A DNA stretch of 64,000 bases from an uncultured Armatimonadota bacterium (GTDB lineage: Bacteria > Armatimonadota > Armatimonadia > Armatimonadales > Armatimonadaceae). The stretch covers positions 62,001-126,000 of the forward strand of contig CAIVZM010000023.1 in NCBI GenBank assembly GCA_903910385.1, given 5' to 3'. The notes under the pieces are model-generated. The model saw nothing but the letters and a program-made list of their open reading frames with translations. It had not been told where the DNA came from and searched no databases. This document shows, one piece after another, positions 1 through 64,000 of the stretch. The position numbers and the translations under genes are program-made. Position 1 is the first letter of the stretch. Each line of letters opens with the position of its first letter.

Positions 1-292
1 CCCAGATAGGACTTTTGGAGATATCGGCAATAGGAGGAATAACAGCGCCACCGCCGCCCGCTCCTGTTGCGACCGCTCCGCCACCAACGCCGGAAGTCGC
101 TGTGGCGAAAATGCCATAGCCCACGAGACCTGCAACGGCTACCTGAATAGCGACGCTACCGGACGTATTACCGCGTCCGCCATAAGCGTCCCGGGCAAGG
201 GCGATACCGCTATTCATCGGGATTTGCGAGGCGATTAGTCCCGTCAGGGTCAGGGCCGCCGCGAGGCGAACGCCCCGGCGCTTGAAATTCAT
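1..292 (-). CDS. Exported glycine-rich protein, N-terminal part only
   Basis: The gene starts at 292 (ATG) behind a good ribosome-binding site (GAGGAG, 8 nt upstream) and runs off the left edge, so only about 97 residues are visible. The first 34 residues form a classic signal peptide: a basic start (MNFKRRG), a hydrophobic stretch and a small-residue cleavage region near LARDAYGG. A Gly/Ala/Val-rich hydrophobic stretch follows (residues 50-85), which may be a membrane segment or a low-complexity linker. The domain that would name the protein lies outside the window. It sits downstream of, and on the same strand as, the duplicated exosortase-like cassettes, but a 210-bp gap separates it from them, so it may be transcribed on its own. 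Confidence 0.75.
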   Translation of the reverse strand, partial: MNFKRRGVRLAAALTLTGLIASQIPMNSGIALARDAYGGRGNTSGSVAIQVAVAGLVGYGIFATATSGVGGGAVATGAGGGGAVIPPIADISKSPIW

Positions 293-503
293 GTCTTACT
301 CCTCGTTTGGGCTTCCATAACTATCATCGGACAGGCGTGACAGTGATTGATCATGTCATGAGTACCGGTCAATTGCTTCCTACTCCCGTTAGTATACCCA
401 ATTCTAACAGAAATGAAAACACTTTTGGTCGTCAGACGGAGTAAATTTCGTCAGGTTCCCGGAGTCTCGACAGCAGGTGACCCGGTTTAGTATATTTTAA
501 CAG

Positions 504-1208
504 CTATTTTCCGGGTGTATACTCCACAAGGTCTTTTTCAATTACTGATTCACCGGCTACCGTTCGCTGGCGAACCAGACCCACACCGGGAGATAGCCAC
601 CGGATAATTCGAAAGACGGCATTGCCACCATTAACCGTGGTACGGATGACGGTATCGACACGATACACGTCAAATTTTCGGATTTTATCGATTCCACTGA
701 TACGACTGGCTCCCGTGCCGGGGGCGTTTGATCCTTTGAATCTTAAGACGCCGCTCCAGGATAGGGTATCGCCCACCTTCGCCGGGTTTCGGAACAGAGG
801 AAAAGGAGGTTCAAGAGTGACCTTGTCGGCAAAGCCGGCCGATGTCATCTGAGTGACGGCATCGTTCCATCGATAGAATTCTTGCCGTATTGCCCTACCA
901 TTCGATCGCGTCTCTACAACCGTTTCTGTAAATCCGTCCACCAAGCGTGAGGATGTCACCAGAACTTCCTCTTCGCCCTTCTCATTTTCCTTCCTGGCTT
1001 GTAACTTCCATCGGCTTCCTTTAGTGAGAGGAAAGAGGGAGGCTTGATTCAACATCGTGGGCTGATCGGTCGGAAGACGGAGCAGGTCGTCATCTGTCGC
1101 GAGATTTTCTACGGAATCTTTGCATCCTGTGAGAGAAATCTGGAAAGTGACAACGATCAGTGAAAGGAATAAACGAACTGTATTTTCCCTGCTCCGCGCT
1201 AAGTTCAT
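504..1208 (-). CDS. Lipoprotein, cassette copy 2
   Basis: A 234-residue protein with an N-terminal hydrophobic segment and a lipobox (LTGC, Cys about residue 29), so it is probably lipidated and anchored outside the inner membrane. I know no named family for the body, but it is clearly a paralogue of the lipoprotein at 3238-3939: both have a xxPxT.G..W motif near residue 60, a (F)EPP(F/L)P(L/I)..(N/Y)PA block near residue 140, and IRWLSPG(V/I)G(L/F)VR near the C-terminus. Its start overlaps the stop of the EpsI-like gene by 4 nt (ATGA), indicating translational coupling. It is the last gene of the second exosortase-like cassette. A role in assembling or sorting surface material is inferred only from its neighbours. 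Confidence 0.8.
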   Translation of the reverse strand: MNLARSRENTVRLFLSLIVVTFQISLTGCKDSVENLATDDDLLRLPTDQPTMLNQASLFPLTKGSRWKLQARKENEKGEEEVLVTSSRLVDGFTETVVETRSNGRAIRQEFYRWNDAVTQMTSAGFADKVTLEPPFPLFRNPAKVGDTLSWSGVLRFKGSNAPGTGASRISGIDKIRKFDVYRVDTVIRTTVNGGNAVFRIIRWLSPGVGLVRQRTVAGESVIEKDLVEYTPGK

Positions 1209-1885
1209 AGACCCGCCCCATCCTTTTTCATCGCCCGATAAATCGCCTGCGATATCTCAGCGACATTCCGTTGTGTTTGCTCCGCCTTTTTATCATCCTG
1301 ATCAACTGGAGCGTAGACCCGGACAAGGCAAGTTTGCTTGCCTAGAGCAACGGCTCCAAATCCCGTCCGTAGCCGCGCCGCCACATCGCGGTAGTTGCCC
1401 ATTCGGGCTTCGGTATCGGTATTGCCATCCCGATTCTGTTGCCAGTAGTACATGATCATACGCAGATAGCCGTCGCCGGTGGTAATGCGTTCGCTCTTCT
1501 GTTGCGATCGAAATACCATGGCGCGTACCGGACCTGAATTTGATCCGTCTATGGGGAATACTTTTTTCGATGTCAATACAAATCCGCCGCCGGTGACACA
1601 GACCGTGGGATCGTGATAATTTTCAAACGCGCCCGCCGCGATGACGGATACCCAAACCGGTTCGCTAAACGGACTGATATAAGTTCTGCCCATGGCGAGA
1701 GGGTTGCCAAGTTGCCGGATCACTTCACGGTTGGGTGGGTAGTCTATCGCTTCCCATGCTCCGATCTGAGCGGGAATCGTCGGGAGCCATGCCCCGGCGT
1801 TCTTGAATCGGAATGAGGCAAACGTCCCCAGAACCGCTGTCACCGTTATCAGCGTTCCTAGTTTTATAAATGGCGTCACGTTCAT
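1205..1885 (-). CDS. EpsI/DUF3485-like exosortase-associated protein, copy 2
   Basis: A 226-residue protein with one N-terminal membrane helix (residues 8-25) and an extracytoplasmic domain that matches the pattern of EpsI/DUF3485 proteins, which accompany or are fused to exosortases in exopolysaccharide loci. The hallmark HxPxxC is present as HDPTVC (about residues 91-96), followed by a Gly-rich GGGF, and the late YYW motif appears as MYYWQQ. It is paralogous to 3939-4631, which has lost the His and Cys of that motif. A 60-nt gap separates it from the exosortase-like gene upstream, and it overlaps the lipoprotein downstream by 4 nt. Its biochemical role is unknown even in characterised systems. 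Confidence 0.8.
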   Translation of the reverse strand: MNVTPFIKLGTLITVTAVLGTFASFRFKNAGAWLPTIPAQIGAWEAIDYPPNREVIRQLGNPLAMGRTYISPFSEPVWVSVIAAGAFENYHDPTVCVTGGGFVLTSKKVFPIDGSNSGPVRAMVFRSQQKSERITTGDGYLRMIMYYWQQNRDGNTDTEARMGNYRDVAARLRTGFGAVALGKQTCLVRVYAPVDQDDKKAEQTQRNVAEISQAIYRAMKKDGAGL

Positions 1886-1945
1886 AGCATTGACCTCATG
1901 GCGATAGATGCCTCAAATAGATAGCTCAAAGCGGCTTGCGATGCC

Positions 1946-3241
1946 CTAACGTCTTCGGCTGCGCTTTTTAGGGAAAAGGCGCTTCAGACCCTTTTCGATC
2001 AATTGTTCCGAACGACCGAAAAGCGTAAAAAGGTAACCGATGCCACGAAACAGATAATCGAAGGGAACCACGATCAGATTTATCACACTTCCCGCTCGTC
2101 GTGTTTGTTTAGAAAGATAACCGATTCCCTGAAAGAGATAATCGAACGGTATGGTAATCGCATTGAATGCCTTGCCGGCACGGGAGAATAACGCTCCAGA
2201 ATTGCGAAGCGCCTTCGCGCCCCGCTTCTTTTTGCTCCATGCTACGAGTGCGCTCAGCGCCTTGCTCGCCAGAAACACTAATACAAGAGTGATGGCGACA
2301 AGAATCCAGCTATTTAGTTGTAACAGTATTTCCGTTATTTTGGGCGAACGCACGGCGAAAAATCCCGCCGCAGTTACACGCAGGATATTGAGAATGAGGG
2401 CGATAACGCCAGACAAAACAGGGAGAACCAGGCAGGTGATCGCTTTTTGTCGCCATAATAAAGTCCACCAGAGGGTCAGAATAATCGACGGGACGATGAC
2501 GCCAAGTCCGCCAGCGGGAATCGGATATTCCAGAACGTCGCCGGACGGGGAGAACGTCATCGTCCATCCCGTCGTCTTGTTCCCGGTGTGGAGGGTGTTT
2601 AAAATGACGCCAGCCACTTTCACGGATATTGTACGGAATTTCAACAATACCCAGTCGACTGCGCTGTCCGGGGGAGGAATTATCAGTAAGGAAAAAACGA
2701 TGGGAATCCACAAACTCTTTATCATCCGTCCGCCAAAAAGCGCGTGGACGGCTCCAACGGCAATCAGCAGTAACGCAATGACAGCGATCCCCTTGATCTG
2801 CACCAGATGCGCGAACAGATAAAGAAGACAACCAAGGATCAGCAACGCCGAGTTGCCTCGTTCCAGCCACGTTTTAGGCGGAATTTTCTCGACCGCCCGC
2901 AGTAAAGCATGCAGGTGTTTGCGGCGAGAAGCGATCAGAATGAACGCGAGAACCGGAATCCAGGGTTGGATCACCTGAGGGTGGTTCGAGTCCGCCCATT
3001 GCGGTAAACACCAGACGAAGGGAACTGCCCACGCCAGCAAGTAGGGCAGGATCAACCACAGGTATGGCAGGTTCAACCATAGATAGAGCAAAACCAACCA
3101 AAGAAAAGCGCCTGTCTGTCGCGCCAGGGAAGCAAGATTCAGTTGTCTTTTCGCACCACTGACGTCTTTCGCCCTCGCAGTGGAGGACGGCGTTTCCGCA
3201 ATAGGAGAAGTAGGCGTCGGGGTGTCAGTTGCAGGTATCAT
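1946..3241 (-). CDS. Exosortase-like membrane protein, copy 2 (no catalytic Cys)
   Basis: A multi-spanning membrane protein (431 aa) with the exosortase/archaeosortase layout: many hydrophobic helices, a PPP loop after helix 6 (IIPPPDSAVDW), a hairpin ending in an LEYPIP-type segment, and the conserved N-x-x-R-V (NILRV, Arg about 288). The segment that normally carries the nucleophile (ACSG) reads IPAGGLGVIVP (about residues 241-251), so the Cys is missing. I start it at 3241 because that ATG overlaps the stop of the preceding lipoprotein (ATGA); a longer frame upstream would overlap that gene by 94 nt. The C-terminal 100 residues, absent from copy 1, are basic and contain a 28-residue tandem repeat with core PFDYLF(Q/R)GIGYL. 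Exosortases cleave and sort PEP-CTERM proteins; no such substrate is visible here. Confidence 0.8.
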   Translation of the reverse strand: MIPATDTPTPTSPIAETPSSTARAKDVSGAKRQLNLASLARQTGAFLWLVLLYLWLNLPYLWLILPYLLAWAVPFVWCLPQWADSNHPQVIQPWIPVLAFILIASRRKHLHALLRAVEKIPPKTWLERGNSALLILGCLLYLFAHLVQIKGIAVIALLLIAVGAVHALFGGRMIKSLWIPIVFSLLIIPPPDSAVDWVLLKFRTISVKVAGVILNTLHTGNKTTGWTMTFSPSGDVLEYPIPAGGLGVIVPSIILTLWWTLLWRQKAITCLVLPVLSGVIALILNILRVTAAGFFAVRSPKITEILLQLNSWILVAITLVLVFLASKALSALVAWSKKKRGAKALRNSGALFSRAGKAFNAITIPFDYLFQGIGYLSKQTRRAGSVINLIVVPFDYLFRGIGYLFTLFGRSEQLIEKGLKRLFPKKRSRRR

Positions 3242-3939
3242 CGTACATTGAATTTCGTCACTTCGGCATAGGAGGGTTTTCCCTGATCGGCGAAGCCTCG
3301 CCGTACGAAGCCGATGCCGGGTGAGAGCCACCGTATGGCGGGAAACCGAATCGGGCCGCCCGGTTGAGTTACAAAAAGAATGGTGTCGATACGAATGGCG
3401 CTGAAGATACCGGCGGGCGTTTTAATCTTTTCTCTACCGCTCAACCGACTGTATCCATACGCCGGAAAGTTCACTTTGTCCATGACGAAGCGCCCTGTCC
3501 ACGATGTATAATCGCCGTCATTCGCGGGATACTTCAGAATCGGGAGCGGTGGCTCAAATTGCATGAGACCAGATGTTTCATCCTGCGCGGCAAGCAGTTG
3601 CAGTTCCGTTTCCGTTTCGCGATAGATTTCACGACGCCAGAGCTTTCCCTCCCGTAAATGGTGAATCATCATTCCGGTAACGCCGTCGACTGTCGTCGGG
3701 CCGATAACAATCAGACGGTCATTCGATTTTTTTCCGACGCAATAGGAAGTAATTTCCCATACGTTTCCTGGCGTCAACGGTAGAATACGATCGGACGGCT
3801 TCAAGGAATCGCCGCCTTGAAGTGGGGAGGTTAAGTAAGTGAGATCGCTACCCATCGTCGGTGTGTCATTTCCGCATCCTGAAGTTAACAGGGTCATAAA
3901 CAAGACGGCAATCGTAGGAAAGAAACGACGGAATGTCAT
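3238..3939 (-). CDS. Lipoprotein, cassette copy 1
   Basis: A 233-residue lipoprotein with a hydrophobic leader and lipobox LTSGC (Cys about 22). It is a paralogue of the protein at 504-1208: the FEPPLPILKYPA block, the GYSRLSGREKI segment and IRWLSPGIGFVRR all have counterparts there. It starts on the last base of the EpsI-like stop codon (TAATG) and ends within the start codon of the second exosortase-like gene (ATGA), so the two duplicated cassettes are read as one tightly coupled transcript. No function is known; the position suggests an outer component of an envelope system built around the exosortase-like proteins. Confidence 0.8.
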   Translation of the reverse strand: MTFRRFFPTIAVLFMTLLTSGCGNDTPTMGSDLTYLTSPLQGGDSLKPSDRILPLTPGNVWEITSYCVGKKSNDRLIVIGPTTVDGVTGMMIHHLREGKLWRREIYRETETELQLLAAQDETSGLMQFEPPLPILKYPANDGDYTSWTGRFVMDKVNFPAYGYSRLSGREKIKTPAGIFSAIRIDTILFVTQPGGPIRFPAIRWLSPGIGFVRRGFADQGKPSYAEVTKFNVR

Positions 3940-4631
3940 TATGGCTTCTTCCCCTTTATCCAGAAATCATGGAGCCCGATGCATACTTCGTTCAGATTGC
4001 GTCTCGCTTGCGCCCCATTGATATCAGCCGGGCTTAGAGGTGTGAATACGCGAACAATGCAGTTTTGCGTGCCGGAGAATGTCGCTCCGAGACCAAGTAA
4101 CAACCGGGGGGCGAAATCCCGGTCGCGTTTCAGGGTATCCCGAATATTGGTCGATCCATCCTGATTCTGAATCCAGTAGTACATCAAATAGCGGCGTTGA
4201 TCCTTACCGCTTTTGAAGATCAGGGCGCGAACGGGCGAATTCGTTCCGAATATCGGAAGAGCTTTTTCCGCTGTCACCGTGTATTCATAGGCTCCCATCG
4301 TAAACTGTGGGTCAAGGTACGACTGGTAGTCTGTGGTGCTGATAACATGGACATCCACCTTTTCCTCAAACGGGTTTTCATAGGTGCGACCACGGGCGTC
4401 AGGATTACCCAACTGCTGCAACGCTTGACGCGTCAACGGTTTTTCCGTCATCTGCCAGACGCCTAATCTCTCGGGCGTATCCGGTAACCAGTTCCCTCGT
4501 TGAGACAGGCGAAACCCGATAAAAAACACGAGCGTTGCGGTTACTCCCAGGATACCGCCCAGTATCAGGAAGGGGCGTAACGGTGAGGGGGCAGGAAGAG
4601 TGACTTCTGGTTCAAGGATACCCATCGCCAT
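3939..4631 (-). CDS. EpsI/DUF3485-like protein, copy 1 (motif degenerate)
   Basis: A 230-residue protein with one membrane helix (about residues 20-42) and an extracytoplasmic domain paralogous to 1205-1885. The shared blocks are NWLPDTPERLGVW, the QLGNPDARGRTYENPF segment, LMYYWIQNQDG and the late C(I/L)VRV(F/Y). The EpsI-type HxPxxC position reads LDPQFT, so both the His and the Cys kept by copy 2 are gone. The start is 4 nt after the stop of the exosortase-like gene, and the stop overlaps the lipoprotein start. It probably works with the adjacent exosortase-like protein; the loss of the motif suggests the two cassettes have diverged in function. Confidence 0.78.
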   Translation of the reverse strand: MAMGILEPEVTLPAPSPLRPFLILGGILGVTATLVFFIGFRLSQRGNWLPDTPERLGVWQMTEKPLTRQALQQLGNPDARGRTYENPFEEKVDVHVISTTDYQSYLDPQFTMGAYEYTVTAEKALPIFGTNSPVRALIFKSGKDQRRYLMYYWIQNQDGSTNIRDTLKRDRDFAPRLLLGLGATFSGTQNCIVRVFTPLSPADINGAQARRNLNEVCIGLHDFWIKGKKP

Positions 4632-4635
4632 CGCG

Positions 4636-5568
4636 TTATCCTTCCTCCTCGCCGAAAGCGACCGCTGGTTTTGTCGTTAAAAATCGGGCGATGAAAATGA
4701 TTGCCAGAAAACTCGGTAGCACCAGCGCCCAGGAGGGAATGTACGCCAGCATCCGCGCCATATCCGGTGACCTGTTGAGCATCAGACAGACCGCGAATAC
4801 ACGTATTCCATTAATAAATAAAGAGATTACCAGTGAGAGGAATAACAAAAGCAGGGTTTGCGGCAGTTGCAATCTTTTTCGAAACACCCACCAGAGAGTC
4901 AATGCGAGGGTTGGTAAAACGACGCTCACGCCGCCCAGAGACCCACCAATGGGAAATTGCGCCGACGGCAACAAGATAAAACTTCCTATCGAATGGGTTT
5001 CGCCGAGAAAAGGACGTAACGTTGCACTCACGGTTTTGGCGGTAATAGTCTGAAGAAAAGAGGAAAGGAAGGCAAGCTGGTTACCGGGCGGCGGAATTGT
5101 CAGAAGCAGTAGCAGGATGGGTTGCCAGAGAGCCTTGACGATTTCCATGCCATACAGATAGTAAATGATTCCAACAACGATACCGACGAAGGAAAGCATC
5201 GCCAGCGGTGTCACCATTGCCAGAGCCGCAATTATCAGCGCGATGCAAGAAAGTGATACCAGCCATAGACTTCCTCTCATTCTGGCGCTATTCGCGGAAT
5301 AGAGAAAGGTCATCTCGTTGTTTATCCCTAGCAAATCGTATCGACGCTCCCATACCAGAATGCCTGCCAGCAAGAGCAAAAACGGCTGAAACAGCAACGG
5401 GGAATCGTACGAAAACCAAATCCCCCAGCTCCATCGCAAGGGGCGAATCAGAATCAAAATAAGAGGGATCAGAACAAGCAACCAGTGACCCTGCATCCGA
5501 TAAAGCCTGTAGAGGCGGTCGGAAAGTTTGGGGATGGGTTGATTGCCTTCAGCGGCATTGGTGATCAC
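4636..5568 (-). CDS. Exosortase-like membrane protein, copy 1 (no catalytic Cys)
   Basis: A 310-residue polytopic membrane protein with about eight to ten hydrophobic helices. It follows the exosortase pattern: IPPPGNQL after helix 6, an amphipathic region with LRPFLGE, an FILLPSAQFPIGG hairpin, the nucleophile segment and N-G-I-R-V (Arg256). The nucleophile segment reads GGSLGGVSVVLP (about 208-219), so the ACSG Cys of active exosortases is absent; a Ser may occupy its place. It starts with GTG at 5568, overlapping the stop of a small upstream frame (GTGA). It heads a cassette with the EpsI-like and lipoprotein genes, which is duplicated just downstream. It could be a structural, non-proteolytic member of the family. 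Confidence 0.8.
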   Translation of the reverse strand: MITNAAEGNQPIPKLSDRLYRLYRMQGHWLLVLIPLILILIRPLRWSWGIWFSYDSPLLFQPFLLLLAGILVWERRYDLLGINNEMTFLYSANSARMRGSLWLVSLSCIALIIAALAMVTPLAMLSFVGIVVGIIYYLYGMEIVKALWQPILLLLLTIPPPGNQLAFLSSFLQTITAKTVSATLRPFLGETHSIGSFILLPSAQFPIGGSLGGVSVVLPTLALTLWWVFRKRLQLPQTLLLLFLSLVISLFINGIRVFAVCLMLNRSPDMARMLAYIPSWALVLPSFLAIIFIARFLTTKPAVAFGEEEG

Positions 5569-5759
5569 GTCAATTCAAATTCTTCGGAAAGGCGCAGTTT
5601 TTCCGACGATCCGGTAGATCGCCAGTCAAGGATATTGTACCGGATAACGATAAGTTCGTCATCTTTACAGTAAGAGAATGCGGTTTTACTGGAAAACTTT
5701 AACATCATTCCCGTTATAAATTTAATCCTGAGTTCAGCAATCGAAACGCCATATTGCAT
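5565..5759 (-). CDS. Small hypothetical protein (about 64 aa), uncertain
   Basis: A small frame that fits exactly between the alpha/beta hydrolase stop (5766) and the GTG start of the exosortase-like gene, whose start codon it overlaps (GTGA). It has an ATG at 5759, directly after an in-frame TTG. The peptide has no signal sequence or recognisable domain; it ends in an acidic/basic stretch. No clear Shine-Dalgarno sequence precedes it. The exact fit with both neighbours argues for a real, translationally coupled gene, but its short length and AT-richer composition leave open that it is chance. Confidence 0.35.
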   Translation of the reverse strand: MQYGVSIAELRIKFITGMMLKFSSKTAFSYCKDDELIVIRYNILDWRSTGSSEKLRLSEEFELT

Positions 5760-5765
5760 CAAATC

Positions 5766-6782
5766 CTATTTTGCAAGGAAATCATGTGCGTTTTTCAGGA
5801 AGGCGTCCGGCGTTTCATCGTGCGGAAGATTTCCGCTCTGCTCGATGATAGCAAGTTTCGCCGAGGGATTCGCTTCGAGAAAAGCGCGAGAGCGGGTAAT
5901 CGGCGTCTGTACGGCATCTCTTCCCCAGACAAGCAAGATAGGCAAGTCAAGAGCGGCGAACGCCTCCCGAATATTGCAATTCAACTGACCGCCGACGAAG
6001 TAGGGAAGGACATTCTCCCCGCCGGGTTGGTGGGCGGAAGTATGGTAGTAGTCGATGACCGCTTCGGTCGCCTTTTCCGGGTCGGCATATACTCGTTCTC
6101 GGAGATACTGCCGGATATAACGCTTGCTGGCGATGGCGTTGAATATTCCGGTCCCGAGAATGGGCGTTTTCAATCCGGTCTGTACGGCGGCGCCAGTAGG
6201 GGAGACCGGATCGCTCAAGTCCTCTATACCTGTGGGACTGATAAGAACGAGATGATCGAACAACGAGGCGTCCTGATGAGCGAGCGCGATGATATAAGCG
6301 GCAGGCAGGGAGGAGGCGATCACGCTCACGCTTCCCTGCTGGTTTCCTACTCCGATAACATTGCGACAGAAATCGCCGAGGAGGGAGATATACAGTTGCG
6401 CTGTGTACTCCACATCGGGCTTATCGGATTTACCGAACCCGAGCAAATCCAGCGCATAGACCGTGTACGTCTCGCTCAATTTCTCCCAGACATGACGATA
6501 TTCAAACGAGGATGCCCCGGCTCCGATGCTGTGCACCAGCAAAAGCGGCGGACCGGAACCGCGCTTTTTGTAAAAGACATCGCCGTTTGTTGTCGGGAAA
6601 TAGCGAATCTCGCCGCCGTCCAGTTTCGATACCAGCGGAGGCGTTTTGTAAAAAATATAGGCGTTTGTCAGAGCGATTCCCACCAGCGCCGCTCCTGTCC
6701 AGAGCAGGACAGGCAGTAGGGATAATTTGCTACTTTCGCTACTGCCTTGCGTACTGGGTTCCGTTTCAGTGGGCCTGGTCAT
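5766..6782 (-). CDS. Alpha/beta-fold hydrolase with N-terminal membrane anchor
   Basis: A 338-residue protein with one N-terminal transmembrane segment (about residues 24-46) followed by an alpha/beta-hydrolase domain. Visible landmarks are the oxyanion-type LLLVHSIGAG, the LDLLGFGKSDKP loop, an acid in VWGRDAV, and a catalytic His in LPHDETP near the C-terminus. The nucleophile elbow reads A-S-S-L-P rather than G-x-S-x-G, which is unusual; the central Ser remains available. It overlaps the M42 peptidase gene upstream by 17 nt, so the two are co-transcribed, and the same transcript may continue into the exosortase-like cassettes. The substrate is unknown. Confidence 0.85.
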   Translation of the reverse strand: MTRPTETEPSTQGSSESSKLSLLPVLLWTGAALVGIALTNAYIFYKTPPLVSKLDGGEIRYFPTTNGDVFYKKRGSGPPLLLVHSIGAGASSFEYRHVWEKLSETYTVYALDLLGFGKSDKPDVEYTAQLYISLLGDFCRNVIGVGNQQGSVSVIASSLPAAYIIALAHQDASLFDHLVLISPTGIEDLSDPVSPTGAAVQTGLKTPILGTGIFNAIASKRYIRQYLRERVYADPEKATEAVIDYYHTSAHQPGGENVLPYFVGGQLNCNIREAFAALDLPILLVWGRDAVQTPITRSRAFLEANPSAKLAIIEQSGNLPHDETPDAFLKNAHDFLAK

Positions 6783-7848
6783 CTTCGCTTACCTGCCAGT
6801 GGCGGAGGTTTCCGCCGATGATGTGCGCTTCTTCCAGATATTGGGTCAGAAGATAAATGGCGTTGTCGAGGTCCGCGACTGAGATCGTTTCGTTGACCGT
6901 GTGTACATAACGACAGGGGATCGACAGGGTGAATGAGCGAACGCCCGCACGGGAACGCTGAAATCCGCCGGCGTCCGTTCCGACTCCGGCAGCAATTTCT
7001 AACTGGTAGGGAATGCTGTGACGGTCGGCGACTTCGCGGAACTGTTTTACAATCTGCGGGTCCGAGATAGCGCTACTGTCCATGATTTTCAGCGCTGGGC
7101 CGCGTCCCAGGTAAGAGATGTAGTCGCGTTCTTCCTGCCCCGGAATATCATTGGCGAGGGTGACATCGATAGCGATGCCGATTTCCGGCTCTACCTGAAA
7201 GGCTGAGGTCACAGCGCCACGAACGCCGATTTCTTCCTGAACGGTGGCGACAGCATAAATTTCGCAGGCATGCGCATTGATGGTGCGCAACGCTTCCAGC
7301 ATCACATAAAGCGCAATGCGGTTATCGAGAGCTTTGCTCACAATATTCCCGCCCAGAACCATCATGGAGCGCTCGAGTGTCACCGGGTCACCGATTTCGA
7401 TACGCGCCTTTGCCTGCTCGCTCGTCATGCCGACATCGACGAAAAGGTCTGTTACCTTGGGGGCTTTACTGCGCTCTTCCTCAGTGGAGAGATGTGGCGG
7501 TCGCGCCGCGATTTGCAAGAGACCCGGAAATCGGTCGCCGCTTGCGCCATGAACGGTCACCCGTTGCGCCCCCAGAACACGCGGATCAAACCCGCCGAGT
7601 GGTTGCAACCGCAAGAAGCCTTTATCGTCAATGTGCTTGACCAGAAAGCCGATTTCGTCCATGTGGGCTGCCATCATCACGCGTGGACCGCCCAGTCCCT
7701 TTTTGTAGCCGATGACATTGCCCATCGCATCCACAGCGATATCATCTACCAGCGGGCGCATCTTTTCGATAACGAATTCGCGCACGGCTTCTTCCCGCGA
7801 CGGAACTCCCGGCGCTTCGACCAACCGTTGCAGCAGTTCAAAATCCAT
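6766..7848 (-). CDS. M42 family metallopeptidase (aminopeptidase)
   Basis: A 360-residue M42-type dinuclear metal aminopeptidase, a cytoplasmic enzyme that usually assembles into dodecamers and trims peptides. Family motifs are clear: AAHMDEIGF (metal His and Asp), the bridging Asp in KALDNR, the catalytic Glu pair in VQEEIGVRGA, IAIDVT (metal Asp), GVGTDAG and the last metal His in CRYVHT. Length is normal for the family. It is the first gene of the minus-strand run down to 504. Its start lies about 90 bp from the divergent mtnA. Confidence 0.92.
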   Translation of the reverse strand: MDFELLQRLVEAPGVPSREEAVREFVIEKMRPLVDDIAVDAMGNVIGYKKGLGGPRVMMAAHMDEIGFLVKHIDDKGFLRLQPLGGFDPRVLGAQRVTVHGASGDRFPGLLQIAARPPHLSTEEERSKAPKVTDLFVDVGMTSEQAKARIEIGDPVTLERSMMVLGGNIVSKALDNRIALYVMLEALRTINAHACEIYAVATVQEEIGVRGAVTSAFQVEPEIGIAIDVTLANDIPGQEERDYISYLGRGPALKIMDSSAISDPQIVKQFREVADRHSIPYQLEIAAGVGTDAGGFQRSRAGVRSFTLSIPCRYVHTVNETISVADLDNAIYLLTQYLEEAHIIGGNLRHWQVSEDDQAH

Positions 7849-7924
7849 AATGCTGGTTGTTTCGCCGAAGAATGGAAGGAATCCTTTTTTGAAGTAGGGC
7901 AGGGATGTTTATACCGCGCTAAGG

Positions 7925-7930
7925 TACAAT
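7925..7930 (+). promoter_or_regulatory. -10 element (TACAAT) of a probable leaderless mtnA transcript
   Basis: TACAAT ends 7 nt before the mtnA ATG at 7938, so transcription would begin at or next to the start codon. No Shine-Dalgarno sequence lies before mtnA and no good -35 box is visible. This fits leaderless transcription, as seen at hldD, mtnB and the SDR gene in this window. Confidence 0.5.
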
Positions 7931-7937
7931 ATCGGTT

Positions 7938-8981
7938 ATGAGCGGTTTTCAGAGTATTCGCTGGGAAGAAACGACGGGTGGTGGGAGCTTGGTGTTGCTG
8001 GATCAACGCCGTCTGCCGTTCGAGACCCTTTATCTCTCGTTTGAGACGCCGGAATCTGTGGCGCAGGCTATTCGGGATATGGTTGTCCGTGGCGCTCCAG
8101 CGATTGGCGTCACCGCTGCCTATGGTCTGTGTTTGCCATCGCTACGTTGGAGCGAACCGGGATTACGCCAGCGACTCGATGCGGCGTTCGCCGTTCTTGC
8201 GGCGTCTCGCCCGACCGCTGTCAACCTCTTCTGGGCGCTGGAACGGATGCGTGGCGTCCTGTATGCGGCGGAAAGCGCCGGCTCCGATAACCTTTCGGTG
8301 CGACAGCGATTGCTGGACGCCGCACATGCGCTCTTTGAGGAGGATCGAAACGTCAATATAGCGCTTTCTGATTACGGCGTTGATCTGCTTCCAGATAAGG
8401 CGAATCTGCTACATCATTGTAATACGGGCAGCCTCGCAACGGTGGAATACGGCACTGCGCTGGGAATCATCCGACGGGCGCATGAACGCGGCAAGCAAAT
8501 ACACGCCTATCTCAGTGAGACACGCCCGCGATTGCAGGGGGCATCCCTGTCCGCCTATGAGATGGCGACCCTGAGAATCCCTTATACGGTGCTGGTGGAT
8601 GGCGCCGCCGCCTACCTGATGCAAAAAGGAAATGTGGATGCCGTCGTCGTGGGCTGTGACCGGGTTGCGGCGAACGGCGATACCGCCAACAAGATCGGGA
8701 CTTATATGCACGCCCTCTGCGCAAAGGCGCACGGCATTCCTTTTTATGTAGCGATGCCGACCAGTACCCTGGATATCTCGTTGAGTTCCGGCGCGGATAT
8801 CCCTGTAGAGGAACGTCCGTCGGAAGAAGTTACCGAAATCCGTGGCGTGCGTATCGCTCCTGAGGGAACGAAGGTCTGGAATCCCGCCTTCGATATCACG
8901 CCAGGCGGTCTTGTGACCGGATTTATTACCGAACGTGGGGTTTTACACCCCCCTTTCACAGTGGAGTCTATCCAAAAATAG
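7938..8981 (+). CDS. mtnA: S-methyl-5-thioribose-1-phosphate isomerase
   Basis: A 347-residue member of the eIF2B-like isomerase family that converts methylthioribose-1-phosphate to methylthioribulose-1-phosphate in methionine salvage. Visible motifs are [13 protein letters not shown] near residue 50, the catalytic Cys in HHCNTGSLA (about 160), and [19 protein letters not shown] with the catalytic Asp (about 240). Full length. The other salvage genes of the window (mtnB, mtnD, mtnC) lie 2.6 kb downstream on the same strand, separated by hldD and two unrelated genes. A -10-like TACAAT immediately upstream suggests a leaderless message. Confidence 0.96.
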
Positions 8982-8998
8982 AGGTCGGGACGATGTCG

Positions 8999-9508
8999 CT
9001 ATTCTGGAACCTGTAACTCGCCTTCGAGCCAGAGAACTCCCGGTAGGCAGCGCAGTCGCACCGGCTTCAGAAGCGGGAGAAGGTTCGCATGGCCCTTCGC
9101 GCTTGCAAGTTTGCCAAGGTCAATGAAGACGACGCCGCTTGCCACACGAACAAAATCTGGCCCGATGCCCAGCGCTCCGATAACGCCCCCGATCAGTCGT
9201 CCCATAAATCCCTGTGGGGTGAGGCGCAGTATCGGGTCGTTCGGGAAATCGATCCGCTCGGGAATCGTAAAAACAAGCGAACCGATCAGAGGGAGGTTCC
9301 CTGCCTCAAAAGAGCCGTCTCGTAGCGAAAGACGGATATCCGGAATGTTCTTCCCTTTTGCCAATTGCGATGCCCGCTCCTCGGAGAGAATGGCGTTGAG
9401 GACATTTTCGCGAAGCGGAATCGAGTAGTACAGGGACGATCCTGCTAGAGCGGAAAATGCGTTCCGGCGTTGCTCCTGAAGAATGCTCTTTAGAGGGTTT
9501 GTATCCAT
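8999..9508 (-). CDS. Uncharacterised protein (169 aa)
   Basis: A 169-residue protein with no signal peptide that I recognise. The N-terminus is polar, followed by a mixed alpha/beta sequence with a GFMGRLIGGVIGALGIGP glycine-rich segment (about residues 105-122) that could pack against a membrane or fold as a hairpin. It resembles no family I can name. It lies 10 nt downstream of hldD on the same strand and is probably co-transcribed with it, converging on mtnA with only 17 nt between the stops. Confidence 0.7.
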   Translation of the reverse strand: MDTNPLKSILQEQRRNAFSALAGSSLYYSIPLRENVLNAILSEERASQLAKGKNIPDIRLSLRDGSFEAGNLPLIGSLVFTIPERIDFPNDPILRLTPQGFMGRLIGGVIGALGIGPDFVRVASGVVFIDLGKLASAKGHANLLPLLKPVRLRCLPGVLWLEGELQVPE

Positions 9509-9518
9509 AGGGAATAAT

Positions 9519-10502
9519 TCAGGGCTCGTCCGGGTTTAGCACGGCGTCGCCGGGTAACAGATACCCCTGTACATAGTCACGGATGGTGTCTTCAAGGTCG
9601 TGGAAGTTTACCGGGCATCCGGCGCTCTGAAGTCGCTCCATGCTCGCTTCCGTCTTATACTGGTATTGACCGATCAGGTTGTCCGGCATCGGAATGTATT
9701 CAATATTTTCCGGCTTGCCCACTGCTGCAAAGACCGCTTTCGCAAGAGCGTTCCAGGAACGCGCCTGTCCTGTACCCAGATTGTAGAGGCCATTGATGGC
9801 CGGGTTTGCCAGAAGCCATGCCATGGTCGCCGTCACATCCTTGACATAGATAAAATCACGCACTTGCTCGCCGTCCTGATAATCCTCCCGGTAGGACTTG
9901 AAAAGGCGGATCACACCCTCGGTCTGCACGGTGTGAAAGGCGTTATGAGGGACGCTGGTCATGCTTCCCTTATGGTATTCGTTCGGTCCGAAAACATTGA
10001 AGAACTTCAACCCGACGATTTTTTGGAGTAGTCCCGTCCGTTCGGCATACAGATCGAACAATTGCTTGGAATAGCCATACATATTGAGCGGGGCAAGTTT
10101 CTTTCTCATCTCTGGGTCATCATCGAAGCCGTGTTCGCCCGCCCCGTAGGTAGCGGCGCTACTAGCGTAAATGAAGCGGATATCTTTGCCTACAGCATAT
10201 TCGGCGAGCGTTTTTGTATAGCGGTAGTTATTTTCGAGGAGGTAGCTGGCATCCCGCTCCGTTGTCGCCGAGCAGGCTCCCATGTGTACGATTGCATCGG
10301 CGTCAAAGGCGGCGGGGTCTTTTAGGAGCGTTTCCGGCGTGATGATATCGCTAAAGCGCAGGGGGACTAAATTTTTCCATTTGGCGTCGGTTCCCAGAAG
10401 ATCGGTGACAATGACATCTTCGACGCCAAGTCGGTTCAACTGCCATACCATCGCGCTCCCGATAAAGCCGGCTCCGCCAGTGACAATCACTCTCATACTC
10501 AT
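9519..10502 (-). CDS. hldD: ADP-L-glycero-D-manno-heptose 6-epimerase
   Basis: A 327-residue extended short-chain dehydrogenase. GGAGFIGS near the N-terminus binds NADP, and the active site is Y-G-Y-S-K (about residues 142-146). The TDLLGTDAKWKNL segment and the NVFGPNEYHKGSM block are typical of RfaD/HldD rather than of general nucleotide-sugar epimerases. The enzyme makes ADP-L-glycero-D-manno-heptose for the inner core of lipopolysaccharide, so it argues for an outer membrane. A TATACT ends 6 nt before the ATG, again suggesting a leaderless transcript. Confidence 0.95.
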   Translation of the reverse strand: MSMRVIVTGGAGFIGSAMVWQLNRLGVEDVIVTDLLGTDAKWKNLVPLRFSDIITPETLLKDPAAFDADAIVHMGACSATTERDASYLLENNYRYTKTLAEYAVGKDIRFIYASSAATYGAGEHGFDDDPEMRKKLAPLNMYGYSKQLFDLYAERTGLLQKIVGLKFFNVFGPNEYHKGSMTSVPHNAFHTVQTEGVIRLFKSYREDYQDGEQVRDFIYVKDVTATMAWLLANPAINGLYNLGTGQARSWNALAKAVFAAVGKPENIEYIPMPDNLIGQYQYKTEASMERLQSAGCPVNFHDLEDTIRDYVQGYLLPGDAVLNPDEP

Positions 10503-10508
10503 AGCGTC

Positions 10509-10514
10509 AGTATA
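10509..10514 (-). promoter_or_regulatory. -10 element (TATACT) upstream of hldD
   Basis: On the minus strand TATACT ends 6 nt before the hldD start codon at 10502. There is no Shine-Dalgarno sequence between them, so the transcript is probably leaderless. Confidence 0.5.
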
Positions 10515-10563
10515 GCAGATTTATTACTGCTGTTTGCGCGAGTGGGCACAGAAAGAGTTGGGA

Positions 10564-10605
10564 AATACGAAGTGAAGGTAGCATAATACGAAGTGAAGGT
10601 AGCAT
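10564..10605. repeat. 21-bp direct repeat, two adjacent copies
   Basis: Two perfect, abutting copies of a 21-bp unit beginning AATACGAAGTGAAGG and ending TAGCAT lie between the divergent hldD and DUF4397 lipoprotein genes. They could be operator half-sites or simply a recent slippage duplication. Confidence 0.9.
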
Positions 10606-10688
10606 AGAGGTAAGGGCGTCCATAGTGACGAATGGAGAAATGTTGTGGCGTATTGGCGATTCAATAGTAGATTGATTTGGGAAATCCT

Positions 10689-11447
10689 GTGAAAATTACG
10701 ACATGGTTGTCACTCGCAGTGTTTACACTTTCCTCTCTGCTTGCCGGGTGTGGCGGCGGTGGGTCTTCGTCCGCCTCGGATAACCGACGTTCGGCGACGA
10801 TCAACATCTTTCATGCGTTGGTTACGAACGGTGGCGAGACCGGAGCGATTGATATTGAAATCAATCGTAAAGCGCAGGGCGAGGGTATACGTTATCTGAG
10901 CGCCGCGCAGGATCAGGTGTTGCGCTGGAACCTGTCTTCCGGTGATCAGTACACACGAGTCACCCGAAGCGGCGACCCGACAGCGATTCTGTTGCAAACG
11001 GCTTTACTATTCGACCCAAATGTGACCTATTCCATATTTCTGGTAGGTGAAGCGAATCCCGTCAATGCCATCCACCGCTCAAGTTTTATCGTCCTCCCTC
11101 GTGACACGATGGGACTGGCGAATACGGATTTTCGCCTCCGTATTGTCCATGCCGTCGCAGATGCCGGTGCGGTGGATGTGTATCTAGGAGATCCCGGAAC
11201 GGAATTCAAACTGGTATCGAATCTTTCCTATCGAAGCAACACTTCTTACGGTGATATTCCCGTCAGTTCACTGCCCTTTAGAATCACTGTCACGCCCGCA
11301 GGAACTCCACCCAATCCTGCGACTGATCTTCTGAGCTTCGTCTACACCGCCGCAGATTTTCAGAAGGGGAAAACCTATACGGATGCGCTGGTGCATAGCC
11401 GTAGTGACTCCGCCAGCGCTCTTACCTTCCTGAAGGTGGGCGAGTAA
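10689..11447 (+). CDS. DUF4397-type lipoprotein
   Basis: A secreted lipoprotein of about 252 residues. The hydrophobic leader ends in the lipobox LLAGC, followed by a Gly/Ser linker. The body contains two repeats of the DUF4397 type, each opening with a beta-strand segment like (I)NIFHA / LRIVHA and a D-(I/V)-(E/Y)-(I/L) motif. I prefer the GTG at 10689, which gives a compact signal peptide; an in-frame TTG lies at 10677. DUF4397 proteins are surface proteins of unknown role. It is divergent from hldD. Confidence 0.85.
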   Translation: MKITTWLSLAVFTLSSLLAGCGGGGSSSASDNRRSATINIFHALVTNGGETGAIDIEINRKAQGEGIRYLSAAQDQVLRWNLSSGDQYTRVTRSGDPTAILLQTALLFDPNVTYSIFLVGEANPVNAIHRSSFIVLPRDTMGLANTDFRLRIVHAVADAGAVDVYLGDPGTEFKLVSNLSYRSNTSYGDIPVSSLPFRITVTPAGTPPNPATDLLSFVYTAADFQKGKTYTDALVHSRSDSASALTFLKVGE

Positions 11448-11540
11448 GATAAACATCCTTCGACAACCTGCGGTCACCTGAACGAAAGCGAAATGATGAG
11501 ACTGCCGGTGACGACCAAAGCCTGAACAATAAATTAGCGG

Positions 11541-11546
11541 TAAAAT
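11541..11546 (+). promoter_or_regulatory. -10-like TAAAAT upstream of mtnB
   Basis: TAAAAT ends 9 nt before the mtnB ATG with no Shine-Dalgarno sequence between, so the mtnBDC message would have almost no leader. Confidence 0.4.
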
Positions 11547-11555
11547 AGGGCGATT

Positions 11556-12188
11556 ATGATGGATTTGCCTTATCGTCAGGCAGGGACTGAGCTTTGCGAG
11601 GCGGTCACCTTTCTCCATTCCCGTGGCTGGTGCTCCGGGACAGGGGGAAACTTCTCCGTGCGCGTCGAGACCGAACCCTTACGTTTTCTCATTTCGCCCA
11701 GCGGAGCCGACAAAGGAACGTTAGTTCCGGAAGGTCTGGTTCTGTCCGATAAAGACGGCGTCAAACTGGACGATGGTCTCGGTAAGCCTTCGGCGGAGAC
11801 TTTGCTTCATGCGGTCATTTACGAAGTGCGAGGCGCGGGGAGCGTTTTGCATACCCACTCTGTCTGGAATACTGTTCTGTCTTCGGAAGTGGCGGCGGGT
11901 AATATGGAACTGACTGGCTGGGAAATGATCAAAGGCTTGGAAGGCGTCCGAACGCACGAACACACGGAAATCGTTCCGACGTTGACCAATTCGCAGGACA
12001 TGCCGACTCTCGCTCGTCGCGTTCGCGCTATTTTAGGCGTTCATCCGGAAGCGCATGGCTTTCTGCTGGCAGGGCACGGACTTTATACTTGGGGCGCAAC
12101 CATTGCGGAAGCGCGTCGGCACGTAGAAATCTTTGAATTTTTGTTTGAAGTGGAAGGAACCCGGAGGCTTCTTCATGGCAACCGTTAA
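11556..12188 (+). CDS. mtnB: Methylthioribulose-1-phosphate dehydratase
   Basis: A 210-residue class II aldolase-fold, zinc-dependent dehydratase of methionine salvage. Zinc ligands are visible in LHTHSVWN (about residue 98) and in the late [20 protein letters not shown] near the N-terminus matches the family. It overlaps mtnD by 14 nt, so mtnB, mtnD and mtnC form one operon. The product, diketo-methylthiopentyl-1-phosphate, is the substrate of MtnC. Confidence 0.95.
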
Positions 12189-12807
12189 AGTGTACTCAAA
12201 GGATATCGAACTTACCGATCAGGTCACAAACACGACGGAAACGCAGGATGTAGAGTTGATTTACAGCGATCCTGAAAAGGTGAAAGAAGTTCTGGCTTCC
12301 ATCGGGATCGGGTATGAACGCTGGGATACGGAGCGTGGTCTGAATGACGCCGCCGAAGGTCAGGAAGTGCTGGACGCCTTCGCCGAAGAAATCGTTCGCC
12401 TGAAAGAAAGCGGCGGTTATGTCACCGCTGATGTAATCAATATCATTCCGGAAACGCCGAATCTGGAAACCATGCTCGCACGATTCTCGCGTGAACACTG
12501 GCATGATGAGGATGAGGTGCGATTCATCGTCGAAGGGCGTGGGCTGTTTCATATCCGTCCCCGAAATGCGGAAGGCGAACCCGGTTCGGTACACGCTATC
12601 GAAGTCGTCAAAGGCGATCTGATCCGTGTGCCACAGGGAACCTGGCATTGGTTCGATCTGTGCGAAGACCGTCGCATTCGAGCGATTCGGCTATTTCAGG
12701 ATGTCTCCGGATGGACGCCGCAATACACGGATTCCGATGCCGACAAGGGCTATATGCCGGTCTGTTTCGGTTTCAAATTCATCCCCGCTCAGTTCGCCAA
12801 ACTTTGA
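12175..12807 (+). CDS. mtnD: Acireductone dioxygenase
   Basis: A cupin dioxygenase of about 210 residues that oxidises the acireductone intermediate to 2-keto-4-methylthiobutyrate and formate, the last committed step before methionine is remade. The metal-binding cupin motifs are [10 protein letters not shown] and [11 protein letters not shown] start it at the ATG at 12175, which follows a strong GGAGG site and gives the usual N-terminus; the same frame is open further upstream inside mtnB. It overlaps the end of mtnB. Confidence 0.94.
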
Positions 12808-12847
12808 ACGGCAGGTTCATTGAACCCTCTGTGAGCGTCTCGCACCC

Positions 12848-13552
12848 ATGACGAAGCCTGTAATCATTCTCGATATCGAAGGTACGACCACTCCGGTCGC
12901 TTTCGTGACAGACATTCTGTTCCCCTATGCGGTACAGCATGCGCCCGCCTACCTGAGGCGCGAAGAGGCAGACTCCGCTTCTATCGATCTTCTGTGGGAA
13001 GAATTTCAGCAGGAAGCGATCCTGAAGACGCAGTGGGAGAGTCGAGATGACCGAAAGGGTCTGATCGCTTACGTGGAAGCCCTGATCCGGGCGGATGTGA
13101 AAAGCGTCGGGCTTAAGCGATTGCAGGGAATCCTCTGGGAAGCTGGTTACCGGGACGGAACTATCAAAGGAGACATCTATCCAGATGTTCCTCCCGCTCT
13201 GGATCGGTGGAACAAGGCGGGATACCGGGTGGTGATCTACTCGTCCGGCAGCGTTCAGGCGCAAAAACTGCTCTTCGGGCATACCGCCTACGGAGACCTG
13301 ACCCCGTATCTGTACGCTCATTTCGATGCCACCATTGGGGGTAAGAAGGAGGCGGAGAGCTATCGCAAGATCGCCGCTGCGCTCTCCGTGTCCCCCGAAC
13401 ACTGCATTTTCTTCACCGATGCGCTGGCGGAAGCGGACGCCGCTCACGAGGCGGGGATGCAGACCCGCTTTATGGTACGACCGGGCAACCCCGCAATGGA
13501 TCAGGGGTCCCACTTAAAACTGACAACGTTTGATTCTGTGAACTTCTCCTGA
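12848..13552 (+). CDS. mtnC: Enolase-phosphatase E1
   Basis: A 234-residue HAD-superfamily enzyme that enolises and dephosphorylates diketo-methylthiopentyl-1-phosphate. The HAD nucleophile motif reads ILDIEGTTTP (Asp about residue 9), motif II is VIYSSGSVQAQ, and motif III lies around FFTDALAEADAA. Full length. It is third in the mtnBDC operon, 40 nt after mtnD. Because both mtnC and mtnD are present, the organism has the complete aerobic salvage route together with mtnA. Confidence 0.95.
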   Translation: MTKPVIILDIEGTTTPVAFVTDILFPYAVQHAPAYLRREEADSASIDLLWEEFQQEAILKTQWESRDDRKGLIAYVEALIRADVKSVGLKRLQGILWEAGYRDGTIKGDIYPDVPPALDRWNKAGYRVVIYSSGSVQAQKLLFGHTAYGDLTPYLYAHFDATIGGKKEAESYRKIAAALSVSPEHCIFFTDALAEADAAHEAGMQTRFMVRPGNPAMDQGSHLKLTTFDSVNFS

Positions 13553-13597
13553 GAGGTCTCTCTGGTCGCGAGTGGTTTCGTTCGCGACGGTACAAAA

Positions 13598-14203
13598 ATG
13601 GAAAAACCAGCTGATAATCACCACCCGATTGAAGAAACGATTCGACGGCGCTGGTCGCCGCGCGCATTTGCAGAGACGCCTGTCCATAACGCAGACCTAT
13701 GCTCTCTCTTTGAGGCGGCTCGCTGGGCGGCATCCTCGATGAACGAGCAACCATGGGTCTATATTGCGGCGACTCGGGAAGATGTGGAAACATTCGAAAT
13801 GCTGGCTGGCGTTCTGGTTCCCGCGAACTACTCTTGGGCGAAAAATGCGTCTGCGCTTGCGCTTTCCATCGCTAAAAAGACTTTCTCCCGTGATGGTTCG
13901 GAAAACCCCGTGGCGCGACATGATGTTGGAGCGGCATCCGCTCAATTGACGTTACAGGCAATGACACTGGGGCTGTTTGTGCATCAAATGGGGGGATTCG
14001 ATAAGGAAAAAGCTCGCGACATTTTCCAGATTCCGGATGACTACGAACCGGTCACTGTTCTGGCTATCGGTTATCCAGGGATATCGGAAACGTTGCCGGA
14101 GAATCTGCGGGAAAGAGAGCATGCGCCGCGAGTTCGTAAATCTCTTCCGGAGTTTGTTTTCCGTGGCGAATGGGCTAAATCAGCATCCTTTCTGGAAGAT
14201 TGA
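13598..14203 (+). CDS. Nitroreductase family protein
   Basis: A 201-residue FMN-dependent nitroreductase-fold protein. The start RRRWSPRAFAETPV and the ARWAASSMNEQPW block are the characteristic FMN-binding signatures (Arg at the phosphate, S-x-x-N-x-Q-P), and VLAIGYPG closes the fold. Length is normal for the single-domain members. The physiological substrate cannot be told from sequence. It lies 45 nt after mtnC, and the gap contains a small CGCGA/TCGCG inverted repeat, so transcription from the mtn operon may or may not continue into it. Confidence 0.9.
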   Translation: MEKPADNHHPIEETIRRRWSPRAFAETPVHNADLCSLFEAARWAASSMNEQPWVYIAATREDVETFEMLAGVLVPANYSWAKNASALALSIAKKTFSRDGSENPVARHDVGAASAQLTLQAMTLGLFVHQMGGFDKEKARDIFQIPDDYEPVTVLAIGYPGISETLPENLREREHAPRVRKSLPEFVFRGEWAKSASFLED

Positions 14204-14254
14204 TTTAAATCGTATACTGGGGACGGCGATCAACAGGGATCTTAAGGGGATGTA

Positions 14255-14554
14255 ATGGACGAAGTGATACGGCAGTTGCTGGCGCGTGATTTGGCGGATC
14301 TCGAAGGATTGGAAGTTCGTGGAAGCGTTCCCATACGCACCGATCTTGTCAATCAACTGATCACGGCATTCCTGAACGACGAGACGGAAACGGCCGAAGT
14401 CAGCGCTACTTCGACAGGTGATTCAGGAGATAAAAGCGCGAGCAAAGCTTCTAAGCCCTCTTTGCCCCTACCCGTTTTGAAAAAGATGGTGCGCCGCGCC
14501 GCTGTTCGGGCTGAAGAGGGAAAAATCATTTTCGATTTCGAAATTCGACGCTGA
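14255..14554 (+). CDS. Uncharacterised small protein (99 aa)
   Basis: A 99-residue soluble protein with an amphipathic N-terminal half (residues 1-40), a Ser/Thr/Lys-rich disordered linker (about 42-70) and a short basic C-terminal segment ending in FDFEIRR. I recognise no family. It starts 51 nt after the nitroreductase stop; a TATACT motif near 14212 could be its own -10 element. Confidence 0.65.
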   Translation: MDEVIRQLLARDLADLEGLEVRGSVPIRTDLVNQLITAFLNDETETAEVSATSTGDSGDKSASKASKPSLPLPVLKKMVRRAAVRAEEGKIIFDFEIRR

Positions 14555-14589
14555 GTTAATCCTCTGCCACAGAATGGCGCATCTGGCTT

Positions 14590-15855
14590 TCAAGTCGTGG
14601 TATCGTTCACCAGAGGGCGGGGACGCAAAACGATCAGCAGTATCGCGGCGCATAATGCTGTCGTGGCGCTGATATAAAAGGGAAGCGACGGAGAGACTCT
14701 GGCATAGATCCATCCGGCGATAATGCTTGCCGGGAGCGCGGACACGCCCACCACCATATGAAACGCGCCAATTTCCGCCCCCCGCCGTTCGGGATTGGCA
14801 AGGTCAGCGGCGTAAGCGCGTTGGGTTCCCTGAGTCAGGGTGTAGTACAGCCCGTACAGCAGGAATAACGGCCATACCGCCCCGGCTGAGGGAAGCGCTG
14901 CGAACCCGAGATACACTGCCGCAAAGATGATATACCCCGTCGCGATGAGCGGGCGGCGTCCCACACGGTCGCTCAACCCGCCCGCAAAATACCCCAGAGC
15001 GGCTTCCACCACATTGAAGGCGGCATACAACAGCAAAAGATTCGCCGCCGTCATACCCCTGTCGCCCGCCCGCAAGAGCAGGAAAGCGTCGGAAGAATTT
15101 CCCAGTCCGAAAAGCGCGACGACTCCCAGATAACGCCTGTACTCCGGGGACAGGCTACGAAAAGAAAAAGCGGGTAGGGGAGCGGAGGCTCCCGATTTCA
15201 GCCCCTTTTCATTGCCCTTCGCCGCCGGGTCTTTCCCGCTCTCCCGCACGAAAAACCACAGGGCGAAAACGGACAGCATTCCCGGAATAAAGGCAAGGAA
15301 ATAGAGTTGGCGCAGGGCATCGGGAAAGAAGCGGAGGAAGACGTAACCGATCAGGGGACCGAGGACAGCTCCCGTTGTGTCCAGACTGCGATGCAGGCCA
15401 AAGGCGCGACCGCGTTGCGAGGGAAGGGAGTTTTCCGTGATTAGCGCATCACGTGGCGCTGTCCGAATGCCCTTTCCTGTACGATCCAGCGCACGGGCGA
15501 AGAACATCATGGGCCAAACGGTCGAAAGACCGATCAACGGTTTGGAGATTGCGCCCAGACTGTACCCGACCAGCGTCAATGGTTTACGGCGGCCCATGCG
15601 ATCAGAAAGGCGACCGGAATAAAGTTTGAGGACACTGGCAAGCATTTCCGCCGTGCCTTCGATCAAGCCGACCGCCCACGCAGGCGCACCCAGCGCACGA
15701 GTCAGGAAAGCCGGATTGATCGGATAAACCATCTCGCTGGAAATATCCGTGAGAAGGCTAACTGCGCCCAGCGCCTTGATCGTCGGTGACAGGGGTTCAG
15801 CCAGTTGTGAGGCTGTACTTTCCGTTTCTGAAGAAGGCGCAGAGGGAGTCGTCAT
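14590..15855 (-). CDS. MFS transporter
   Basis: A 421-residue major facilitator with twelve predicted membrane helices. The loop 2-3 motif appears as GRLSDRMGRRKPL and is repeated in the second half as GGLSDRVGRRPL, and RALDRTGKGIRTAPRDALI is typical of the subgroup often annotated as multidrug-like permeases. The substrate is unknown. It overlaps the PHP-domain gene upstream by 4 nt, so the two form an operon. Confidence 0.92.
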   Translation of the reverse strand: MTTPSAPSSETESTASQLAEPLSPTIKALGAVSLLTDISSEMVYPINPAFLTRALGAPAWAVGLIEGTAEMLASVLKLYSGRLSDRMGRRKPLTLVGYSLGAISKPLIGLSTVWPMMFFARALDRTGKGIRTAPRDALITENSLPSQRGRAFGLHRSLDTTGAVLGPLIGYVFLRFFPDALRQLYFLAFIPGMLSVFALWFFVRESGKDPAAKGNEKGLKSGASAPLPAFSFRSLSPEYRRYLGVVALFGLGNSSDAFLLLRAGDRGMTAANLLLLYAAFNVVEAALGYFAGGLSDRVGRRPLIATGYIIFAAVYLGFAALPSAGAVWPLFLLYGLYYTLTQGTQRAYAADLANPERRGAEIGAFHMVVGVSALPASIIAGWIYARVSPSLPFYISATTALCAAILLIVLRPRPLVNDTTT

Positions 15856-16709
15856 TTTCGCGCCGTTTCCAGAATGCGGGAAGATATGCGGTCGGCGGGA
15901 AGTCGTTGTCCCTGATTGACCAGACCGAGAAAAACGTCTTTTTTGTTTGTCCCATGAAAGTCCGAACCGCCACTGACCAGCAGATCATACTTCTGTGCGA
16001 GACGGAGTAATCTCTCCGTTTCCGCCACCGTATGACTGTGGTAATAGGCTTCGATTCCATCCATGCCCATTTCTTTGAGTGCGGCGATGCGTTGCTCGAT
16101 CTTTTCCTGTTGTGATAATCGCACCAGCACCGGGTGGGCGAGCAGACAAACTCCGCCCGCCTCATGGATCAACCGGATAGACGCTTCCGGAGTCACGGTC
16201 TCCCGTTCGATATAGGCTTTGCCATCATCGGCGAGATAACGGTTGAAAGCGTCCTGAATACTGCTGACATGACCTTGCTCGACCAACCACTGTGCGAAAT
16301 GTGGCCTTCCTACATTCGCGCCTACAGGAGCAAGCGCAGTGACTGCCTCAAGCGTAATCGGGATTCCCAGTTCACGAAGGCGTGCGGCGATTTTCTCATT
16401 GCGCTGACGGCGAAACTCCGATATCTGCGCCAGAGTCTCGTTCATGGGTTCAAACAAGGGATCAACTCCCAGACCCAGAAGGTGCGCTTTGCCCGGAGGA
16501 CCCTCCGCCGAGAGTTCGACGCCCGGAATCAGGAAGATTCCCGCTTGTTTCGCCGCCTCTAACGCTTCGGGGACGCCCGCCATGGTGTCATGATCCGTGA
16601 CGGCAAGATAAGTCAACCCGGCACGTTTGGCTTCTTCCACCAGTTCCGTTGGCGTTGACGTTCCGTCCGAAGCGGTGGTATGGGCATGTAAATCGGCATA
16701 GATCATCAA
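15852..16709 (-). CDS. PHP-domain phosphoesterase (RNase AM / nucleoside bisphosphatase type)
   Basis: A 285-residue PHP-domain protein. Motif 1 is DLHAHTTASDG, followed by AVTDHDTMAG (motif 2), PGVELSAE (motif 3), LLAHPV and the C-terminal SGGSDFHG, all metal ligands of the trinuclear site. This set is typical of the YciV/TrpH group, which acts on 3',5'-nucleotide phosphates or 5' ends of RNA. The enzyme is cytoplasmic. It is the first gene of an operon with the MFS transporter, with its start 198 bp from the divergent glycosyltransferase. Confidence 0.9.
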   Translation of the reverse strand: MMIYADLHAHTTASDGTSTPTELVEEAKRAGLTYLAVTDHDTMAGVPEALEAAKQAGIFLIPGVELSAEGPPGKAHLLGLGVDPLFEPMNETLAQISEFRRQRNEKIAARLRELGIPITLEAVTALAPVGANVGRPHFAQWLVEQGHVSSIQDAFNRYLADDGKAYIERETVTPEASIRLIHEAGGVCLLAHPVLVRLSQQEKIEQRIAALKEMGMDGIEAYYHSHTVAETERLLRLAQKYDLLVSGGSDFHGTNKKDVFLGLVNQGQRLPADRISSRILETARK

Positions 16710-16907
16710 GGAAATGAACCTTTCGTTCCGATCCCATAGTAGCGCTATACGGGTATCTTATCACTGTAGGAAAAATGAAATGAGAAAAGTGATTATCCCG
16801 TGGTTCATCATAATCAGCGCGACGGTAATGGAAAATAATCTTCATGCTGGTATGGATGAATCGACTCGACACGAAGGCGAATTTTATGCGCGGCTGATCG
16901 GCTAAGA

Positions 16908-17657
16908 ATGGCCAGGCAGGGTCATCGATACCTCGGAGACGGGAAAGGATACGGGCAATTGACAGGACTATCGATTATTATTCCGGCGCTGAACGAAGCG
17001 GATGCGTTGCCCGAAACGCTTGCCGCCGCTCGGGTGGGGTGTCCCGGCGCTGAGATTATCGTCGTTGACGGCGGATCGTCCGATACGACGACGACAGTCG
17101 CCAGAGTCGCTGGAGCGCTGGTTCTGAACAGCGAACGAGGACGCGGTAAACAGCAGAATGCCGGAGCGTTCGTCGCTACGGGCGATATCCTGTTATTCCT
17201 CCATGCCGATACTCTACTGCCACCCGGCGCAGGAACGGCGATTGAAACGGCGTTGCAGGATTCAACCAACATCGGCGGGAATTTCCGTCTTGCATTTCGC
17301 CCAGCATCGTTCCTGAATACGGTTTTCGCTGCGGTCTACAATTACCGTTCGCGGACGGCGCGTCATTTCTACGGAGACTCCACGCTTTTTATCCGTCGCG
17401 GGGTCTTCCGTGAAATGGAGGGGTTTCGGGAAGGAATGCTGATGGAAGACTGGGAGTTCGTTCTCCGACTCCAATCGCGTTTTCGTGAACGCCAGGAGCG
17501 AACGATCTGTCTTCCGATGACCGTAGCGACATCTGCCCGGCGATTCTCTGGGCATCGACGCTGGCGTTACGTGGCGCTCTGGGGATATTTGCATTACCTG
17601 TACTGGCGCGGCGTCCCCGGGGATAAGTTAGCGAAGTTGTACCCGGATGTGCGGTAA
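16908..17657 (+). CDS. Glycosyltransferase family 2 (TIGR04283-type)
   Basis: A 249-residue GT-A fold glycosyltransferase. LSIIIPALNEADALPETL opens the domain, VVDGGSSDTT is the nucleotide-sugar loop, and LFLHADT carries the metal-binding D-x-D-like site. FYGDSTLFIRRGVF and MEDWEF match the single-domain subgroup of TIGR04283-like enzymes, often found with carotenoid or cell-surface genes. The acceptor is unknown. The start could be the TTG at 16962, immediately before the domain; the ATG at 16908 adds a polar 18-residue extension. It converges on the regulator at 17675 with 17 nt between stops. Confidence 0.85.
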   Translation: MARQGHRYLGDGKGYGQLTGLSIIIPALNEADALPETLAAARVGCPGAEIIVVDGGSSDTTTTVARVAGALVLNSERGRGKQQNAGAFVATGDILLFLHADTLLPPGAGTAIETALQDSTNIGGNFRLAFRPASFLNTVFAAVYNYRSRTARHFYGDSTLFIRRGVFREMEGFREGMLMEDWEFVLRLQSRFRERQERTICLPMTVATSARRFSGHRRWRYVALWGYLHYLYWRGVPGDKLAKLYPDVR

Positions 17658-17674
17658 GTTCAGCAGGAGCTTGC

Positions 17675-17998
17675 TCAGGAACGTACCAGGGCTTCCAGAG
17701 CGGCGACATACGCTTCAAAGGCGCGATGTCCGAGGGGCGTTGGGGAGTAAGTCGTACGCGGTTTGCGACCGACGAACTCTTTGCGGATATGGATGTAGCC
17801 GTTTTCTTCCAGCACCGTCAGGTGCGTGGAAAGGTTGCCATCAGAGACACCCAGAGCGGCCTTTAGAAAGTTAAAATCCGCTTCTCCGGAAGCCATCAGG
17901 CATGACATGACTCCGAGACGCACCTTCTGGTGAATCACATCATCTAAAGCGTCCAGATTTCGAACAGTCGCCACGGGGTGCGCTCTTTCGGTATTCAC
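17675..17998 (-). CDS. Winged-helix transcriptional regulator
   Basis: A compact winged-HTH protein of about 107 residues from the GTG at 17998. The recognition region reads LGVSDGNLSTHLTVLEENGYI, and the wing GRKPRTTYSPTPLGHRAFEAY is characteristic of the small ArsR/PadR-like regulators that sit next to membrane proteins. An upstream in-frame ATG (18073) would overlap the preceding gene by 56 nt, so I prefer the shorter form. It probably controls its own operon with the membrane protein upstream; no effector pocket is recognisable. Confidence 0.82.
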   Translation of the reverse strand: MNTERAHPVATVRNLDALDDVIHQKVRLGVMSCLMASGEADFNFLKAALGVSDGNLSTHLTVLEENGYIHIRKEFVGRKPRTTYSPTPLGHRAFEAYVAALEALVRS

Positions 17999-18017
17999 TA
18001 TCGTTCTGCGATTTTCT

Positions 18018-18659
18018 TTACCAACCGTACTTGTAGCCCATCCAGACGCCATAAACGATATGGAATCCGCCAAAGGTCAGCGCCATCACGGCGCGAGGCC
18101 CGATTCCCAGCGTCGGCGGGAGTAATAAGGTGACCATGCCTGCCGCCATAAAAGCCCATCCGAGGATAGAGACTTCCCGTACCGAGTATTGTGCTACTGC
18201 CAGGACGGAAGCGGCATAACAAAGCATCCAGAAACCGTAGATATAAGGACCGATAAAAGAGGGGTTCAGAACATAGAAAATGGTGATCGCCAGCGCCGCG
18301 AGAAAACCCGGTGCGGCGGCGCGAATTAGATGACGTGCATAAGGTGACCGAACTCCCTTACCGACCTGTCGGGCGCGACGCTTGGTTAGAAGATAATCCG
18401 CTACCAGAGCAGAACCCAGTACTGCTGTCCAGAGACCGAAGAACAGATAACGCCAGAGAGGGTCAGGAGCGGAGCGAAGGATCAGATTGGTCAACAAACA
18501 ACCCGCCAGCGCCAGCAGACCGACTGCGATACCGGAAAGACCGGAAAAGGTGGAATGCCGGGTCGAGCGTTCCATCGCCTGCCGGATGACGCGTAAATGT
18601 TCCTCCGCCTCCCCAGCGGAAGTAACAATACGAAAAACGGGCTGTTCCGGTTGATACAT
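18018..18659 (-). CDS. Membrane protein co-transcribed with the winged-helix regulator
   Basis: A protein of about 213 residues with a soluble N-terminal segment (to about residue 40) and six predicted membrane helices. It has no recognised domain. The pair of small winged-helix regulator and polytopic membrane protein is a recurrent arrangement in which the membrane protein is probably a sensor partner or the regulated target. I start it at the ATG at 18659; another in-frame start lies 42 nt upstream. Twenty nucleotides separate it from the regulator. Confidence 0.75.
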   Translation of the reverse strand: MYQPEQPVFRIVTSAGEAEEHLRVIRQAMERSTRHSTFSGLSGIAVGLLALAGCLLTNLILRSAPDPLWRYLFFGLWTAVLGSALVADYLLTKRRARQVGKGVRSPYARHLIRAAAPGFLAALAITIFYVLNPSFIGPYIYGFWMLCYAASVLAVAQYSVREVSILGWAFMAAGMVTLLLPPTLGIGPRAVMALTFGGFHIVYGVWMGYKYGW

Positions 18660-18806
18660 AAGCGTATAAGGCGATCGACAGGGTTTCGCTTTGTCTGGCA
18701 AAGCGTTCAGGTATTACGTTATCGTCAAATGGGGGGTCTGTCAAACCCTGGAGGACTCGTGCAGTAGACGATAGCTATTATGGCATACATATACAGAAAA
18801 CAATAC

Positions 18807-18836
18807 TTGACAGTAAGAGACAGTTGGGGTTATACT
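18807..18836 (+). promoter_or_regulatory. Near-consensus sigma-70 promoter
   Basis: TTGACA (18807-18812) and TATACT (18831-18836) are separated by 18 bp. Transcription should start near 18843, leaving a leader of roughly 150 nt before the HTH gene at 18997. The leader contains a GC-rich hairpin near 18848-18870 (CGGGGGG ... CCGCCCGG). Confidence 0.8.
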
Positions 18837-18996
18837 TACCGAGTAAACGGGGGGTGTCACCGCCCGGTAGCAAGCAATCGTCGTCATAAATCTTCGGCAG
18901 TGAGTGTAGTGAATAGGCATCGATCATGTTGATGGGAATTCACTTTTTCTCAGCGAGACTGCTACATAACGGCGAAGAGGAGCCAACTGCGTATCT

Positions 18997-19227
18997 ATGG
19001 AAGCCGAAAATCGTGACCTGCTGACGGTAGAGCAGGCGGCCAGCTATCTGCAACTGTCTCAATCCAGCATCCGTTCTTATATTCGGCAGGGGCGTCTAAA
19101 GGCGTTCCGGGTCGCGGGCAAGCGTAAGGTGTTGATTCCTCGTGAGGAACTCCTGAAACTGCTTGAACCGGCACGGGGCGATGATGACGATTCGACGAAC
19201 GGCAGTAAGTTCAGCGGAAACAAGTAG
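18997..19227 (+). CDS. Excisionase-type HTH DNA-binding protein
   Basis: A 76-residue MerR-like/excisionase-fold DNA-binding protein. The helix-turn-helix is LTVEQAASYLQLSQSSIRSYI and the wing is RQGRLKAFRVAGKRKVLIPREEL. The last 15 residues are acidic and Ser/Asn-rich. No integrase or phage gene is nearby. Instead it stands, with its own strong promoter and a long leader, 26 nt ahead of an O-antigen-type ABC exporter, so it is more likely a transcription factor for surface-polysaccharide export, in the manner of BldC-like regulators, than a recombination factor. Confidence 0.88.
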   Translation: MEAENRDLLTVEQAASYLQLSQSSIRSYIRQGRLKAFRVAGKRKVLIPREELLKLLEPARGDDDDSTNGSKFSGNK

Positions 19228-19253
19228 TTGTTTGCGGACGTATCTTTTTGCAT

Positions 19254-20168
19254 ATGAATCTGGTCGCATGGGTGCGCGATCTGGGAAGCGAAGCGCAGGA
19301 AGCATGGCGCTATCGCGAGCTTCTGGGCAATCTGGTTGAACGCGAACTGCAAGTCCGTTACAAGAATTCATATTTTGGAGTCGCCTGGTCTCTGGCGAAT
19401 CCGATTGCCCGCGCCTTTATTCTCTGGATCGTCTTCGATAATATCGTCCCGCTCGGAGTCCCAAACTATTCCGCCTATCTTATGGCGGCGTTTTTCCCCT
19501 GGACGTTTTTTCTGACGGGAGTTCTGGACGCCTGCGATTCCGTTTCGCGTCAGATGGCTCTGGTACGAAAAGTTTATTTTCCCCGCGAACTCCTGCCACT
19601 CGCCACAACAATCGCCAACCTTCGGCACTTTATGCTGTCGCTGGGAATACTTGCGATCTACCTGATCTATCTCTACGGAACCAAGACCTACGCGACAGGG
19701 CAACTGGCTTTGCCCCCGACGCAGTTCTTACTTTTGCCCGTGTTGATCCTGATGCAAACCCTGTTGATTGGCGGTCTGGCGTTTTATCTTTCCGCTATCA
19801 ACGTTTTTTTCGAAGACGCCAAATTTCTGGCGGCAGTGGTTCTAGACCTGCTATTTTACGGCGTCCCGATCATTTACTTCATCGAACAGGTAAGAGTGAT
19901 GCCCGGTCTTCCCACGGCGCTTCGCGAAGTCATTTACACACTATTCTTATTGAATCCGATGACGGTGATACTGGTGTCTTACCGGAATTGCCTTCTGGAA
20001 CCCCGTATTATGCCTGCGGGCAGGTTCGGGCAGGCGAATCCGCTGCCGATCAATCTGGGCGTTCCCTGGCCTTTTTTCCTGTTGTCGGTCGTCCTGTGTA
20101 TTTTTATCTTCCTTGGCGGATACTCCTATTTCAATCGCCGTAAATGGCGTTTTGTGGAGCAGTTGTAA
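19254..20168 (+). CDS. ABC-2 type polysaccharide exporter permease (Wzm/TagG-like)
   Basis: A 304-residue ABC-2 membrane protein with six predicted helices. The cytoplasmic start ELLGNLVERELQVRYKNS followed by FGVAWSLANP is the signature of the Wzm/TagG/RfbD group that carries O-antigens, teichoic acids or capsules across the inner membrane. ATG at 19254 is the start; a TTG two codons earlier is unlikely. The stop overlaps the start of the ATPase gene (TAATG), so the two subunits are translated together. Confidence 0.93.
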   Translation: MNLVAWVRDLGSEAQEAWRYRELLGNLVERELQVRYKNSYFGVAWSLANPIARAFILWIVFDNIVPLGVPNYSAYLMAAFFPWTFFLTGVLDACDSVSRQMALVRKVYFPRELLPLATTIANLRHFMLSLGILAIYLIYLYGTKTYATGQLALPPTQFLLLPVLILMQTLLIGGLAFYLSAINVFFEDAKFLAAVVLDLLFYGVPIIYFIEQVRVMPGLPTALREVIYTLFLLNPMTVILVSYRNCLLEPRIMPAGRFGQANPLPINLGVPWPFFLLSVVLCIFIFLGGYSYFNRRKWRFVEQL

Positions 20169-20956
20169 TGTCGGCGCCTGATTCTCCTCCGGCTATGGCG
20201 GCGCGGAATGTTGTCAAGAAGTTCACCGTCGGCGGAAGCGGTTACGCCGGTCTGAAAGGACGCATCGGCGCGGCGCTAAAACGTGCAACGCAAGAAAAAA
20301 AGATCGTCGTTGCTCTGGACAACCTGTCGCTGACAATCGAACCCGGTGAGACAGTGGCTTTACTGGGGCGCAACGGCTCCGGTAAATCGACCCTGCTTTC
20401 CTTATTCGCTAATGTCATGAAGCCTGACTCCGGAGAAATCGCTTTTCCTGCCTCCATCGATCCTTTACACCCGCGTCTGTCGCCACTTCTTGAAGTCGGC
20501 GCCGGATTCCACCCCGATCTAACCGGCATACAGAACGTCTATTTCAATGGGGCGATTCTCGGAATCACACGCAAAGAGATGGAAGCTCGCGAGGAATCGA
20601 TACTCGAATTCGCGGATTTTGAGCGTCCGGAGTACCTGAACGCCCCGGTAAGAACGTATTCGTCCGGTATGTTTATTCGTCTGGGGTTCGCTGTTGCGAT
20701 CCATACCGACCCGGAAATCATACTGGTGGACGAAAGCATGGCGGTCGGCGACGAAGCTTTTCAACAAAAGTGTTTCGCCAAGATGGATGAATTTCATGCG
20801 GAGGGACGCACCATCGTTTTTGTCTCACACGATATGAATATCGTCCGCCGGCTTGCCACTCGCGCCATCTGGCTCTCTGATGCGCAAATCGCCGCCGATG
20901 GCGAACCCGATCAGGTGATCCGGGATTACCATAAGGCGTTCGGCATTCCGGACTGA
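20168..20956 (+). CDS. ABC exporter ATPase (Wzt/TagH-like)
   Basis: A 262-residue ABC ATPase, partner of the permease at 19254. Walker A is LLGRNGSGKST, the signature loop appears as YSSGMFIRLGFA, Walker B as EIILVDES, and the switch His as VSHD. The Q-loop region LSPLLEVGAGFHPDLTG is typical of the polysaccharide-export subfamily. It lacks the long C-terminal carbohydrate-binding domain of Wzt proteins that recognise capped O-antigens, so the substrate is probably an uncapped or lipid-linked glycan. Confidence 0.94.
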   Translation: MSAPDSPPAMAARNVVKKFTVGGSGYAGLKGRIGAALKRATQEKKIVVALDNLSLTIEPGETVALLGRNGSGKSTLLSLFANVMKPDSGEIAFPASIDPLHPRLSPLLEVGAGFHPDLTGIQNVYFNGAILGITRKEMEAREESILEFADFERPEYLNAPVRTYSSGMFIRLGFAVAIHTDPEIILVDESMAVGDEAFQQKCFAKMDEFHAEGRTIVFVSHDMNIVRRLATRAIWLSDAQIAADGEPDQVIRDYHKAFGIPD

Positions 20957-21154
20957 GCGCCAATATCATATGTGAAACCGTCAGTGCTCCATCGTCAAAC
21001 CGGCGCTGGCGAGATGTAATGGTCTGGTATTCAGTGGTACACTATTTTCGGCGAAAAACCTGTCACCGTTTGCCAGGTTCGGGAGTCTATGGATTGACAG
21101 TGACAAGTTGCGATAGGGCGGAGGGCGCACACTTTAGGGGAGGAGAATAGTCCC

Positions 21155-21718
21155 ATGAAGACAGTCCATGATTTCTTCGTGTCGGATGAGCCAGATGAGG
21201 CTGTCCGAAAGATAAAAGTGACGTTGAACAAGGTCGGCGAACTGAACCGCGTCGAACCGCTGCAATTTATCGAGGGAAAGATCGCTTTTGGCGTTTTGCC
21301 TGTCCAGTTGCATATTACCTGGGCGGTGGAAGACGCTACCACCCGGTTAGATAAAGAAATCCGTGGCGGCGCTGCAGTCTTGCCTGCCATAGGAACGCGT
21401 ATCATCGTGACGGCTACCGCAGACGACAACACTCAGGCGGCGCAACAAAATGCGATTGAGCGTTTCGAGGACGCTTACCGCCATTTTGATCGTGACGACT
21501 ATAGACCGGATCGCATGGGATTGATGCCCATTACGATCATCGGTATCCTGGTGACATTGATACTGCTGGCAATTCTTCTCTGGCGTATTCCCTCCTTCCG
21601 GAAATCCTTGCCACAGATTACTCCCGCTGTGCTGAAAGACAAAGATCAGAGTAAACCTGCTGACGCTACCGACAATAAAGACGATAAGACGGACGCCAGT
21701 TCGACAAGCGGAAGATAG
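21155..21718 (+). CDS. Single-pass membrane protein, uncharacterised
   Basis: A 187-residue protein with a soluble alpha/beta N-terminal domain (about residues 1-120), one strongly hydrophobic helix (about 124-146) and a Lys/Asp-rich cytoplasmic-type tail. The N-terminal domain alternates strands and charged helices, but I know no family for it. A good GGAGGA ribosome-binding site precedes the ATG. It lies between the ABC exporter and the SRPBCC gene on the same strand. Confidence 0.75.
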   Translation: MKTVHDFFVSDEPDEAVRKIKVTLNKVGELNRVEPLQFIEGKIAFGVLPVQLHITWAVEDATTRLDKEIRGGAAVLPAIGTRIIVTATADDNTQAAQQNAIERFEDAYRHFDRDDYRPDRMGLMPITIIGILVTLILLAILLWRIPSFRKSLPQITPAVLKDKDQSKPADATDNKDDKTDASSTSGR

Positions 21719-21768
21719 GGGAAAGAAGCGGTGGGAACGCGAGCGTCAGCGCAGGCGTTCCCATAGCG

Positions 21769-22254
21769 ATGCCTACACTGACCTTTACCGCTGATTTCGC
21801 GGCGCCGCTGGAGCGTGTCTGGGAGTTGTACGATAACCTCGATACGCTGATTGCAGTGACGCCCCCGACGACAAAAGTCCGCATAGAAAACCCGCCTGCA
21901 AAGATAACGGCGGGTAGTCGTTTCACGCTTGTCGTGTCACAACCGCCCATTTATGTACCGTTAAAGTGGGAGACGGTCATCGTTGACCACGAACCTCCCC
22001 GACGCTTTGTTGATGAGCAGGGGCGGTTCGGCCCATTCGCGCACTGGCATCACGAACATCGCTTCGACCCCCTGTCGGTGGAACTGGGCGGCGGGACTCG
22101 CCTGACCGACATCGTGACCTATGTTCCTCCGTTTGGCATTCTGGGCAAAATCGCGGATGCGTTGTTTATTCGACGCCAGCTTGTAGAAATGTTCGCTTTT
22201 CGCCACAAAAAAACGCGAGAATTGCTGGGCGAAACAGCGCCAACGAAAACTTGA
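21769..22254 (+). CDS. SRPBCC-fold protein (polyketide cyclase/coenzyme-Q-binding type)
   Basis: A 161-residue START/SRPBCC-like protein. The opening LTFTADFAAPLERVWELYDN, the central KWETVIVDHEPPRRFVDEQ and the W-H-H-E-H-R-F segment with a following GGTRLTDIVTYVPP strand are typical of the helix-grip fold that binds hydrophobic ligands in a cavity. The late IRRQLVEMFAFRHKKTRELL forms the long C-terminal helix. The ligand is unknown. Confidence 0.87.
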   Translation: MPTLTFTADFAAPLERVWELYDNLDTLIAVTPPTTKVRIENPPAKITAGSRFTLVVSQPPIYVPLKWETVIVDHEPPRRFVDEQGRFGPFAHWHHEHRFDPLSVELGGGTRLTDIVTYVPPFGILGKIADALFIRRQLVEMFAFRHKKTRELLGETAPTKT

Positions 22255-22301
22255 CCCGTGAGTATTTGATCATTCCTGATCTATTCAGAAGGGATGATTC
22301 T

Positions 22302-22333
22302 CCCCTCCGATGGAATCGTTCGATACGGAGGGG
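22302..22333. terminator. Hairpin between convergent genes
   Basis: CCCCTCCG (22302-22309) and CGGAGGGG (22326-22333) form an 8-bp stem with a 16-nt loop between the SRPBCC and C45 genes. It lacks a strong U-tract on either strand, so termination is plausible rather than certain. Confidence 0.45.
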
Positions 22334-22344
22334 CGAATAATGCG

Positions 22345-23508
22345 TTACGCTTGCATCGTCACGGTCTGGAACGGTGATTCGTCCGGCGGCCCGTCCGTTA
22401 GATAAAGGACTTTATCGGTCAAGTCCATAACGACAGCGGTCACTGTGGTGTAGTGTTCTTCCTGACCCACATTCAAATCCCGATGACGGCAGATACCGAA
22501 GGGATCATCACGCGTATCGCGCAGCGTTTCCTGAACCGCTTCGATTGTCAATGGCGCATGAGCGGTCAGCAGTTCGCGTAACCGGTTCTGACGACGGCGG
22601 GAGTAAATCCTTCGTTCGGACGGCGCCTCCACAATGCCTAGCCCTTTCGGATCGACGAAATGATTGGCATGGGTCAGGCAACCATCCTCACAGGAAAGCA
22701 CGTTGATGTTGTCCGGGGCGGCTTCCACATCGGCGACGCGGTCCGGGGATTGTGCAATCAGGAAGTTCCCGGCGCAGGCTCTGCCTTCGCCCTCCAGCAC
22801 GTTGATCGCTTCCTCCAGCGAGCGGGAGCGCATAATTTTATAACAGCGAACATGAAAGGGAGTGACGGCACGCGCCCAGTCATCGTCTATGGTCGTCATT
22901 CCGTTGATACAGAGGGATACGCCTTCGCTGTTGAAGCCGATTTTCGCCCCTACAATCCCGCACTCCGTGTAGGCGAGCGTTTGCAGTCCATCCGGTTCGG
23001 TCGTATGCAAGACCGCTCCCTGCACTTCCGGAATCCAGTCCCAGTTCTGACCGACCAGAAGATGCCCGTTCGCGGTCATGGCGGGCAAAACGGCGAAGGA
23101 AGTGCACCCGTCCGGCGTTGGTTCTCTCAAGGAATGATCGAAGACTTCATCAGCGTCCTCGTCTTTCGGACCATCCCATTCGACCCACCCTTGATCGATT
23201 GCGATACGTCCGAATTGATAATACAGAATTTCATAACGGGCGTTTATTGCCGCAATATCGAGTAAGTCGAAGCCGCTTCCTTCCGCGATTCCCTGCATTC
23301 CCACGTAGTAATCGGGGCTCGCTTTTTGCGCCAGTTCGACGAATCGCTGCGCGGGCTCTCGAATGGCGGCGCGATCCATATGGATTTCCCGCTCAAATCG
23401 GTCGAAATAGATCGCCAGATTATGGGCGATACGATCACGCAGTTCTCTGCCGTGTATCAGACCCATTTCGTAAGGCGAACCGGAGAGACGAAGGACAGGA
23501 AGGCTCAT
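22345..23508 (-). CDS. C45-family autoproteolytic acyltransferase/hydrolase
   Basis: A 387-residue Ntn-hydrolase of the acyl-CoA:6-aminopenicillanate acyltransferase (C45) type. The processing nucleophile is the Cys in PDGCTSF (Cys135), where the precursor would cleave itself into a short alpha and a long beta chain. GQNWDW and the C-terminal DLNVG region support the fold. Relatives hydrolyse amides such as dihydroceramide or act as amidohydrolases; the substrate here is unknown. It lies 21 nt downstream of three double-GNAT genes on the same strand, suggesting a joint acylation/deacylation role. Confidence 0.88.
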   Translation of the reverse strand: MSLPVLRLSGSPYEMGLIHGRELRDRIAHNLAIYFDRFEREIHMDRAAIREPAQRFVELAQKASPDYYVGMQGIAEGSGFDLLDIAAINARYEILYYQFGRIAIDQGWVEWDGPKDEDADEVFDHSLREPTPDGCTSFAVLPAMTANGHLLVGQNWDWIPEVQGAVLHTTEPDGLQTLAYTECGIVGAKIGFNSEGVSLCINGMTTIDDDWARAVTPFHVRCYKIMRSRSLEEAINVLEGEGRACAGNFLIAQSPDRVADVEAAPDNINVLSCEDGCLTHANHFVDPKGLGIVEAPSERRIYSRRRQNRLRELLTAHAPLTIEAVQETLRDTRDDPFGICRHRDLNVGQEEHYTTVTAVVMDLTDKVLYLTDGPPDESPFQTVTMQA

Positions 23509-23529
23509 ACTATTTCTTTCCAGTGGCGA

Positions 23530-24480
23530 TTACGCCGACAGTTGCTTCACAAAGTTGATTTCGGCGGGCTGTTTGACGAAGCCCAGCCGTTCGTTGATAG
23601 CGAGCATCGCCCAATTATTGGATTCATTGCTGGTATGAATTTCCAGAGCGTCGTTCGATTGCGCGTAGTCGATTGCGCGAAGTTTCAGAGCGGTCGCGAT
23701 TCCCCGACCCCGATGCTCGCATAGGACGCCGGTCAATCCAGTATTCAGATGATTCCCGGCGTCCGAACCGAACAGATTGGAGAACCCGACAAATGCGCCG
23801 GTCGCCCGGTCTATAGCGACAAAGACGGCATCCGGGAGAAACTGGGGACCTTTTAAAAAGTAAAGCCATTTCTCATAGGGAATGGGTTGCGGTGGGTCCA
23901 GACTCGGAACATCGCTGACAACGGCTGTCGTCAGGTCATATAATCTCGCAAGAACATCGGGCTCGTCTTTTAGTTCTGTAAAGGTTTTGATTGTTATCCC
24001 TGAGTCCCTCACTTTTTTCGTCACTCCCTCGAAGGAGGAGGCATCGAAGCGAGTAACGTCCAGATGCGATTTCCAGTGACGCATCCTTTCCTCGAATCCC
24101 CGCTTTTGCAGGAATTTTACGCTTACCGCCCGGTTTTCCCTGGCGTTTGCGCGGAGCGATTGCGCTCCCAGAACGATCACTTCCCGTTCCAACTTTGCGT
24201 AAAGAACTGAACCTACCCCCTGACCTTGTTTCTCCGGGAGGACAAACGCGGTTAGGAAGAAGACCAGAGGGTCGAAGTTTACCAGTGATTGCCCGTATTC
24301 GCCGACGCCGATCGCCTCGCCGTCACTTTCGACGGTAAACCTTCCCGCCCGATGAATCGTCGGACGTTGCGCATCATTATGCCGCAACGATGCTTCCGAG
24401 ACCGGATTTTCCGGTAAAGCTGCATTTTGAATGGCTGCAAATGTGGCGTAGTCCGTATCGGTGAAGGGGCGGATATTCAT
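23530..24480 (-). CDS. Double-GNAT acetyltransferase, paralogue 3
   Basis: A 316-residue protein with two tandem GNAT domains. The N-terminal domain carries the acetyl-CoA loop EKQGQGVGSVLYAKLE, and the C-terminal domain has HRGRGIATALKLRAIDYAQS followed by TSNESNNWAMLAINERLGF. It is the last of three adjacent paralogues, each starting with an (I/L)R.F.D.DY segment and ending (G)F.KQP..I.F.K. Four nucleotides separate it from the next copy and 21 from the C45 gene. The acceptor substrate is unknown. Confidence 0.9.
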   Translation of the reverse strand: MNIRPFTDTDYATFAAIQNAALPENPVSEASLRHNDAQRPTIHRAGRFTVESDGEAIGVGEYGQSLVNFDPLVFFLTAFVLPEKQGQGVGSVLYAKLEREVIVLGAQSLRANARENRAVSVKFLQKRGFEERMRHWKSHLDVTRFDASSFEGVTKKVRDSGITIKTFTELKDEPDVLARLYDLTTAVVSDVPSLDPPQPIPYEKWLYFLKGPQFLPDAVFVAIDRATGAFVGFSNLFGSDAGNHLNTGLTGVLCEHRGRGIATALKLRAIDYAQSNDALEIHTSNESNNWAMLAINERLGFVKQPAEINFVKQLSA

Positions 24481-24484
24481 GACG

Positions 24485-25480
24485 TTATTTTTTCGCTTCC
24501 CCTGTCGGGTCTTCCTTTATAGTCTTTCGCAGGGAAATCCATACCGGTTGTTTTTGATAGCCAAGCGCTTCATTGATAGAAAGCATAGGGCGGTTCGTCG
24601 TTGCGTTATCGGTGCGAATCACCGGGCTGCCAACCGATTTGGCATACGCGATGACACGGAGTTTTAGCGCCATTGCGATTCCCATACGTCGGTACTTCGG
24701 ATGGACTCCGGTAAACCCGGTATCCAGATGGTCGTCCGATTCCCGTTTCCAGAGCGCAGACAGACCGGCGTATTCTCCGTCCGCTTCATTGACAGCTATT
24801 AGAAAAGCGTCTTCCAGTAAACTCGGGTTCTCCATTACCATCCTATGATAGTTTTCAAAGGAAAATGGCGTCATCGGTTCCGGAGTTGGCACGTCCAGCG
24901 AGGCTGTGTTATCCATCTCCCATAACTTCCGGGCGAACCCCGGGTCTTCCGCTTTCAACTGGCGGTACGTCTTGATGACAATGCCATGGGTTAGAGGTTT
25001 GTCGCGCAACTCGGTGAACGGCGCAGGATCGAAAGCGTTTACATCCAGACGCGATTCCCACGTACGGAAGTCTTCGATAAATCCACGATCCTGAACGAAC
25101 CGGGCGGAACGTGTCCAGTCTTCGCGAATCTCCGTCCGAACAGAGATAGGATCAAGTGGGGTCATCGCTTCCAGCAAATGGTCATAAAGAACTTTGCCGA
25201 ACCCTTCGCCCTGTCGCTCCGGCAACACGCCGACATGGATATGGAATTTCTGAGGATGGTACGCCCACATCATCTGCGAATACGATGCCGACCCGATCGT
25301 TTCGCCATCCGCTATGCCGATCCATTTGCACTTCTTGATCTTGGCGTCTATGCGGGAATCCCAATCCTTGATTTCCTCCGGAGTTGCCTGATTATCAGGA
25401 TTGATTTTGTTTCGTAACTGGCTCAGTATTTCATAATCTGCATCGCTTCCGTCAAACAGGCGGATATCCAATTTATTCAT
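24485..25480 (-). CDS. Double-GNAT acetyltransferase, paralogue 2
   Basis: A protein of 331 residues from the ATG at 25480, which is preceded by a strong GAGGAG site; an upstream in-frame ATG at 25507 lacks one. The two GNAT domains have loops PERQGEGFGKVLYDHL (N-terminal) and YRRMGIAMALKLRVIAYAKS (C-terminal), with the final TDNATTNRPMLSINEALGY helix of the fold. It is the middle member of the tandem triplet and is clearly homologous to both neighbours along its whole length. Confidence 0.9.
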   Translation of the reverse strand: MNKLDIRLFDGSDADYEILSQLRNKINPDNQATPEEIKDWDSRIDAKIKKCKWIGIADGETIGSASYSQMMWAYHPQKFHIHVGVLPERQGEGFGKVLYDHLLEAMTPLDPISVRTEIREDWTRSARFVQDRGFIEDFRTWESRLDVNAFDPAPFTELRDKPLTHGIVIKTYRQLKAEDPGFARKLWEMDNTASLDVPTPEPMTPFSFENYHRMVMENPSLLEDAFLIAVNEADGEYAGLSALWKRESDDHLDTGFTGVHPKYRRMGIAMALKLRVIAYAKSVGSPVIRTDNATTNRPMLSINEALGYQKQPVWISLRKTIKEDPTGEAKK

Positions 25481-25542
25481 AATTCTCCTCATTCCATTGA
25501 TGTTCATTTGATCGTCAGGCGGAACCGTCGAGATACCGACGT

Positions 25543-26547
25543 TTATTCTGCAAGCGTTTTCACGAACCCGATCCAGGCGGGTTGTTTGACAAAGCCCAGA
25601 GCTTCGTTAATCAACAGCATGGCGCGATTGGTCTGGTCATTGAAGGTTTTGATTTCGGGAGCGCCGACGGATTGCGCATAGGCGACGCCGCGCAATTTCA
25701 TCGCCAGCGCAATTCCTTTTCGGCGGTATTCACGACGTACTCCCGTGCCTCCCTGCATCAGTTTGTTGTCCGCTTGATTTTTCCAGAGGGCGCTTTCCCC
25801 AACCCAGTAATCGCCGTCGAGGGCGATTTGGATTGCTTCTGGCGCGAAATTTGGATTGTTGAGGGTGGAAAGAAGGAAGTTTTCGTAAGAAAACTGGGTC
25901 AAAGTATCCGGCGCTGGCATATCCTGAACAATGGCCCACTCGATATCGTAGTAACGCTCTTTCCAGTCCGGCGTAGATATCATTAACTCCGATAGGGGCT
26001 TGATCGTTATACCCGCATCCGCAACGCGCTTTTCCGCCTCGGCGAAGGGAGCGAAATCGAAGGCAGGAACCGCAAGACGCGATTCCCAATCTCGAAATTC
26101 TTCCGTGAAGCCACGTTTGGTCAGGAAACGAAGACCTTCCGGTTTGCATTCTTGGGCATGGGCTCGTAACTGGATCGGATTATATTCTTTCAGGGCGGAA
26201 ATCACCGTTTCATGAAGAGCGGAACCGACGCCTCTGCCACGATGGCTTTCGAGAACATCCGCATTCACCGAAAACTTTTGCGGATGCCACATATCCGATT
26301 GTTGACCGTATCCGCCATAGCCGACGATCTCTCCGGTAGGGGTATCTTCCGCCAGAAAACGCGCCCAGCGGATTTTAGGATCGCGCGTGGAATCGCGGAA
26401 CTTCCATTCTTCTACCGTCGTGGCGAAATCTGGCTGGACAGCATTATGAACCGCCACAACCGAAGGGTAATCGTCCGTGGTAAAGGGGCGAATTTTAAAG
26501 GGGAATGCAGTCAATTCTTTTTCTCCTGTCGAAAAGCCTAATGTCAT
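25543..26547 (-). CDS. Double-GNAT acetyltransferase, paralogue 1
   Basis: A protein of about 334 residues with two GNAT domains: LESHRGRGVGSALHETV in the N-terminal half and YRRKGIALAMKLRGVAYAQS in the C-terminal half, ending with NEALGFVKQPAWIGFVK like its neighbours. It is first in the tandem array of three. I start it at the ATG at 26547, one codon after a GTG. It lies 85 nt downstream of the six-gene membrane operon on the same strand and could be read through from it. Confidence 0.9.
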   Translation of the reverse strand: MTLGFSTGEKELTAFPFKIRPFTTDDYPSVVAVHNAVQPDFATTVEEWKFRDSTRDPKIRWARFLAEDTPTGEIVGYGGYGQQSDMWHPQKFSVNADVLESHRGRGVGSALHETVISALKEYNPIQLRAHAQECKPEGLRFLTKRGFTEEFRDWESRLAVPAFDFAPFAEAEKRVADAGITIKPLSELMISTPDWKERYYDIEWAIVQDMPAPDTLTQFSYENFLLSTLNNPNFAPEAIQIALDGDYWVGESALWKNQADNKLMQGGTGVRREYRRKGIALAMKLRGVAYAQSVGAPEIKTFNDQTNRAMLLINEALGFVKQPAWIGFVKTLAE

Positions 26548-26632
26548 CACGAGCGCCTCTGCCGTATCGCAGGAGAAGGGTTGAATGTTAAATGATTTCT
26601 CTAACTTTGAGTAGGATCGTCGGTTACGACGG

Positions 26633-27334
26633 TCACCCTTTCATTCCCAGTACAGTCACCTGAAACCAGTCGTGTATCAGGAAGAACATACGACCAATTA
26701 ACAGTGACATACGCGCCATGATCGTCGAACCAAAAATAGCGCCGAAGGCGAACATCAGAGTGTAACGCCCGAACCGTGATGTCATTCGAATTGCAGGATG
26801 ACGCTGTTCAAAAGAAAAGAAGAAGTAGACCATGACCGAAATGACAATGGCGAGAAACAGCAGGTTGTTTAAGATTGCTGATGTTCCGGTAAGCCAGTAT
26901 GCGCCGGGCATGGAAGCTTCCGGAGGATTCATCAGCGGGATATTGACCGCCGATTTGACCAGCGGAAAGTAGGTGGCGGCGAACGCCTGAAAGGTGCGAC
27001 CTGCCGCCGCGCCAAAGAAAAAGCCGAAGATCAGTCGGCTCATCCAGGCATGGCGCGGGAAGAACACCATATAAAAGAGAAGCCCGGCTGGCAACGCCAG
27101 CGCCCACCACCACTGACCATCATTGGTCATCGGTTCCCACCATTGCGGTTTCAGGATTGTTGTCCAGGTCTGTGAAATCGTATAACCTGTCGCTAAACCG
27201 AGAAAAAGATGTTCCAGAAAACGATAGACCTTATTTTCCTTATAAAGAATCGAATAGATGCCCAGAGTGCAAAGCGCAGCGCACCAGATGTAGATCACAC
27301 GGACAGTGGCGTCATTGCTGAGAAAATCGAACAT
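26633..27334 (-). CDS. Polytopic membrane protein, membrane operon gene 6
   Basis: A 233-residue protein with about six membrane helices and Trp-rich loops. I start it at the ATG at 27334 (MFDFLSN), 5 nt after the preceding stop; a longer frame upstream would overlap that gene by almost 300 nt and reads as low-quality basic sequence. No family recognised. It is the last gene of a six-gene operon of membrane proteins (30744 to 26633) behind a consensus promoter. Confidence 0.75.
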   Translation of the reverse strand: MFDFLSNDATVRVIYIWCAALCTLGIYSILYKENKVYRFLEHLFLGLATGYTISQTWTTILKPQWWEPMTNDGQWWWALALPAGLLFYMVFFPRHAWMSRLIFGFFFGAAAGRTFQAFAATYFPLVKSAVNIPLMNPPEASMPGAYWLTGTSAILNNLLFLAIVISVMVYFFFSFEQRHPAIRMTSRFGRYTLMFAFGAIFGSTIMARMSLLIGRMFFLIHDWFQVTVLGMKG

Positions 27335-27339
27335 CGCTC

Positions 27340-28221
27340 TTACGCCCTCCCTTGTTGACGTCGTAAACGTCGTTCGGCGAACATTCCGAGATTTCCGAGC
27401 AAGATCAGGAGAATAATCAGCAGGTGCGAGAGGGAAAGCGATGCGCCGCCGCGATGTCCGAAACCATCCACTCCCAGAAGCGTCTCGTACTCGGATGCGC
27501 CGCGCAGACCGAGCATCATTCCCTGCAGTTGTCCTGACTTCAGCAACGGATATTTTTCCGGCCCCATGACGGCGGTGGGGCAATAAACGGTAGGAATGGG
27601 CTTTTCTCCCGCGCGCTGAAAGAACTGGAGCCACGGGGGCAATGTTTCGCTCGGAGTCACTTCTACAATCAGGTTGATATCGTTTACCGTTTTCACCTGC
27701 GCCATGATGGGCAGGGAAGTGAGGGCGGCGCCTGCGGAATCTTTCTCAAATGCGCCCGGAAGGTCATCGACAGCGGCTTTGAGGCGAACTTCGATGGCAT
27801 CCGGGGGACAAAAACCCAGATCGACATAGTCTGAGCCGTACACATACTTGTATTCCTCTGCCAGCTTGTCCGCCACGGCCCTTCCCAGTTCGCGTCCCTG
27901 TGGAGTGGCGAAGGCGAATACGGCGAATTTTAGCTTGAGCCGCATCAAGTGACGGACGATGGCTTCGTTCTGGGTTTGATTTTCCGCCAGAGTCCCGCCG
28001 CTGTAGTTAGTGCAGACGATCGCCAGTTTTTTACTTTCGACAGGGTCTTTGGCGATACTCTCGATTGTATTGTACAGAGACTGCGTCTCTGGCATGACCA
28101 CAGGGCGCGGTTGAGGAACGTCCACCGCTATCGGAACGGCAATGCAGAGCGCAAGCAAAAGATACAGGATACGGCGGTCGATTCGCTGGGCGCGAACAAT
28201 CAATCGGAGGAAATTATCCAT
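27340..28221 (-). CDS. Membrane-anchored extracytoplasmic protein, membrane operon gene 5
   Basis: A 293-residue protein with one membrane helix near the N-terminus (about 18-35) and one near the C-terminus (about 265-283), enclosing a globular domain of about 225 residues. The domain alternates strands and helices (for example LAIVCTNYSGGTLAEN and KFAVFAFATPQGRE), which resembles a Rossmann-like or periplasmic-binding-type fold, but I cannot assign a family. It could be the sensing or ligand-binding part of a complex formed with the polytopic proteins encoded on either side. Confidence 0.75.
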   Translation of the reverse strand: MDNFLRLIVRAQRIDRRILYLLLALCIAVPIAVDVPQPRPVVMPETQSLYNTIESIAKDPVESKKLAIVCTNYSGGTLAENQTQNEAIVRHLMRLKLKFAVFAFATPQGRELGRAVADKLAEEYKYVYGSDYVDLGFCPPDAIEVRLKAAVDDLPGAFEKDSAGAALTSLPIMAQVKTVNDINLIVEVTPSETLPPWLQFFQRAGEKPIPTVYCPTAVMGPEKYPLLKSGQLQGMMLGLRGASEYETLLGVDGFGHRGGASLSLSHLLIILLILLGNLGMFAERRLRRQQGRA

Positions 28222-28270
28222 TAAAATGCACCGTTCTCCGGGTCTGAATGCCTCATCTCAGAATGTACCC

Positions 28271-29080
28271 TCACAGTTCCTCATCAAAGAACGCGCCGCG
28301 TTCCAGAGAAAGCCATAGCCGCAAGGCGGTCGCCAGTGTGCCGACGCCGATCCCCAGAGAGATCGCCAGTTGCGCTGGCGAGTTGACGCGAGTCAAAATC
28401 CAGTTGGAAAGATTCTCCACGCGAAAATTCGACGAAAAGTTTTCATTTGGAATCCAGGCGGTCAGAAGTTGCCCGAGGGTCACCTGCCCGATCATGATAA
28501 TGACGGCGGACATCAGAAGTATCCCTGCTTCCACCGTGCGGATTCGGAACGCCCGATACGCGGCGGAAACAATATAAAAAGCGACAATCGAAAACATGGT
28601 TGCATTCAGAGGATTGAAGCCCCCGTCATACATGATCCGGTAAAATCCTGCGATCTGCGGCGATTTATCGTACTCTTTCCAGATCGCGGGAATCGCCATT
28701 GCCAGAATAGCTCCCAGCAGGACAGCGGAAAAGCCCCAGTTTTCCCGACGTTTGGCTACTGCTCTCCCATGAATACTGACCATAGAGTACAGGCCAAGAC
28801 CAAGCGCGAATGCGCCTAAAATCGTCGTGACCGAGGAAACGGGCTTGATGTAGGCGGTGAGAAAGTTCTTTCCTGCCATGGGACCGGCGGTATCGACCGG
28901 CCAGAAAAACTCCAACGCGAAAAACAGTCCGCCCAGAAAAGTGATTCCGGCGATTAACGTCTTGCGCAGGCTTTTTGGCGTCAACGAGAGGGCGTAGAGG
29001 ATACCAAGCCCGACCACGAACGCGCCGATGATATACGCCCACAGTTCCGCGCCCTGTTTGGGTACAAAGAAACCGCCCAT
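28271..29080 (-). CDS. Polytopic membrane protein, membrane operon gene 4
   Basis: A 269-residue protein with seven or so membrane helices. The ATG at 29080 has a strong AGGAGG site and lies 1 nt after the preceding stop; an in-frame extension upstream would overlap gene 3. Loops contain paired charged residues (KRRENWGF, WKEYDKSP). No family recognised. It lies between gene 3 and the membrane-anchored extracytoplasmic protein and is clearly co-translated with gene 3. Confidence 0.78.
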   Translation of the reverse strand: MGGFFVPKQGAELWAYIIGAFVVGLGILYALSLTPKSLRKTLIAGITFLGGLFFALEFFWPVDTAGPMAGKNFLTAYIKPVSSVTTILGAFALGLGLYSMVSIHGRAVAKRRENWGFSAVLLGAILAMAIPAIWKEYDKSPQIAGFYRIMYDGGFNPLNATMFSIVAFYIVSAAYRAFRIRTVEAGILLMSAVIIMIGQVTLGQLLTAWIPNENFSSNFRVENLSNWILTRVNSPAQLAISLGIGVGTLATALRLWLSLERGAFFDEEL

Positions 29081-29081
29081 C

Positions 29082-29894
29082 TTACTTTCCTCCTGTTGCG
29101 GCGCGGAAGTAAGCGGCGAAGGTTTCCAGGTCTTTATCGCCAAAGATGTTGGCGATAAAAGGACTGCCAAAGGTCACCAACACAACTCCCAGAATAATCA
29201 TTCCGAGAAGTAGCATCTTACCGATATCCTGCCCGATCAACGAACCTAACAGCGTCGGTTGCCGGGTGATATAGGCGGTGGCAGCATAATACTCATCCCC
29301 GATGAGGACATAATCGCAGGCGGCGATAAAGAAGGGCACCTGAGTTGTCGATGGCGTCCCCGCTATCTGGATCGCGCCCACCTGATTGGCGTTCTCCGCG
29401 ATAATGAGCGCTTCGGCATAGAAGGTGCCAAAAAGGAAGGTCGCTGCCGGACGCTCTCGCTGAATAATTCCGGCGACCCCTGCCGCATAAGCGAATTGCT
29501 CGCCAGAAAGAAAGGGCAGATCTTGCTCATTGAACACATCCGGGCGACCCCCGGCGGTATAGGCGGCGCGCAGGGCTTCTTCGGCAATGGGAACCTGTGC
29601 TGCGTTTCGCAAGGGCAGAACGATACGGTGGGCAAATCTGGCGGCGGTTGTCGCAACGCTGGAGATAATCGCCAGCGCCTGGAGCGTGATGACATCGACA
29701 TCGCCGAGTCCGATGGAACCCAGAATGGGGCGTCCCATCTCGACCGCTCGGCCTACCGCTTCCTCAATGGCGTTCAAGCCGGGTATACGGCGAAGATAGA
29801 GTTTCTTTCCGCGCCGCGCTGAAAGAATCGCATAGAGAATAATGCCGGAAAGGACAAGCAAAATGATCCGGGCTGGCCAGGTGGCATGTTTCAC
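29082..29894 (-). CDS. Membrane protein (DUF6754-like), membrane operon gene 3
   Basis: A 270-residue protein with membrane helices at both ends (about 8-25 and 225-245) and a long central region rich in Ala, Gly and Ile. It has conspicuous motifs (SIGLGDVDVITLQALAI, AATFLFGTFYAEALII, ACDYVLIGDEYYAATAYI) that recall a family I believe is catalogued as DUF6754, found in several bacterial and archaeal lineages without known function. The overlap with gene 2 (4 nt) and the 1-nt gap to gene 4 make it part of a tightly coupled set. Confidence 0.75.
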   Translation of the reverse strand: MKHATWPARIILLVLSGIILYAILSARRGKKLYLRRIPGLNAIEEAVGRAVEMGRPILGSIGLGDVDVITLQALAIISSVATTAARFAHRIVLPLRNAAQVPIAEEALRAAYTAGGRPDVFNEQDLPFLSGEQFAYAAGVAGIIQRERPAATFLFGTFYAEALIIAENANQVGAIQIAGTPSTTQVPFFIAACDYVLIGDEYYAATAYITRQPTLLGSLIGQDIGKMLLLGMIILGVVLVTFGSPFIANIFGDKDLETFAAYFRAATGGK

Positions 29895-30292
29895 TGCGTA
29901 GCGTCTCCTTTATCAGAATGGGAGGATTCGTGACGCATTGAGGCGCAAAGCGAGGGCGGATCGCTGTCGTTCCTCTTGACTTCCTGCCTGTCAGTATCAC
30001 TGTCGGCATCGAAGGAAAGGTTTTGCAGTAAAGCGTCCAGCGCCACCGGATCTCCCAGCAGGCGCACCGCTTTTTCCATTCGTTCCAGACCGAGGAGGGG
30101 AGCAAGCATCGGCGTCAACGCCACTACCGACTGCGACAGGATGAACCCCAGCGGGCGATGCGTTTCCAGAAGAAAATAAACCGGAGTTTCCATACCGCGT
30201 TTCCGAATCGCCACCGATAACTCGGAGACCAGTTCCGTGCGTTCCTGTGGTGTTAGCGGTGTATCGAAACGGGCAAGCGAAGCGGGAATCAT
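29891..30292 (-). CDS. Soluble protein, membrane operon gene 2
   Basis: A 133-residue protein from the ATG at 30292, which overlaps the stop of gene 1 (ATGA). It has an Arg/Glu-rich N-terminal half, a moderately hydrophobic segment (LGFILSQSVVALTPMLAPLLG) and a polar, Asp/Ser-rich tail. No family recognised. A much longer open frame upstream overlaps gene 1 in another frame and is not supported. It may be a cytoplasmic adaptor for the membrane proteins of the operon. Confidence 0.65.
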   Translation of the reverse strand: MIPASLARFDTPLTPQERTELVSELSVAIRKRGMETPVYFLLETHRPLGFILSQSVVALTPMLAPLLGLERMEKAVRLLGDPVALDALLQNLSFDADSDTDRQEVKRNDSDPPSLCASMRHESSHSDKGDATQ

Positions 30293-30744
30293 TCCGCGTC
30301 TCCTTTCCAGCATCTCTTGACGATCATTCGTAATTCGTCCGGCGACTCCTTGCCATATAAAAGGCGAACGCCCCGGAAATGATCCAGACGCGAGGGTCGG
30401 GGAAGCGGCGAAAGGAAGATGCCATCTTGCCCGTAGCTTGCGCGTTTCACTTCCTTCCATTCCAGAAAAAACCGGGTCAGAATTCCATCCGCATGCGCTC
30501 CCTGCGTTGTGAGGCGGTAGGTGATGGGAAAAAGATAGTCGGACAGACTCGCCGTCAGGATCAGCAGGGACGAGACCAGCAACAGGGGATGCGGTAACGA
30601 GAGACGCCAGAACAGCGTCGTTACCACGTAACCGAGAACGACTAAAACCAAGCGTTCGGGATGGTCTCGTAAACGATGGACGCGCCACAATAAGAGCGTC
30701 TCGTCGGACGCTGTGGCGGCGGGATGGCGAACCGCAAGCGACAT
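30289..30744 (-). CDS. Membrane protein with PH-like tail, membrane operon gene 1
   Basis: A 151-residue protein with two closely spaced membrane helices (about residues 30-68) followed by a C-terminal domain in which YRLTTQGAHADGILTRFFLEWKEVKRASYGQDGIFLSP reads like the bacterial PH domains seen in membrane proteins (strand, turn, I.W.(E/D)I..). It is the first gene of the six-gene operon, with a Shine-Dalgarno-like GAGGAA ahead of the ATG and a perfect promoter about 20 nt upstream. Confidence 0.75.
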   Translation of the reverse strand: MSLAVRHPAATASDETLLLWRVHRLRDHPERLVLVVLGYVVTTLFWRLSLPHPLLLVSSLLILTASLSDYLFPITYRLTTQGAHADGILTRFFLEWKEVKRASYGQDGIFLSPLPRPSRLDHFRGVRLLYGKESPDELRMIVKRCWKGDAE

Positions 30745-30767
30745 GACAGGGTTCCTCAGGATGCGGG

Positions 30768-30797
30768 ATTATAGACCGATATATACGTTAGTGTCAA
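30768..30797 (-). promoter_or_regulatory. Consensus sigma-70 promoter of the membrane operon
   Basis: On the minus strand TTGACA (30797-30792) and TATAAT (30773-30768) are both perfect, with an 18-bp spacer. The predicted start site is about 17 nt before the ATG at 30744, so the whole six-gene operon appears to be strongly expressed from here. Confidence 0.85.
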
Positions 30798-30954
30798 GAA
30801 AGCGGACATACAGGCGATATTTCTGTCGGTTCGAGGGAATTCCGGGAGCGTGGGGAAAGCGTGTCGCAGCGTCCTGGTAGGGTTCTTCCCTCCGCTCTCG
30901 TCATCGGAGGCGTTCTTGTGTTATAATGCGGATAACCGTGATTAGAGGTAGCGC

Positions 30955-31509
30955 ATGACTTCTGGCCCAGTAGCCGCATTTCTGGCTCGACCAGGCGCAC
31001 GACAATTTCTGAAATTCTGCCTTGTTGGCGCTTCCTCGTTCGTGATTGATTTTGGTCTGCTGAATCTGTTGCATTACAGAGGGGGTCTTTCCGTTGCGCT
31101 TGCCGCGACGATTTCCTTTTTCTGCGCTATCTGTAATGGCTTCTACTGGAATCGCCGCTGGACTTTCAAAGGTCAGGCGGGTGATATACACAAGCAATTT
31201 TCGCTGTTTGTCGGCACAAATCTGGTCGGTTGGATACTGAATCTGACGATCATGACCCTTGTTCTGATGATTGGCGGATCTCTCGGGTGGATGAAGATCA
31301 ATCGTAGCGCGTGGGACATCGCACGGATGATCGCTTTCCGCGAAGGCAATGATCATATCAATCCGCTGGCTTTGAACGGAGCGAAAATGATCGCTACCGC
31401 CATTGTGCTGGTATGGAATTTCACGGCGGCGCGTTTATGGACATTCCGAGCGCAGCCCGAGGAACCGCGTTCTACGTCGGTTGCCCCGGTCGAATCCCGC
31501 GCCCGTTGA
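30955..31509 (+). CDS. GtrA-like membrane protein
   Basis: A 184-residue four-helix GtrA-family protein, thought to flip or pass polyprenyl-linked sugars across the inner membrane for surface-glycan modification. LKFCLVGASSFVIDFGLLNLL opens the fold, NGFYWNRRWTF marks the conserved loop between helices 2 and 3, and WNFTAARLWTFR closes it. An insertion of about 25 charged residues between helices 3 and 4 (SLGWMKINRSAWDIARMIAFR) makes it longer than usual. TATAAT at 30922 may be its -10 box. It is divergent from the membrane operon. Confidence 0.9.
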   Translation: MTSGPVAAFLARPGARQFLKFCLVGASSFVIDFGLLNLLHYRGGLSVALAATISFFCAICNGFYWNRRWTFKGQAGDIHKQFSLFVGTNLVGWILNLTIMTLVLMIGGSLGWMKINRSAWDIARMIAFREGNDHINPLALNGAKMIATAIVLVWNFTAARLWTFRAQPEEPRSTSVAPVESRAR

Positions 31510-31560
31510 GTGTCCCCTTTCCGCGTTCCTGAACTGGAACGCACAACAGAATAGGATTCT

Positions 31561-33480
31561 ATGGCGAAAGAGATTATCGTCAACGCCGATGTGCGGGAAT
31601 CGCGCATCGCTGTCCGTGAGGACAATCAGTTAGTGGAACTGCATATCGAACGCGAAGAACGCGTCGTTGGCAGTATTTATAAAGCGCGAGTGGAAAGCGT
31701 CCATCAAGGCATGGATGCGTCCTTCGTGGATATCGGACTGGAACGGAACGCTTTCCTGTACGCCGGGGACATTCTCGGCAATGACGAAAGCGAAGACCGC
31801 AATGGCGCCGCCAACGGCGCTTCTGGCGGAGGATTGGATCGCCGTGGACGGCGCACACGTCCCCATCAGACCATCAATCAACTGGTCAAGAAGAATCAGG
31901 AAATTCTGGTTCAGGTGGTCAAAGGGCCTCGTGGCAGCAAGGGCGCCCGTGTCTCTACCCGCATCTCTCTGCCGGGGCGCTATCTGGTATTCATGCCGGA
32001 TGAAGCGTCTCTGGGCGTTTCCCGTAAAATCGAAGACCCCAAAGAGCGCGACCGCCTGAAGCGGATTGTGGAAAACATTCGCAAGCCGGGATACGGTCTG
32101 ATCGTGCGTACCGAAGCGGAAGAAAAATCCGAGCGTGAACTGCGTCAGGACCTGGAGTTTCTGGAGCGCACCTGGTCTGATATCGAGCGCAAGGCGGCGG
32201 TCACTCCGGCTCCGAACCTTGTCTATGCTGACCTGACATTGTTATTCCGGATCCTCAGGGATGCCTTCGGACAGGATGTCGATAAGCTGATTCTGGATTC
32301 GGCGGAAGATTACCGACGCGCCCATGAACTTCTGGACTTCTTCGGTCCGAATCTCAAAGATCGAGTCGATCTCTATGATGGTGAAAAGCCGATTTTTGAG
32401 TTTTACAACATCGAACAGGATATGCAACGCCTGTTGGAGCGGCGCGTATGGCTGAAGTCCGGGGGGTATCTTGTGATCGACCAGGCGGAAGCTCTGGTCG
32501 CAATCGATGTCAACTCCGGACGCTTTACTGGTTCCGGAACCGGGTTGAACGACACTATCCTTCAGACCAACCTCGAAGCGGTAGCGGAAATCGGGCGGCA
32601 ACTGCGTCTGCGCGACCTCGGCGGAATTCTGGTTCTTGACCTGATCGATATGAGTAACGTCAACGACCGGAAACGAGTCGAGACCGCTCTGGAATCAGCC
32701 CTCAAAAAAGACAAGTCCCGTTGTAAGTACAGCCATATCTCTCCGCTGGGCCTGGTCGAAATGACCCGGAAACGAACCGGAGAGACGGTCAACGAGCAGA
32801 TGAATGAACCGTGCCCGTACTGCAACGGGAACGGTAAACTGGCTTCGCCGGAATCGGTGGCGATTCAAATCGCCCGTGACCTGCGTCGTCTGACGCGAGT
32901 GCAAACTTCGGCGGAAGCGTTCCATGTTCGTTGTCATCCGCTGGTGGCGACCTTCCTCGTCGGAGAGGATGGAACCGAACTGGAGCAATTGGAGCATTCC
33001 CTTCAACGCGGCGTATTTGTCCGTGTCGCGCATGAATTACATCAGGAAAAATACGAGATCCAACCCGGTAAAATGGACGAACTGGATCGACGCTTCAATC
33101 TCTACCGACGCGGACAGATTGTCGAAGTCAAGGTTTTGCGTGGCGGGTTGTTGCAAGCTCCCGCCGCATCCGCCTGTACGGAAAGTGGTCTTCTGGTCGA
33201 ACTGCCGGAAGGCGCTCGACTTGCCGGACAATCCACCCGTGTCCGTCTGGTTTCTGTCGGACGTTCCTCCGCCAATGGCGAAGCGATGAGCAAAGGGCCG
33301 GATAACGCCCGCCCGCAAAACGCGCCGCCGTCCGGCGGGGTTTCGCGCCCGGTTCGTCATGAGCCGCGTGAGCCACGGGAGCGTCCCACGGCGCTGGTCG
33401 TCGTCAAGGAAGCGGAAGAGGCTAACGGGGCAAATAAACGCCGACGGCGGAAGAAGAATCGGGATACGCAGTCGGCATAA
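31561..33480 (+). CDS. rng: Ribonuclease E/G family endoribonuclease
   Basis: A 639-residue Rne/Rng family enzyme, the main RNA-processing and decay endonuclease. It has an S1 domain (KARVESVHQGMDASFVDIG, about 40-120), an RNase-H-like region, and the catalytic DNase-I-like part with VAIDVNSGRF (about 311-321) and LGGILVLDLIDM. The Zn-link is CPYCNGNG (about 418-425), required for dimerisation. The domain order fits RNase G rather than RNase E; a long basic tail (KRRRRKKN) replaces the scaffold of RNase E. An insertion of Gly and Arg residues interrupts the S1 domain (about 80-100). Symbol rng is the best fit. Confidence 0.93.
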   Translation: MAKEIIVNADVRESRIAVREDNQLVELHIEREERVVGSIYKARVESVHQGMDASFVDIGLERNAFLYAGDILGNDESEDRNGAANGASGGGLDRRGRRTRPHQTINQLVKKNQEILVQVVKGPRGSKGARVSTRISLPGRYLVFMPDEASLGVSRKIEDPKERDRLKRIVENIRKPGYGLIVRTEAEEKSERELRQDLEFLERTWSDIERKAAVTPAPNLVYADLTLLFRILRDAFGQDVDKLILDSAEDYRRAHELLDFFGPNLKDRVDLYDGEKPIFEFYNIEQDMQRLLERRVWLKSGGYLVIDQAEALVAIDVNSGRFTGSGTGLNDTILQTNLEAVAEIGRQLRLRDLGGILVLDLIDMSNVNDRKRVETALESALKKDKSRCKYSHISPLGLVEMTRKRTGETVNEQMNEPCPYCNGNGKLASPESVAIQIARDLRRLTRVQTSAEAFHVRCHPLVATFLVGEDGTELEQLEHSLQRGVFVRVAHELHQEKYEIQPGKMDELDRRFNLYRRGQIVEVKVLRGGLLQAPAASACTESGLLVELPEGARLAGQSTRVRLVSVGRSSANGEAMSKGPDNARPQNAPPSGGVSRPVRHEPREPRERPTALVVVKEAEEANGANKRRRRKKNRDTQSA

Positions 33481-33526
33481 CAAAGAGAAGCTGAGGGAGA
33501 AAATCTCCGGCAGAATATCGACACAA

Positions 33527-33556
33527 GAACGCGACGCCCATCAGGACGTCGCGTTC
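33527..33556 (+). terminator. Hairpin downstream of the RNase gene
   Basis: GAACGCGACG (33527-33536) and CGTCGCGTTC (33547-33556) form a perfect 10-bp stem around a 10-nt loop. The following bases are TCTCGTTGATAG, only weakly U-rich. Confidence 0.55.
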
Positions 33557-33583
33557 TCTCGTTGATAGCGTGAGGGTAACGCA

Positions 33584-35125
33584 TTGAGAATTTTAGTGTC
33601 CTCCGAATCCGTGGAGGTATTTGACTTTGTGGAAGTTGCGGTCGAACTGGGGGTTCCTGTCTTCGATCCGTTTCGTACTGTAATTCTGTCCGGCGTTCTG
33701 ATGACGCCGGATGGAAACGCTTTGAATATCAGCGGTTTTTGTGACTCGCGGGATGGGAGCGTCCATAGAATTCGCTTCATGCCTATGGTCGAAGGGGAAT
33801 ATTCCTACCGCATTTTGCTGGCGTCAGGCGAAATCAACGGAGATTACGAAGGGAGATTTAACGCCATAGACGGCGGGCGCAAGGGCATACTCCAAACGGA
33901 CGGATGGTTTTTCCGCTGGTCTGGTACGGGCGAACCATTCTTCTGGAATGCAACCACTGGCTATTTGATGGCGGGGCTTCGTGACGATGTGATGTTCGAG
34001 GCGCTGGAGCGATTGAGTAATCTTGGCGTGAATCGGATTCGGGTCGCTCTGTGTCCTTCACGACAAAAGGATGGCGGCAGGTGGCATGAACCACAGGTCA
34101 AAAACCGTGAGGATTTTACCTTCTTCTACAGTCCCTGGCCCGAACATCAACCCGACTCTCTGACGGAACCGCAACGCGACCTGACACGTTTTGAGATCGC
34201 CTACTGGCAAAAATTTGAAACATTGCTGATTGAGGCGCGGGAACGTAACATCATCATACAGGTGATTTTCTTCGTGGATGCTCAGGAAGACCAGAATTAC
34301 CCGTTTCCGAGAACGGAAATCGGGACAAATAGCGATGAACAGCGCTATTATGCCTATGCCGCCGCGCGTCTCGCTGCATTCTCCAATGTCGAATGGTGCC
34401 TGACCAATGAATGGAAGCTTTTTCGACCGGATGCGTGGGCGGATATCGTGGGCGAATTTTTGTCTTCGCAGGATCCTTACCATCATATTTCCAGCGTTCA
34501 TGGGCATGGCGTTTTTCCGTTCCGTGAAAGCTCATGGGTTACCCATGCCCTGTTCCAGGTCTGGGACGAACATGGCGGATATGATTGGGCGTTACAACAA
34601 CGCGCCGAGCAGGCGGCGACCGGACGTATTATCCCGCAGGTGAACGAGGAATATGGTTACGAGGATCACTATCCCGGTCCCTGGGGCGAAGGACGTGTCG
34701 CGCCAGCACGTTCGGCGGACAACCGGCGACGTCTGGCATGGGAAATGACGATGGCGGGTATCTGGCAGACTACCGGCGAATCGGCGGCGAGTGGCTCCGG
34801 CGGATGGATAAATGCGCTTGGCGATAACGACGAACTGCTGAGGCGTCATTCACACCTGAAAAACTTTTTTGACGCTTTCGATTGGACAAAACTGACACCC
34901 GAAGGTTCGAGGGACAATATGACGCTGTCCGAACCGGGAGTCCGGTATATCCGGTATTTACCGGACGGCGGTTCTGTGGATATGGATACCGATGGAGCGC
35001 CTTATCGCGCCCGCTGGTATGACCCCCGAACGGGAAAGTACATTTCCGCTAATCGAACTCCCGCCTTTCAGTCTCCTACTATCGGAGAAGACTGGGTTTT
35101 GTTACTCGAACGAGTCCCGGATTAA
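33584..35125 (+). CDS. Glycoside hydrolase-like protein (DUF5060 + TIM barrel)
   Basis: A 513-residue protein without a signal peptide. The first 100 residues resemble the DUF5060 beta-sandwich that precedes apiosidase/endoglucanase-like barrels, with the (V/F)(Y/F)DPF...V..SG pattern. Residues 100-430 read like a clan-A TIM barrel: GEPFFWNATTGY at the start, VEWCLTNEW (a putative acid/base Glu, about 278) and PQVNEEYGYED (a putative nucleophile Glu). A short C-terminal beta domain ends the protein. It starts at a TTG 8 nt after GAGGG. The substrate is unknown; the nearby sugar genes suggest plant or microbial glycans. Confidence 0.75.
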   Translation: MRILVSSESVEVFDFVEVAVELGVPVFDPFRTVILSGVLMTPDGNALNISGFCDSRDGSVHRIRFMPMVEGEYSYRILLASGEINGDYEGRFNAIDGGRKGILQTDGWFFRWSGTGEPFFWNATTGYLMAGLRDDVMFEALERLSNLGVNRIRVALCPSRQKDGGRWHEPQVKNREDFTFFYSPWPEHQPDSLTEPQRDLTRFEIAYWQKFETLLIEARERNIIIQVIFFVDAQEDQNYPFPRTEIGTNSDEQRYYAYAAARLAAFSNVEWCLTNEWKLFRPDAWADIVGEFLSSQDPYHHISSVHGHGVFPFRESSWVTHALFQVWDEHGGYDWALQQRAEQAATGRIIPQVNEEYGYEDHYPGPWGEGRVAPARSADNRRRLAWEMTMAGIWQTTGESAASGSGGWINALGDNDELLRRHSHLKNFFDAFDWTKLTPEGSRDNMTLSEPGVRYIRYLPDGGSVDMDTDGAPYRARWYDPRTGKYISANRTPAFQSPTIGEDWVLLLERVPD

Positions 35126-35319
35126 GTCTCCCCCTACGAGTCGAGAACTCCGGGGAGATTCCCCGATTGCGTTGTGCTTGGTACTATTGTAGAGAGGAAG
35201 CAGCGCGAATGTACTGGTATTATCCAACGGACGATGCCCTGACCGTAGTGACAGGGCAGTCCTTAGATTCCCGTTACTAACTGTGGCAGGCAATGCAAGA
35301 GAGAAATCTTGCGGTGGAG

Positions 35320-35325
35320 TATAAC
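35320..35325 (+). promoter_or_regulatory. -10-like TATAAC upstream of the SDR gene
   Basis: TATAAC ends 3 nt before the ATG at 35329 and 6 nt before a second ATG at 35332. With the usual spacing, transcription would begin at the second ATG, again giving a leaderless message. The upstream gap (35126-35319) also holds a GCCCTG/CAGGGC hairpin near 35236-35257. Confidence 0.4.
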
Positions 35326-35328
35326 TGA

Positions 35329-36105
35329 ATGATGTTTAGTCTTGAAGGTAAAACGGCGCTGATCACCGGCGCATCGGGCGGGATCGGGTCTGCGCTGGCG
35401 GAAGCGTTTGCGTCGGCGGGTGCATCGGTCGCATTGAACGGCACACGGCGCGAGGTGCTTGAGGAAGTGGCCGCAAGGATAACGGCGGACGGTGGGAAAT
35501 GTGTTGTTTTGCCTGCATCACTGGATTCGGTCGGGGCGTGCCAAAAACTGGTCGCCGACACGGTCGAGTCTCTGGGCGGTCTGGATATCCTGATTCCCTG
35601 CGCGGGAATCAACCGCCGCAAGCGTATCGAGAATGTCACCGAAGATGACTTCGATACGATTATGCTGGTCAATCTGAAAAGCGTTTACTTTCTCTGTCAG
35701 GCGGCGCATACAATCATGAAAGCGGCGGGCGGCGGCAAAATCCTGACGATTGGCTCCATGACCAACTTTCGCGGGATGGGGATGCTCTCCGTCTACGGCA
35801 TGACCAAAGCCGCCACCGGTCTGGTGACGCAGACGATGGCGGTGGAATGGGCGCGAGACAATGTTCAGGTTAACTGCCTCGCCCCGGGTTTCATTGAAAC
35901 TCCGCTGACCGCCGCCGGAATCTTCGGCGATCCTGTGCGACGGGAGTGGGTGCTTTCCCGTGTGCCTGCCCGTCGACCCGGATACCCGGGCGATTTGACA
36001 GGCGCAGCATTGTTCCTTTGCTCGGATGGCGCGAATTTCGTTACCGGTCAGACTCTCGCCGTCGACGGCGGATTCCTCACCGGCGGTTCCTGGGAACAGG
36101 ATTAA
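35329..36105 (+). CDS. Short-chain dehydrogenase/reductase (gluconate 5-dehydrogenase type)
   Basis: A 258-residue classical SDR. TGASGGIGSALA binds the cofactor dinucleotide, NLKSVYF is the central motif, and the catalytic residues are the Ser of IGSMTN with YGMTK. CAGIN replaces the usual NNAG(I/V). The pattern fits gluconate/2-deoxy-gluconate dehydrogenases and similar sugar-acid oxidoreductases. A second ATG one codon downstream is an equally good start. It lies upstream of a Gfo/Idh/MocA dehydrogenase but is separated from it by a strong terminator-like hairpin. Confidence 0.9.
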   Translation: MMFSLEGKTALITGASGGIGSALAEAFASAGASVALNGTRREVLEEVAARITADGGKCVVLPASLDSVGACQKLVADTVESLGGLDILIPCAGINRRKRIENVTEDDFDTIMLVNLKSVYFLCQAAHTIMKAAGGGKILTIGSMTNFRGMGMLSVYGMTKAATGLVTQTMAVEWARDNVQVNCLAPGFIETPLTAAGIFGDPVRREWVLSRVPARRPGYPGDLTGAALFLCSDGANFVTGQTLAVDGGFLTGGSWEQD

Positions 36106-36114
36106 TCCAAGTCG

Positions 36115-36181
36115 CCGCACGCGGACGTTTCCGATTTCACCGGCGAATAGCCGTTTTTGGAAATGCCCGCGTGCGGTTTTT
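36115..36181 (+). terminator. Rho-independent terminator after the SDR gene
   Basis: CCGCACGCGG (36115-36124) pairs perfectly with CCGCGTGCGG (36167-36176) and is followed by TTTTT. The long loop contains a second GTTTCC/GGAAAT pairing that extends the stem. Confidence 0.75.
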
Positions 36182-36231
36182 ACCGTGAAATTTCGATCAG
36201 AAGCATCATAATCTATAAGGGGTTAGAGGGG

Positions 36232-37275
36232 ATGAGCGACAAAAAAGACTTGCGGTTCGCTGTCTTTGGCGCGGGCTTCTGGACTCGTTTTCAATTAGCG
36301 GCATGGCGCGAAATTGGTGGGGCGGTTCCTGTCGCTATCTATAACCGGACGATAGCGAAAGCTGAAGCCTACGCCCGTGAGTTCAATATCCCGAATGTTT
36401 ACGATGACCCGGAAGCGCTTCTTGTCGCGGAAAAAAGCGATCTGGACTTCGTGGACAATATCACGGAAATCGGCGGTCATAAACCGCTGACATTACTCTG
36501 CGCCAAACACGGCATCGCCACTATCTGTCAGAAACCGATGGCTCCTTCCCTGGCGGATGTCGAAGAAATGATGCAAGCCTGCTCGGACGCCGGAATACCG
36601 TTTTTCATCCATGAAAACTGGCGGTGGCAGACCCCGATTCGGGAAACAAAGCGTATCCTGGATTCGGGCGTCCTCGGGGAGGTTTTCCGTTGCCGGATCG
36701 ACATGATTTCCGGTTTCGATGTCTGGGCTAATCAACCTGCATTGGCGGAACTCGAAAACTTCATTCTCACCGACCTCGGGACGCATATTCTGGATGTTGC
36801 TCGATTCTACTTCGGAGAAGCGGAAAGCGTCTATTGCCAGACCCGTAATACTCTGCCCGGCAAAATCAAGGGGGAGAATGTCGCTACTGTTGCATTGCGT
36901 ATGAATCAGGGCAAGACCGATGTCGTTTGCGCACTGGCGTATGCGAAGACCCCACTCGAAAGGGAACGCTTTCCCGAAACGTTTCTGTTTATCGAGGGAA
37001 GCGAGGGATCTCTCGAACTCGGTCCGGATTACATCGTGCGCCTGACGACAAAGGAGGGGACAAGCCTCCGCCGCGTCAAACCTCCGCGCTATTTCTGGGC
37101 AGACCCCGCCTATGACATTGTCCACGCCAGCATCGCCGCTTGCAATGCCGACCTCCTCAGCGCTCTGAAAGGCGAAAGCATCGCCGAAACGACAGGGGAG
37201 GACAATTTGAAAACCATTCGTCTGGTCTACGCCGCCTACGAATCGGCGGCGACGGGAAATTCTGTGCCGTGTTAA
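36232..37275 (+). CDS. Gfo/Idh/MocA family oxidoreductase
   Basis: A 347-residue NAD(P)-dependent sugar dehydrogenase-like protein. RFAVFGAGFWTRFQLAAW starts the Rossmann domain, and CQKPMAPS carries the conserved catalytic Lys (E-K-P in most members; here Q-K-P). The second domain includes HENWRWQTPIRETK and LGTHILDVARFYFGEA with the conserved active-site His. I start it at the ATG at 36232, 4 to 5 nt after AGAGGGG; the open frame begins 75 nt earlier inside the terminator hairpin. The sugar substrate is unknown. Confidence 0.9.
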   Translation: MSDKKDLRFAVFGAGFWTRFQLAAWREIGGAVPVAIYNRTIAKAEAYAREFNIPNVYDDPEALLVAEKSDLDFVDNITEIGGHKPLTLLCAKHGIATICQKPMAPSLADVEEMMQACSDAGIPFFIHENWRWQTPIRETKRILDSGVLGEVFRCRIDMISGFDVWANQPALAELENFILTDLGTHILDVARFYFGEAESVYCQTRNTLPGKIKGENVATVALRMNQGKTDVVCALAYAKTPLERERFPETFLFIEGSEGSLELGPDYIVRLTTKEGTSLRRVKPPRYFWADPAYDIVHASIAACNADLLSALKGESIAETTGEDNLKTIRLVYAAYESAATGNSVPC

Positions 37276-37276
37276 T

Positions 37277-37305
37277 TTTGGGACGGCGCGGAACGCCGCC
37301 CCAAA
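37277..37305. terminator. GC-rich hairpin between convergent genes
   Basis: TTTGGG-A-CGGCG and CGCCG-C-CCCAAA form an 11-bp stem with one mismatch around a CGGAA loop, between the Gfo/Idh/MocA gene and the convergent bactofilin-like gene. No clear U-tract is present on either strand. Confidence 0.5.
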
Positions 37306-37325
37306 CGGGAAGAATGTACCGGGAC

Positions 37326-37359
37326 TGATCTATGTTAGTGATCTATGTTAGTGATCTAT
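37326..37359. repeat. 13-bp direct repeat, 2.6 copies
   Basis: The unit TGATCTATGTTAG occurs at 37326-37338 and 37339-37351, and its first eight bases again at 37352-37359, where it reaches the stop codon of the minus-strand gene. This looks like replication slippage. Confidence 0.9.
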
Positions 37360-38504
37360 ACCTGAGACGAACCTGCAATACGATCTCGGCAGTAAACATA
37401 GAGCGCGCCGCTTCCGAGGGCGACGAAGATGCCTTCTGCAAGGCCGCCGACATAGGGAACCGAGGCAATCAAAGCGACTAACAACGCTCCGATGGTGAAA
37501 CGCGCCCATCGGGAAGCCATCGGACGGTTGAGGACTTTCGTTATCTCATCGCCAAGGAACGCGGCCATGACGGCGTTAGCCGCCAATAGCGCGACCATAT
37601 ACAACGCTGTCACTGTCACCGCCAGTGGAAACCCGATGAGAGTCACGGTCATCAGCACAGCGGCGACGGGGACGCCGATGAGCGCGAGCGAACCGACCAG
37701 AAACGCCGGGCCGGGCCGTTGCCGGATGACTTCGGTTATCCGTGCCAAAGGAGCAGAGAACAACGCCAGCAGAGCAAACCCCAGAATCAATGTCGCGCCG
37801 AAATGGTACATCCAACCCGCCATCCACGAGCGGAACCGTTGCATCGGAGTCGGCGGGGGAGCATTAGTGGTTGGATAATAGTTGATTTTACCCTTCACGA
37901 TCGCGCCCGGCTCCAGCGTCGGCTGATTGGGGGCATAGACGGTCAAATCCCCCTCAACGACCGCCTTTGGGCCGAGGGTTACTAAATTAGCGTGCGCCTC
38001 CACATTACCCCCGACCGGGGCGTTCAGCGTCGCCGTCCCCGCATAGAGGGATAGATTCCGCCCAATCGCGCCCTGTACAGAGGCGGCGCTTCCCGCCACG
38101 GAAGCATCCCGTCCGACGGTCGCTTCCGGTTCCAGCGTGACGGTCGAACCTGCGAGACCGACATTATGCGCTATCTTGCTCTTGACCTTGACCGTTCCCC
38201 CGACAGCCCATAAATCATCGCCTATCGGTCCAGTCAGCGTCAACTCCGAACCGACGGCGTGGACAGTTAAAGTAACCGCACCGGGAACAGCGATATTTTG
38301 ACCTGCCGCGAACAGACTGCCCTCGATGCGGCCTGCGATGTGAATCTCGGTTCCTGCGGCGGCGAAGTCGTCCGCAATCACCTTCTCCGCCGGTACGGAA
38401 ATCTTTTCGTCCGACGCTGTCTCAATCGCTCGCACAGGATTCGGCGCTATGCTCCATCCCCAGAGAATCGCGCCCAAAAGGGCGGCGTAAACCCGAATTT
38501 TCAT
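37356..38504 (-). CDS. Exported bactofilin-like protein with C-terminal membrane helices
   Basis: A 382-residue protein with a cleavable signal peptide (cleavage near PVRAIE, about residue 27). Residues 40-215 are a right-handed beta-helix-type repeat like bactofilins (for example FAAAGTEIHIAGRIEGSLFAAGQNI and GRDASVAGSAASVQGAIGRNLSLYAGT), but exported rather than cytoplasmic. The C-terminal 150 residues hold four or five membrane helices. This arrangement, a repeat-rich extracytoplasmic domain joined to membrane helices, is found in uncharacterised polymer-forming proteins and may organise the envelope. Confidence 0.82.
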   Translation of the reverse strand: MKIRVYAALLGAILWGWSIAPNPVRAIETASDEKISVPAEKVIADDFAAAGTEIHIAGRIEGSLFAAGQNIAVPGAVTLTVHAVGSELTLTGPIGDDLWAVGGTVKVKSKIAHNVGLAGSTVTLEPEATVGRDASVAGSAASVQGAIGRNLSLYAGTATLNAPVGGNVEAHANLVTLGPKAVVEGDLTVYAPNQPTLEPGAIVKGKINYYPTTNAPPPTPMQRFRSWMAGWMYHFGATLILGFALLALFSAPLARITEVIRQRPGPAFLVGSLALIGVPVAAVLMTVTLIGFPLAVTVTALYMVALLAANAVMAAFLGDEITKVLNRPMASRWARFTIGALLVALIASVPYVGGLAEGIFVALGSGALYVYCRDRIAGSSQV

Positions 38505-38758
38505 GATTCTGTCCTCGCAATCCGGTGGGTGATTGGGTAATGGGATGTTTGGTCAATTCCCAATTCGCCTTATTGCTTGCATACCAGACAGACCCACGTA
38601 CGCTTCATCAGTTGCAGGATGTCGATTACTTTTTACAAGGATTTTCCGGCAACGTCGGCAACCACGATAAATTATGCGAAGTCGTTGTTCAATTTAGCAA
38701 TCCTTGACAGGGACGAGGTGTCGCACCAGAGATGGGGTCTGAGAGGTACTATAAAACT

Positions 38759-39040
38759 ATGACTGCATTATCTCAAAACCTGCCGCCAATTAAAATCGCG
38801 GACAAAGAAGATATGATACGGGCTTTTGACCAGATTCTGGCGGCATCCGGGGTTGAGTACAACCCGGATATAACGCCGGAAAAACTTCGGCAGATGATGC
38901 TTGATGAAGGAATTCGCTCGGAAGACGATTTTCTTTCCAGCGAACTGATGTGGATGCGATACCCGGAAGACTATCACGGCGAGTACGACAGGAATACTAT
39001 TTCAGTGAGTACGAGCGGCGCATGTAAAATGAAGCCATGA
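38759..39040 (+). CDS. Probable antitoxin, paralogue A
   Basis: A 93-residue protein starting at ATG 38759 after GAGAGG. Its LPPIKIADKEDMIRAFDQILAASGV N-terminus, (D)ITPEKLRQMMLDEGIRSEDDFLSSEL centre and MRYPEDY end match the next gene closely, so the two are recent duplicates. Their overlap (ATGA) and the following PIN-domain frame identify this as a toxin-antitoxin locus. The unrelated tail after PEDY is specific to this copy. I know no named antitoxin family for it. Confidence 0.75.
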   Translation: MTALSQNLPPIKIADKEDMIRAFDQILAASGVEYNPDITPEKLRQMMLDEGIRSEDDFLSSELMWMRYPEDYHGEYDRNTISVSTSGACKMKP

Positions 39041-39276
39041 TGACACTACCAAAAGATTTGCCGCCTGTAAAACCAATAGACAAGACGAAACTTGCCCGCG
39101 CTTTCGCGGATTGGGCGGCGAAAGCGGGAATTCCGCTTGACATGGATGTGACTCCAGAACAAGCGCAGGAGCAGATGCGGACTGATGGTGTCCGCCCAGA
39201 GGATAATATACTTTCCAGCGAACTTCTACGGATGCGCTACCCCGAAGATTACTCCGATAAAGACGACGAAAAGTGA
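39037..39276 (+). CDS. Probable antitoxin, paralogue B, next to the PIN toxin
   Basis: A 79-residue paralogue of the preceding gene: both share the N-terminal DLPP(V/I)K segment, a (D)(V/I)TPE(Q/K) segment and ILSSELLRMRYPEDY. Its start overlaps the stop of the first copy (ATGA), and its stop overlaps the GTG start of the PIN-domain frame (GTGA), the usual coupling of antitoxin and toxin. Small acidic proteins of this kind neutralise VapC-type nucleases and repress their own promoter. Confidence 0.8.
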   Translation: MMTLPKDLPPVKPIDKTKLARAFADWAAKAGIPLDMDVTPEQAQEQMRTDGVRPEDNILSSELLRMRYPEDYSDKDDEK

Positions 39277-39774
39277 CAATTATCTTCTGGGATTCGAGCG
39301 TGTTGGCGAAACGCTACGCCCTTGAAGTAGGGACGCTGGAGGTAAACGAGGTGTTCAACGCCTGTTACGCACAGACGGCGGGCATGGTATCGGTTTCAGT
39401 TGTCTACGCCGAAAACCTTTTCGCTACTTGTGCGGAAGCGGAACCGTGGCGATATTACGGCGGACGCATTTCAAAAAGCGTTTATCGCTCTACATGGTGA
39501 ACTGTTACAAAATCCTTCGTTTACCGTACTGGAAGTGGACAATGCGGCTGTGTTCACTGCCATACCCCTTATAGAATTGCACAACATCAATACCAGCGAT
39601 GCTCTGATGCTCGTGCAGTATATACGTCATCTCAGCGGCCAGACTGATGCACGGGGCGTATTGGTCGCGTCTGATGCGCGTTTATTGCGGGCGGCGGCGC
39701 AGGAAGGTCTGGGGACGCTTGACCCAGAAAAGATTTCCGTCGCTGACCTGACGACATTTCTGGCGTCGCTGTAA
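39273..39774 (+). pseudogene. PIN-domain (VapC-like) toxin, frameshifted
   Basis: The first frame (39273 onward) encodes a PIN-domain start: IIFWDSSVLAKRYALEVGT with the first metal Asp, and SVVYAENLFATCAEA. From about 39445 the sense continues one frame away (RNRGDITADAFQKAF, then NTSDALMLVQYIR and LVASDARLLRAAAQEGL with the remaining acidic residues) to the stop at 39774. The two halves make one normal PIN protein of about 165 residues if a single base is added or removed. Either the gene is inactivated or there is a sequencing error. The adjacent antitoxin genes are intact. Confidence 0.8.
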
Positions 39775-39856
39775 TTACCCTTGCTTTGTTTGCGAAAAAG
39801 ATTTCGTCGGGTATGATTAGGGCGAAAACGTAAGGCGACGGGGCGGAAACAAGGGG

Positions 39857-42079
39857 ATGGTGGTGACGCTGAAATATCTGACGGATTTATGGAACGATGT
39901 TGCGACCGAGGGAATGGACGAGGCGGGATTATTGCAATACCGCTCTAACCTTCTGGGAAGCGACAAGCGCCTGACCAACTACGGTGGGGGAAATACTTCC
40001 GCGAAAATTGTGGAGACGGATCCCCTTACCGGGGAGTCTGCACTGGTTCTCTGGGTAAAGGGTAGCGGAGGCGACCTGGGAACGATCAAGCGGGATGGGT
40101 TTGCGACGCTGTACCAGGACAAACTGGAATCGCTGAAGCAACGGTATCGCGGCGTTGAATTTGAGGATGAGATCGTTGATCTCTACCCATTATGTACTTT
40201 TGGTAATAATCCTCGCGCCGCCTCGATCGATACGCCCCTTCATGCTTTCCTTCCGTATAAACATGTCGATCATCTTCACCCTGACTGGGCGATAGCGTTG
40301 GCGGCGTGCGCAAACGGTCCGGCACAACTGGAGCGCCTGCGGGAAGAAACGGGTATCCATCTTCTATGGTTGTTGTGGAAGCGCCCCGGTTTTGAACTCG
40401 GTCTCTGGCTGGAAAAAGCCGCAATGGAGAATCCGCAGGCGGACGGTATCATTCTGGGTTCGCATGGTTTGTTCACCTGGGGGGAGACCGCTCGTCAGAG
40501 TTACGAGAACACGTTGCGGGTTCTCGATGGGATTGGCTCGTATGTGTTGCCACGTATCGAGGCAAAAGGCGAGAAGCTGTTTGGCGGCGCCATGGTAGAC
40601 ACTCGCTCCGACGCTGAAGATGTCGCCGCTGACGTTCTTCCCGCCCTGCGTGGCCTGGTGACCAAGGACAGCCCCGGCGTCCTCGGTCATTACTCTCGCG
40701 ATCCCGATGTTCTCCGCTTCGTCAACAGCCAACGAGCGCCGGCGCTGGCGTATCAGGGAACGTCCTGCCCGGATCATTTTGTTCGCACGAAAGTCCGGCC
40801 GCTCTATGTCGAATGGGATACTGCCACAGGAGCGACATCAGACCTGATCGCCGCTGTAAAAGAGGCATTGCCTGCCTACCGGGACGATTACGCTCGCTAC
40901 TATAACGAAAATAAACTGCCGGATTCGCCCGCTATGCGCCCGGCGAACCCTACCGTCATACTGGTTCCGGGTATCGGTTTGTTTTCTTTCGGGAAGACAA
41001 AAGACGAAGCGCGTATTACTGGCGAGTTTTATACAAACGCGATTCATGTCATGGAAGGCGCAACCGCTTTAGGCGCCGAAGACAACTCCTCCTCCATTGT
41101 GAAGGGAAGCGAAGGGCCAGCTTACGCATCCGCTGTGACTGTTGTCGATAACTATGTCGCATTGCCGCCGCGTGAGGCGTTCAATATCGAATACTGGTTG
41201 TTAGAGGAAGCGAAAGTCAAGCGGATGCCGCCTGAAAAAGAGCTTTCGCGTAAAGTCGCTGTCATCGCCGGAGGGGGCGGGCCGGGAATCGGCAGGGCGA
41301 TAGCCTTGCGATTGGCGGCGGAAGGCGCGAATATCGTCGTCGCTGATCTGAAGCCGGAATTGGCGCACGAAACAGCGGCGGTTGTCAATGAAACGCACGG
41401 AAAAGAGACGGCAATCGGGCTGGAAGTGGATTGTACGGATCGGGAATCGACAAAAGCCATGCTTCGTAAGGCATCGCTGGCGTTTGGCGGAATCGATATC
41501 ATCGTTTGTGTCGCAGCGGTCTTCTTTGCGCCCGATGAGCAGGGACGAATCCCTGAAAGCCTCTGGCGCAAGACGATGGATGTCAACCTGTTAGGCTCCT
41601 ATATTCCCGCCGACGAGGGGATCGCTCTGCTACGCGAACAGAATACCGGCGGCTCCGTCGTTCTCATTTCCTCCGCGAACGCCGTGGTTTCAAAACGTGG
41701 GTCGTTCGCTTATGACCTGAGTAAGGCGGGAGTCAATCATCTTGTGAGGGAACTTGCCGTTGAAGGCGGTGGGGCAGGCGTTCGCGTCAACGGCGTCGCT
41801 CCGGCGAGCGTCGTAGAAGGAAGTCAGCAATTTCCGCGTGACCGTGTGGAAACGTCGCTGGCGAAGTACAATATCGCCTTTTCTTCCGGAGAGTCGGACG
41901 AGGAACTGCGTCGGAAACTGTCAGACTTTTACGCCGCACGGACTTTACTCAAACGCCGCGTCAATCCCGCAGGCGTCGCCGAGGCAGTTTTTCTCCTCGC
42001 TTCGGAAAAGCGAACGGGACTGATGACCGGGCAGGTTCTGGCAGTCGATGCCGGATTGACTGAAGCGTTTCTGCGATAG
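39857..42079 (+). CDS. rhaDE: Bifunctional rhamnulose-1-phosphate aldolase/short-chain dehydrogenase
   Basis: A 740-residue fusion. Residues 1-430 form a class II aldolase domain: LTNYGGGNTSAKI, LVLWVKGSGGD, the zinc ligands in HVDHLHPD, and LGSHGLFTWGET. From about residue 460 a complete SDR follows: VIAGGGGPGIGRAIALRLAAEGA, then the SSAN and YDLSKA active-site segments. Such fusions split rhamnulose-1-phosphate to lactaldehyde and dihydroxyacetone phosphate and oxidise lactaldehyde to lactate. No rhaA or rhaB is in the window, so the rest of the pathway lies elsewhere. The start may be the GTG at 39863, because AAGGGG stands only just before 39857. Confidence 0.93.
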   Translation: MVVTLKYLTDLWNDVATEGMDEAGLLQYRSNLLGSDKRLTNYGGGNTSAKIVETDPLTGESALVLWVKGSGGDLGTIKRDGFATLYQDKLESLKQRYRGVEFEDEIVDLYPLCTFGNNPRAASIDTPLHAFLPYKHVDHLHPDWAIALAACANGPAQLERLREETGIHLLWLLWKRPGFELGLWLEKAAMENPQADGIILGSHGLFTWGETARQSYENTLRVLDGIGSYVLPRIEAKGEKLFGGAMVDTRSDAEDVAADVLPALRGLVTKDSPGVLGHYSRDPDVLRFVNSQRAPALAYQGTSCPDHFVRTKVRPLYVEWDTATGATSDLIAAVKEALPAYRDDYARYYNENKLPDSPAMRPANPTVILVPGIGLFSFGKTKDEARITGEFYTNAIHVMEGATALGAEDNSSSIVKGSEGPAYASAVTVVDNYVALPPREAFNIEYWLLEEAKVKRMPPEKELSRKVAVIAGGGGPGIGRAIALRLAAEGANIVVADLKPELAHETAAVVNETHGKETAIGLEVDCTDRESTKAMLRKASLAFGGIDIIVCVAAVFFAPDEQGRIPESLWRKTMDVNLLGSYIPADEGIALLREQNTGGSVVLISSANAVVSKRGSFAYDLSKAGVNHLVRELAVEGGGAGVRVNGVAPASVVEGSQQFPRDRVETSLAKYNIAFSSGESDEELRRKLSDFYAARTLLKRRVNPAGVAEAVFLLASEKRTGLMTGQVLAVDAGLTEAFLR

Positions 42080-42168
42080 TCTCTAAGAGAATCATCGGCT
42101 GATCCAAAGCGGTTTCGTTCCATCTCAGGGGAACGCCGGGTACAATAGCGCGAGGAGAATTGAACGTT

Positions 42169-43515
42169 ATGGCATCGCCCTTGACAATTGACGCCGCTTA
42201 TCTTGCCCCGGATGTAACGCCCGAAATGGTTTCCGCATGGAGGCGACGTACCGAATATGCGAAGGAAACTCTCGTCTCTGGCAGTGGAGCGGGTAACGAC
42301 TTTCGTGGCTGGCTTGACCCGGCTTCCATGGTAACGGATGCGGAACTGACCGAAATAGAGAGTGTCGCCAGCGATTTACGGGCGAAATCCGATACGCTGA
42401 TCGCGATTGGCATCGGCGGCTCCTATCTGGGAGCGCGGGCGGTCATCGAAGCGTTAAGCCCTGCGGCGCCGGTCGTTTTCGCCGGGAACAGCATCTCGGC
42501 GCGTTACCATTCGGATGTGCTGGCGTCGCTTGCGGGAAAGCGCGTTGCGGTCAATGTCATTTCAAAGAGCGGTACAACTACCGAACCGGCAGTCGCCTTC
42601 CGACTTTTTCGGGAATATGTGGAGAAAACGGCGGGAACCGATGCCGCAAAAGACCTGATCGTCGCTACTACCGACCGTAAGAAGGGGGCGCTACGGAAAG
42701 TCGCCAATGAAGTCGGCTACCGCACTTTCCCGATTGGCGACGATATAGGAGGGCGCTACTCCGTTCTTTCCGCCGTTGGTCTCTTGCCAATCGCTTATGC
42801 GGGAGTGGATATCAAAGCCTTGCGGCAGGGAGCGATTGACACCGCATCGCTCGTGTCTGAAAGCGACCCGCTGAAAAATCCCGCCCTGTTCTATGCCGCC
42901 GCACGGAATCTTCTTTACAATCAAGGCTACGCCGTCGAAGTTTTCGCATCGTTCGAACCGCGTCTCCACTTTATAGCGGAGTGGTGGAAGCAACTTTTCG
43001 GTGAATCGGAAGGCAAAGATCAGTCGGCGCTTTTCCCGGCATCCATTGATCTGACCGCCGATTTGCATTCCATGGGGCAATATATGCAACAGGGAAGGCG
43101 ACAATTGATCGAGACCTTCGTCGTGATCGAGGAAGGCGAACCGAACCTTCTCCTCCCGACCGGCGATGATGCCGACGAATTGGGATATCTGGCGGGTCAA
43201 CCGTTGACCGCCATCAACAAAGCGGCGTATCAGGCGACCGCTCTGGCGCATCGGGATGGCGGCGTGCCCAATATGACGGTCACAATACCGCGCCTGGATG
43301 CCTACTACCTCGGGGCGTTGCTGTATTTCTTCGAGTATGCCTGTGGCGTCTCCGGTTATCTGCTGGGAGTCAACCCGTTCGACCAACCGGGCGTCGAAGC
43401 GTATAAGAAGAATATGTTCGCCCTTCTGGGAAAGCCCGGCTACGAAGCGCAGACCGAGAAACTCAAAGCGTCCGTCGCCAACCAACCCGAAGGCAGCATC
43501 ATTCGTTTCGCCTGA
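42169..43515 (+). CDS. pgi: Glucose-6-phosphate isomerase
   Basis: A 448-residue phosphoglucose isomerase of the short bacterial type. IGIGGSYLGARAV binds the phosphate, SKSGTTTEPAVAFR and GGRYSVLSAVGLLP are the family signatures, and the active-site Glu, His and Lys lie in FAEWWKQLFGESE-like, DLHSMGQY and VEAYKKNMFALL segments. It interconverts glucose-6-phosphate and fructose-6-phosphate. ATG at 42169 is 11 nt after GAGGAG and is preferred to a TTG three codons upstream. TACAAT at 42141 is a likely -10 box. Confidence 0.96.
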   Translation: MASPLTIDAAYLAPDVTPEMVSAWRRRTEYAKETLVSGSGAGNDFRGWLDPASMVTDAELTEIESVASDLRAKSDTLIAIGIGGSYLGARAVIEALSPAAPVVFAGNSISARYHSDVLASLAGKRVAVNVISKSGTTTEPAVAFRLFREYVEKTAGTDAAKDLIVATTDRKKGALRKVANEVGYRTFPIGDDIGGRYSVLSAVGLLPIAYAGVDIKALRQGAIDTASLVSESDPLKNPALFYAAARNLLYNQGYAVEVFASFEPRLHFIAEWWKQLFGESEGKDQSALFPASIDLTADLHSMGQYMQQGRRQLIETFVVIEEGEPNLLLPTGDDADELGYLAGQPLTAINKAAYQATALAHRDGGVPNMTVTIPRLDAYYLGALLYFFEYACGVSGYLLGVNPFDQPGVEAYKKNMFALLGKPGYEAQTEKLKASVANQPEGSIIRFA

Positions 43516-43538
43516 ATTACAGTAAGTCAATCGGAGTA

Positions 43539-43564
43539 CGTCGGGCGCGAAGCCGCGCCCGACG
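43539..43564 (+). terminator. GC-rich hairpin after pgi
   Basis: CGTCGGGCGCG (43539-43549) and CGCGCCCGACG (43554-43564) form a perfect 11-bp stem around a four-base AAGC loop, between pgi and a small membrane-protein gene. It is followed by GGGAATTT, a weak U-tract. Confidence 0.55.
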
Positions 43565-43579
43565 GGGAATTTCTGGCTT

Positions 43580-43912
43580 ATGGATATTTATAACCGAGTC
43601 CCGGCAATTTTAGTCACTGCTCTGGCCATCGCCAGCTGGCAGGCAGTTTTCACCCCGGCGCTTTTCGGGATGACCAAAGCGTGCCCGGGGTGGCTCGCCA
43701 CAATGATGACGCTTGTTGCTCTAACCCTCTGGTTTTCCATTCTGGATAAAGCGACCAGAGAATACGTGAATCTCACGGATGCCGAGAAGAAGCGCGTCGG
43801 TAAACCAACATCGTTCGGCTACCGTTTCGGCGTCGTGTGTACCAGTCTATGTATTGCTGAAATAATTGGTATTTCCATCGCAAGGTTTTTCGGGGCGATT
43901 AAGTGGCTATGA
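43580..43912 (+). CDS. Small membrane protein (110 aa), uncharacterised
   Basis: A 110-residue protein with three hydrophobic helices (about 8-28, 38-58 and 82-102) and a short basic loop (NLTDAEKKRVGKP) between the last two. It resembles small integral membrane proteins of unknown function; I recognise no family. It lies between the pgi hairpin and the large helicase cassette and has no obvious promoter of its own. Confidence 0.65.
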   Translation: MDIYNRVPAILVTALAIASWQAVFTPALFGMTKACPGWLATMMTLVALTLWFSILDKATREYVNLTDAEKKRVGKPTSFGYRFGVVCTSLCIAEIIGISIARFFGAIKWL

Positions 43913-44065
43913 TGCTTTTCGCCGAGGCTATCGCTGAATTGAATCTCAAAGACAGTGTTCACCATTCAGCTTTAATATTCCGACAATAATAACATTCCAA
44001 AATCATTGTAAGGAGTCATAAGGATTTGAGACCAATACTGCGCAAAAAGCCAGGACAAGCGAAAA

Positions 44066-46375
44066 ATGAGACGTTTTCTCTTACACCAGAGGAAATTCTT
44101 TCTCTTACACCAGAGGAAATTCGCCGCCGTCGCTGGGTCGGCGTCGTCGTCGCACGGCAGGAAAGCGACCCGGCAAACTCCGTTTTATGTATCGCAATTT
44201 CCTGCCTACGACGGGGAAAAACGCGAAAACATCACCCCTCCCGACGAGCGGGAATTCCTTCCGCTCTGGCAAGCCCCCCCGCCCGCCGCACAGGAAGGAA
44301 CCTTCTGGGAATTCGCCGTCGCCCCCGTTCTCCTCCCGACTCCCGAACAGGCGGAATCCGACGCAACGGAAAGCGCGGAGGAGGCAAAATCCGTCTACCG
44401 TTACCCCGTCGTGACCACGGACGCCGAGGCTCCGCGCCGCGTCCTTGTCGTCGAAGACGCCCTAACGGAACAAACCGCCGCTCCGACGCGCACTGGCCCC
44501 GTCATGCGAAGCCTGAACGGCGCCGCGCCCAACGGCCCGACGCTGGAGGAGAAAATCGAGGAGGCCCGCCGCCGTTGGACGGAGGCGGGCCGCGCCAAAG
44601 CCTGTCCGGGCGAACTGCTGTTACGTTTCGGTGATAAAGGTTGTGTCGGCCCCCTGCCGCTGATAAAAGGCGACGACGACCGCTGGCGCGTCCCTCCCGG
44701 CTGTTACCCCCTGCGCTCCGCTCCGCCCGCCGATTCTCTTTCCATCGTCAAGGTCGGTAGCGGCAAATATAGCCTTCTTTCGTCCGCGAAACCTCTGCCC
44801 GCCGTTATCGCCCTGTTGGATTTCCGCCCGGACGCCGCCCTGCTCTCTGAATTCACCGAAAACGAGGAAACGGCGACCGCTTCTCTGCCCACGTCTGACG
44901 CGCTTCACGAACCGTATCTCGCGTTCCGTCAAAAGAAAATCGCCGAACGTCTCGCCTCCGAAAAAGCCTTACGCCACCAGTTGCGGGAGTCCTTCGCTGT
45001 CGACCCAAAATTCCTCCAAGAGCGGGACGCCGCCATTGCTGAGGCCGTCGAAAAAGCGGTCGCCGACTCGCAAGACCGCCTTCGCGCCGCCGAAACCACT
45101 GCACAGGAAATGGAAGCCAAGCTGGTTTACAAACGCGAACGTCTTGCGGAAATCGAATCCCGACTTGCTTCCGCCGACGCGCAGGAATCTGCTCTCACCG
45201 CCGAGCGCATCGCCGAAATTTCCGCCCAAATCGCTGGACAGACCGCCGCAACCGTCGCCGGACAAATCATAGAAAAAACGCTGGTCCTGCAGCGCGAGGC
45301 CGTGAATTCCCTGACCGCCGAAATCTCCGCTGTTCTCACGAAGCTCACACCGACGCCTGCCGTCCCGGAAATCCGCCCGACGTCAGCCTTTATCGCCAGA
45401 CTGCGCGAAAGAAACGACGGGCTGGAAATCGTCACCACCGCAAATGAAACCGCGCACGAACTGTCCCGCCAACTGCAATGGACGGGTTCCGGGGACGAAA
45501 AAACCGCCAAACTCCTTGTGGCGACGTGGCTTTCCGGCCTGACGCCGCTTCTCATTGGACCGGAGGCGCTGCGTCTGCTGCGCGTCGCCGACGAGAGCAT
45601 CTGTGGTGGCGGAAAGTTGTCGCCCCTACTTTGCGCGACGCTGAATCCGGTCATGGGCGACGTGTCGGAGATTTTCGGGCGTGTTGGACCGAACGGACGC
45701 TACCGTCCGCACCCCGCCGGATTCGCCGACTTGCTCGCCGCCCCGCGCCCCGACCGTATCGTTTTGCGAATTGCCGCCCTCGCCGATGCCAACCTTTGCG
45801 ATATTCCCGCCGTCCTGTCGCCTCTGTTAGAAGCGTGGGCGGACGCGCCGGAAAACGACGAAGACCCAATATTACCACCACTTCTGCACCCCGCCGCCGT
45901 TCCCGCCGATGACCCGTATTTGCCGCTGGCGCAAAGTCGCTGGCCCCGTAGCGTCCTGCCCGCCTTAATCTGGCGCGACAATCCTGCCGCGCTCCCGCCC
46001 CCGCCCGCCTTCTGGGATTCCCTCGTCATCATTTACGCCCAATCCACGGCCCACAGCGGCCCGCAACGCCGCCCCGCGTTCCGCGCCCTTGCGCCCGACG
46101 ATTGGCGCACAATACGGCAAGGCGTCCTTAGCGCCGCAACAAAAGAGGCGTTTGACCATCCGACGTCCCAGAGTCTGTACGCCGCCTTGCGGCAATGCGG
46201 CACGGATGCCGCCGACGCCCTGCAAATGACTCGACTTTATCACCTGCTGCCGCGGCGCCTCGCCGCCGGAAGCGACTTGCCTGATTTGCCACAGGAGGAC
46301 GAAAACGCCGCCCGTGTCCGCGCCCTATTCCCGCGCCCCTTCGCCTTCGGTCCCGCCCTTTCAGGAGGGAAATAA
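44066..46375 (+). CDS. Cassette protein A: coiled coil plus possible degenerate AAA-type domain
   Basis: The first gene of the helicase cassette; 769 residues from this ATG, but the true N-terminus is doubtful (see the separate repeat entry). Residues 60-250 are Pro/Ala-rich with a basic stretch. Residues 275-430 are a long charged coiled coil (ERLASEKALRHQL, AEIESRLASADAQE). In the C-terminal third, PLLIGPEALRLL, then FGRVGPNGRYRPHPAGFADLLAA and DANLCDIPAVLSPLLEAW follow the order of an AAA-type ATPase that lost Walker A (no GKS/T) and Walker B; this is my inference. The stop overlaps the next start (TAATG). No family recognised. Likely a scaffold or sensor of a defence complex. Confidence 0.75.
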   Translation: MRRFLLHQRKFFLLHQRKFAAVAGSASSSHGRKATRQTPFYVSQFPAYDGEKRENITPPDEREFLPLWQAPPPAAQEGTFWEFAVAPVLLPTPEQAESDATESAEEAKSVYRYPVVTTDAEAPRRVLVVEDALTEQTAAPTRTGPVMRSLNGAAPNGPTLEEKIEEARRRWTEAGRAKACPGELLLRFGDKGCVGPLPLIKGDDDRWRVPPGCYPLRSAPPADSLSIVKVGSGKYSLLSSAKPLPAVIALLDFRPDAALLSEFTENEETATASLPTSDALHEPYLAFRQKKIAERLASEKALRHQLRESFAVDPKFLQERDAAIAEAVEKAVADSQDRLRAAETTAQEMEAKLVYKRERLAEIESRLASADAQESALTAERIAEISAQIAGQTAATVAGQIIEKTLVLQREAVNSLTAEISAVLTKLTPTPAVPEIRPTSAFIARLRERNDGLEIVTTANETAHELSRQLQWTGSGDEKTAKLLVATWLSGLTPLLIGPEALRLLRVADESICGGGKLSPLLCATLNPVMGDVSEIFGRVGPNGRYRPHPAGFADLLAAPRPDRIVLRIAALADANLCDIPAVLSPLLEAWADAPENDEDPILPPLLHPAAVPADDPYLPLAQSRWPRSVLPALIWRDNPAALPPPPAFWDSLVIIYAQSTAHSGPQRRPAFRALAPDDWRTIRQGVLSAATKEAFDHPTSQSLYAALRQCGTDAADALQMTRLYHLLPRRLAAGSDLPDLPQEDENAARVRALFPRPFAFGPALSGGK
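44075..44122. repeat. Perfect 24-bp tandem repeat in the N-terminus of cassette protein A
   Basis: Two abutting copies of a 24-bp unit beginning TTTCTCTTACACCAG lie at 44075-44098 and 44099-44122. In the frame of the 44066 ATG they encode FLLHQRKF twice. In the next frame, which has a TTG start at 44026 ten nt after TAAGGAG, they encode FSLTPEEI/LSLTPEEI, which looks more like real protein. Confidence 0.9.
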
Positions 46376-48414
46376 TGCGTCCCGCGCTTTCCCTCTCCGA
46401 CGAATACTTATTATGGAACGCCCGCCTTCTTGAATTCTCCCTGATCGAAGGCGTGGACGAGGACGGGCGTTTCTTTCTCTCCGTACAGGAATTCCTTGAC
46501 GCCGAACCCGACGGATTCGACGCCGCCAAAGAGCGTTTTCTGCGCCCCGTCCAAAGCGTCTACGAAGATTTGCGGACGCACACTACCAACCCCGTCCGTG
46601 AACTCTACGAAACGACGGACGCAAAAGGCCAGCCCGCCTGCGTCGCCTTTCTGGGTGCATCCGTTCTCGCCTCGGAAGCGGCGGAGGGTAATTCGTACTA
46701 CCAATACCTTGCCGAAATATTGAAACAGCCGCAAGACGGAAGCGGCGTCTGGGGCTTTGTTCATGAATCCTTCGCCGCTGCATGGCAATGGTTAGACCGC
46801 TATCTTCAGCGAACGCAGGACTGTGAAATCGCGCCGCCGGAGGAAAACGGGAAAAAATACGTTCGCTGGCCCCGCATGCACTGCCTTTTGCGGGCGGGCG
46901 ATGTCGCGGACTTGCCCTACTTCTTCATAGACTACGGCATCAAGCCACTGCGGGGAATTTCCGAAGAAGCCTTAAAGGAGCGCTTCCAGCGCTGGCTCAC
47001 GGGGAACGGAAAATATAAAATCGCGCCGCGCGCCCAACGCGCCTGGCGGGACAGCGTTCGGCAACCGGGCATTGTGCGCCAAATCGCCCGTGTCCTGTCG
47101 CAGTGGGACGGTCTTCCTCCAGTGGTCAACGGTGGCGCGGGTACGGCCCGACTGCGCCGGACAAACCGCATTTTCGCCTCGCTTGCCTTAGAAATGAACG
47201 ACGGCGAACTCAGCAAACTCCTGCTCCGCGTCAAGCGACCGGAAAACCGCCCTGATTTCCCGGAGCGTGTGCCGATAGGCGGCTCAATGGGCATCGAAAA
47301 AGTCGAATTGACCTTCGCCCGAAACCGAATCCTCTGTGACCGAATTATTCCGCCATCATGGAGCGGGGCCTTGCATGATGGAATCGAGAGCGGCGTCGCG
47401 GGGCGCGTTGCTTTGGTTGGGAAAAAAGCATTCGCCTTCGTTGCAACTGAGTTCGGCGACTACGAAAACGCTCCTGCCCTGCGCCTCAATCAGACGGGAA
47501 TTGTCCTCTGCCGGACGGAATGCGCCGCGACGCTGCTTTTCCGCCTTAACTCCTGCACCAACCCGCCGCCCAAACGCCGCGACCTCCGTGAAAAATTGCC
47601 GGGATGGACGCTGCTATCCGGCTTTATTCCGGTGCGAGCGGGCTTTGACGAATGTTTCGGCGTCCGTTTCTCGGAGGAAGTCTTGATTCGTCCGCTCGGC
47701 GGTCTACGCTTCGGCAAATCCCGAGACTGGATGCAAGGCGCGCCGCCCGCCGAAATCGAGTTCCTCGGCGCAACCATAACCGAGGCGCTTGTCAACGGTC
47801 AGTCGGTTCCCGTCGTCCATCGCCTCGCTGACGTGCGCGGCCTGTTGGACGCGCCGGAAAACTACCTCATTCATGCGGGCGACAGCCGCTACGCCCTGCG
47901 AATCGTCCCACCGGAAATAGAATTCCGCCCGTTAGACGCCACTTACAGAGACGCCCTCTTTCTCACAGAGGACGCCCCGGAACGGTACGACGCTGCGATG
48001 GAGGAGATTACCGCGCCCATCCCGACGGAATTATCCCCGGATTCGCCGCTCGAAACCAATCTTTCCCAATGCCTCCTTCTCGGCCCCACACCCGACACCG
48101 CGCCAGAATGGGCGTTCGGCGGCGTTGACGGCGTAATTTCCGTCGTCGCCCTGACGGAAAACCCTGTCGCCCCGCCCCTTCACGCCCTCCATTCTTCGCC
48201 CACCGCCGACCTCTGGGCGAGAAGGGTTCTTTCCCTCGTCCCCGTCCGAATCGGACTCTATACGACAACCGCAATGCCCCCTTCCCCTGACGTATCGCGC
48301 CGTATCGCCGAAACGTGGGAAGCCTACCGACGCAAGGCCCAGATTCTTCGGCAAGCCGCACAAAATCGCCGCCGGACAATCATTGGCTCCCGCAAAGAGG
48401 AGGAATTTTGGTAA
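46375..48414 (+). CDS. Cassette protein B: large protein of unknown function (679 aa)
   Basis: A 679-residue soluble protein with no recognisable motif. The N-terminus (LSLSDEYLLWNARLLEFSLIEGVDEDGRFFLSVQEFL) and a W(P)R segment around residue 165 (YVRWPRMHCLLRAGDVADLPYFFIDYGI) look like defined alpha/beta domains. The middle and C-terminal parts are strand-rich, ending in a basic helix (EAYRRKAQILRQAAQNRRR). It starts on the last base of gene A's stop and is overlapped by the TTG start of gene C. Its invariable fit between A and C suggests a core subunit; I cannot name a family. Confidence 0.8.
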   Translation: MRPALSLSDEYLLWNARLLEFSLIEGVDEDGRFFLSVQEFLDAEPDGFDAAKERFLRPVQSVYEDLRTHTTNPVRELYETTDAKGQPACVAFLGASVLASEAAEGNSYYQYLAEILKQPQDGSGVWGFVHESFAAAWQWLDRYLQRTQDCEIAPPEENGKKYVRWPRMHCLLRAGDVADLPYFFIDYGIKPLRGISEEALKERFQRWLTGNGKYKIAPRAQRAWRDSVRQPGIVRQIARVLSQWDGLPPVVNGGAGTARLRRTNRIFASLALEMNDGELSKLLLRVKRPENRPDFPERVPIGGSMGIEKVELTFARNRILCDRIIPPSWSGALHDGIESGVAGRVALVGKKAFAFVATEFGDYENAPALRLNQTGIVLCRTECAATLLFRLNSCTNPPPKRRDLREKLPGWTLLSGFIPVRAGFDECFGVRFSEEVLIRPLGGLRFGKSRDWMQGAPPAEIEFLGATITEALVNGQSVPVVHRLADVRGLLDAPENYLIHAGDSRYALRIVPPEIEFRPLDATYRDALFLTEDAPERYDAAMEEITAPIPTELSPDSPLETNLSQCLLLGPTPDTAPEWAFGGVDGVISVVALTENPVAPPLHALHSSPTADLWARRVLSLVPVRIGLYTTTAMPPSPDVSRRIAETWEAYRRKAQILRQAAQNRRRTIIGSRKEEEFW

Positions 48415-49424
48415 ACGCACAGACGTCACCGTATTATTCCGAGCAGGCGGAACGGTTGCTTTCGTGGATGACGCACCCATCCTATCAGGGCGAAATTAGC
48501 GACGCGCAACTACGCTCCGCCGTTGAGAACGTTATCGCCGCGCCGGAAGAGAGAGACCGTTTCCGCCGAACCTTTTTACGTCGTCTCCGGTTGCTCGGCT
48601 TTGTTCTGGAAACCCAGCGCGGTTGGCGCGTCTGTCCGCCCCGGTTGCTGTTACTGCCCCAGAGCGCGAGTGGAAAACAGGAGGAATTGGCGGCGACCCT
48701 GAGTGGGGCGCGGACGCCGCAACTGTTGGCGCAGATTCAGTGCGAAGCGGAACGCCGCCGCCTTCGTCTTGAGACCATGCCGCTGTATCAGGCGCCCGCC
48801 CGCGTCATCGTCCGGGCGATGCGGGACGATTTGCAGACGTTGGCGCAAGAAATAAAGATTCCCCTGATTCGGGATGCGCCGCAGCAGGCCATAAAGTTCA
48901 TCCCGCCCATTTCCCGCTTGCTGGCGACGACGGAACCCGTTCTCCTGCCTACAAGTCAGCGTTTCGATGTATTTGACTTCGATACCCTACTCTGGCGACC
49001 GCCGACCGACGCAGACGACAAAAACGCCGATTTGCCCCCTGTAGGACAGGCGCGGCGTCACGGCGCGGAAGAAAACCGCCCGACGCTTTACTATGTCGGG
49101 ACGCAACGCGGCGCTCTGGCGGCAACGCATTGGGGCGAGGCGGTCTTTATGGCGGCGTTTCTGTTGAGGCGTTCTCTCTGCCGCTACGACGCCGAAAGCG
49201 GCGAACTGTGGACGCCCGCCTATCCGCCCGAAGCGGCGGCGCGGACGCTCTGTCTTTGCTCCGGTCGCCCGCCCCAGGGGGCGGACAATCAAACGCGGGA
49301 GCGCTTTCTCCGCGTCCCGCCGCATATCGCCGAGGCCGTTCTCAAGCGATTGGGGCAGGATTATCCCATTCCGAGCGTCGCGCCGCCTTCCGCCGGACGG
49401 ATTTTTTGGCTAAATGGCAGGTAA
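48408..49424 (+). CDS. Cassette protein C (about 338 aa), possibly winged helix-containing
   Basis: I start this gene at the TTG at 48408, 4 nt after GAGGAGG and overlapping gene B by 7 nt; a longer frame upstream has no ribosome-binding site. The first 90 residues (RRTFLRRLRLLGFVLETQRGWRVCPPRLLLLP) look like a small helical domain plus a beta-hairpin wing. SGARTPQLLAQIQCEAERRRL follows. The rest alternates strands and helices, with a TLYYVGTQRGAL segment and a C-terminal cluster containing CLCSGRPPQG. No catalytic motif is apparent. It may be the recognition or adaptor subunit of the helicase. Confidence 0.78.
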   Translation: MVNAQTSPYYSEQAERLLSWMTHPSYQGEISDAQLRSAVENVIAAPEERDRFRRTFLRRLRLLGFVLETQRGWRVCPPRLLLLPQSASGKQEELAATLSGARTPQLLAQIQCEAERRRLRLETMPLYQAPARVIVRAMRDDLQTLAQEIKIPLIRDAPQQAIKFIPPISRLLATTEPVLLPTSQRFDVFDFDTLLWRPPTDADDKNADLPPVGQARRHGAEENRPTLYYVGTQRGALAATHWGEAVFMAAFLLRRSLCRYDAESGELWTPAYPPEAAARTLCLCSGRPPQGADNQTRERFLRVPPHIAEAVLKRLGQDYPIPSVAPPSAGRIFWLNGR

Positions 49425-49460
49425 ATTTCACCGATTCACCTAAATTTAGATTCAATCGCT

Positions 49461-52400
49461 ATGCAAAACCCTTTCGATGTCTTTGACGCCGTGCGCGGCG
49501 CGTATCTGCGCTATCTGCGAAGCCCGTTCCGTCTGCGTTACAACGACGTGATGAAAGAACGGGAAGATTTGCTAGACCGCGACGGCGAGATGTACCGCGA
49601 ACCGCTGTTCGAACCGCTCCCGTACTATATCTCCTCCGGAAAAACCGTCGCGGCGGCGTGCGCCGCCCTCGGAGAGGACTCCCGAATCGCCGAATTCCTG
49701 AATGCTGGACTGTTTCCCGCGACGCAGACGCTTTATGAGCATCAATGGGAAGCATGGGACAACTCGCGGCAGGGCAAGCCCGTCGTCATCACTTCTGGCA
49801 CGGGTTCCGGTAAAACGGAATGTTTTCTGCTGCCGTTGTTCGCTTCGCTGGCGGCGGAGGCGTCGCGCCAGTGGGCGAAAACGCGCTGTCCCGCTGGGCC
49901 GAAAGCGCCCTACTGGTGGGATAAATCCAATAAACGCCTTCCGCAGCGCGAGTCCGAACCGCCAAGCCATCGGCCCGCCGTCCGCGCCCTGATGCTGTAT
50001 CCCCTGAACGCTCTGGCGGAAGACCAATTAGGTCGCATCCGGGAGGCCTGCGACTCCGAAAAGGCCCGTCTCTGGCGGCAAACATACTGTGATGGCCACC
50101 GTCTCTGGTTCGGTCGCTACACCGGAGCGACACCGATTCCCGGTGAGCGGCAGGAAGCGTCGCCGGAGAAACAGACGCGGTTGCAGACTGAAATGCGAAA
50201 AATGGCGCGGGACTGGGACAAAGCGGTCGCCTCCGCCGAAAAAGCCCGCAGCGACGCAGAGGTGTTGCGCCGCGAAGGGAAAAACGCCGAGGCGGAACGA
50301 TTGGAAAAAAGCGCCGAAGAAACTCTCAAATTCTTTCAAGACCCCGCCGGAGCGCAGATGTGGTCGCGCTGGGATATGCAGGAAACGCCGCCTGATATCC
50401 TCATCACCAACTACTCGATGCTCAACATTATGCTGATGCGCTCGGTAGAAAACGATATTTTTGACCAGACCAGAGACTATCTCAGAGCCAACCCGCAAAA
50501 CGTCTTCCATCTCATAGTCGACGAACTTCACACCTATCGGGGAACCCCTGGAACAGAAGTCGCCTATCTGCTCCGCACTTTTCTTGATCGCATCGGTCTG
50601 ACCCCAGATTCCCCCCAACTCCGTATCCTAGCCACCTCTGCCTCGCTGGAAGGTAACGATGCCCAAAGCCGCCAGTACCTTCAAGATTTCTTTGGGCGAG
50701 ATAAAGCCGATTTCGTCATTCTGCCGGGGAAGCGTGAGACATTCCCGCCGCCGCACGGCGATTTCACCCGATTCGCCGAAGCGTTGGCGGATTTCGAGGA
50801 GAAAAACGGCGACTTAACTCTTCAAGCCGCGCTTGACCGTAAGGCGTCCTCGCTCACGGACGCGCTGCGCGTCTCCGGGGCACTGGCGAAAATCACCGAA
50901 GCCGCCGCGCTCGGCCCTTTTACCGACGCCCGACTGGCTCGGGAAGTCTTCGGCGGCGAAGGCGGCCCCGAACTTGCGGCGGCGCGCGGTTTGATTCGCG
51001 CCGTCACAGGCGCGGCGGACGCCAAAGGCCGCGCTCCCCTGCCCGTGCGCTGTCACCTGTTTTTCCGTGGCGGCGGACGCCTGTGGGCCTGCGCCAACCG
51101 GGACTGCAGGGGGGCGAAGCGCGGACGCGGACCCTTGCGGCGTCCTATCGGACGCCTTTTCACCGAACCTCAGCCGCGCTGCTCGGACTGCGGTTCCTGC
51201 GTCCTCGAACTGCTCTTCTGTCAAACGTGCGGCGAAACCTTCCTCGGCGGCTATCGGGACGACGCCCCCGACAACGGTGGCGACCGCCTTTCCCCAGATT
51301 ACCCCTTTCTGGAAAAACTTCCCGACTCTGGCCCTTCCTTCAAGCGCAAGCAAAGCGAATTCGCCCTGTTTTGGCCCGCACATGAAACGGAGATTTATCA
51401 CAAAACGCCCAGGCAAGGAGACGCATGGGCATTCCCGCAAGATAACATTCCCTGCTCTTGGTCGCCCGCGACCCTCGAACTTTCTAACGCTTCGCTCCGC
51501 AAACGGCGCGAGGTAATGGAAACGACGGCGACGACATCGGCGGGTTATACCTTCACCTCCGAGAAACCCGAATCATCGGACGCTCTGCCCTGGCATTGCC
51601 CGCACTGTGGCGAATATTGGGGCCGACGGACGCGGGGGCCGAAGTCGCCCATTCGCCCGATGAACGCCAGTGTACACCGCGTCACGCAATTGATGTTTGA
51701 CGCCCTTTTGCGTCAAATGGAGGACGCCGGGACGCGCAAAATGGCCCTATTCTCCGATAGCCGACAGGACGCCGCCAAACTTTCCACGGGCGTCAAAATG
51801 GCTCATTACCGCGACACCTTGCGTCAATCTGCCCTTTCCGCTGTTGGTCACGCCGCCGATAGACAAACAGCGCAAACCGAATCCGCGTACCAGCGCTGGC
51901 GCGATTGCCTCGAACTCAAATCCCTACTCGAAATCTCACCAGACACACGCAGCGTCGAACAAAAGGCGCGTTTCACCTTCCTCAAAGGACAGTATCCCCC
52001 TGAGCGGAATGCTATAGAGGATTACCTCGCCAACCCGGAAACGGAAACTGAACCGGAATGTATTCACGAGCCGACGAGCGGCGCAGCGTTCACCGTTCTT
52101 CCCTACCGCGAACTTCGGGTCTTCGCTCGCGAACGGCTGCTGCGGGTAGGCATTAACCCCGGCGGGCCAACCCGCCTTACCAATGCCTACGCCGACCCGG
52201 AGACAAAGGAAGTGCGCTTCGCATGGACGACGCTTTTCGACTGGCGACAACACGAATACCGCACAAGCCTGACTCATCGGGAAAAGGATTTGCAAAATCG
52301 CATTGAGGACGCTTTGGATGAATCTCTGTTCCAGCGCGTTCTTTTCGCCACAGCAGGTCGCGACTTCGAATCCCTGCGCCTCGGCTATCTCACCGCCGCC

Positions 52401-55064
52401 GAGACGCCGCCCGATAGTCTGGTCGCCGAGGCGAGCGCGAGCGTAATTCGCCTTCTTGCGCAGAAATGGGATGTGGTTCGCCGGAGCGAAGGAACCGCGC
52501 CCCCGCACAATCCCCCGGCTTTTGTCAAAAAATTCCTCGACGAAGCGGCGCGAATCAACACCTGCGACTACGCATCCCTGCTGAATCAGGTCAAAAGCGC
52601 TTTGGGCGACGCCATCACGCACGACTGGCTGCTCGAACCAGAAAAACTCTTCATCATCGCCCCGACGCCCACCCGAAAAGGGGAAGAGAATCCGCCGACC
52701 TTGCCTGTGTGGCGGTGTTCCCGGTGCGGGCGGGCGCATCTGCACGCCTCGGCGAACGTCTGCTCCGGGTGTCGTCAGGAAATGGACGCCCAGCCCGAAC
52801 CCGAAACCTTAGAGGCAAAAGACGCTGATTACTATGAATTCCTCGCCCGCTACGCGGGCGAATCGCCCTTCCGCCTCAACTGCGCCGAACTCACCGGGCA
52901 GACTGACGCCGACGACCGACGCGCCCGCCAGCGGCAATTTCAGGAAGCCCTGCTCGACACGGAACAGCGCGAGACCGATGGCATTGACCTCCTCTCCGTC
53001 ACGACCACGATGGAGGCAGGGGTGGACATCGGTTCTTTGCTTGCCGTCGGAATGGCGAATATGCCGCCAATTCGTTTCAACTATCAGCAGCGCGTCGGGC
53101 GGGCGGGGCGGCGCGGGCGCGGGCTTTCAGTCGCCCTGACTTTCTGCCGCGCCCGCACCCACGACGAATACTACTTCCTCCGCCCGGAGCGCATCACCGC
53201 CGAACCCGCACCCAACCCGTCGCTGGATATGGGACGCCCCGAAATCGCTTGCCGCGTTCTCAATAAGGAATTGCTGCGTTGCGCCTTCGCCGGAATCCCT
53301 CGCGAGGGGGAGGAAAAAGGAAAACAGCCAGATGTTCATGGCGAATTCGGGACGCTGGGCGACTGGGACGCCGCTTATACCGCCGTCTCCGACTGGTTCG
53401 CCCGTAACCCTGTGGAAATCGAACGGATAACCGCCGCCCTGCTGACACGAACGCGCCTGAATCCCACACAACTCTCTGCTCAGGCGAGGGACTTGCCGCA
53501 ATTCGTGGATGCCGCCGTGAAAAAGGCACTCTCGAACGGGGGAATTGCTACCGACGCACTGGGGAAACGGCTGGCAGGAGCGGGTCTGCTGCCTATGTTC
53601 GGCTTCCCCACTCGCGCCCGCAACCTATACCACCGGGAGCCGCATTCTGACCGCGAGGGCGGCGTGATTGATCGGGAATTGGACATCGCTATCAGCCAGT
53701 TTGCCCCCGGAGCGCAGACGGTCAAGGACGATGCCCTTTTCACCGCGATTGGTGTCGCCCGCTTCGCCCCCGAAAATCATCACGGTCGCACCTACATCAA
53801 TGCACAGCGCGGGCCGCTTGACCGCACCGTTCGCGTCGGCGTTTGCCGCCGCTGTCAGGCTCTGGACACCGCCCCCACCGGAAACATCTGCCCGGTCTGT
53901 GGAGCGGAGGAGGGGGCGGACGCTTATCGTCAGGTGGACTTGGTAGAGCCGGACGGATTCGTTTCCCACTGGCGCGCCGAAGCGGATTTTGACGGCAACT
54001 TCGAGTATGCCCCGCAGTCCCTGCGGGTGCGTATGGGTGCAGAGAAGGTTAATCCCAAACACCAACGTAATTTTACCGCCGACCAACTGCCACAGGCGCA
54101 AACGCACCTGATTAACGATAACGGCGGCGCTGACTTCACCTTCGTCCGCTGGGACAAACTGTTCAACGACATCTGGGTCGTGCGGAATGCTATCACAACC
54201 GCCGTGGAAACTCTACCTCAGACCCGACGCGAGGAGGTATCTCCGCTGCCGATTGATGAAGTCGCGGGGGAAAAGAAAGTTGCGCTGGCCTCTATCTCCA
54301 CCACCGACGCCGCAACGCTACAACTGCACACTATTCCGCCTTCCTATGACCTTTCCCCGGCTCGGACGGCGGGTCGTGCGGCATGGCACTCCCTCGGCTT
54401 TCTGCTGCGCCGTGCTATCTCCACCCGTCTGGACATCGCTGAGAGCGAGATACAGGTCGGCCTCCAACCCTACCGTGACGCCTACAACCTTCCACAAGGT
54501 CGTCTTTTCCTTTCCGATACGCTGGAGAACGGTGCGGGTTACAGCCTCCAGTTCGGCGACCCACAGCAAATGGAGGAACTCCTAAAATGGCTCAGCGACC
54601 CGAACGAAACCTTTCTGCATCCGTTGTTGGAGGCCCGCCACGCACGGGAATGTCTCTCCTCGTGTCATCATTGCCTACGCGATTTCGCCAACATGATTTA
54701 CCATCCGCTTCTGGACTGGCGTCTGGGTCTCGATATGGCTCGCCTTGCGCTGGACGAAAAAGCGACGATAGATTTATCGCACGGTCACTGGAGGCAAGTA
54801 ACGGAATTCGTGCAGAAAAGTTACTTCAAGGCATTTGATTTGACAGAGCAGGAATTTGGAGGTCTCATAGGTGGCATCCGTGACGGGAACGCTTACCTTC
54901 TGGCGCATCCCCTCTGGCGTGTTGAACCGACTAACGAAGCCCACCCAGCTCTCATTACAGCAGCACAGGAAGCGAAGTCACAAGGCCACATTCCCCAATT
55001 CCTGCTGCTTTTCGACATCATTCGCATCCCCTATACTCTACACTCAAAAGCTTACATAGAGTGA
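49461..55064 (+). CDS. Cassette protein D: giant SF2 helicase with zinc clusters and DUF1998/MZB-like C-terminus
   Basis: An 1867-residue superfamily 2 helicase. Helicase lobe 1 has Q-type YEHQWEAW (about 92-99), Walker A SGTGSGKTE (112-120), motif II as DELH (354-357) and motif III LATSAS. Lobe 2 has TTTMEAGVDIGSL and the arginine-finger motif QQRVGRAGRRGRG (from about 1209). Zinc clusters include CANRDC with CSDCGSC...CQTCG (about 545-595), CPHCGEYW (about 712), CSRCG...CSGC (about 1085-1105) and CRRC...CPVCG (about 1461-1482). The C-terminus has C-x3-C-x2-C (1731-1738) as in DUF1998/MZB helicases such as DruE and MrfA. Probable motor of a defence system; the 37-nt gap from gene C is the only gap in the cassette. 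Confidence 0.93.
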   Translation: MQNPFDVFDAVRGAYLRYLRSPFRLRYNDVMKEREDLLDRDGEMYREPLFEPLPYYISSGKTVAAACAALGEDSRIAEFLNAGLFPATQTLYEHQWEAWDNSRQGKPVVITSGTGSGKTECFLLPLFASLAAEASRQWAKTRCPAGPKAPYWWDKSNKRLPQRESEPPSHRPAVRALMLYPLNALAEDQLGRIREACDSEKARLWRQTYCDGHRLWFGRYTGATPIPGERQEASPEKQTRLQTEMRKMARDWDKAVASAEKARSDAEVLRREGKNAEAERLEKSAEETLKFFQDPAGAQMWSRWDMQETPPDILITNYSMLNIMLMRSVENDIFDQTRDYLRANPQNVFHLIVDELHTYRGTPGTEVAYLLRTFLDRIGLTPDSPQLRILATSASLEGNDAQSRQYLQDFFGRDKADFVILPGKRETFPPPHGDFTRFAEALADFEEKNGDLTLQAALDRKASSLTDALRVSGALAKITEAAALGPFTDARLAREVFGGEGGPELAAARGLIRAVTGAADAKGRAPLPVRCHLFFRGGGRLWACANRDCRGAKRGRGPLRRPIGRLFTEPQPRCSDCGSCVLELLFCQTCGETFLGGYRDDAPDNGGDRLSPDYPFLEKLPDSGPSFKRKQSEFALFWPAHETEIYHKTPRQGDAWAFPQDNIPCSWSPATLELSNASLRKRREVMETTATTSAGYTFTSEKPESSDALPWHCPHCGEYWGRRTRGPKSPIRPMNASVHRVTQLMFDALLRQMEDAGTRKMALFSDSRQDAAKLSTGVKMAHYRDTLRQSALSAVGHAADRQTAQTESAYQRWRDCLELKSLLEISPDTRSVEQKARFTFLKGQYPPERNAIEDYLANPETETEPECIHEPTSGAAFTVLPYRELRVFARERLLRVGINPGGPTRLTNAYADPETKEVRFAWTTLFDWRQHEYRTSLTHREKDLQNRIEDALDESLFQRVLFATAGRDFESLRLGYLTAAETPPDSLVAEASASVIRLLAQKWDVVRRSEGTAPPHNPPAFVKKFLDEAARINTCDYASLLNQVKSALGDAITHDWLLEPEKLFIIAPTPTRKGEENPPTLPVWRCSRCGRAHLHASANVCSGCRQEMDAQPEPETLEAKDADYYEFLARYAGESPFRLNCAELTGQTDADDRRARQRQFQEALLDTEQRETDGIDLLSVTTTMEAGVDIGSLLAVGMANMPPIRFNYQQRVGRAGRRGRGLSVALTFCRARTHDEYYFLRPERITAEPAPNPSLDMGRPEIACRVLNKELLRCAFAGIPREGEEKGKQPDVHGEFGTLGDWDAAYTAVSDWFARNPVEIERITAALLTRTRLNPTQLSAQARDLPQFVDAAVKKALSNGGIATDALGKRLAGAGLLPMFGFPTRARNLYHREPHSDREGGVIDRELDIAISQFAPGAQTVKDDALFTAIGVARFAPENHHGRTYINAQRGPLDRTVRVGVCRRCQALDTAPTGNICPVCGAEEGADAYRQVDLVEPDGFVSHWRAEADFDGNFEYAPQSLRVRMGAEKVNPKHQRNFTADQLPQAQTHLINDNGGADFTFVRWDKLFNDIWVVRNAITTAVETLPQTRREEVSPLPIDEVAGEKKVALASISTTDAATLQLHTIPPSYDLSPARTAGRAAWHSLGFLLRRAISTRLDIAESEIQVGLQPYRDAYNLPQGRLFLSDTLENGAGYSLQFGDPQQMEELLKWLSDPNETFLHPLLEARHARECLSSCHHCLRDFANMIYHPLLDWRLGLDMARLALDEKATIDLSHGHWRQVTEFVQKSYFKAFDLTEQEFGGLIGGIRDGNAYLLAHPLWRVEPTNEAHPALITAAQEAKSQGHIPQFLLLFDIIRIPYTLHSKAYIE

Positions 55065-55372
55065 GAAGTAGGCTGTCGCCTTGGCATCGGTGGGGAAAGG
55101 CAACGAACCTTAAAAAACTCAAAAAAGAAGATGTGGGTCTCGCTGACGTCTGGACATATGAACCAATTTCCCTGAATCGGATGGTGAGCGCTGTGGAGAA
55201 GGTAAGAGAGCGACTTTTGCGGGCGACGGCGGCGTTGGAAAGCGCCGGTGTACGGTATGCCGTCGCCGGGGGGAATGCCGTCGCCGGGGGGAATGCCGTC
55301 GCGGCATGGGTAACGACAACGGATGAGGCGGCGGTACGAAACACGCAAAAGATCGATACGCCGGAAGATTAA
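55061..55372 (+). pseudogene. Truncated nucleotidyltransferase-like protein
   Basis: The frame encodes about 103 residues: a family-like lead-in (WTYEPISLNRMVSAVEKVRERLLRATAALE) and the core GVRYAVAGGNAV...AAWVTTTDEAAVRNTQ, which I recognise as the start of a family of nucleotidyltransferases of about 180 residues with a G-G-N-A-V motif followed by R-N-T-x-D-(V/I)-D. Just where the metal-binding Asp-x-Asp should come, it reads NTQKIDTPED and stops. An 18-bp tandem duplication expands AVAGGN. It is probably a decayed gene, located between the helicase and a terminator. A small ATG-initiated remnant starts at 55181. Confidence 0.65.
55259..55294. repeat. 18-bp in-frame tandem duplication
   Basis: Two perfect copies of GCCGTCGCCGGGGGGAAT abut at 55259-55276 and 55277-55294 and duplicate the AVAGGN residues at the active-site motif of the nucleotidyltransferase remnant. 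Confidence 0.95.
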
Positions 55373-55407
55373 CGCTCTGATTCCGTAATGGTCGGAAACA
55401 AGGCAAG

Positions 55408-55444
55408 ATGGGGCGGGCGCAAAGCGCCCGCCCCATTTGTTTTT
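55408..55444 (+). terminator. Strong rho-independent terminator closing the helicase cassette
   Basis: ATGGGGCGGGCGC (55408-55420) pairs perfectly with GCGCCCGCCCCAT (55424-55436) around an AAA loop, a 13-bp GC-rich stem, followed by TTGTTTTT. It terminates the plus-strand transcript from the cassette and lies just beyond the stop of the convergent minus-strand gene, whose strand lacks a U-tract. Confidence 0.85.
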
Positions 55445-56327
55445 AGATTTCGCCGACGGCGCGAGAAGCGAGGCTTCGGCCCAGCGATTGCGTCCCGGTA
55501 TGCTCCATATAGTTGGTGGACATATCGAGGAAACCGCCGAGGTACTGGAGTTTGTCCTCGTGAACTTCGATGTACTGGGAAAGGTTGGAAAGGACGTTCG
55601 GCAAGCTCAGTCCGACGCTCGGCATGAAACCGCCCATCCACTGGGAAACGGAACCAAACATGGAACTCAGGTAGCTTGCCTGACCGTTCGGATTGCCGCC
55701 GGGGATTGCCTGAGAAATGGCATTGAACGTCGAGTTCGACGTCAGGTCGGAACCCGTGAAAGAACTGGCATACGAACTGACGCGTTGCAGGAAGTCCGGA
55801 CCCAGTGGAATCAGGCCGTCGAACGCGATAATCGCCGACATACGGATCAGGTTGTCGCCTTCGTAGGCGCTAAGCGCCTGAATAAAGTCGCCGACGCTAT
55901 CGCCAGGAATGCCATTGACATAGCAGAACGCCGCGCACTCGGCGGCGATCTTCATAACCAGATCGATGGTCTGGGTCTTTTCCGCATCGGGAGTGATGCG
56001 ATTGAGGAATCCTAACCAGGAAATCTGTTGCCCTGCCGTGCTCGCCATAGCCGCCGCGCCGAGCGCTTTGTCGGTGGAATCGACTGTCTGGTATAACCAG
56101 AGCGCTCGCTGATAGCCCTGATTGCTGTCATTGAACAGGTCATTCATGCGATTGGCGATCTTGTAGAGGGTGTCCTGATCGTTTTCCCCCGTCGCCAGTT
56201 GAATGGTAGGGTAGAAGCCGACAGTATTGTTCCAGGTTCCCGGAGAAACGAAGTCCAGCGCCTTGAGTGAGCGAACCGTTACACCGTCCTTCGGCAGATT
56301 ATCCAGAAGTTGATAGATGGGAGTCAT
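55443..56327 (-). CDS. Uncharacterised protein (294 aa), rich in Gln, Asn, Ser and Leu
   Basis: A 294-residue protein without signal peptide or membrane helix that I recognise. It is helix-rich and has no charged clusters; Gln, Asn, Ser and Gly are common in the C-terminal half (ISQAIPGGNPNGQASYLSSMFGSVSQWMGGFMP). The regular helical segments suggest a structural or assembly protein rather than an enzyme. It follows a Gly/Pro-rich lipoprotein gene by 12 nt on the same strand, so the two probably work together outside the cytoplasm or at the membrane. Confidence 0.72.
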   Translation of the reverse strand: MTPIYQLLDNLPKDGVTVRSLKALDFVSPGTWNNTVGFYPTIQLATGENDQDTLYKIANRMNDLFNDSNQGYQRALWLYQTVDSTDKALGAAAMASTAGQQISWLGFLNRITPDAEKTQTIDLVMKIAAECAAFCYVNGIPGDSVGDFIQALSAYEGDNLIRMSAIIAFDGLIPLGPDFLQRVSSYASSFTGSDLTSNSTFNAISQAIPGGNPNGQASYLSSMFGSVSQWMGGFMPSVGLSLPNVLSNLSQYIEVHEDKLQYLGGFLDMSTNYMEHTGTQSLGRSLASRAVGEI

Positions 56328-56339
56328 GAATTTCTTCTC

Positions 56340-57041
56340 CTATTTAAGCGCGGCAAGGCCGCTTAGATTAAACTTGCCGAGCCACGCTTCGCGGTCTTCA
56401 GCGGTAAACGAAGGATCGAACGTGCGTACCTGAACCTGATAGCGATTGGCGATCAGAATTGCGGAGCCATTGGAGCCAACGGGAGCGGCGGGATGACCGG
56501 CGATTTGCTTTCCGCTGGATTGGTACTTGGAAATCGCAGCAGGGTTTGCAGCAATGTCGGAAATCGAGAGGACAGCGACTTTTTTGCCGCCCTTGGTGAG
56601 GATCGCTTCCGCGAATCCTTTCTTTTCCTGAGTGAAGACGCGGTTATACCCTCCCTGGTCGTTGGGGAACATCTTGTTAAACGAACCGCCGCCGACAACT
56701 TTCGCGCCGGAAGGCGGGCCGGTAACATTGGTATTCAGACCGGGGCCAAGAACTCCTCCCATATTGCCGCCGGGACGGGGGACACCACCGGGGGCGGCAG
56801 GCATTCCGGCAGGACCGCCTGGCATGGCTCCCGGTCCGCCAGGCATCGGCATAGCGCCGGGACCGGCAGGCATACCCGGACGAGGGACGCCCGCAGGCGC
56901 TCCGCCCATCTGGTTGTTCGGAGCGGAAGGCAGGTTCGGCGGCGGAGTCGGCACTGTGGGGGGAGTAGAACGGAAACACGCCGTCAGAGACAGTCCTGCC
57001 AGAAGAGCGACTGCAACGACACGAATATTTCGAATTCTCAT
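56340..57041 (-). CDS. Gly/Pro/Met-rich lipoprotein
   Basis: A protein of about 233 residues from the ATG at 57041. The leader ends in a lipobox (LSLTAC), so the protein is probably lipidated. Residues 25-110 are low-complexity, with repeated P-G-G-P-G-A-M-P and G-M-P-A-x-P-G units, likely an extended spacer through the envelope. The C-terminal 100 residues form a compact domain (FAEAILTKGGKKVAVLSISDI, YQVQVRTFDPSFTAEDREAWL) of unknown family. It forms a pair with the gene at 55443. A longer in-frame start 33 nt upstream is less likely. Confidence 0.8.
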   Translation of the reverse strand: MRIRNIRVVAVALLAGLSLTACFRSTPPTVPTPPPNLPSAPNNQMGGAPAGVPRPGMPAGPGAMPMPGGPGAMPGGPAGMPAAPGGVPRPGGNMGGVLGPGLNTNVTGPPSGAKVVGGGSFNKMFPNDQGGYNRVFTQEKKGFAEAILTKGGKKVAVLSISDIAANPAAISKYQSSGKQIAGHPAAPVGSNGSAILIANRYQVQVRTFDPSFTAEDREAWLGKFNLSGLAALK

Positions 57042-57164
57042 TGAGAGTAATAGACCTTTCCAGGGGACGCACAATGCCCCCCGAAAAAGATTATACTCTA
57101 ACAGAATCGTATTTTAGGTCGCCGCATCTTTTCTTGGTAGCAGTTCTGTCAAAACGGAGATTCT

Positions 57165-58046
57165 CTAAAATACGGGTGTTCCCGTTTCGGCAGTGAGACG
57201 CCGGAACGCTTCATTGAGACGCCGGGTGATTGGACCGGGCTTACCCGAACCGAGGAGACGTTTATCCAGTTCGACACCCGGAATGATTTCCGCCGCCGTG
57301 CCGGTAAGGAAGCACTCGTCCGCCGTATACAGGTCATAGAGCGTCAGGTTCGTCTCGCGAACGGGAATTCCCATACCCTCCGCCAACTCAATCGCCGCCT
57401 GACGGGTGATTCCCTTGAGGCAACCTGCGGAAGGAGGGGGCGTATGCAGAATGTTGTCTTTGACAATAAAGACATTATCCCCGGTCGCTTCCGCCACACA
57501 TCCCTGTGCGTTGAGCATGATGCCTTCGCCCGCCCCGACACGGTTCGCTTCCATCTTCGCCAGAATATTATTGATGTACTTGCCCATGCATTTGATACGA
57601 GGGTCAATCGTGTCCGGCGAAAGAACTCGGGTGGAGCAGGTTACCATCGTCAGACCGTTATCATAATATTCCTGCGGATAGAGGGCTAACTGCCGCGTCG
57701 CAATCGTCAGGAGTGGTCTGTTTTCGATATGCGCCGGGTCTAATCCCAGACCAGTCCCACGCGTCAGGTTGACACGAATATAACCATTGCTGTGATCATT
57801 GCGGCGGCACGTCTCCAGGATTGCATCCCGCACAAAATCGAAGGTCATCTTCTCCAGATTGAATGCCAGCGCCCGGGCGGAAAAGAGGAGACGATCTACA
57901 TGGGGTTCCAGTCGAAAAACGCGGCCGTTATAGACCCGGACGCCCTCAAAAACGCCGTCGCCATATAAATAGCCGTGATCGAAGAAGGGGATTGTCGCCT
58001 GCTCCTTCGGCACGAACTCGCCATCGATATAGACCAGTTCCGCCAT
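57165..58046 (-). CDS. ilvE: Branched-chain amino acid aminotransferase
   Basis: A 293-residue class IV PLP-dependent aminotransferase that adds or removes the amino group of leucine, isoleucine and valine. YLYGDGVFEGVRVYNG and FRLEPHVDRL open the fold, the PLP Lys is in DPRIKCMGKYINN (about residue 159; the usual L-N-Y is M-G-K-Y here), EATGDNVFIV follows, and LTGTAAEIIPGVELDKR matches the C-terminal signature. Length is normal. It is a single gene with no ilv neighbours in the window. Confidence 0.93.
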   Translation of the reverse strand: MAELVYIDGEFVPKEQATIPFFDHGYLYGDGVFEGVRVYNGRVFRLEPHVDRLLFSARALAFNLEKMTFDFVRDAILETCRRNDHSNGYIRVNLTRGTGLGLDPAHIENRPLLTIATRQLALYPQEYYDNGLTMVTCSTRVLSPDTIDPRIKCMGKYINNILAKMEANRVGAGEGIMLNAQGCVAEATGDNVFIVKDNILHTPPPSAGCLKGITRQAAIELAEGMGIPVRETNLTLYDLYTADECFLTGTAAEIIPGVELDKRLLGSGKPGPITRRLNEAFRRLTAETGTPVF

Positions 58047-58246
58047 GCCAATAACATCCTCTCATTTGCGCCAACCAGAGATTCCGGGGCGTATCCGAAA
58101 GTATAGCGCTTCAGTTCGCGTACAGCAAAGGAAAGTCGGGCGCTTTTCGGGAATATAATCTTATTCCTGACTCTAGAGAGGATAAGGCGCTTGAGAGCTG
58201 AGCAGGCAATGACCTGAAGCACAAGCGCTATAGAGAGATAAAGACA

Positions 58247-58531
58247 ATGGTTGTAAAAAAGATTCATGAAGCAGGGGTAACATCCGATGTAGCGTATACC
58301 GCTGCATTCGGCTCGATTCTGCTGAGTATTGGAATCTGGCTCACCTATAAAAGTGATGAACCGGGACATGCAGAGCGCTTGGGTATTTTTGTTGGTCTCT
58401 GGGCTCCGACCCTGGCGGTTGGCGGTCTGGCGTTAGAGCGGTATGAGGACTCGTTGGACGGTCATATTACCAGTGCGACAAAAAGCGTTGAACGCGTAGA
58501 AAACGCAGTGAAAAAGGCGCTGGAAGATTGA
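58247..58531 (+). CDS. Small membrane protein (94 aa), uncharacterised
   Basis: A 94-residue protein with two membrane helices (about 15-34 and 43-62) and a charged amphipathic C-terminal helix (HITSATKSVERVENAVKKALED). No family recognised. It stands alone between ilvE and the tRNA gene. Confidence 0.6.
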   Translation: MVVKKIHEAGVTSDVAYTAAFGSILLSIGIWLTYKSDEPGHAERLGIFVGLWAPTLAVGGLALERYEDSLDGHITSATKSVERVENAVKKALED

Positions 58532-58547
58532 TCGTTCCGGTCTTTTC

Positions 58548-58577
58548 TTGCAAATAGGTAACCTCTTGCGGTACAAT
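58548..58577 (+). promoter_or_regulatory. Promoter of the tRNA-Gly gene
   Basis: TTGCAA (58548-58553) and TACAAT (58572-58577) are 18 bp apart, 31 nt upstream of the tRNA. A 7-bp hairpin (CCGTATC/GATACGG, 58580-58599) lies in the leader. Confidence 0.65.
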
Positions 58578-58608
58578 ATCCGTATCTGTAACGATACGGA
58601 GACACTGT

Positions 58609-58681
<73 letters not shown>

Positions 58682-58698
58682 TCAGAATGCTAATGTTG

Positions 58699-58733
58699 GC
58701 GTCCCGGAGGCTCAGGCTTTCGGGGCGCTTTTT
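58699..58733 (+). terminator. Terminator of the tRNA transcript
   Basis: GCGTCCCG (58699-58706) and CGGGGCGC (58721-58728) form an 8-bp stem with one G-U pair, followed by five T residues, 18 nt after the tRNA. Confidence 0.75.
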
Positions 58734-58826
58734 CATGTCCGCTATGGCGAGTATCGTTATAGATGCAACGACGCTGGCGCTCCCGGCTGCGCCATGCATC
58801 GTGTGACTGAACAGGATTATGGATAG

Positions 58827-59807
58827 ATGATTATCACGCAAACGCCCCTGCGTCTGTCTTTCGCTGGCGGCGGGACGGATTTTCGGGATTACTATCAGAT
58901 AAATGGCGGCGGAGTCCTCTCCACAGCAATAGATAAATATATCTATGTCATTATCAAAGAGCGTTTCGACGAAAAAATTCGTATCGGTTATTCGCGCACT
59001 GAGATGGCCGACTCCGTAGATGAAATCGAGCACGAATTAGCGCGAGAATCGTTGCGTAAGGTTGGCATCCGGGGTGGGGTCGAAATTGCGACGATGGCGG
59101 ACATCCCTTCAGAAGGGTCCGGTCTTGGCTCTTCTTCCTCTGTGACGGTTGGTCTGCTCCATGCGCTCTATGCCTACAAAGGTTATCTCGTAACGCCGGA
59201 ACGGCTGGCGCGAGAAGCGTGCGAAATAGAAATCGACGTTCTGGGGAAGCCCATCGGGAAGCAAGATCAGTATATCGCCGCCTATGGCGGTCTACGGCGT
59301 ATTGTGTTCAATCCTGATGAGAGCGTTACCGTCACCTCGATCGAATTGCCTGATGAACAGAAACGGCGATTTTCAGAGAGCCTGTTACTGTTTTATACGG
59401 GCGTGACGCGAAAAGCGGATGTCATTCTTTCGGAACAGAAGCGGAATATCATCTCTAAATCGCAGACGCTGGATCGAATGAAAGCCCAGGTCGATGAGAT
59501 TTTGTCCTGCCTGGTGGAAGGCAAGCCGGAGAAAGTCGGTGACATACTTGACGAAGGCTGGAGAAATAAGCGACAATTAGCGGAGCGTATTAGCAACACG
59601 GAAATCGATGCGATGTATGAAAAAGCGCTGGCGGTGGGAGCTATCGGCGGTAAGATTGCCGGGGCTGGCGGCGGAGGCTTTCTTCTTCTCTATTGCCCGG
59701 TCGCTTACCAGAGCGCAGTTCGCGCCACGCTTGCTAACCTGAAGGAATTACCTTTCGCTCTGGAACGCGATGGAACCAAAGTTATTTTCAATGCCCGACG
59801 TGGTTGA
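58827..59807 (+). CDS. hddA: GHMP-family sugar kinase (D-glycero-D-manno-heptose 7-phosphate kinase-like)
   Basis: A 326-residue GHMP kinase. It starts with [18 protein letters not shown], the pattern of HddA-type heptose kinases and fucokinase-like enzymes; the ATP-binding motif is [13 protein letters not shown] (about 95-107), and the third motif is [15 protein letters not shown]. HddA phosphorylates heptose-7-phosphate at C1 in the GDP-D-glycero-alpha-D-manno-heptose route used for surface-layer glycans and some capsules. It lies upstream of the exopolysaccharide genes; hldD elsewhere in the window serves the other (ADP) route. Confidence 0.85.
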
Positions 59808-60064
59808 CGAGAAACGATAGCGGCAGTTGCGAAAAAATTCGTGATTTCAGGTTTCAAAGAGGGAAAGTTAGGGAAATATATAACAGGATTTGTATGCGTT
59901 CGCAAAAACGGAACGCGATTGAGAAACGGCAGTTGCTACGCTGCGACGGAAAAACACACAAAATATCAACGTCAGCTTCTGTTCTCGCATAACTGGAAAT
60001 TCGTCGCCTTGTGGAACGAATCTGACAAAAATTATAAAGGCATGAGCAGGAGGAACGTCGTGGC

Positions 60065-60832
60065 ATGAAAATCGAAAGACAACGAGAATTCACTCCCTCT
60101 GGAAGCAATGTGCACAGTGACATGCCCGGTTCGCTATCCTTAGATTCGGTGGTTCGAGGCGCAACGCGACAGGTCAGCGCCGGCAAGTACACGCTCACCC
60201 TGACCTATCCCTCCGCACTCGAATCCGGCCCCCTCTACGAAATGACCAAGAGAAGTGCCGATATACTCATCGCTTCCCTCCTGCTCATCGCCCTTTTTCC
60301 CATTTTTGCTCTGGTAGCCCTTGCTGTCTTCCTCGAAGACCGTGGACCCATTCTCTACTATCAGGTACGCGTAGGCAAAAACGGCAAAGGCTTCCGCTTC
60401 TACAAGTTCCGCAGCATGGTGACAAACGCCGACGCCATCAAAGCAAAACTCGCCGCTCAGAACGAAGCGGATGGCCCCATCTTCAAGATGAGCAACGATC
60501 CACGCATCACGCGCATCGGTCGGGTCTTGCGCCGTTACTCCATTGATGAGTTGCCGCAACTGATGAATGTATTGCGGGGCGAGATGAGTCTGGTGGGTCC
60601 TCGTCCTCACCTTCCGAGTGAGGCGGCTCTTTACACGGAGCGTCAGCAATTGCGTACTCAGGTTCAACCGGGTCTGTTGTGTTTCCGTGAGGTGTTCGGT
60701 CGGTCTAAGATGACGTTCGAGGAGTGGGTGGAGTTGGACTTGCTGTACATCGAGCATCGGTCGATGCGGACGGATTTGCTGATCCTGATGCGCACCATTC
60801 CGGCGGTACTTTCCGCTGAAGGAGCATACTGA
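60065..60832 (+). CDS. Initiating sugar-1-phosphate transferase (undecaprenyl-phosphate type)
   Basis: A 255-residue bacterial sugar transferase that joins the first sugar-phosphate to undecaprenyl phosphate at the start of exopolysaccharide assembly. The membrane hairpin (about residues 70-92) is followed by the family blocks QVRVGKNGKGFRFYKFRSM, RITRIGRVLRRYSIDELPQ and MSLVGPRPHLP, then PGLLCFREV. It lacks the multi-helix N-terminal domain of WcaJ, so it is of the short monotopic type. The N-terminal 60 residues are polar. A long AT-richer gap (59808-60064) upstream holds AGGAGG before the ATG. Confidence 0.92.
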   Translation: MKIERQREFTPSGSNVHSDMPGSLSLDSVVRGATRQVSAGKYTLTLTYPSALESGPLYEMTKRSADILIASLLLIALFPIFALVALAVFLEDRGPILYYQVRVGKNGKGFRFYKFRSMVTNADAIKAKLAAQNEADGPIFKMSNDPRITRIGRVLRRYSIDELPQLMNVLRGEMSLVGPRPHLPSEAALYTERQQLRTQVQPGLLCFREVFGRSKMTFEEWVELDLLYIEHRSMRTDLLILMRTIPAVLSAEGAY

Positions 60833-61112
60833 GCGGTAAAATATTCTGTTAACGAATGTAGAAATTTACCGTGCGAATAACTTTTCAACAGGTGGTAACT
60901 TCTTCATGCTTGCGGGGATATGTTGCAGAAGTTGGATTTCGCCCGTATAAATGAAGTGGTGAACCACTGCCACCCGGTGAGATGGTCGCCATAAATTTTC
61001 CCGACGATGCGAGGCGCTGTGCGGCGCAATCACACGGCGCACGGTTGTCTCGGTGGAGACGCCCACTTCCGTGTGTCCGCCGCACCCGCCTCACGAACGA
61101 TTAGGGTAGTTC

Positions 61113-63323
61113 ATGCAAGAATCACTCGGCTCCGCAAGCGATGGTCCCGTCAACATTTCGTTGCGGGAATATCTCGATATCCTCCGCCGCCGCCGCGCTA
61201 TAATCCTCCAGACCTTTTTTGTTGTTCTGGTTGTCGGCATTCTGATCAGTATCTATACGTTAGATGTATACAGATCAAGTGGGCGTCTTTTGCTTGCCCC
61301 CAACTCTTACGCGATCAATACAATTAACACATCCGACCCTCTCGCCGATATTTTCCAGAGCAATCAGCAGTATTCCGTACTGACTCAGGTCGAAATGTTG
61401 CAGTCTGCGGAACTGCGGAAGAAGCTGCAAGAAAATCTCAAGAATAAGGCGCTTCCCCAGATCACGGTCACTCCGGTAGAGGGAACCCAGATCATCAACA
61501 TCACGGCGGAAGGCGAAGATTCACTCGTCGTTGGGGATACTCCCAATCAGTTGATGGACTTGTATATCGCAGATCAAAAAGACAATGGTGAAGCTCGTTT
61601 AAAGGCTGCTCTGAAAAATGCAGACACGAATGTCAATAAGTTCACTAAGAAAATGGACGACATTGACAAAGAGATTCGTAAATTCAAGCAGAAATACCAG
61701 ATTTCCGAATTGGAAAAGAATCGTGATGAACTTTTGGAGCAATCCCGGAATGCTTCTCAGGCGCTTTTCAATGCGGAAAGTACCGTCCGTACCATTGCGG
61801 GGCGATTAGAAGCTACGAAAAGGGCGATGGCGCAGGTGGGAGCGACGACTAATACCGTCGTTAGCATAGAATCAGACCCGGAATTACGCGCCCTTGATAC
61901 CCAGTTGGCAAGTCTGGAAGCCGAACGGTTGCGCTCCGCCAAAGATTTCCCTGAAGGAAGTTTGCCACTGAGCCGTATCGATGCGCAGTTGAACCGATTA
62001 CGCGAACAGCAGACAAAACTGGTTAAGAACTGGACTGCCCGAAACCAGATTCAGAACCCGGTTTATTTGAAGTTGGCAGGTGATATGGTCTCGATGAATA
62101 TCGAGGCGACCGCCGCATCGCTATCCCGTGCCGATATCGCCCGGCAGTATCAGCAGATTCAGGGGAAGTTGGCGCAATATCCCGCCTGGGAAAATAAGTG
62201 GGCGGAGTTACAGTCCGATAAGACCCGTACACAAAATTTGCTCAATGCCTTTCTAACCAGTCAGACAAACCTGGGACTTCGTAATTCAGCAAAGGAGCAA
62301 AAACCCGGCCCTATTTCTCTGAGCAGATCTACAACTCCGACCGTGGCAGTTCGCCCGGATCGGGTGCGAAATATCCTGTTCTCAGGAATTCTGGGGGTCT
62401 TTCTCGGTCTGTGTCTGGCGCTCTTGCAAGAACTCTTCGATGACCGGATCAATAGCCCGGAAGAAGCCGAGCGCACTCTGCGGATTCCGAATCTTGGAGT
62501 TATCCCGCTTATAGAAGAATCCGGTCTGCGTCTGATCAAGGATGCATCTGCCTTCTCGCCTTTGATGGAATCTTATCGAACCTTACGTACGAACATCAAC
62601 TTCGCCGCTGTTGGTCGCCCGGTTCGGTCGCTGGTGGTAACCTCGGCGATTCCAGCAGAAGGGAAATCGACTACTGTCGCTAACCTCGCAATGGCGATGG
62701 CGATGGATCAAAAGCGGGTCATTATTGTCGATGCTGACCTTCGTCGTCCCAGTATGCATAAGTTGTTCAAGGTGGATTCTTCGCCGGGATTGACGAATGT
62801 ACTGGTTGGGACTCATCAACTGGAGCAGGTCATCCGACCGACTCCGTCGGAGAACATTTTCCTGGTTACGGCAGGATCGCCGCCGCCAAACCCTGCGGAA
62901 CTTCTCGGTTCCGCTCGTATGGGACAACTGATGGCGGAACTGGAATCCCATGCCGATATCATTCTATTCGACTCGCCCCCGGTTACGTTCGTTACCGATG
63001 GCGTTGTGCTCGCGTCACGCGCCAACGGCGTCCTCGTGGTAATCGCCTTTGGCGAGACCCGAAAAACAAGCACCCGAAAAGCGCTGGACATGCTCAGCCG
63101 TGCAAATGCCAATGTTCTTGGTACGGTTCTTAACCGTCTGGATGGTCCGGGATCTAACTACTACTACTATGGTAAGTATTATGCTCCCCAGGTAGCGGAC
63201 AAGATCGCGACCGTTAATAATCGCGTTGCAGGGCGCGACTCCGATACTGAAAGCGCAGTAAGCGGGGCGGAACGACCATCACTGACACAGGGTTCGGTGG
63301 ATGAGGATAAGAAGGACGCATAA
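61113..63323 (+). CDS. Wzz/Wzc-like chain-length regulator fused to BY-kinase
   Basis: A 736-residue protein of the Wzc type. The N-terminus (about 10-60) contains a Wzz domain (LREYLDILRRRRAIILQTF) and a first membrane helix; a long coiled coil in the periplasm (about 150-370) follows, then a second helix (about 410-430). The cytoplasmic kinase has Walker A AIPAEGKSTT (about 510-519), A' VIIVDADLRRP and Walker B ILFDSPP. The Tyr-rich tail SNYYYYGKYYAP holds the autophosphorylation sites. It controls polymer length and export. It is translated together with the export protein (TAATG). Confidence 0.94.
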   Translation: MQESLGSASDGPVNISLREYLDILRRRRAIILQTFFVVLVVGILISIYTLDVYRSSGRLLLAPNSYAINTINTSDPLADIFQSNQQYSVLTQVEMLQSAELRKKLQENLKNKALPQITVTPVEGTQIINITAEGEDSLVVGDTPNQLMDLYIADQKDNGEARLKAALKNADTNVNKFTKKMDDIDKEIRKFKQKYQISELEKNRDELLEQSRNASQALFNAESTVRTIAGRLEATKRAMAQVGATTNTVVSIESDPELRALDTQLASLEAERLRSAKDFPEGSLPLSRIDAQLNRLREQQTKLVKNWTARNQIQNPVYLKLAGDMVSMNIEATAASLSRADIARQYQQIQGKLAQYPAWENKWAELQSDKTRTQNLLNAFLTSQTNLGLRNSAKEQKPGPISLSRSTTPTVAVRPDRVRNILFSGILGVFLGLCLALLQELFDDRINSPEEAERTLRIPNLGVIPLIEESGLRLIKDASAFSPLMESYRTLRTNINFAAVGRPVRSLVVTSAIPAEGKSTTVANLAMAMAMDQKRVIIVDADLRRPSMHKLFKVDSSPGLTNVLVGTHQLEQVIRPTPSENIFLVTAGSPPPNPAELLGSARMGQLMAELESHADIILFDSPPVTFVTDGVVLASRANGVLVVIAFGETRKTSTRKALDMLSRANANVLGTVLNRLDGPGSNYYYYGKYYAPQVADKIATVNNRVAGRDSDTESAVSGAERPSLTQGSVDEDKKDA

Positions 63324-64000
63324 TGAGAGAGACGCACCAGATATTTTCTAACGCTTCAATCCGTAAAAGCCCTCTTTCTTTCAGGGGCTGGTCTTATGGG
63401 AGAGGTATTTCCGCGCTTCCCTGTATGGTCGCCATATCTCTGGGATTAGGTCTTCTGGTGATGCCCTCCGCCTCCGCCCAAAACCTTCCTCCGGCGGATA
63501 CGAGTGTCAGTAAGCCGATTACATCGCCAACCTATCGGATCGCTATCGAAGATACGCTGGATATTTCGGTTGTAGGGCAAAATGGCGCCGGTTTCCCCGG
63601 TCCTACTCGCACGGTGACGGTTCTGGCGGATGGCACGGCGGATTTGCCTTATCTGGGCGAATCCAAAATCGCCGGTTTGACTCTGGCGCAACTGCGTAAG
63701 AAGTTGCAACCTCTGGCGGCTAAGGAATTGATCAATCCCGCCATTACCATTGCGGTACGGGGACGCTATGTCAAGCAGGTAAACGTCTTCGGCGTACTGC
63801 CCAATCGGGGTAAAATCGCTCTGCGTGATAACTGGCGGGTTCGGGATGTCATTTCGGCGGCGGGAAGTTTTCCCTCCGATCGATATGAGTTTTACCGGAC
63901 TACCTTCCTGAAGACACGAACGGGCGAACAAATTGAAATCAACCTCAAGAAATTGCTCGAAGAAGGGGATCAGACCCAGAACTTTCTGGTAGAAGATAAT
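63323..64000 (+). CDS. Wza-like polysaccharide export protein, partial
   Basis: About 226 residues are visible before the right edge. The start ATG overlaps the stop of the kinase gene (TAATG). A long N-terminal region with a hydrophobic segment ending in ASAQNL (about residues 45-60) acts as a signal peptide; there is no lipobox. The poly-export domain follows: TYRIAIEDTLDISVVG, LADGTADLPYLGE and AGLTLAQLRKKL, then VNVFGVLPNRGKI, which marks the first SLBB domain. Wza forms the outer-membrane channel for the polymer made and regulated by the neighbouring genes. The C-terminus is missing. Confidence 0.92.
   Translation, partial: MRETHQIFSNASIRKSPLSFRGWSYGRGISALPCMVAISLGLGLLVMPSASAQNLPPADTSVSKPITSPTYRIAIEDTLDISVVGQNGAGFPGPTRTVTVLADGTADLPYLGESKIAGLTLAQLRKKLQPLAAKELINPAITIAVRGRYVKQVNVFGVLPNRGKIALRDNWRVRDVISAAGSFPSDRYEFYRTTFLKTRTGEQIEINLKKLLEEGDQTQNFLVEDN

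Follow-up and report, generated by a model that had tools for sequence, protein, structure and literature searches.

The six-gene operon at positions 26633-30797 (minus strand) of the window analysed here, a 64,000 nt stretch of contig CAIVZM010000023.1 from an uncultured Armatimonadota bacterium, belongs to a system that has neither a close known relative nor an assigned function. The system also comprises a MutL/GlmL-type ASKHA protein and a barrel-sandwich (BSH) protein. Both are encoded elsewhere in the source genome, so the operon is only a part of it. We propose, with a probability of about 0.4, that these eight components (g1, g2, the MutL-like protein, BSH, and g3 to g6) make up an undescribed machine that exports, inserts, or assembles a component of the cell envelope. 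That they represent a new class of nucleotide-driven envelope machine has odds just short of even. Such a class would combine an ASKHA MutL-like motor or switch with BSH as its adaptor, accessory proteins of PH-like and helical type, and a membrane quartet that carries Rossmann-like domains on either side. It would be near-universal in Armatimonadota, as in the sampled Zixibacteria, and would recur across many phyla of FCB and PVC type.

The six genes, all encoded on the minus strand, are g1 (30289-30744, 151 aa), g2 (29891-30292, 133 aa), g3 (29082-29894, 270 aa), g4 (28271-29080, 269 aa), g5 (27340-28221, 293 aa), and g6 (26633-27334, 233 aa). From g1 to g6, the intergenic gaps are -4, -4, +1, +49, and +5 nt, in agreement with the original description of genes that overlap or nearly abut, with a largest gap of 49 nt. 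The three GNAT genes that follow g6 are probably outside the unit, since one family-mate (L035) has three genes of similar size, but inverted, at this place. Upstream of g1, a sigma-70 promoter (TTGACA-18-TATAAT, 30768..30797, minus strand) matches the consensus at 12/12 positions, and the ATG of g1 follows 23 nt downstream, with GAGGAA as ribosome site. This is the single 12/12 site in the window, against none in 100 dinucleotide shuffles. The promoter is kept at the equivalent place in family-mates, with 12/12 matches in two of them (L034 and L035) and 10/12 in three others (L036, L032, and L033). The genome, of 4.47 Mb, has 18 perfect sites including that of the operon, and none for the reversed control pattern. 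The fully consensus promoter announced by the original prediction is thus real. Its corollary, that the complex must be made in quantity, did not hold: the remaining 17 perfect promoters precede ordinary housekeeping genes (named from their sequences), e.g. HrcA, RecG, MurJ, ParB, and an aminotransferase, which makes a perfect consensus a poor guide to abundance.

Evidence that these genes work together comes from other genomes. Conservation of gene order, which had been set as a test of the original prediction, was found across about a dozen little-studied bacterial phyla: the order g3-g4-g5-g6 is present in 121 of the 133 testable cassettes, with median gaps of 9, 0, and -1 nt. These cassettes were drawn from Armatimonadota, Planctomycetota, Zixibacteria, Poribacteria, Cloacimonadota, Fermentibacteria, Latescibacteria, WOR-3, and others. 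Some genomes carry two or three cassettes in tandem (seven loci: L118, L129, L134, L138, L155, L233, and L234), and duplication of the whole cassette is expected if the four products of g3 to g6 act together. The pair g1-g2 lies upstream of g3 in 69 loci, and in 18 further loci that also have mutL. Elsewhere, g2 immediately precedes mutL-bsh (L117, L129, L208, L223, L226, and L232). The genes come together in a single operon g2-mutL-bsh-g3-g4-g5-g6 in complete planctomycete genomes, and in an operon g1-g2-mutL-bsh-g3-g6 in Armatimonadota and Fermentibacteria.

The same association is visible in gene content. DUF6754, the family of g3, is found in 252 of the 291 genomes of Armatimonadota and in none of 14 well-known control genomes. 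The search for co-occurrence suggested at the outset showed that MutL, BSH, and DUF6754 are found together. In Planctomycetota, BSH and DUF6754 are both present in 34 genomes, one without the other in 4 and 1, and both absent from 108 (Fisher p about 1e-27); the corresponding numbers in Armatimonadota are 246, 6, 19, and 20 (p about 3e-15). Outside these two phyla, 26 of 28 genomes have both. MutL was identified in 12 of 14 test genomes with DUF6754, versus 1 of 16 lacking it. There are exceptions. The near-complete genome G077 has DUF6754 without BSH or MutL, and in certain Planctomycetota (L225, L227, and L228) bsh-g3 lacks adjoining g4-g6, so the quartet is, locally at least, no strict requirement.

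The components themselves gave few matches. The protein called DUF6754-like in the original prediction is a true and full-length member of PF20539 (312 bits, E=3e-93, where the curated threshold is 27 bits). This family has a label but no function, and we found no mention of it in the open literature. The g3 protein is predicted to consist of a transmembrane helix, a cytoplasmic Rossmann-like domain, and a second transmembrane helix; the AlphaFold2 model (pLDDT 89.9, pTM 0.83) is consistent with this topology. In other lineages, its homologues have an additional N-terminal extracytoplasmic FN3 domain. The predicted arrangement of g5 is similar, with an extracytoplasmic Rossmann-like domain between two transmembrane helices (pLDDT 96.2, pTM 0.91, consistent topology). 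Sequence searches of the PDB revealed no distant homologues of g3 or g5, and Foldseek gave no match at E<=0.001 for either, hence no confident PDB fold for g3. Between g4 and g6, which are polytopic membrane proteins, the former has invariant G51, P61, and R176, and the latter an invariant R208 and a conserved C-terminal segment (GAxFGxTVMARxSLLIGR); neither has a Pfam match above the cut-off or a sequence match in the PDB. Comparisons by hhalign found no homology between g3 and g5, between g4 and g6, or between either Rossmann-like protein and BSH. As for the first two genes, g1 encodes a predicted two-helix membrane hairpin followed by a conserved C-terminal domain (WxxVxR...GVxLSPL..SRLxxFRGVxL), suggested to be PH-like, and has no match in Pfam, NCBIfam, or the PDB, where the sequence search returned chance-level hits only. 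The product of g2 is a predicted soluble protein, mostly helical.

The matching Rossmann-like domains predicted on the outer and inner faces of the membrane, both held by two transmembrane helices, could also belong to a trans-membrane sensor or regulator. In that case the outward domain of g5, with the FN3 domain of g3 where there is one, would bind a ligand or a component of the wall, and the g3 domain on the inside would signal to MutL-BSH, acting as a switch on some further target. The fold searches lean in this direction, as the matches of g5 are of LOG/SLOG or MoCo-carrier type (E 0.008-0.07, target-normalised TM-score at most 0.52) and those of g3 of SIS/RCK type; the LOG/SLOG and SIS/RCK families have nucleotides or sugars as ligands. 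In addition, PhoB-type response regulators immediately follow bsh, or are close to it, in six loci of Armatimonadota. But these fold matches are weak and not significant, the LOG-like ones of g5 being only a lead, no component has an output domain, and two extra polytopic proteins plus a dedicated ASKHA protein exceed what a sensor usually needs. We thus regard a sensor as rather unlikely.

The MutL-like protein of the source genome (G000:C39:23812-25239) matches PF13941 with 399 bits (E=2.7e-119), and its counterpart at locus L078 matches with E=4e-126. The latter remains below the NCBIfam cut-offs for the GlmL equivalog and subfamily (226 bits against 475, and 175 against 204). Its partner BSH, of 375 residues, resembles Biotin_lipoyl weakly, with one match over the cut-off and one exactly at it, and falls short of the cut-offs of RnfC_N (19.2 of 25.6 bits) and NQRA_N (17.5 of 25 bits). 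Sequence searches of the PDB gave no distant homologue for the MutL-like protein and chance-level matches only for BSH. Some paralogues have MutL and BSH fused, and one of these fusions adjoins a radical SAM gene (L207). That neighbour, and the fact that the NCBIfam relatives of MutL (GlmL and the ornithine Or-4 protein) are accessory to B12 mutases, would fit a chaperone or reactivase of a radical or cobalamin enzyme, with g3 to g6 as the membrane-bound enzyme or its anchor. We find this improbable, given that MutL scores under the GlmL cut-offs and that none of the eight components is a B12-binding or radical SAM protein. A role as glutamate-mutase accessory was rejected, the mutase E subunit (PF06368) being absent from all 28 genomes tested. 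The protein shares the PF13941 ASKHA domain with the glutamate/ornithine mutase accessory proteins (GlmL/MutL, TIGR01319), but is longer (about 600 aa, for about 455 in GlmL), tied to a membrane quartet, and found in genomes lacking the mutase. The open literature holds nothing on "glutamate mutase L" in the context of a membrane machine.

The affinities of BSH, together with the two polytopic subunits, raise another option, a transporter of solutes or ions, or else a pump that converts energy, where g4 and g6 are the conduit and BSH is a cytosolic subunit like those of Rnf/Nqr or biotin-dependent pumps. By weak matches, BSH has in common with RnfC, NqrA, and biotin-type proteins a barrel-sandwich-like N-terminal part, but neither its remaining sequence nor its membrane partners correspond to Rnf/Nqr subunits. 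The searches gave no match to RnfC, NqrA, NqrB, or RnfD above the cut-off and no PDB relative, Pfam calls no redox-cofactor domain in any of them, and the hydrophobic cores of g4 and g6 have conserved arginines only, with no conserved acidic residue. A transporter or pump is therefore unlikely.

Searches of Pfam, NCBIfam, PADLOC, PDB sequences, Foldseek, and the open literature revealed no matching system, which bears out the original impression of an operon of unrecognised membrane proteins that cannot be assigned to any known system of secretion, transport, or respiration; the genes do look co-transcribed. There are no ABC ATPase or permease domains in g1 to g6, MutL, or BSH. Anti-phage defence was rejected, as the eight proteins have no PADLOC match and the system is near-universal in the phylum. 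The assemblies of PilM-PilNO, in type IV pili, and of GspL, in type II secretion, are inner-membrane complexes driven by ASKHA proteins. The general plan may be shared, with a cytosolic actin-like protein on an inner-membrane complex that has extracytoplasmic domains, but the membrane proteins studied here are polytopic and Rossmann-like, not bitopic. PilM, PilN, PilO, GspL, and GspM have no Pfam match in g1 to g6, MutL, or BSH, nor any NCBIfam match in g1 to g6.

We favor the envelope machine because of the order of g3 to g6, the tandem cassettes, the single operons that include mutL and bsh, the co-occurrence with BSH and MutL, the MutL-BSH fusion, the layout of g3 with FN3 outside and its Rossmann-like domain in the cytoplasm, and the envelope-type neighbours. 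The latter, beside bsh or the operon, encode FtsY (L227, L228, and L208), TatC (L175 and L178), ExbB/ExbD (L155, L223, L224, and L226), and signal peptidase II (L223). They are limited to a few loci, with unrelated genes in others, and flanking genes were not retained as a functional clue since they mostly differ from clade to clade. From what was computed, i.e. gene order, co-occurrence, the MutL-BSH fusion, and the two Rossmann-like domains, we infer the rest of the model. The proteins g3 to g6 would assemble into one complex of the cytoplasmic membrane, its core made of g4 and g6, the Rossmann-like domain of g3 turned towards the cytoplasm and that of g5 outwards. A cytosolic module of g2, MutL, and BSH would dock on this complex. 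Binding or hydrolysis of nucleotide by MutL, assumed from its membership of the ASKHA family, might then drive a conformational change resulting in the export, insertion, or assembly of an envelope component.

These results give DUF6754 a genomic context, and supply an orphan MutL/GlmL branch, whose proteins are likely annotated now as mutase accessory factors, with a set of partners. The system is found in phyla with cultured members, and its seven-gene form in planctomycetes makes deletion and pull-down experiments feasible. Finally, the conservation of a multi-gene order over very large evolutionary distances, in a set of components none of which has an assignment, together with the lack of DUF6754 in the control genomes, points to a basic envelope process that is missing from model organisms.

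The six genes named in the original prediction were confirmed on the minus strand: g1 at 30289-30744, g2 at 29891-30292, g3 at 29082-29894, g4 at 28271-29080, g5 at 27340-28221 and g6 at 26633-27334, separated, in this order, by -4, -4, 1, 49 and 5 nt. The operon promoter matches the sigma-70 consensus at 12 of 12 positions, with an 18-nt spacer. This pattern occurs once in the window, never in 100 dinucleotide shuffles, and 18 times in the 4.47 Mb Armatimonadota genome that holds the window, this site included (the reversed control pattern gives 0). The 17 others precede ordinary genes, which reading the encoded proteins by eye identified as HrcA, RecG, MurJ, ParB, an aminotransferase and others, so the perfect promoter does not imply, as had been claimed, that the product must be abundant. 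Among family-mates, the promoter 5' of g1 scores 12/12 in L034 and L035 and 10/12 in L036, L032 and L033. Divergently from g1, a GtrA/DPMS-type membrane protein gene and a ribonuclease E/G gene occupy 30898-33480 (plus strand), with a promoter-like 10/12 site at 30898-30927. On the 3' side of g6, three tandem genes on the same strand (23530-26550, minus) encode double-GNAT acetyltransferase-like proteins of 316-340 aa. The family-mate L035 has three genes of similar size there but in inverted orientation, so the double-GNAT genes probably lie outside the operon unit.

The core of the operon is widely conserved. DUF6754, which g3 matches in full (PF20539, E=3e-93), is present in 252 of 291 Armatimonadota genomes and all 11 Zixibacteria genomes examined; the 14 control genomes all lack it. 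Relatives found by a search of genome contigs number at least 577, and the top 80 come from Armatimonadota, Poribacteria, Fermentibacteria/Aegiribacteria, Zixibacteria, Stahlbacteria/WOR-3, Planctomycetota, Coatesbacteria, Cloacimonadota, Latescibacteria, BRC1, UBP7 and Hatepunaea. Of the 133 g3 genes that had sufficient DNA downstream, 121 head a same-strand run of g4, g5 and g6 with no other gene in between (median gaps 9, 0 and -1 nt). Most of the remaining cases reflect either a g3 duplicated in tandem or, within the cassette, an insertion or a problem of gene calling. The g1-g2 pair precedes g3 in 69 loci, and is found together with mutL in 18 more. In seven loci of Zixibacteria, FCB and Planctomycetota, g3-g6 is duplicated as a unit two or three times, which suggests paralogous machines that differ in their substrates or partners.

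Two further genes, mutL and bsh, separate g2 from g3 or adjoin the cassette in Armatimonadota families f36-f45, as well as in Fermentibacteria, BRC1, Zixibacteria and Planctomycetota. They encode, respectively, a 600-aa ASKHA protein (PF13941) and a protein of 375 aa whose N-terminus resembles a barrel sandwich (BSH; mean column identity of alignment A8, 61%). Complete planctomycete genomes carry a single operon, g2-mutL-bsh-g3-g4-g5-g6 (L223, L224, L226, L235); two other planctomycete loci (L227, L228) have bsh and g3 without g4-g6 alongside. The genome of the window has both genes, unlinked to the operon (BSH at G000:C65:3973-5097, MutL at G000:C39:23812-25239).

BSH occurs in 265 of the 291 Armatimonadota genomes. 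By hand count from the presence lists, DUF6754 and BSH are both present in 246 and both absent from 20, while 6 have DUF6754 alone and 19 have BSH alone, several of these 25 one-sided cases being fragmentary genomes (p about 3e-15). In a second, independent set of 147 Planctomycetota genomes (completeness at least 90%), 34 have both, 4 DUF6754 alone, 1 BSH alone and 108 neither (p about 1e-27); both p-values are indicative only, since related genomes are non-independent. BSH is also found in 26 of 28 DUF6754-positive genomes from other phyla. Among test genomes, MutL is present in 12 of 14 with DUF6754 and 1 of 16 without it. Paralogous MutL and BSH are fused in Fermentibacteria and Cloacimonadota (L207-L211, about 950-1090 aa), which argues for direct interaction; these fusions are a second, diverged use of the pair. 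Their neighbours include sugar-type ABC permeases (L210), a radical SAM gene (L207) and a glycosyltransferase (L208). Given its ASKHA family, MutL would be a nucleotide-dependent engine or switch. A mutase accessory system was rejected because the glutamate mutase E subunit is absent from all 28 genomes searched and the MutL-like proteins score under the GlmL cut-offs. An enzyme reactivase seems an improbable reading of the system.

AlphaFold models of g3 and g5 (pLDDT 89.9 and 96.2) each show an alpha/beta domain between two TM helices. The positive-inside rule predicts a cytoplasmic location for the g3 domain (RRGKK behind helix 1), consistent with the FN3 domain recognisable in the N-terminal extension of several homologues, and an extracytoplasmic one for the domain of g5, where basic residues precede helix 1 and follow helix 2. 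A trans-membrane sensor is an unlikely reading of the system, and a transporter or pump slightly less likely still. In g4 and g6, every conserved charged residue inside or close to the hydrophobic core is an arginine and none is acidic, a pattern that speaks against a simple proton or sodium channel. No relatedness was detectable between g3 and g5, nor between g4 and g6.

In the reading with the best support, g3-g6 would form a membrane quartet served by a cytosolic module of g2, MutL and BSH, with g1 as a putative small membrane-anchored accessory. We tentatively consider it a machine that would export, insert or assemble envelope components (probability about 0.4). Gene neighbourhoods point weakly to an envelope role: directly upstream of bsh lie an FtsY-like (SRP54-type GTPase) gene in L227 and L228 and TatC in L175 and L178, FtsY is nearby in L208, ExbB/ExbD adjoin bsh in L155, and signal peptidase II-TPR-ExbB-ExbD-ExbD-TatD precedes the operon in L223 and, largely, in L224 and L226. 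Other loci have unrelated neighbours (shikimate genes, AccA, transketolase, RecO). In several Armatimonadota families (six loci), a PhoB-type response regulator gene stands directly or closely behind bsh.

Only generic folds could be assigned among the components (ASKHA, FN3, barrel sandwich, Rossmann). Pfam gave no match for g1, g2, g5 and g6 and none above cut-off for g4, NCBIfam none over cut-off for all six, and profiles of g3 to g6 none in PDB sequences at E<=5. Foldseek against the PDB returned non-significant Rossmann matches, of SIS/RCK/dehydrogenase type for g3 and LOG/MoCo-carrier type for g5. PADLOC gave no match, and no open-access paper naming DUF6754 was found. Nine near-complete Armatimonadota genomes (G001-G003, G045, G047, G048, G050, G132, G133) lack DUF6754, BSH and MutL together, and such genomes are useful for spotting further genes lost along with them.
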